Part shown: one piece after another, positions 1 to 17,197 of the stretch
How the letters are laid out: every line of letters starts with the position of its first letter
Position numbering within the stretch: position 1 is the first letter of the stretch
Origin: a bacterium
GTDB lineage: Bacteria; JAJRZV01
Assembly: GCA_024275095.1 (NCBI GenBank)
Contig: JAJRZV010000060.1
Location: 1 to 17,197, forward strand
Direction: 5' to 3'
DNA length: 17,197 bases
Made by a program: the position numbers and the translations under genes
Notes under the pieces: model-generated
What the model was told of the DNA's origin: nothing
The model's input: only the letters and a program-made list of their open reading frames with translations
Databases searched by the model: none

Positions 1-339
1 AGCAAGACAGGCTCTTGAAGATTTCAAAATCAAATTTCAGCGCATTTATCCGAAGGTGGTGAAGCTCTGGGAGGAAAATTTTGATGATCTCCTCAGATTC
101 CTTGAATTTCCCTTTGAAATCAGAAGATTCATCTACACGACCAATCAGCTTGAAAGACTGTTTGAAGAAGTAAAACGCAGGCTTAAGGTGATGGAAATCC
201 TGCCTGATGAAGAAAATGCTGACAAAATTCTCTTCCTCATATTCCTGGATGGGGTGAGAAAATCTCAAAAAGGAAACTTCCTGGTTTTGAATTTGTATTT
301 TCTGATCCTTTTCATTCTCTTGCCCGGGAGGTTGTATGA
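1..339 (+). pseudogene. IS256-family (mutator-type) transposase, C-terminal fragment, frameshifted
   Basis: The frame is open from the window edge (base 2) and carries the C-terminal signature of IS256/Transposase_mut enzymes: RRFIYTTNQLERLFEEVKRR followed by an LPDEENADKILFLIFLD stretch. These DDE transposases move IS elements by cut/copy-and-paste, and the C-terminal part holds the region after the last catalytic Glu. The reading frame then leaves the family pattern. From about base 250 the family-like tail (WGEKISKRKLPGFEF, then SDPFHSLAREVV and a TGA at 337-339) continues in another frame. A single-base deletion or a -1 shift near 247-252 therefore breaks the gene. In the uncorrected frame translation would run to 346 with an unrelated hydrophobic tail. 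I see no confident terminal inverted repeat downstream, so the element's right end cannot be fixed. The 5' part lies outside the window. Confidence 0.85.
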
Positions 340-504
340 TGATTAAATATTTTGAGATACAATTGGAGAAACACTATGGAAAATTGAGAAAAAATTTCAG
401 GTTGAATGACTTTTTATCTTATTCAAGTTATCCAAATTTTAGGGGATTAAAACAACTCCAGTGCTTGCATGTACAAAATGTGAAAAAGCGAGGGAATCAA
501 TTCT

Positions 505-1470
505 TCAGTAAAGGAAGCAGGCAACCTTGTGGCCGGGTTTCACTTCCTTGAGTTCTGGTGTGGTTCTGTCACATTGAGGGAGGCGCTGAGGGCAGCGGGG
601 ATGAAATGAGCAGCCAGGAGGTGGATTCTCGGGTGAGGGTACTTCTCCGGGCAAGATGATTTTCTTTCTTCCGGTTTTTTCATCCAGGGTGGGAATGGAG
701 GAGATGAGGGCCTGCGTGTATGGGTGGAGGGGATTGTCCATCACTGCTTCGGTTGAACCCTCTTCCACGAATTGTCCCAGGTACATTACTGCGATGCGAT
801 GGCTGACGAATTCGATAAGTCTTAAATCATGGGAGATGAAAATATATGCCATGTTAAATCGTTCCTTGAGGTCAAGAAAGAGGTTCACAATTTGTGCCTG
901 CACAGACACATCCAGTGCGGATGTGGGTTCGTCGGCGAGAAGAACGTCAGGGTTGAGTATAATCGCCCGTGCTATTGCAATTCGCTGACGCTGTCCACCG
1001 CTGAATTCATGGGGGAATTTTGCCATGTCATCCTCATGCAGACCTACCAGGTGAAAGATTTCCCTTACGCGTTGCTTTCGCTCTTCACGTGAACCCATAC
1101 GGTGCACGATGAGGGGTTCTTCCACGGCATAACCTGCGCGCATGCGTGGATTGAGGGATGTGTACGGGTCTTGGAATACCATCTGTATGTGTCGCCGTGC
1201 CTGCCTGAGCTGTTTGCCTTTCAACCCGAGGAAATTCATTCCGAGAAGCGTGATGTTGCCACTGTGGGGTTCAACCAGCCGTAGAATTCCCCGTGCGAGG
1301 GTGGATTTACCACATCCTGACTCACCCACCAGTCCCAGCACTTCGCCCCTGTGAAGCGAAAAACTCACTCCTCTTACAGCCATGACAGGGGGACGTTTTG
1401 AAAAGAAACCACCTGGCCTGTGGTAGTACACGTGCAGATTTTCTACCTGGAGCACCACCTCGCTGTTCAT
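505..1470 (-). CDS. oppF: Oligopeptide/dipeptide ABC transporter ATP-binding protein, OppF type
   Basis: This is one of the two ATPases that energise import of peptides (or, in some relatives, sugars or nickel) through an Opp/Dpp-type inner-membrane transporter. The protein is 321 residues from the ATG at 1470. Walker A is GESGCGKST at residues 49-57. The ABC signature FSGGQRQRIAIARA, Walker B VLLADEPTSALD and the switch histidine in ISHDL follow in order. The C-terminal oligo_HPY extension carries the usual cysteine cluster (GCSFHPRC, then QC and AC near the end). I chose this start because the upstream oppD stop overlaps it as ATGA (4-base overlap), which implies translational coupling. The open frame extends 42 codons further upstream but only inside oppD. 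No permease or substrate-binding gene follows before the IS remnant, and I see no clear terminator in 340-504. Substrate specificity cannot be told. Confidence 0.93.
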   Translation of the reverse strand: MNSEVVLQVENLHVYYHRPGGFFSKRPPVMAVRGVSFSLHRGEVLGLVGESGCGKSTLARGILRLVEPHSGNITLLGMNFLGLKGKQLRQARRHIQMVFQDPYTSLNPRMRAGYAVEEPLIVHRMGSREERKQRVREIFHLVGLHEDDMAKFPHEFSGGQRQRIAIARAIILNPDVLLADEPTSALDVSVQAQIVNLFLDLKERFNMAYIFISHDLRLIEFVSHRIAVMYLGQFVEEGSTEAVMDNPLHPYTQALISSIPTLDEKTGRKKIILPGEVPSPENPPPGCSFHPRCPQRLPQCDRTTPELKEVKPGHKVACFLY

Positions 1471-2417
1471 TGCTGATGCCCCCAGCACCTGACCCAGCGA
1501 CCAGGAGCAATCTCCACCAGAGGTGGCTCCTGGTCGCATTGAGTGTAACGTTCTTTGCAGCGGTCTTTGAACGTGCAACCTGAGGGAAGGTCCCATAGCG
1601 GAGGCACATTTCCGGGAATCTGGGGTAAACGCTTATGTCCACGTCGAGGGATGGATTTCATGAGTCCCTGGGTGTAAGGGTGTAGAGGGTTGTTTATCAC
1701 ATCGTTTATTGGCCCCCTTTCCTGAATGCGCCCGGCGTACATGATGACTATTATGTCAGCAATCTGGGCCACCAGCTCAATGTTGTGAGAGATGAATAGA
1801 ATAGACAGCCCCCTCTCTTCCCTGAGATGTACAAAGAGGTCCATTATTTGGGCTTCCACTGTGACATCCAGTGCGGTTGTCGGCTCATCAGCAATGAGAA
1901 GCGATGGGTCTGCTGCAACAGCCATTCCGATGACAGCTCTCTGGCGCTGGCCGCCTGAGAGCATGTGTGGATAGGCATGGTAAAGTTCAGGGGGAAGTCC
2001 AACCTGCTTCATGATGTCTTTAACCCGGTTCATGGCTGTTTTACGAGACAATCCATAGTGAATAATGAGTGGCTCGGCTATCTGGTATCCAATGGAAAAT
2101 ACAGGATTGAGAGCTGCCCCTGGTTCCTGAAATACCATGCCGATTTCGCGACCTCGAAATCGCCTCATTTCTTTTTCAGGCAGAGAAGTGAGTTCCGTAC
2201 CTTTGAACCAGATTTCTCCTTCGAGGATGTGCGCCCCTTCGGGCAGGAGTTGCATTATGCTCAATGCTGTAAGGGTTTTGCCTGATCCACTTTCACCTAC
2301 AAGCGCAAGAACCTCCCCCTCCCCGATGCTAATATGAAGGTCTTTTAAAACAGAAAAACTCCGGCCAGGCAGGTTGAAATCTACCCGCAGTCCCCTGATG
2401 TTCAGAAGAGGCTCCAA
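1467..2417 (-). CDS. oppD: Oligopeptide/dipeptide ABC transporter ATP-binding protein, OppD type
   Basis: This is the partner ATPase of OppF in an Opp/Dpp-type importer. The 316-residue protein has Walker A GESGSGKT near residue 40, signature LSGGQRQRAVIGMAVA, Walker B LLIADEPTTALD, and FISHNIE as switch region. Its C-terminal oligo_HPY domain has the cysteine set GCTFKDRC, QC and RCW. The start is a TTG giving MEPLLNIRGLRVDF, which matches where family members begin. There is no good Shine-Dalgarno, but the upstream MshEN-type gene stops 12 bases before it, so coupling is likely. It overlaps oppF by four bases. Finding D and F without the B, C and A genes is unusual. The membrane and binding components must be encoded elsewhere, or these ATPases are shared. 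Confidence 0.92.
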   Translation of the reverse strand: MEPLLNIRGLRVDFNLPGRSFSVLKDLHISIGEGEVLALVGESGSGKTLTALSIMQLLPEGAHILEGEIWFKGTELTSLPEKEMRRFRGREIGMVFQEPGAALNPVFSIGYQIAEPLIIHYGLSRKTAMNRVKDIMKQVGLPPELYHAYPHMLSGGQRQRAVIGMAVAADPSLLIADEPTTALDVTVEAQIMDLFVHLREERGLSILFISHNIELVAQIADIIVIMYAGRIQERGPINDVINNPLHPYTQGLMKSIPRRGHKRLPQIPGNVPPLWDLPSGCTFKDRCKERYTQCDQEPPLVEIAPGRWVRCWGHQQ

Positions 2418-2429
2418 ATCGGCGTCCGC

Positions 2430-3134
2430 TTACTGTAATTCCTCTTCGATTTCTGTGACAGTAATATAACCTTTTTTTATGAGAACTAAAAGAAGGGCGC
2501 GAACCAGTTCATCGGAAGTGTATTCCCATATTGACCTCAGGGGAGCAGAATGTTTTTTTTCTTCCTTCTCGTGTTCCGCACGTGCATCTGCTTTGAGGAA
2601 TTCTTCGTCAGTGGCGATCACAAGCTCCGGTTCCTCTCCTTCTGTTTTGCTCACGGTTTGTTCCTTGAGTGCTTCCCAGGGGGGGACCGGGTGACCCTCG
2701 TAGTAGTATTTTATGGCTGCCTCCAGTGCTGTATCAGTGGCTACCACCGGCTGCACACGCATGCCGGTGATGAAGGCTATTTCGTCAATGGCTGATACGT
2801 TGGTCGGGTCTGAGACCGCTACAAACAGCACCTTTTTCCCTTTCTCTGTTTTTATCCCTAATGGTACCACGCGCAGTCGTTTGGCCTTCTCAGGAGAAAG
2901 AAGTTTAATTATCTGAGGCTGCACGCGAAAACGCGTAAAATCCACCTTTGGGAGTTTAAAATGCCTGGATAAAAAATCCAGTAGCTGACGCTCGGTTAAA
3001 AAACCAAGTTTTACTAAGTTTTCTCCCAGGCGCCCACCCCAGTTTCTCTGGTGGGCCAGTGCAGTAGCGAGCTGGCCCTCGTCTATCAGGCCTGATTCTA
3101 TGAGAAGCTCACCGAGTTTTTTTCGAAGCTGCAT
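2430..3134 (-). CDS. Stand-alone MshEN / GspE N-terminal domain protein (probable c-di-GMP binder)
   Basis: The 234-residue protein is the N-terminal domain of type II secretion/type IV pilus assembly ATPases without the ATPase. Residues 6-62 hold two tandem MshEN half-motifs: KLGELLIESGLI...LATALAHQ, then RLGENLVKLGFLTERQLLDF...LP. This pattern is known from MshE to bind cyclic di-GMP. A T2SSE_N-like region follows to about residue 145 (VVPLGIKTEKGKKVLFVAVSDP). Then comes an acidic, low-complexity linker (about 150-200, with EKEEKK) and a short helical tail ELVRALLLVLIKKGYITVTE. There is no Walker motif. It could be a c-di-GMP-responsive adaptor for pilus, secretion or gliding machinery, but no such genes are nearby. 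The start ATG has no Shine-Dalgarno and sits six bases after a -10 element, suggesting a leaderless message. oppD follows after 12 bases. Confidence 0.85.
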   Translation of the reverse strand: MQLRKKLGELLIESGLIDEGQLATALAHQRNWGGRLGENLVKLGFLTERQLLDFLSRHFKLPKVDFTRFRVQPQIIKLLSPEKAKRLRVVPLGIKTEKGKKVLFVAVSDPTNVSAIDEIAFITGMRVQPVVATDTALEAAIKYYYEGHPVPPWEALKEQTVSKTEGEEPELVIATDEEFLKADARAEHEKEEKKHSAPLRSIWEYTSDELVRALLLVLIKKGYITVTEIEEELQ

Positions 3135-3140
3135 GGTTCA

Positions 3141-3170
3141 ATTTTAACATGTTTCCAACCTAAAAACCAA
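3141..3170 (-). promoter_or_regulatory. Promoter of the MshEN-domain gene, placing +1 at the start codon
   Basis: On the minus strand, TTGGTT (3170-3165) and TAAAAT (3146-3141) are separated by 18 bases. A TG lies one base before the -10, giving an extended TGTTAAAAT element. The ATG begins six bases after the -10, so a standard +1 coincides with the A of the ATG. No Shine-Dalgarno is present. The site lies in the 60-base gap after plsY, so it would make the MshEN-oppDF genes independently expressed. Confidence 0.6.
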
Positions 3171-3194
3171 GCATCTGAAAAAAGTGGAGCGCCT

Positions 3195-3845
3195 TTATCC
3201 CTGAAATTTATGCTTTTTTGCGTGAGCAGAGGCGCTGGTATCTTCCTTGCCAAGCAGCTCTTTCATGCGACCTTCAGTACCCTTGGCAATTCGTTGAAGA
3301 TTCTCCCTGTGAGTATAAAAAAGAAAGAACATGACAAAATAACAAAATACGAGACTGGCAAGGCCGGCGTCTACGGTGGCTGCGTATATGGGCATGAGGG
3401 AGGCGGCGGTAAGTGCTCCAAAGGATGAAATGCGGGTGCCGAGAAATCCCAGGAGCCAGAAAAGTACAAATCCACCTCCTAGCAGAGGGTTCGCTCCCAG
3501 CAACGCTCCGATTGTGGTGGCCACGCCTTTGCCACCCCGAAACTTCAGAAAAATACTGAAACAGTGTCCGAGTATTGCTACAGTTCCTACCAGAAGGGCC
3601 TCTTTATAGCCCAGATACACAAGTGTCAGATATGTGGGTACCAGTCCTTTGAGGGCATCGAGCAGCAGTGTCAGAGCCCCCCATTTTTTGCCCAGGTTGC
3701 GCGTGACATTGGTCGCGCCGATGTTGCCACTGCCAACCCGTGTAATATCCACTCCTCTGAAGCGGGCAATGACGAGACCGAATGGTATTGACCCTATCAG
3801 GTAAGCCAGAAATGCTGCGACTATCAATTCCCAGTAAATAACCAT
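3195..3845 (-). CDS. plsY: Acyl-phosphate:glycerol-3-phosphate acyltransferase PlsY
   Basis: PlsY transfers an acyl group from acyl-phosphate to glycerol-3-phosphate to make lysophosphatidic acid, the first membrane step of phospholipid synthesis in most bacteria. The 216-residue protein is polytopic and carries the diagnostic motifs: GSGNIGATN at residues 38-46, GHCFSIFLKFRGGKGVAT at about 93-110, and a final THRENLQRI after the last membrane helix. The length is typical, with a slightly extended basic tail (HAKKHKFQG). The ATG at 3845 follows the tautomerase stop by two bases and has a GGAGAGG-type ribosome site inside that gene's end, so the two are co-expressed. The plsX gene that supplies acyl-phosphate is not in the window. 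Confidence 0.96.
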   Translation of the reverse strand: MVIYWELIVAAFLAYLIGSIPFGLVIARFRGVDITRVGSGNIGATNVTRNLGKKWGALTLLLDALKGLVPTYLTLVYLGYKEALLVGTVAILGHCFSIFLKFRGGKGVATTIGALLGANPLLGGGFVLFWLLGFLGTRISSFGALTAASLMPIYAATVDAGLASLVFCYFVMFFLFYTHRENLQRIAKGTEGRMKELLGKEDTSASAHAKKHKFQG

Positions 3846-3847
3846 AA

Positions 3848-4045
3848 TTACCTCTCCTGTTGGGGTTCGTCGAATGTTTTACCTGCAATGGCGTAATTTT
3901 CTTTTTCCATTTCCTCTATAACTACAATCACATCTTCGGGAGTCACGTTTACTGTTTCACATACGGCTCTTGTAACTTCCTGTACCAGCGCTTTCTTTTG
4001 CTCTTTGCTTCTCCCTTTAAACATTTTTACTGTTACAAGAGGCAC
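3848..4045 (-). CDS. 4-oxalocrotonate tautomerase-family protein
   Basis: This small protein (65 residues) begins MPLVTVKMFKGRSKEQKKAL, the standard 4-OT layout. After Met removal Pro-1 would be the catalytic base, and an Arg follows near position 12 in the GRSKEQK loop. Family members convert enol to keto forms of 2-oxo acids or serve other tautomerase/dehalogenase roles. The natural substrate here cannot be inferred. The start is a GTG preceded by a strong AGGAGGT site six bases upstream, in contrast with the leaderless-looking starts elsewhere. It is the first gene of the leftward plsY group. The catabolic genes that usually accompany true 4-oxalocrotonate tautomerase are absent, so a housekeeping or orphan role is more likely. 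Confidence 0.85.
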   Translation of the reverse strand: MPLVTVKMFKGRSKEQKKALVQEVTRAVCETVNVTPEDVIVVIEEMEKENYAIAGKTFDEPQQER

Positions 4046-4079
4046 CCTGCACCTCCTTAGAAAGTATTTTTTACTGTAT

Positions 4080-4094
4080 TGTATTCATAATACA
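4080..4094. promoter_or_regulatory. 15-bp palindrome in the divergent tautomerase/nth intergenic region
   Basis: TGTATT-CAT-AATACA is an inverted repeat with perfect 6-base arms and a 3-base spacer. It lies in the 115-base gap between the leftward tautomerase/plsY genes and rightward nth. Candidate leftward -10 elements (TATTAT at 4092-4087 and TACAAT at 4083-4078, read on the minus strand) fall within or against it. It could be an operator, but palindromes this AT-rich also arise by chance. Confidence 0.3.
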
Positions 4095-4141
4095 CTCAGC
4101 ATCTCGCCTGTGGAAGAGTTGCAACAAACTCCTGCTCTCTC

Positions 4142-4150
4142 TGTTATACT
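4142..4150 (+). promoter_or_regulatory. Extended -10 promoter of nth
   Basis: TGTTATACT is an extended -10 (TGn-TATACT). A TTGCAA lies 20 bases further upstream, too far for a good -35. Predicted +1 is near 4157 and the ATG is at 4161, so the leader would be about four bases long with no room for a Shine-Dalgarno. Confidence 0.5.
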
Positions 4151-4160
4151 CTTTACAGGG

Positions 4161-4829
4161 ATGCAGGATGTAAATACAGACCAGCGGGAAATTTTGAAAA
4201 GAGTTCACGAGGAACTGAAGTCGTTGTATGGAACTCCACGGCTTCACAGAAGAGATTTCAACGAGGTAATGCTCAGGACCATTCTTTCACAGAATACCAA
4301 TGATGACCTCAGGGATCGTGCATATCTTCGGCTCAAGAGACGTTTTCCACGACTTGAGGATCTGGAGAAGGCGTCGGTGGAAGAGATCGTTGAGGTTATC
4401 AGTGTTTGTGGATTGGCGCGTCAAAAAGCACAGACCATTAAAAATTATCTTGCTTGGCTCCGCCGTAAATACGGGAGATTGCGTCCAAGAGGAATATGTG
4501 ATGAAAACACACAGTCTCTTCTTTCAGAGCTTCTCAGCATCAAGGGCGTGGGTGAGAAAACAGCGCGTGTGGTCCTGGCCTTTGCCTGCGGGAGGGATAT
4601 GTTTCCTGTGGATACCCATATTCATAGGGTGTTGAAGCGGCTCGGGGTTATTCCTTCAAATGCCAGTCGTGAACTTGCCCATAAACTCGTGCCGGATCTT
4701 CTTCCTGAAGGAGTATCAGCAGCGCTTCACCTCAATCTCATCCGTTTCGGGAGGGAAATATGTCAATCAAGAAAACCTCGGTGTGCCTCCTGTCCATTTT
4801 CATCCTTTTGTCCTTCATTCTCTGCATAA
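4161..4829 (+). CDS. nth: Endonuclease III-like HhH-GPD DNA glycosylase/AP lyase
   Basis: This base-excision repair enzyme removes oxidised pyrimidines and cleaves abasic sites. The 222-residue protein has the helix-hairpin-helix LLSIKGVGEKTARVV with the catalytic lysine at residue 133. The catalytic aspartate is at residue 151 in FPVDTHIHR, and the 18-residue spacing equals that of E. coli Nth (K120/D138). The C-terminal [4Fe-4S] loop is C201-x6-C208-x2-C211-x5-C217, the canonical pattern. The ATG at 4161 gives a normal length; an in-frame extension to 4005 would run back across the divergent gene and is rejected. The last 70 bases, covering all four cluster cysteines, overlap the start of the next gene in another frame. 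The sequence is a divergent family member, so substrate preference is uncertain. Confidence 0.93.
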   Translation: MQDVNTDQREILKRVHEELKSLYGTPRLHRRDFNEVMLRTILSQNTNDDLRDRAYLRLKRRFPRLEDLEKASVEEIVEVISVCGLARQKAQTIKNYLAWLRRKYGRLRPRGICDENTQSLLSELLSIKGVGEKTARVVLAFACGRDMFPVDTHIHRVLKRLGVIPSNASRELAHKLVPDLLPEGVSAALHLNLIRFGREICQSRKPRCASCPFSSFCPSFSA

Positions 4830-6232
4830 GCAAGGAACAGGTTTTCGCTGCACAGTGGTACCTCTACTCCGGTGCTTCTGCACGCGGTGCTGTCACTCGA
4901 GGATTCGAGGGTGTACTGGCCGAATTCGTGCCCGAAGACGAGCGCATTTATGGATATGTCCAGGCTCAGGCAGAAGTGAACTGGAATCGGTTAGGAGGGG
5001 TTTTATCCCTGGGTACATGGGAGATTTCGGAAGACACTATAGAATCCGGTGCATTGCTTGATCGCACGGAGAATCGGTTGTTCATTGATGAGATGTATTT
5101 CTATTATGGGGATGATGAAAAGAATTTTTTTACTTCACAGATTGGCTGGACGAACACGGTAATTCTCGACGGATATATTCTGGATGATTATTATCCGGGA
5201 GGAACACTAAGGTTTAACTTTTTACGTGGAGAAAAGCAGCTTTCTTTGGAAGGCTATGTCTGTAAAGTAGAAACTGACTCACTCATCAGCGGGAGCAAGT
5301 CCTTTATTAGTGGTACACAATTAACGTATTCGGCAAAGCCGTCGGGGCTTACTCTAAAGGGTGGTTTCCACGTACTTATTGAGCGTGATGACTATACCAA
5401 GCAGTTTCTCAATGAAACCTTTTACACCTTTCTGCTGGCAGCGCGTGAACTTATTATGAAAAGACTGCTGGAGAAAACACAGAATTCTGCGTTAGCTGAA
5501 TATATGTATTATCAACTTCTCACTTCCGAAGTGGTTAAAGAAGCAAAGGCCGATATTTACTGGATTACCACACGTCTTCAATGGACAGGGGAAAACTGGG
5601 ATTTTTCCTTACTCGGCGCTATTGATACAGGCACGGGCCGGGTTCATACCGAAATGCCCACGTCCACAGGAGGGGTCGTTGAATCTGATAAGGACATTAT
5701 CTTTTTCGGGTACATGTGGAAGGGTGAGGTGTCCTGGAAATTTCTCGAATGGATGAAAGCTTCCCCTGCTTTGTTGTGGATGAGTGGAAGTGCTGATTAC
5801 TATCGCCGTATTATTGAAAGCGGGAGGGTGGACGCATTCCTTTCCTTCCGACCACTTATTTACGACTCCGCAGTGTTTTTCCAGCAGGGTCTCAACCTGG
5901 GCCTGCACTCTTCTGCTCCTGTTACTGCTGGTCTGTTCGGGACAGGTCTTGTCGTTCCACAGCTTTCGTTTGAAGCCACATTGTGGAAGAGATTTGAGGT
6001 GACATTAAGCAATATTGGCATTTTTACAGAGAAAAAGCCCTCAGAAGCCCCGAGTGCTTTCATAGGATATGAGATGGATTTTCTTTTGCAATGGAACTTC
6101 TGGAAAGATTTTTCCCTCTCCACAGAACTGGATGTTTTTGTTCCGGGTGGTTTTTTTAAAAACACAGGTGGCACGGGGGTAATGTGGACACTTGGTCTGG
6201 ACTGGGCGGTGGAAGGAGAAGGTTGTTTTTAG
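4760..6232 (+). CDS. Exported outer-membrane beta-barrel-type protein of unknown family
   Basis: This 490-residue protein has a clear signal peptide: MSIKKTS, then a hydrophobic core VCLLSIFILLSFILCI and a polar end VFAA before QWYL. The mature part alternates aromatic and polar residues in short amphipathic stretches (for example WNFWKDFSLSTELDVFVPGG) and ends in Phe (EGCF), as outer-membrane barrels recognised by the BAM machinery do. I do not recognise the family, so transport or structural function cannot be assigned. The start is supported by a GGGAGG ribosome site seven bases upstream and by the signal peptide. This places the first 70 bases inside nth, so the two genes are probably coupled. 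It is followed after 45 bases by the ECF sigma gene in the same direction, making it a possible client or trigger of that system. Confidence 0.82.
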   Translation: MSIKKTSVCLLSIFILLSFILCISKEQVFAAQWYLYSGASARGAVTRGFEGVLAEFVPEDERIYGYVQAQAEVNWNRLGGVLSLGTWEISEDTIESGALLDRTENRLFIDEMYFYYGDDEKNFFTSQIGWTNTVILDGYILDDYYPGGTLRFNFLRGEKQLSLEGYVCKVETDSLISGSKSFISGTQLTYSAKPSGLTLKGGFHVLIERDDYTKQFLNETFYTFLLAARELIMKRLLEKTQNSALAEYMYYQLLTSEVVKEAKADIYWITTRLQWTGENWDFSLLGAIDTGTGRVHTEMPTSTGGVVESDKDIIFFGYMWKGEVSWKFLEWMKASPALLWMSGSADYYRRIIESGRVDAFLSFRPLIYDSAVFFQQGLNLGLHSSAPVTAGLFGTGLVVPQLSFEATLWKRFEVTLSNIGIFTEKKPSEAPSAFIGYEMDFLLQWNFWKDFSLSTELDVFVPGGFFKNTGGTGVMWTLGLDWAVEGEGCF

Positions 6233-6264
6233 AATAGAAACTTTTTTGGCTGGAGATTGTTTTA

Positions 6265-6270
6265 TATAGT
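6265..6270 (+). promoter_or_regulatory. Possible -10 element of the ECF sigma gene
   Basis: TATAGT lies seven bases before the ATG at 6278, so the transcript would start essentially at the start codon. The region 17 bases upstream is a T-run (6242-6247), a poor -35. A GAAACT at 6237-6242 resembles ECF-type -35 elements and could hint at autoregulation, but its -10 partner is not clear. Confidence 0.3.
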
Positions 6271-6277
6271 GGATGCA

Positions 6278-6823
6278 ATGGACAGTGATACAAAGCTGAT
6301 GATGAAGGTAAAGAATGATGATGAGGAGGCTTTCATGATTTTGTTCGAGAAATACTCGCCGCGAATTCTTGGATACCTCATGCGCAATGGAGCTTCTCGC
6401 GTAGAAGCTGAAGAAATTGTTCAGGAAGCCTTTTTGCGTGTATGGAGTGAACGCCGCCGTTTCAGACCGACGGGTACCTTTCAGGCGTGGCTTTATACCA
6501 TTGCCTCCCATATCCTCATAAATGAGAGGAAACGGTGGTCAAGGGAAATTACAGATGAACAGCAAATGCTTTCACATCCTGAAAAGTCAGATAATGACCC
6601 GTTTTACCGGGTATCTCTATCCCAGACTGTTGGACGCGTGAAGGGGGTACTTGAGCAGATGAAACAGGAGTATCGCATGGCTGTGCTTCTTGCAGCCGAA
6701 GGGCTTTCCTACCAGGAAGCTGCCCGGGCTATGGGGCTCTCGGTTTCAGCATATAAAACAGTGCTGTTCCGAGCGAGGGGGTTGCTGCGGTCTCATTTTG
6801 CAGAGGCGGGGAGGAAAGAATGA
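6278..6823 (+). CDS. ECF-type RNA polymerase sigma factor
   Basis: This group IV sigma factor directs RNA polymerase to a small regulon when released from its anti-sigma factor. The 181-residue protein starts MDSDTKLMMK. Region 2 is recognisable (AFMILFEKYSPRILGYLMRN, EAEEIVQEAFLRVW, then TFQAWLYTIASHILINERKR). After a variable linker, region 4 has the helix-turn-helix GLSYQEAARAMGLSVSAYKTVLFRARGLL. I prefer the ATG at 6278; in-frame TTG (6257) and GTG (6269) starts are possible but have no better ribosome site. The stop overlaps the anti-sigma start as ATGA, the standard arrangement that couples sigma and anti-sigma synthesis. It lies downstream of a barrel protein and upstream of a FecR-domain protein, so envelope signals are the likely input. 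Confidence 0.93.
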   Translation: MDSDTKLMMKVKNDDEEAFMILFEKYSPRILGYLMRNGASRVEAEEIVQEAFLRVWSERRRFRPTGTFQAWLYTIASHILINERKRWSREITDEQQMLSHPEKSDNDPFYRVSLSQTVGRVKGVLEQMKQEYRMAVLLAAEGLSYQEAARAMGLSVSAYKTVLFRARGLLRSHFAEAGRKE

Positions 6824-7263
6824 AGTGCAGCTCTGTCCAGAAATGGCTGAGCGCTTATGTGGATGGGAAGCTTGATTTTTGGCGTCAGCGACGTGTGGGA
6901 AAACACCTGCGAAACTGTGACGAATGCCAGATTGCGTTGAAACGTGAACAGGAGGCGGTCGCTGCTGTACAGCAACTGGTGAGCCACAACCCCGAAGTTG
7001 ACGCGAGATTCCGTGCAAGGTTTGCAGCACGATTTCAGGAACTTCGGAGACGCGAAAAGGAAGAGACGAGGCCCGTCACTCCGGTGCGGCGGTGGGTTCT
7101 GGCTGGCACGCTGGCAGGGGTAATGGCTGTATGTGCAATTGCAGGTGTTTACATTGTTCATTCGAGGATTCAACCTGTGGATGAGAAAGAGTTGCTTCTC
7201 AACCTGGACCTCTACGAAAACCTGGATGTCATTATTAACATGGAACGCATGAAAGGAGGTTGA
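6820..7263 (+). CDS. Zinc-finger (ZAS-domain) transmembrane anti-sigma factor
   Basis: The 147-residue protein has the ZAS zinc-binding pattern: Cys3, then His29-x3-Cys33-x2-Cys36 (KHLRNCDEC). It normally wraps around the cognate ECF sigma factor. A basic linker follows, then one transmembrane helix at about residues 92-114 (WVLAGTLAGVMAVCAIAG), leaving a short periplasmic tail. That tail contains LDLYENLDVIIN (129-140), closely matched in the next small protein. A GGGGAGG ribosome site lies inside the sigma gene and the ATG overlaps the sigma stop by four bases. The short periplasmic part is unlike the large sensor domains of RseA-type regulators. Sensing therefore probably depends on partner proteins encoded just downstream (inference). 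Confidence 0.9.
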   Translation: MKCSSVQKWLSAYVDGKLDFWRQRRVGKHLRNCDECQIALKREQEAVAAVQQLVSHNPEVDARFRARFAARFQELRRREKEETRPVTPVRRWVLAGTLAGVMAVCAIAGVYIVHSRIQPVDEKELLLNLDLYENLDVIINMERMKGG

Positions 7264-7267
7264 AAGG

Positions 7268-7471
7268 ATGACAATATGGGCCCTGGCAGCAGTGTTGCTG
7301 ATAAACGGTGGCGCAAAAGCGCCACCGGCGGAAAAGCAATTGACGCTTGAGGAACTAAGGGCAGTGGAAATGCTGGAAATACTGGAGAACCTGGACGTGC
7401 TTCTCGATGACTCTTTTCAGGAGAAAGCCACTGCAATTTCTTCTGTGAAGGCCCGGGAGGAGAAAAAATGA
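7268..7471 (+). CDS. Small exported protein of the sigma/anti-sigma operon
   Basis: This is a 67-residue protein of no recognised family. It opens with a short hydrophobic segment, MTIWALAAVLLINGGAKA, compatible with a signal peptide or membrane anchor, followed by PPAEKQ and an acidic helical region. Residues 36-47 (LEILENLDVLLD) resemble residues 129-140 of the anti-sigma factor (LDLYENLDVIIN), with the block ENLDV identical. The start is well supported by an AAAGGAGG site overlapping the end of the anti-sigma gene, four bases downstream of that stop. It overlaps the FecR gene by four bases (ATGA). The tight spacing on both sides and good ribosome sites argue that it is a real gene. A role as periplasmic partner of the anti-sigma tail is my inference. 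Confidence 0.75.
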   Translation: MTIWALAAVLLINGGAKAPPAEKQLTLEELRAVEMLEILENLDVLLDDSFQEKATAISSVKAREEKK

Positions 7472-8739
7472 AGGTACTGAAAACATTGTTGATTACAGGA
7501 CTGTTATGTGCAGCCAGCAGTGTTTATGGAGATGCTATTCCTGTGATTACCCGTGTTGAAGGCAGTGTGATGGTTTCTCTTAATGGCGCTTCTCACACGC
7601 CTGAAAGTGGTGAAAGAGTCGAGTGGGGTTCGGTTATTACCACTGGGGAAAATGCTACTGTAACACTGGAGACTCCAGACGGTAGTGAAATAACACTTTA
7701 TTCCCATTCACGACTCATGGTTGATGCATCCCTTATTGAGTCACGCCCACGTGTCATTCTTTCCTATGGGACAGTCTTCCAGAAGGTGGCAAAATTCTTC
7801 TCACGAATGGTGAGTTTCCGGGTGTTTTCTCCTTCAGCGGTATGTGGCGTCAGAGGTACGGAGTTTTACGTAGAGGCGGGGCTTGATGGTTCGTCCATGG
7901 TGTATGTGAAAGAGGGCAAGGTTGAAGTCGGGGGGGAACTATTAAAAGCGGGTGAGGCCCTTGAAGTTATCTGGAAAGACAACGGCTGGTTCAAGCGTCG
8001 CAAGAGAATGGAAAAGTACGCTCCCGGAGCCTGGGCGAGGAAGCATCACACACTTCCACGTGATATTGTCCGCCGGCTTATTGAAAGTGATAGGGTCAAT
8101 TTAAAAGAGGTGGAAAAGAGACTGCGTGAATCCCTGAAAGATGGGAAGGTTGCAGAGGGCAGGGCAGGTGACCTTGTCAAGGCTGAAATAGATGCGGGCC
8201 GATGGATGTCGCGCTTGATGCTTCTTTCTTCCAAGCCCTGGAAGGAACGTCTCGGTCCCAGGGCGAAGGCCTTTGTAAAAAAAGAGCTCAAGCGCACACA
8301 GAAAATTGCCAAGCGCATGAGACGGTTGCCTGTGCGAGTGCGACATGCTGTGGAAAGAGAAATGCGGCTTGTGAATATCCCTCACAAGATACTCGAGCGT
8401 TACCTTTCCATGAAACCTGAGGAAAGACGCCAGCTGATACAGCGTTTGAAAAAGTGGAAGTCGCTGACACCTGAACAGAGGGCGCGCGTGGTTCGCAATT
8501 ATATACGATTCAAAAAAATGCCACCGAAACTTCGCAAACGCATTATTGAAAATTACAAACGATTCATCAAGCTTCCCCCGGAAGAACGACGCAGGATTTT
8601 ACAGCTTTACCGCAAGTGGAAACAATTGCCGCCTGAGGAAAGGGAGCGCCTGCGGCAACGTTTTCGCGAAATGAAGCAGAAGAAGAAACATATGCCGCCA
8701 CGAAAAAAAGGTCGTCCGCCAAAGCCCAGACACCGGTAA
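7468..8739 (+). CDS. FecR-domain periplasmic protein with C-terminal basic repeats
   Basis: The 423-residue protein begins with a signal peptide (about 1-21, MKVLKTLLITGLLCAASSVYG). A FecR domain follows at about residues 25-165: VITRVEGSVMVSLNG, GENATVTLETPDGSEITL, the hallmark CGVRGTEFYV at 126-135, and VYVKEGKVEVGG. FecR domains in the periplasm usually relay signals to ECF sigma systems. From about residue 190 the protein becomes helical and very rich in Lys/Arg. It ends in five tandem 18-residue units (315-404) of the DUF3106 type (LPPEERRRILQLYRKWKQ) and a tail PRKKGRPPKPRHR. Unlike classical FecR there is no cytoplasmic anti-sigma segment; that job is done by the separate ZAS protein. 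A GGGAGGAG ribosome site and the four-base overlap with the preceding gene fix the start. Ligand and partner are unknown. Confidence 0.87.
   Translation: MKVLKTLLITGLLCAASSVYGDAIPVITRVEGSVMVSLNGASHTPESGERVEWGSVITTGENATVTLETPDGSEITLYSHSRLMVDASLIESRPRVILSYGTVFQKVAKFFSRMVSFRVFSPSAVCGVRGTEFYVEAGLDGSSMVYVKEGKVEVGGELLKAGEALEVIWKDNGWFKRRKRMEKYAPGAWARKHHTLPRDIVRRLIESDRVNLKEVEKRLRESLKDGKVAEGRAGDLVKAEIDAGRWMSRLMLLSSKPWKERLGPRAKAFVKKELKRTQKIAKRMRRLPVRVRHAVEREMRLVNIPHKILERYLSMKPEERRQLIQRLKKWKSLTPEQRARVVRNYIRFKKMPPKLRKRIIENYKRFIKLPPEERRRILQLYRKWKQLPPEERERLRQRFREMKQKKKHMPPRKKGRPPKPRHR
8410..8679 (+). repeat. Five tandem 54-base units encoding 18-residue basic repeats
   Basis: Residues 315-404 of the FecR protein divide exactly into five 18-residue units beginning MKPEERR, LTPEQRA, MPPKLRK, LPPEERR and LPPEERE. 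Each follows (L/M)xPexRxxxxxxyxxfKx. The repeat is clear at protein level but DNA identity between units is modest, so this is an old, maintained protein repeat rather than a recent DNA duplication. Each unit looks like one amphipathic helix preceded by a proline turn. Confidence 0.85.
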
Positions 8740-8743
8740 AACC

Positions 8744-9229
8744 ATGAAGAGCCCGCCTGCTCTACTCTCGGTCTTCGAGGTGAAACGTGTGGCGTCCGAG
8801 CTCAAAAAAGACGGAAAACGAATCGTGTTTACCAACGGGTGCTTTGACCTTTTCCACGCAGGCCATGCAGCCCTGCTCGCCTTCGCCAGGTTGCGTGGTG
8901 ATGTGCTCTTCGTGGGGCTCAACTCGGATAATTCTGTCAGGCGCATAAAAGGACCTGGCCGTCCCCTTCAACCTCAGCTTCTCCGCGCACAGGTGTTGCT
9001 CGCATGCCGCCACGTGGATTATGTGGTTATCTTTGAGGAAGATACCCCTTTCAATCTCATACGCATTTTGAAACCGCATGTGCTCGTCAAGGGTGCTGAT
9101 TGGAAGGGAAAAGAAGTGGTGGGAAGCACTATTGTACGCGAGTCAGGTGGTGAGGTTGTTTTTGCGCCGCTGGTAGAAGGCTTATCCACGTCAGCCCTTA
9201 TTGAAAAGATACGGAGAGGTTCGGGTTGA
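8744..9229 (+). CDS. rfaE2: RfaE2/HldE-C-type nucleotidyltransferase (heptose-1-phosphate adenylyltransferase)
   Basis: This cytidylyltransferase-fold enzyme probably adenylates D-glycero-beta-D-manno-heptose 1-phosphate to make ADP-heptose for LPS inner core. The 161-residue protein has FTNGCFDLFHAGH (residues 29-41, catalytic HxGH at 38-41). Further family blocks follow: VGLNSDNSVRRIKGPGRP, the ILKPHVLVKGADW segment, and STIVRESGGEVVFAPLVEG with a final GLST-type motif. It corresponds to the C-terminal half of E. coli HldE; the kinase half (HldE-N/RfaE1) is not here, so the activities are on separate genes. It starts four bases after the FecR stop and thus probably belongs to the same operon, linking that regulatory cluster to the outer membrane. 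A different sugar or alcohol phosphate substrate is possible. Confidence 0.88.
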   Translation: MKSPPALLSVFEVKRVASELKKDGKRIVFTNGCFDLFHAGHAALLAFARLRGDVLFVGLNSDNSVRRIKGPGRPLQPQLLRAQVLLACRHVDYVVIFEEDTPFNLIRILKPHVLVKGADWKGKEVVGSTIVRESGGEVVFAPLVEGLSTSALIEKIRRGSG

Positions 9230-9231
9230 CA

Positions 9232-9651
9232 TCAAAAAATATAATTTTTCAGTGCATGAAGCACTTCGGTTTCCACTTTCATTAACCTGTGCATGTTTTC
9301 AAAAATTTTTTCATGGTCTATTTTTAAATATTGATGTGCAAGAACGTTTCGAAACCGCCCCAACCCTTTTAATTCCGCATAAGCTTTTCATCTATAATGC
9401 CCTGGGCTTGAAGGCGTTGACAAGTATTTCTTCGTAGGAGTCACTCGTGACTCGAAGTCTGGAGGTCAAAATGTGGTCCAGCATATCCAGAATGAATTCT
9501 GAAACAAGGAAAAGAATTCTTTTCACAGCATAGCGGGATTCTCTGCTTTTTAATATTCTTCAAGGGGAAGGTTCTGGTACTTTCGCAAATCGAGAAAGTA
9601 TTCTTCCAGTTTTGATATGCCGCGTTTCAAATATTCCCTGTCAAATACCAT
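9232..9651 (-). pseudogene. hepT: HepT-like HEPN toxin (DUF86), inactivated by frameshifts
   Basis: Reading across frames gives an almost complete HepT-family protein: MVFDREYLKRGISKLEEYFL and KYQNLPLEEY; then LKSRESRYAVKRILFLVSEF and ILDMLDHILTSRLRV; then AQGIIDEK; then AELKGLGRFRNVLAHQYLKI to the TGA at 9234-9232. RNVLAH is the RX4-6H motif that is the active site (or AMPylation-controlled site) of HEPN RNases. The frame is broken near 9545-9553 (a TAA appears at 9552-9550), near 9402-9411, and near 9376-9384. The residues on either side of each break still match the family, so decay is recent, or the breaks are sequencing errors. The ATG overlaps the end of the upstream mntA remnant by 11 bases, as in intact MntA-HepT pairs. 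It ends two bases from the convergent rfaE2-like gene. Confidence 0.85.
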
Positions 9652-10089
9652 TTGTGCTTCTCCTGCGGCGCTCCATCCTCAGATAGTAATCAAAATATTC
9701 GTGCTTGCTACGCTGCTCGAAATTCGTTCAGTACTGTGGCATCCCGGTAAAAAATAAGCCGGCCCGTTTTTAATACGTTGAACTTCATTACCGGGTCCGC
9801 CTCGTTCAGCCAGACACGGTGAAAGCGGTCGGATTTCAAAAGAAGCGAGAGATCAGCTTCAAGAGCAAGATACTCATGGTAAGACAGCTCTTTTGTCAGC
9901 ACAGCCATATCAAGGTCTGAACGTTCCGGCTGAAAATTTTCACTTCTCACAGAGCCGAACAGGCACACAACTTCGACTTCTGCTCGAAAAGAAAAAATTC
10001 TACAAGTTTTTCCAGCTCGTGAGCAGTTCGATTCAGGGGTTTTGTCCCTTTCCGGCGTTCACTTACGCCCGTTTTTGCTCTGCCTGCAT
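9641..10089 (-). pseudogene. mntA: MntA-like minimal nucleotidyltransferase antitoxin, inactivated by frameshifts
   Basis: The joined frames give MQAEQKRA, then VSERRKGTKPLNRTAHELEK and LVEFF, then RAEVEVVCLFGSVRSE with the SDLDMAVL block, then EQRSKHEYFDYYLRMERRRR ending at a TGA (9643-9641). GS(x)n-SDLD is the nucleotidyltransferase active-site signature. In MntA enzymes this AMPylates the HepT toxin and neutralises it. Breaks lie near 10063-10072, near 9985-9999 (in a T/A-rich run), and near 9715-9724. The longest intact stretch is 9968-9708, which holds the catalytic motif but not the N- or C-terminal parts. It starts two bases after the second DUF507 stop, so it was probably co-transcribed with those genes. 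The antitoxin and toxin are both broken, consistent with loss of the whole module. Confidence 0.83.
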
Positions 10090-10091
10090 GT

Positions 10092-10358
10092 TCAGTAATC
10101 TTTTACAGCATCTGCGTATAGCTTCTTGAAGGTTTGCTCTTTTTGGTGAACATCCGCGTGTCCCTGTTGTTTGAGTTTTTCTTCGACCTGGAGCACTGCT
10201 TCTGCATGACGCTTCAAGCCCTCAGCAATTACTCCTGCAACAATTCGCTGGGCGCGGCTGCGGTCTTTCACACGAATGCAGCCTGAAGAAATCAACCTCT
10301 CCATGATAAGACGCGCCAGTGTTTGAGCTTTTTCATGAGAGTGAAAACGTACTTTCAC
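10092..10358 (-). CDS. DUF507 family protein (second copy)
   Basis: The 88-residue protein MKVRFHSHEKAQTLARLIMERL...ADAVKDY matches the DUF507 pattern of a short helical protein (ARLIMERLISSGCIRVKDRSRAQRIVAGVI). Function is unknown. The start is a GTG overlapping the TGA of the upstream DUF507 gene by four bases (GTGA), so the two are translationally coupled. It is only distantly similar in sequence to its neighbour. The family is commonly found as adjacent gene pairs, and this arrangement suggests they act as a heteromer (inference). The mntA remnant begins two bases after its stop. Confidence 0.75.
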   Translation of the reverse strand: MKVRFHSHEKAQTLARLIMERLISSGCIRVKDRSRAQRIVAGVIAEGLKRHAEAVLQVEEKLKQQGHADVHQKEQTFKKLYADAVKDY

Positions 10359-10639
10359 AGCGGCAACCTCTCCTTTTCTGCGAGCTGTTTCATTACCAGA
10401 AGCACTGCCTGCCGGTAGTCTGCATCCGGCACCTGGCTGATGCGTTCTTCCACCAGTCGAGTTGCGCGCCTTTCCAGCTCGACTACGCGATTTTCGTACT
10501 CCGATATGATCCGGGAGATTATATCCATTGCTTTTTCCTCGTCTGTCATGAACTCGACTTCACCAGACTCTTCGAGTGCACTTTTTACCTTTGTGGCAAT
10601 GCGTTTAATCATGGATGAGGGTACAGGCCGATACACCAT
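10355..10639 (-). CDS. DUF507 family protein (first copy)
   Basis: From the ATG at 10639 the protein has 94 residues, the usual DUF507 size: MVYRPVPSSMIKRIATKVKS...KQLAEKERLPL. It is predicted all-helical, with a charged middle segment (RIISEYENRVVELERRATRL) that could form a coiled coil. Function is unknown. A longer reading from a GTG at 10675 would add a CRLC-containing stretch, but the family normally starts near the chosen ATG. No Shine-Dalgarno precedes either start. A TAACAT -10 element seven bases before the ATG suggests a leaderless message. It is divergent from radA and coupled by overlap to the second DUF507 gene. Confidence 0.75.
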   Translation of the reverse strand: MVYRPVPSSMIKRIATKVKSALEESGEVEFMTDEEKAMDIISRIISEYENRVVELERRATRLVEERISQVPDADYRQAVLLVMKQLAEKERLPL

Positions 10640-10646
10640 GTTCTTA

Positions 10647-10675
10647 ATGTTACACAGCCGGCATGTTTTTTTCAC
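10647..10675 (-). promoter_or_regulatory. Promoter of the DUF507 operon
   Basis: On the minus strand GTGAAA (10675-10670) and TAACAT (10652-10647) are spaced 17 bases apart. The ATG follows the -10 by seven bases, so transcription would begin about one base before it. This favours the ATG at 10639 over the upstream GTG, which overlaps the -35. Confidence 0.45.
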
Positions 10676-10752
10676 GGAGATAATGATGCTTTGAGTCTGG
10701 AGGTGTAGAGATGTGTAAAAATAAGATGAAAGTTTGGATCGGGGTTCGCTGA

Positions 10753-10781
10753 TTGACCACCCTTGCTACCCTCAATATAAT
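10753..10781 (+). promoter_or_regulatory. Near-consensus promoter of radA with +1 at the ATG
   Basis: TTGACC (10753-10758) and TATAAT (10776-10781) have the ideal 17-base spacing. Counting seven bases from the end of the -10 places +1 at 10788, exactly the A of the radA ATG. There is no Shine-Dalgarno. This is the best promoter in the window and the clearest leaderless start. Confidence 0.8.
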
Positions 10782-10787
10782 GCGGGC

Positions 10788-12122
10788 ATGGCCGGCCGAA
10801 AATCCCGTTCCAGCTTTGTCTGTTCTTCCTGTGGTTACCGCACTCCTCGATGGATTGGTCAGTGTCCCGCATGTGGGGAGTGGGGTACATTTGTACAGGA
10901 GAGCGAGTCAAAAAAGGTCGAAACCAGGCTACCCCCTGTGAAGTCTGTGAAGGATGTGACCCTTTCTCCTCAGCAGCGGCTTATCACGGGCATTCCAGAG
11001 TTGGACCGGGTTCTCGGCGGAGGACTTGTGCCGGGAGCTGTGGTGCTGGTGGGTGGTGTTCCTGGAGCAGGAAAGTCTACACTTCTCATGCAGGCGGCTG
11101 ATGCCTTGGCGCGGTCCGGCCAGCAGGTTCTTTACGCAAGTGCAGAAGAGTCAGAAACACAGATACGCATGAGGGCCGAACGCATTGGTTCGCTTTCAGA
11201 CAATCTGCTCCTTTATTCAGGCAGTGTGCTGGACGAAGTAGAGGTTGCCTGTTTGCACCACAATGTGCAGGTGCTGGTGCTTGACTCCGTCCAGACTTTT
11301 CGCTGTGAAGATGTGCCCTCTTCTCCTGGTTCGCCGCTGCAGGTGAGAGAGGTTGCTGCACGGATGGTTCAGATGGCCAAAACGCGAAACATATCAATTT
11401 TCCTCATTGGCCACGTGACAAAGGAAGGGCATATTGCGGGACCGCGGATGCTGGAGCACATGGTTGATGCTGTGGTGTATTTTGACGCATCCGGGCCTGA
11501 AAATCTGCGTTTTCTCAGGGCTGTAAAAAACCGGTTTGGCCCTGTAAACGAAGTGGGTGCATTTCTCATGACTTCTTCAGGAATGAAGGAAGTTGCCGAC
11601 CCTGCATCAGCCTTTCTTACGGGTGAAGAAAAGGAAACAGGGCGTGCGCTCGCCTGCGCCAGAGAAGGTACTCGGGACTTTGTTCTGGAGGTTCATTCAC
11701 TTGTGAGACCAGTGGCATTCGGGTATGGACGGCGTGTGGTGACGGGACTGGAGACCGGACGTGCACTTCAAACCCTTGCAGTTGTTGAGAAGGCTCTCGG
11801 CCGGGATTTCAGACAGTACGATGTGTATATCAGTACTGTGCGTGGGTTGCGCATACGCGACACTGCCGCTGACCTCGCAGTGGCTGCAAGCGTGATATCC
11901 GCAGTGCGTGGCATCCCACTGCCTCATGGGAGTGTTTTCATGGGCGAGGTAACCCTTACCGGGCGTGTTCTTCCTGATTTTACCTTTGAGGAGCGATTGG
12001 ACAGTCTCGTGCGCCTGGGATACAGGGTGGTCTTTTCTCCTCCTTTAAGAGTCAAAACTGCCCGAGAGATCAGGTTTGTACCTGTAAAGAACGTGGAAGA
12101 ACTGGCAGAAAAGCTTCCATGA
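10788..12122 (+). CDS. radA: DNA repair protein RadA
   Basis: RadA (Sms) is a hexameric RecA-like helicase that promotes branch migration of recombination intermediates. The 444-residue protein has the N-terminal zinc finger C12-x2-C15...C26-x2-C29 (FVCSSCGYRTPRWIGQCPAC). Walker A GVPGAGKST has its lysine at residue 96. The RadA-specific KNRFG motif is at 247-251. The C-terminal Lon-protease-like domain follows (VRGLRIRDTAADLAVAASVI, then GEVTLTGRVLP). Length and order are typical. The start at 10788 is chosen because the zinc finger follows at the expected distance and because a consensus promoter sets +1 there. An in-frame GTG/ATG extension to 10734 would overlap the promoter. The stop overlaps the next gene's ATG by four bases (ATGA). 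Confidence 0.97.
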   Translation: MAGRKSRSSFVCSSCGYRTPRWIGQCPACGEWGTFVQESESKKVETRLPPVKSVKDVTLSPQQRLITGIPELDRVLGGGLVPGAVVLVGGVPGAGKSTLLMQAADALARSGQQVLYASAEESETQIRMRAERIGSLSDNLLLYSGSVLDEVEVACLHHNVQVLVLDSVQTFRCEDVPSSPGSPLQVREVAARMVQMAKTRNISIFLIGHVTKEGHIAGPRMLEHMVDAVVYFDASGPENLRFLRAVKNRFGPVNEVGAFLMTSSGMKEVADPASAFLTGEEKETGRALACAREGTRDFVLEVHSLVRPVAFGYGRRVVTGLETGRALQTLAVVEKALGRDFRQYDVYISTVRGLRIRDTAADLAVAASVISAVRGIPLPHGSVFMGEVTLTGRVLPDFTFEERLDSLVRLGYRVVFSPPLRVKTAREIRFVPVKNVEELAEKLP

Positions 12123-13372
12123 TACATGCTTTCATTTTTGCAGGATTTTTGTCTGTACAACCGGAAAGTATGAATTTCGTGTTGACTGCGCGTACAGCCA
12201 GAAATTTCACTCCTGATAAGAAGGGAGCATCTGCGTATGAACGGTTTGTTTCCTACATGAGGTCCTTTCCAGCCCCTCGAGTTCTGCTTCACGGAGGTGA
12301 TTTTTTGCCTCGTCCGAAAAAAGCCGATTTGTTTAAATCCCGCCTTTTCGCCCGGTATGCTGCTGAAGCGATCTCGCGCGTGAAGTTCGATGCTGTCAAC
12401 GTGGGAAGTAATGAACTGAACTGGGACGTGAATTTTCTCCTTTCAGAAGCAGCCCGTCGTGGACTCAAACTGGTATCTGCCAGCATTGTTGACTCTACAG
12501 ACAGGTACGTGTTCGAGCCCTTTGTGTCTCTTCGCATAAAGAAACAAAAGATATTGATTACAGGAATGCTTGAGGCACCTTCCCCCCATCCGGGGTTGCA
12601 CATTCTCTCTCCTGCGGATGTCGTGCAGCGATTAAAAGACGTGGTGCAAAAAGAACGCCCTGACATAGTGGTTATTTTACTGGATGCAACGTCACGCTGG
12701 TATTCTACAATTGCTTCACAGTTTGAGGCTTCAACGATTGTGTTGATATTTCAATCACGCATTCCAGGGTACGTGTATGCTCCACAGCCTCTGGTGAAGA
12801 AGGTATACGTGGTAGATGTACCCGATGAGTGGAGATACGTCGCAACGGTGAAAATTTCACAGGATGAGAACATTCGAGGTAAAGTGGTGGACCTAATCAA
12901 CACACCTCCTTTGTTGGGTGAGGGTGCGTTTCTCTTACGGGCCCAGCTTGATACCATGCCATCAGTTCTCACACGTCCACCCCAGGGTTTCAAAGGCGCT
13001 GAAGCATGTCGTCCATGTCACGCTCAAGAGTGGAAGAGCTGGAGCAGGTCCTCTCACGCAGGTGCGTGGAATAGTGTAGTGAAGAAGGAGAGAAGAGATG
13101 ATCCTTCGTGTCCACGCTGTCATATTACCGGCTGGTACGGCAGTCGTGATGAAATTCCTTCAGATGCGTACGTGGAGAAACTGTCAGGCGTTCAGTGCGA
13201 AGCATGCCATGGGCCGGGAGAACTTCATGTCTCTGGCAAGGGTCCGGTACCATCGGGACCGGATAAAAAGATTTGCTCTGGGTGTCACACGGCCACCTAT
13301 TCCAGACAATTTGGCAAAGGAACATTTCCTTTTACCTGTACAGGAGTTAATGTTGGTCCCGGAAAGCAGTGA
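12119..13372 (+). CDS. Fusion of degenerate 5'-nucleotidase-like domain and four-haem cytochrome c (c554-type)
   Basis: The 417-residue protein has two parts. Residues about 18-270 resemble the N-terminal metallophosphatase domain of UshA/5'-nucleotidases (VLLHGGDFLPRP, FDAVNVGSNELNWD, then LKLVSASIVD). However, the first metal motif (DxH) is missing and the usual GNHE is GSNE, so phosphatase activity is doubtful. Residues about 290-417 hold four CxxCH haem sites at Cys297, Cys331, Cys360 and Cys386, with the spacing and GVQCEACHGPG block of cytochrome c554-like domains. Haem attachment requires export. The N-terminus MIHAFIFAGFLSVQP is only a short, weak signal peptide. The start overlaps the radA stop by four bases and has no good ribosome site. 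Its stop is six bases from the convergent PilZ gene. An electron-transfer or redox-sensing role is likely; the partner is unknown. Confidence 0.85.
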   Translation: MIHAFIFAGFLSVQPESMNFVLTARTARNFTPDKKGASAYERFVSYMRSFPAPRVLLHGGDFLPRPKKADLFKSRLFARYAAEAISRVKFDAVNVGSNELNWDVNFLLSEAARRGLKLVSASIVDSTDRYVFEPFVSLRIKKQKILITGMLEAPSPHPGLHILSPADVVQRLKDVVQKERPDIVVILLDATSRWYSTIASQFEASTIVLIFQSRIPGYVYAPQPLVKKVYVVDVPDEWRYVATVKISQDENIRGKVVDLINTPPLLGEGAFLLRAQLDTMPSVLTRPPQGFKGAEACRPCHAQEWKSWSRSSHAGAWNSVVKKERRDDPSCPRCHITGWYGSRDEIPSDAYVEKLSGVQCEACHGPGELHVSGKGPVPSGPDKKICSGCHTATYSRQFGKGTFPFTCTGVNVGPGKQ

Positions 13373-13378
13373 AGGTGA

Positions 13379-13891
13379 TCAATTCTCTTCCGCGTCTTCA
13401 GGTTTTACTACTTCGAAATATTTAAGGTGATGTTTTACCTGATGACGGAGGTCGTCGAGACTCGTGTAGTCCACGATATACGTACGGGTGAGTAAATTGT
13501 TGATTTCTTTCATGGGCGGGTGCTCTTCCTGCAGCAGCTCAAGCAACCGAGTAAGTGTTTCTTTTTTCTCCTGCACGTACCTGGAAATGGCGGATCGGCT
13601 TTCTGGATCCACGCTTGTAAATTCGATTCCCATGCCGGGGCCCTGATATATACCGTACGTGCCCTTTACAATGGTCCATACGACCTTTCCCTCTGCAATG
13701 GTATCTGCCGAATGGCCCGGCACACGAAAGTGGAGAACGAGGGAAGTACCTTTGTAAAACATGTGCTCGCCTTCGACATACATTCCTCCCTCTCCGATAA
13801 CCCGGCTTTTTCCTGTGTAGGCAGGTTCACGAATTCCATATTTTACAGGAATTTTGAGAGGGGCTCGTGGAAAACGACGGCGCACACTCAT
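13379..13891 (-). CDS. PilZ-domain protein with divergent c-di-GMP motif
   Basis: From the ATG at 13891 the protein has 170 residues. It opens MSVRRRFPRAPLKIPVKY, with the RxxxR-type arm of PilZ domains, and contains VIGEGGMYVEG and GPGMGIEFTSV as the other PilZ blocks. In the (D/N)xSxxG part the Asp/Asn and Ser are replaced (VIGEGG), so cyclic di-GMP binding may be weakened or lost. After the barrel a C-terminal helical extension of about 70 residues (ERLL-type heptads near EKKETLTRLLELLQEEH) might mediate partner binding. An upstream in-frame start at 13927 would add 12 residues but would cover the apparent -10 element, so I prefer 13891. It lies 46 bases after wecC in the same direction. 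Confidence 0.83.
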   Translation of the reverse strand: MSVRRRFPRAPLKIPVKYGIREPAYTGKSRVIGEGGMYVEGEHMFYKGTSLVLHFRVPGHSADTIAEGKVVWTIVKGTYGIYQGPGMGIEFTSVDPESRSAISRYVQEKKETLTRLLELLQEEHPPMKEINNLLTRTYIVDYTSLDDLRHQVKHHLKYFEVVKPEDAEEN

Positions 13892-13897
13892 ACTTTC

Positions 13898-13903
13898 AGT
13901 ATA
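13898..13903 (-). promoter_or_regulatory. -10 element of the PilZ gene
   Basis: TATACT on the minus strand lies six bases before the ATG, placing +1 at the start codon. The best hexamer 17 bases upstream (TGCAAG) is a weak -35. No Shine-Dalgarno is visible, so the gene may have its own leaderless promoter within the wecC-pilZ gap. Confidence 0.45.
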
Positions 13904-13937
13904 TGGCAGATACCGGGGAGCTTGCACGCAAAAAGTG

Positions 13938-15203
13938 TTATTTCAAGGAACTGGCGCCCAGGAGTCGTACTTCAAATCCTTCCGCCTCCCATAGAGCGGC
14001 ATCTATGACACGTCGCAGGTCAAGAATGCGGCGGGCCTTCATCAGGGGGGCGACCTCCCCGGGTTTGAGCAAACGGTATTCATTGTGATCTGCTGCCACA
14101 ACAAGTAGATGAGAGTGACGAATGGCTTTTTCCAGTTCATTTGTCACGCCTTCTGCCTTTACGTGAGGGTCGTGATATGAAACCTCGAACCCTTTTTCCT
14201 TCAGGCGTTTCCCCAAAGCGAATCCAGGCGAGTTGCGGGCGTCGTCCACATTACCTTTATATGCAACACCGAGGATGGTGGCTTTTTCTCCCGGAGAAAG
14301 CATGCTTGTGGCGAGCCCTGTGCTGTGAGCAAGCATGATTTCGTTGGTTTGCAGGGCATTGTGGGTAACCCTCGCATCTTTATACACATGCAGCAAAAAG
14401 TAAGGGTCCACTGGAAGACAGTGACCTCCCATCCCCGGGCCAGGATTGAGGATGTCAACTCTTGGGTGCCTGTTGGCCAGGGTTATCACTTCCCACACGT
14501 TGATGCCGAGATGTTCTGCAATCAGGGCGAACTCCATTGCGAGGGCAATATTGACCATACGGTACGTGTTTTCCGCCAGCTTTACCATTTCCGCGGTTTT
14601 GAGATCGGTAATGAAAATTTTACCCTCCACAAAAGACCTGTATATTTTTTCGGCCTGTCTCGCACATTCAGGTGTATAGCCTCCGATGACACGATCGTTT
14701 TCAATGAGCTCTTTGATGATGTGGCCGGGAATGACCCTTTCAGGGCAATGCGCCACGAATACGTCTTTACCGGGCTCGAGACCCTGTTCCTGTAAGAGAG
14801 GAAACAACACCTCCTCTGTGGCACCTGGATAGATAGTGGACTCCACCACTACAAGGTTGCCTTTTTCGAGCACACCGGCGACGGCTCTGGCCGCTTCCCG
14901 CAGATATGAAAGGTTGGGACTGCCGTCCGGGCTGACAGGGGTGGGTACACAGAGGATGTATGCATCTGCTTCCCGGGGAGGCGAAGTGGAAAATGAGAGT
15001 TTATCTGCTCCTATTGCACCCTCGAAAATGGTTCTCAATCCCGGCTCGTAAATGGGGAGTTCTCGCCGTTTGAGAACTTCTATTTTTTCCTCATCCACGT
15101 CACAGCCCACCACGTGGAACCCCGATGCGGCTAATATGCTTGCCGTGGGAAGACCAATATAACCCAAACCTACAACACAGATTCGTTCGCTTCTGTCAGA
15201 CAT
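13938..15203 (-). CDS. wecC: Nucleotide-sugar 6-dehydrogenase, WecC/WbpA type (UDP-N-acetylmannosamine or UDP-GlcNAc dehydrogenase)
   Basis: This NAD-dependent enzyme oxidises the C6 alcohol of a UDP-HexNAc to the uronic acid for surface polysaccharide synthesis. The 421-residue protein starts with a Rossmann fold (ICVVGLGYIGLPTASILA). It has the ESTIYPGATEEVL and CPERVIPG blocks, the lysine region TAEMVKLAENTYRMVNIA, and the catalytic cysteine at about residue 262 in GPGMGGHCLPVDP. The GGHC-x-VDP form points to WecC/WbpA rather than UDP-glucose dehydrogenase (usually GGxCxPKD). The start could be 15203 (MSDRSER) or 15212 (MLTMSDR); the latter begins one base after the znuB stop. Neither has a Shine-Dalgarno. 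The epimerase or glycosyltransferases expected for such a pathway are not in the window, so the exact substrate is uncertain. Confidence 0.9.
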   Translation of the reverse strand: MSDRSERICVVGLGYIGLPTASILAASGFHVVGCDVDEEKIEVLKRRELPIYEPGLRTIFEGAIGADKLSFSTSPPREADAYILCVPTPVSPDGSPNLSYLREAARAVAGVLEKGNLVVVESTIYPGATEEVLFPLLQEQGLEPGKDVFVAHCPERVIPGHIIKELIENDRVIGGYTPECARQAEKIYRSFVEGKIFITDLKTAEMVKLAENTYRMVNIALAMEFALIAEHLGINVWEVITLANRHPRVDILNPGPGMGGHCLPVDPYFLLHVYKDARVTHNALQTNEIMLAHSTGLATSMLSPGEKATILGVAYKGNVDDARNSPGFALGKRLKEKGFEVSYHDPHVKAEGVTNELEKAIRHSHLLVVAADHNEYRLLKPGEVAPLMKARRILDLRRVIDAALWEAEGFEVRLLGASSLK

Positions 15204-15210
15204 GGTGAGC

Positions 15211-15216
15211 ATTTTA
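15211..15216 (-). promoter_or_regulatory. Possible -10 element before wecC
   Basis: TAAAAT on the minus strand overlaps the znuB stop codon and lies seven bases before the ATG at 15203. No matching -35 is seen, so this is weak. It would favour the 15203 start and an internal leaderless transcript. Confidence 0.2.
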
Positions 15217-15984
15217 TACGAATTTTGCAGAAGAGGCATCAGGTTCAGGCATTAAAATGCTGATCAGAAGGGCAAGAGCAGCGTGTGCGAAAACAATAGT
15301 GTATCCTGTAGGAAGGTCGAGCACGTACGAAACTATTACAGCCAGTATGTTTACAACAATCCCGTAAGCCCATGCAAAGTAAAGTCTGAGGCGGGAAGAG
15401 TCCGTTACGAAATTTGCAACATAAGCTGGACCCACCAGAATAGCGAACACTGTGAGTACGCCAGCCATTTTTACTGAACTGGTTACAGTCACAGCAAAGG
15501 TGCTGAAGAAGATCAGGTCTTTCCAAAATTGCGAGTGCAGGGTGGTTGACGCAACAAGGATTATGCCGACACAGGTGTATAATATCCCGGTTCTGAAGAT
15601 GCCATCATAAGGTGTGAACAGAATATCTGCAGCCATTAATTTTTGGAAGACCTCTGTTCCGTGTACAGAGTGTGACAGCACCAGTACAGAACCGGAGAGG
15701 CCCATGGCATAGAGAAGTCCGATAAACGCCTCGGGATGTTTCAGTTTTTTGGAAGCCAGTGCTATCATTGAACCTCCCACCAATGCAAAGACGAGTGATA
15801 TCCCGTACAGTTCTCTTCCTCCTTTTTGAAGGAGCAGCGCGACCGCGGCTCCAAGGGCAGCCCACTGGCCGATGGCGAGGTCCGTAAAAATAATACCTCG
15901 TTCGATGATGCGTATGCCGTAGTATGCATGAATGCCGAGAAGTACCACCGAAAGAGCAAAAGCCGGCAGGATGATATCAATCAT
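15214..15984 (-). CDS. znuB: Zinc/manganese-type ABC transporter permease (ABC-3 family)
   Basis: This inner-membrane permease of the metal-ion ABC-3 family (ZnuB/MntB/TroC) has 256 residues and about eight hydrophobic helices. It carries the characteristic N-terminal block RIIERGIIFTDLAIGQWAALGAA and the conserved VKMAGVLTVFAILVGPAYVANF segment that contacts the ATPase. It overlaps the upstream binding-protein gene by four bases (ATGA). The ATP-binding subunit that normally sits between or beside these genes is absent, so it must come from elsewhere. Metal specificity cannot be read from the sequence; zinc is suggested by the neighbouring outer-membrane protein type. Confidence 0.92.
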   Translation of the reverse strand: MIDIILPAFALSVVLLGIHAYYGIRIIERGIIFTDLAIGQWAALGAAVALLLQKGGRELYGISLVFALVGGSMIALASKKLKHPEAFIGLLYAMGLSGSVLVLSHSVHGTEVFQKLMAADILFTPYDGIFRTGILYTCVGIILVASTTLHSQFWKDLIFFSTFAVTVTSSVKMAGVLTVFAILVGPAYVANFVTDSSRLRLYFAWAYGIVVNILAVIVSYVLDLPTGYTIVFAHAALALLISILMPEPDASSAKFV

Positions 15985-16853
15985 TGTTGTCCTCCTGTGA
16001 GTTTCTCGACGATCGTTTGGAAAAGAGAATAGATGTCGTGCACTTCAGGCAAGGAACCCACGTCGTGTGGAAGTATCACAACGCGGGCTCCTGTATGTTC
16101 TGCTACATATCTGGCGGTTTTCTGTTCGTGGTAGACATCCTGCAAAATGAATCGGACTCCTTTTGCCCGGAATATCAACTCTTCCACATGCTTGGCTGTT
16201 GGTGGAATTCCCGGTTTGGGTTCCAGTGTGCCCACTTCCTCCATTTCATAAGCCTGAAGGAAATAATCGAAAAGTTTATGGTACTGAATTACTTTCGCTC
16301 CTCGCAGCGGTTTCATTTTCTGGTCCCATTCTGCAAGAAGCGACTCCCATTGTTCTTGAAAATTGTTGAGTCTGGTTCTGTAATTTGTGCAGCTGGAAGA
16401 GTCTAACTCACATAACTTGTCCGTTACGGCTGAGGCGATCCGCGGAATATTATGAGGATCGAGCCAGTAATGGGGATTTCCTTCAGGGTGTACGTCTCCC
16501 ATTTCTCTGGATACAGAAACAGGAACCTCTATCAGCTGTACGTATGTTGAAAGATCGAGAAACCCCCGTGCGCCTGGTTGGATTTCAGGATTACCTGAAC
16601 GTCGGATGATGGGAGGAACAAATCCTATTTCCAGAGAAGCACCGTTGATGATGAACAGCTGGGCACTGCGAGCCCTCGCAATGTAGGAGGGTCTGGGTAC
16701 CACGAAATGCGGGTCTTCTGTGCCTCGTGCCAGTACGGCTACTGAGGCGTGTTCTCCTGCAATGTGTTTTACAATATCTCCAATGTAGGGATAAGTGGCC
16801 ACAACGTTTAAACGAGATGTGAAAGCAAGTAGTACAGCAAACATTATTTTCAT
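15981..16853 (-). CDS. znuA: Metal-binding periplasmic protein of a zinc/manganese ABC transporter (TroA/ZnuA family)
   Basis: The 290-residue cluster A-I solute-binding protein begins with a short signal peptide (MKIMFAVLLAFTS), and the mature start RLNVVATYPYIGDIVKHI is family-typical. Three likely metal ligands are His49 (EDPHFV), His128 (GNPHYWLDPHN) and His191 (IQYHKLFDYFLQ). The expected Asp near the end is less clear: the region reads VVILPHDVGSLPEV, so His262 or Asp263 may substitute. The loop before His128 has only one extra His, unlike the long His-rich loop of ZnuA, so manganese or another metal is possible. A GAGGAGG site that includes the stop codon of the upstream outer-membrane gene precedes the ATG, giving tight coupling. 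It delivers metal to the permease encoded next. Confidence 0.92.
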   Translation of the reverse strand: MKIMFAVLLAFTSRLNVVATYPYIGDIVKHIAGEHASVAVLARGTEDPHFVVPRPSYIARARSAQLFIINGASLEIGFVPPIIRRSGNPEIQPGARGFLDLSTYVQLIEVPVSVSREMGDVHPEGNPHYWLDPHNIPRIASAVTDKLCELDSSSCTNYRTRLNNFQEQWESLLAEWDQKMKPLRGAKVIQYHKLFDYFLQAYEMEEVGTLEPKPGIPPTAKHVEELIFRAKGVRFILQDVYHEQKTARYVAEHTGARVVILPHDVGSLPEVHDIYSLFQTIVEKLTGGQQ

Positions 16854-16865
16854 TGTTCAACCTCC

Positions 16866-17197
16866 TCAAAAAGGATGCGCTCCGTGAGCACCCACGGAAA
16901 TGTTTACCTCAAAAATTAGAGCGTGAACCGGAATTCTTTTCCCATCAGAGTTGAAGTGCATGTGACTGTATGCGTACTGAAGCCGGAATCTGGAAAACTC
17001 GGAAGGGTTGAACTCCAGCATGGCGGAACTTTCCAGCAGTGTTCCCGGCATGTGCGCATCTGTTCCATTTTCCTGTGTGTAAAAATTGAACAGCCCTTCG
17101 AGTCGCACACCTGTTCTCCAGCGCTTGGCCGGACGCCATACGACCTGAGAGTAAAAACCTCCCTGCAGACGGTCGAGAATATCCATTAAAGGCACCC
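16866..17197 (-). CDS. C-terminal part of an outer-membrane barrel protein (probable metal-regulated receptor), 5' end outside window
   Basis: Only the last 109 or so residues are visible; the frame is open to the window edge. The sequence has alternating beta-strand patterns (GGFYSQVVWRPAKRWRTGVR, then FNPSEFSRFRLQYAYS) and ends EVNISVGAHGAHPF. The GAHxAHxF-type end with terminal Phe is what I recall for proteins annotated as zinc-regulated TonB-dependent or porin-like outer-membrane proteins. The position directly upstream of znuA fits that. Its TGA is part of the znuA ribosome site, so the genes form one operon. Whether it has a TonB box or plug domain cannot be judged here. Confidence 0.75.
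   Translation of the reverse strand, partial: VPLMDILDRLQGGFYSQVVWRPAKRWRTGVRLEGLFNFYTQENGTDAHMPGTLLESSAMLEFNPSEFSRFRLQYAYSHMHFNSDGKRIPVHALIFEVNISVGAHGAHPF

Follow-up and report, generated by a model that had tools for sequence, protein, structure and literature searches.

A widespread ECF sigma, anti-sigma and DUF3106 gene module in a form fused to FecR

The window (the whole 17,197-nucleotide stretch of DNA analysed) contains a four-gene cluster that is a FecR-fused variant of a widespread module composed of an ECF sigma factor, an anti-sigma factor, a small protein resembling the anti-sigma tail and a DUF3106 protein. We are nearly certain that the module exists and that its anti-sigma tails and small proteins carry a common motif. 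An earlier note on this DNA had proposed an envelope ECF/anti-sigma module in which separate exported proteins supply the periplasmic parts, and this part of the proposal stands. Its choice of FecR as the core component and of the small protein as an unrelated sensor does not. The analysis ties DUF3106 and the small exported proteins, which have no known function, to a single ECF/anti-sigma module that is spread over many phyla. The literature searched, 5.39 million papers largely without subscription titles, holds no mention of DUF3106 or DUF3619, and earlier descriptions of the gene neighbourhood may exist.

Gene layout and domains of the window locus

The following features are predicted in and around the cluster.

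4760..6232, + strand: outer-membrane protein, likely AlgE/alginate-export-like, a conserved module neighbour directly upstream of the sigma gene
6237..6261, + strand: possible ECF-type autoregulatory promoter, GAAACTT-N15-GTT (weak evidence)
6278..6823, + strand: ECF sigma factor (earliest possible start, TTG at 6257)
6820..7263, + strand: anti-sigma factor, zinc-binding class I, with an ATGA overlap with the sigma gene
7268..7471, + strand: small exported ORF, after a four-base gap from the anti-sigma gene
7468..8739, + strand: exported FecR-DUF3106 fusion protein, with an ATGA overlap with the small ORF
8744..9229, + strand: HldE C-terminal-like (RfaE2) adenylyltransferase (NCBIfam rfaE_dom_II, 1.6e-55)

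The junctions read in the sequence bear out that the four genes are joined by four-base overlaps or a four-base gap, as had been noted before. Another four-base gap separates the FecR-DUF3106 gene from the HldE/RfaE2-like gene, so the transcription unit may extend beyond 8739, and this gene is probably co-transcribed with the cluster. It is absent from the recurrent neighbours of DUF3106 modules and is outside the conserved module; we dropped it as a pointer to LPS because it is not recurrent beside modules. The genome (G000) is 2.45 Mb and 97% complete; it has no close relative among the sampled genomes, all of which are related to it at the domain level only. Elsewhere in the window, and by eye, an ORF at 9708-9968 (- strand) resembles an MNT-type minimal nucleotidyltransferase (FGSVRSENFQPERSDLDMAVL) and the contig edge (2-346, + strand) encodes the C-terminal part of an apparent IS256-type transposase.

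The sigma factor has 188 amino acids and contains regions 2 and 4 only (Pfam Sigma70_r2, 2.8e-15; Sigma70_r4_2, 2.1e-11). Its nearest relatives among the sigma factors of the collected modules are those of L084, L082, L085 and L083, with L133 sixth. The anti-sigma protein matches zf-HC2 (Pfam, 2e-10) and has the zinc-type Hx3Cx2C motif, followed by a single transmembrane segment (residues 95-113, hydropathy 2.09). Based on these domain families, it is predicted to hold the sigma factor at the inner membrane. Only 34 residues follow the membrane segment, an acidic, Leu-rich periplasmic tail (HSRIQPVDEKELLLNLDLYENLDVIINMERMKGG), in agreement with the previous description of an anti-sigma factor with almost no periplasmic sensor.

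The fusion protein begins with a signal peptide and has no further transmembrane segment. It contains a FecR domain (Pfam, 1.5e-13, residues 56-153) and two DUF3106 stretches (6.3e-21, residues 307-377), and no other Pfam domain scores above the cut-off. The FecR domain is thus on a separate exported protein that lacks the cytoplasmic anti-sigma domain of FecR, as the earlier note had it, and we rejected a classical FecR regulator on this ground. The C-terminal part is built of 18-residue units (PEERRQLIQRLKKWKSLT, PEQRARVVRNYIRFKKMP, PKLRKRIIENYKRFIKLP, PEERRRILQLYRKWKQLP and more), and the 123 residues from 301 to 423 have a net charge of +33. The basic repeat tail had been read correctly as basic and repetitive, and its identity as DUF3106 had been missed. 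An AF2 model (mean pLDDT 79) has a confident FecR beta domain at about residues 25-180 and confident helical repeats at about 306-408; in the latter, DUF3106 is predicted to form regular 16-residue helices every 18 residues (pLDDT 94-98). Structure comparison pairs the FecR part with the anti-sigma regulator 4m0n and with the cell-surface-signalling domain of PupR (6ovk), at Z 16; all Foldseek/VIA matches cover residues 22-184 only, which is the FecR part. A sequence search for solved-structure relatives of DUF3106 found none that was convincing (best E 0.029).

Recurrence of the module and its neighbours

Of the 386 genomes sampled, 35 encode DUF3106, and scanning GTDB contigs brought in another 51 named loci (one of them, L123, matched through its FecR part only). 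The GTDB loci are from Nitrospirota, Rokubacteria, deltaproteobacterial groups, Planctomycetes/Brocadiales, Gammaproteobacteria, Bdellovibrionales, Omnitrophota, Verrucomicrobia and Desantisbacteria. In 68 of the 79 non-redundant DUF3106 loci there is an ECF sigma gene on the same strand, no more than 3.5 kb upstream, a linkage that is not built in because the loci were gathered by DUF3106 alone. Four of the remaining 11 are truncated at the edge of their contig (L067, L098, L108, L128) and seven appear to be genuinely unlinked. The genes thus co-occur elsewhere, and the four-gene layout is found in many phyla. Trp-rich DUF3106 relatives at L090:3778-4533 and L091:3879-4631 have no sigma gene nearby and form a separate subfamily.

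It is DUF3106 that defines the module, and not FecR as had been supposed: the two domains are on one protein in only three of the 79 loci (the window, G183 and G037). The latter two are the only sampled representatives of one other candidate phylum, and the fusion is in both. In G183 the fusion protein has 464 amino acids, and its cluster also encodes a zf-HC2 anti-sigma factor, a small protein with the motif and one extra protein that is helical and exported; in G037 (Desantisbacteria) it is cut by the contig end. The extra protein of G183 (L073:1985-2581, 198 amino acids) is exported, helical and charged, is encoded between the anti-sigma factor and the small motif protein, and appears LTXXQ/Spy-type by eye, with no Pfam family.

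A short outer tail is the rule for anti-sigma factors of the module (median about 48 amino acids). We called an anti-sigma factor with a transmembrane segment and a short outer tail in 60 loci, 25 of them with the Hx3Cx2C motif; a few of the calls fall on wrong ORFs from high-GC or truncated loci, and we excluded these from the tail statistics.

The outer-membrane protein gene, which the earlier note had not linked to the module, is part of the conserved module neighbourhood. Homologues of the protein at 4760-6232 occupy the same upstream place in L082-L084 and L133, and they adjoin the module in G019, G167, G306 and G048 (upstream) and in G175 (downstream). A profile of five family members has matches in 14 of the 386 genomes, and the gene is beside a DUF3106 module in six of the eight best-matching genomes (G000, G019, G167, G306, G048 and G175); the first four supplied profile sequences, and independent support comes from G048 and G175. 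The family is likely an AlgE-like barrel on the basis of sequence, as three of the five members, though not the window protein itself, match Alginate_exp in Pfam (best E 2.7e-4). The AF2 model of the window protein was unusable (pLDDT 33). Gammaproteobacterial and Bdellovibrio loci encode other exported, barrel-like proteins directly downstream (with a weak OMP_b-brl match for L119).

Sites similar to GAAACTT-N15-GTT occur upstream of the sigma gene in L082-L084, and in seven of 67 loci against 1.85 in shuffles. The regulon was to be defined from this motif, and we claim none because the genome has no clear excess over chance: 14 sites against 8 in the control, and with N16 spacing 5 sites against 10.

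The small exported protein and the anti-sigma tail

The window small ORF has no Pfam or NCBIfam family, and no Pfam family was found for any of the small proteins tested from other loci. At least 29 loci have an ORF of 67-120 amino acids with a hydrophobic N-terminal stretch between the anti-sigma and DUF3106 genes; the window gene order including the small gene recurs in 28 other loci, and the four-base overlap of the small gene seen in the window is found in 11 of the 29. The signal peptide of the window small ORF has no basic n-region, which makes export of this protein less sure than that of its relatives.

Small proteins and anti-sigma tails share an acidic, Leu-rich repeat of roughly six residues (a ENLDLLENLDLL-like motif). 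In the window this motif is ELLLNLDLYENLDVII in the anti-sigma tail and EMLEILENLDVLLDD in the small protein; in L084 the corresponding pair is MDMYRHMDLYEHMDMIEHM and MSMYEHMDMYEHMNVF. The window small protein matches its own anti-sigma tail locally with a composition-corrected Z of 5.2. Across the collection, the mean Smith-Waterman score of tails against small proteins of other loci is 35.4, and composition-preserving shuffles give 22.2 +/- 0.35, so the likeness goes far beyond composition. The small protein is not the unrelated third sensor that had been suggested, given that it carries the motif of the anti-sigma tail.

Tails and small proteins of the same locus score higher (44.1) than cross-locus pairs (35.4), and none of 20,000 permutations reached 44.1. 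When composition was corrected and one locus per clade was kept, 633 of 20,000 permutations reached the same-locus excess, and 1,335 of 20,000 did so without the W-type loci. Because the raw signal weakens under these controls for composition and kinship, we regard the case for tails and small proteins changing together in a locus as suggestive. The W-type small proteins (ELLEFLGEWET..WIDP) occur in Gammaproteobacteria and Geobacter beside tails ending in LDLYEDLEFYEWLA, and the gamma-type pairs have little in common beyond an E/L/F-rich core.

The net charge of anti-sigma tails has a median of -8 and that of DUF3106 proteins a median of +23; the window tail (-3) and small protein (-5) are only mildly acidic. 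In a reading that follows the earlier note, the FecR-DUF3106 protein would be the primary sensor, with its basic tail binding LPS or another anionic polymer. The strong positive charge (+33 over residues 301-423) and the adjoining HldE-like gene fit that reading, but FecR is absent from most DUF3106 modules, the hldE neighbour does not recur, and the basic repeats could find an intrinsic ligand in the acidic tail and the small protein, so we regard it as quite improbable.

By analogy with Pseudomonas, the small protein might instead be a MucE-like agonist peptide read by a site-1 protease that cuts the anti-sigma tail, with DUF3106 protecting the tail in the manner of MucB/RseB. In favour of this, AlgW is activated by MucE, which is small and periplasmic, the AlgW PDZ domain also reads the C-termini of mislocalised outer-membrane proteins, and MucB shields MucA (PMC8545111). 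The outer-membrane protein gene beside the module would also fit sensing of misassembled outer-membrane proteins. However, what the small proteins carry is the anti-sigma tail motif and not an outer-membrane protein C-terminus, the last residues of the window small protein are AREEKK, and the recurrent neighbours include no protease family. We consider this explanation improbable.

A possible mechanism and related systems

We propose that the basic helical-repeat DUF3106 protein may bind the short, acidic, Leu-rich anti-sigma tail in the periplasm, and that this binding would set whether the anti-sigma factor releases the sigma factor; charge, gene order and repeat structure point in this direction. 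The small exported protein, having the same motif as the tail, could compete for the DUF3106 repeats as a soluble decoy. Binding of the tail by DUF3106 with the small protein as competitor is a tentative reading, to which we give somewhat less than an even chance. The FecR fold in FecR/PupR regulators receives an outer-membrane signal, and in the window the FecR domain might anchor DUF3106 to, or couple it with, some other part of the envelope, perhaps the outer-membrane protein encoded next to it; this is the least certain step. There is no clear small gene in 39 of the 68 modules, which rules out the decoy as a universal requirement.

The absence of the small gene from many loci would also fit a role of DUF3106 and the small protein as outputs, in which the sigma factor drives its own operon for periplasmic chaperone-like proteins and any effect on the anti-sigma factor would be feedback. 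Spy and CpxP are periplasmic chaperone-like proteins made in envelope stress. Location of the sigma, small protein and DUF3106 genes in the same operon, the possible autoregulatory promoter at 6237 and a basic helical exported protein compatible with a chaperone all agree with this explanation, but it leaves unexplained both the anti-sigma tail motif in the small protein and the near-constant association of DUF3106 with a sigma gene. We judge it rather unlikely.

The decoy model, if it holds, is a concrete one for how short-tailed, sensor-less anti-sigma factors receive envelope signals. Its broadest form is doubtful: a secreted tail mimic would titrate a DUF3106 receptor off the anti-sigma factor, the balance of tail, mimic and receptor would set the output, FecR fusions would tie the receptor to the outer-membrane protein, and the whole would be a widespread and undescribed architecture.

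RseA/RseB, MucA/MucB with MucE, and CnrYXH are known systems whose logic the proposed mechanism would share, with different parts. RpoE-RseA-RseB of E. coli and AlgU-MucA-MucB of P. aeruginosa share with the module an ECF sigma factor and a single-pass anti-sigma factor, and RseB/MucB, like the proposed DUF3106 role, is a separate periplasmic protein acting on the periplasmic part of the anti-sigma factor. RseB/MucB is a lipid-binding protein unrelated to DUF3106, the RseA/MucA operons, unlike the module, are not known to encode a tail look-alike, and the periplasmic part of RseA/MucA is longer than the anti-sigma tails of the module (see also PMC8545111). No Pfam or NCBIfam match to an RseB/MucB-like lipid-binding protein was found among the window module proteins.

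CnrYXH of Cupriavidus metallidurans similarly pairs a short, sensor-less anti-sigma factor with a separate helical periplasmic sensor (PMC7689651). CnrX differs from the DUF3106 protein in its membrane anchor and its binding of Co/Ni, and CnrY differs from the window anti-sigma factor in belonging to class II; the system has neither DUF3106 nor a tail look-alike. FecIRA and PupIRB resemble the window in the FecR-type periplasmic fold (Z 16) and a nearby outer-membrane protein gene. They differ in that inhibition in the window is assigned, from its domains, to a separate zf-HC2 anti-sigma factor and not to the FecR protein, and in that the window outer-membrane protein is probably AlgE-like (by a weak Pfam match of its relatives) and not evidently a TonB-dependent transporter.

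The ECF sigma / DUF3619-like / DUF3106 neighbourhoods of Gammaproteobacteria have the gene order of the window, with clear relatives in Dyella, Luteimonas and Sedimenticola. Unlike the window locus, they usually have neither a zinc motif in the anti-sigma factor nor a FecR domain, and in many of them the small gene is missing or of the W-type. Exported proteins with alternating D/R repeats (QDRRELRQDRRE, RLDRKGERIDQRLD) are encoded directly upstream of the sigma gene in seven loci (L064, L069, L097, L099, L104, L136 and L143). Genes that appear DUF1800-like by eye (ILHALNRLTFGPRPGDVERVRAVG) lie downstream of DUF3106 in L095, L097, L100, L116 and L117, which are from Rokubacteria and some gammaproteobacteria.
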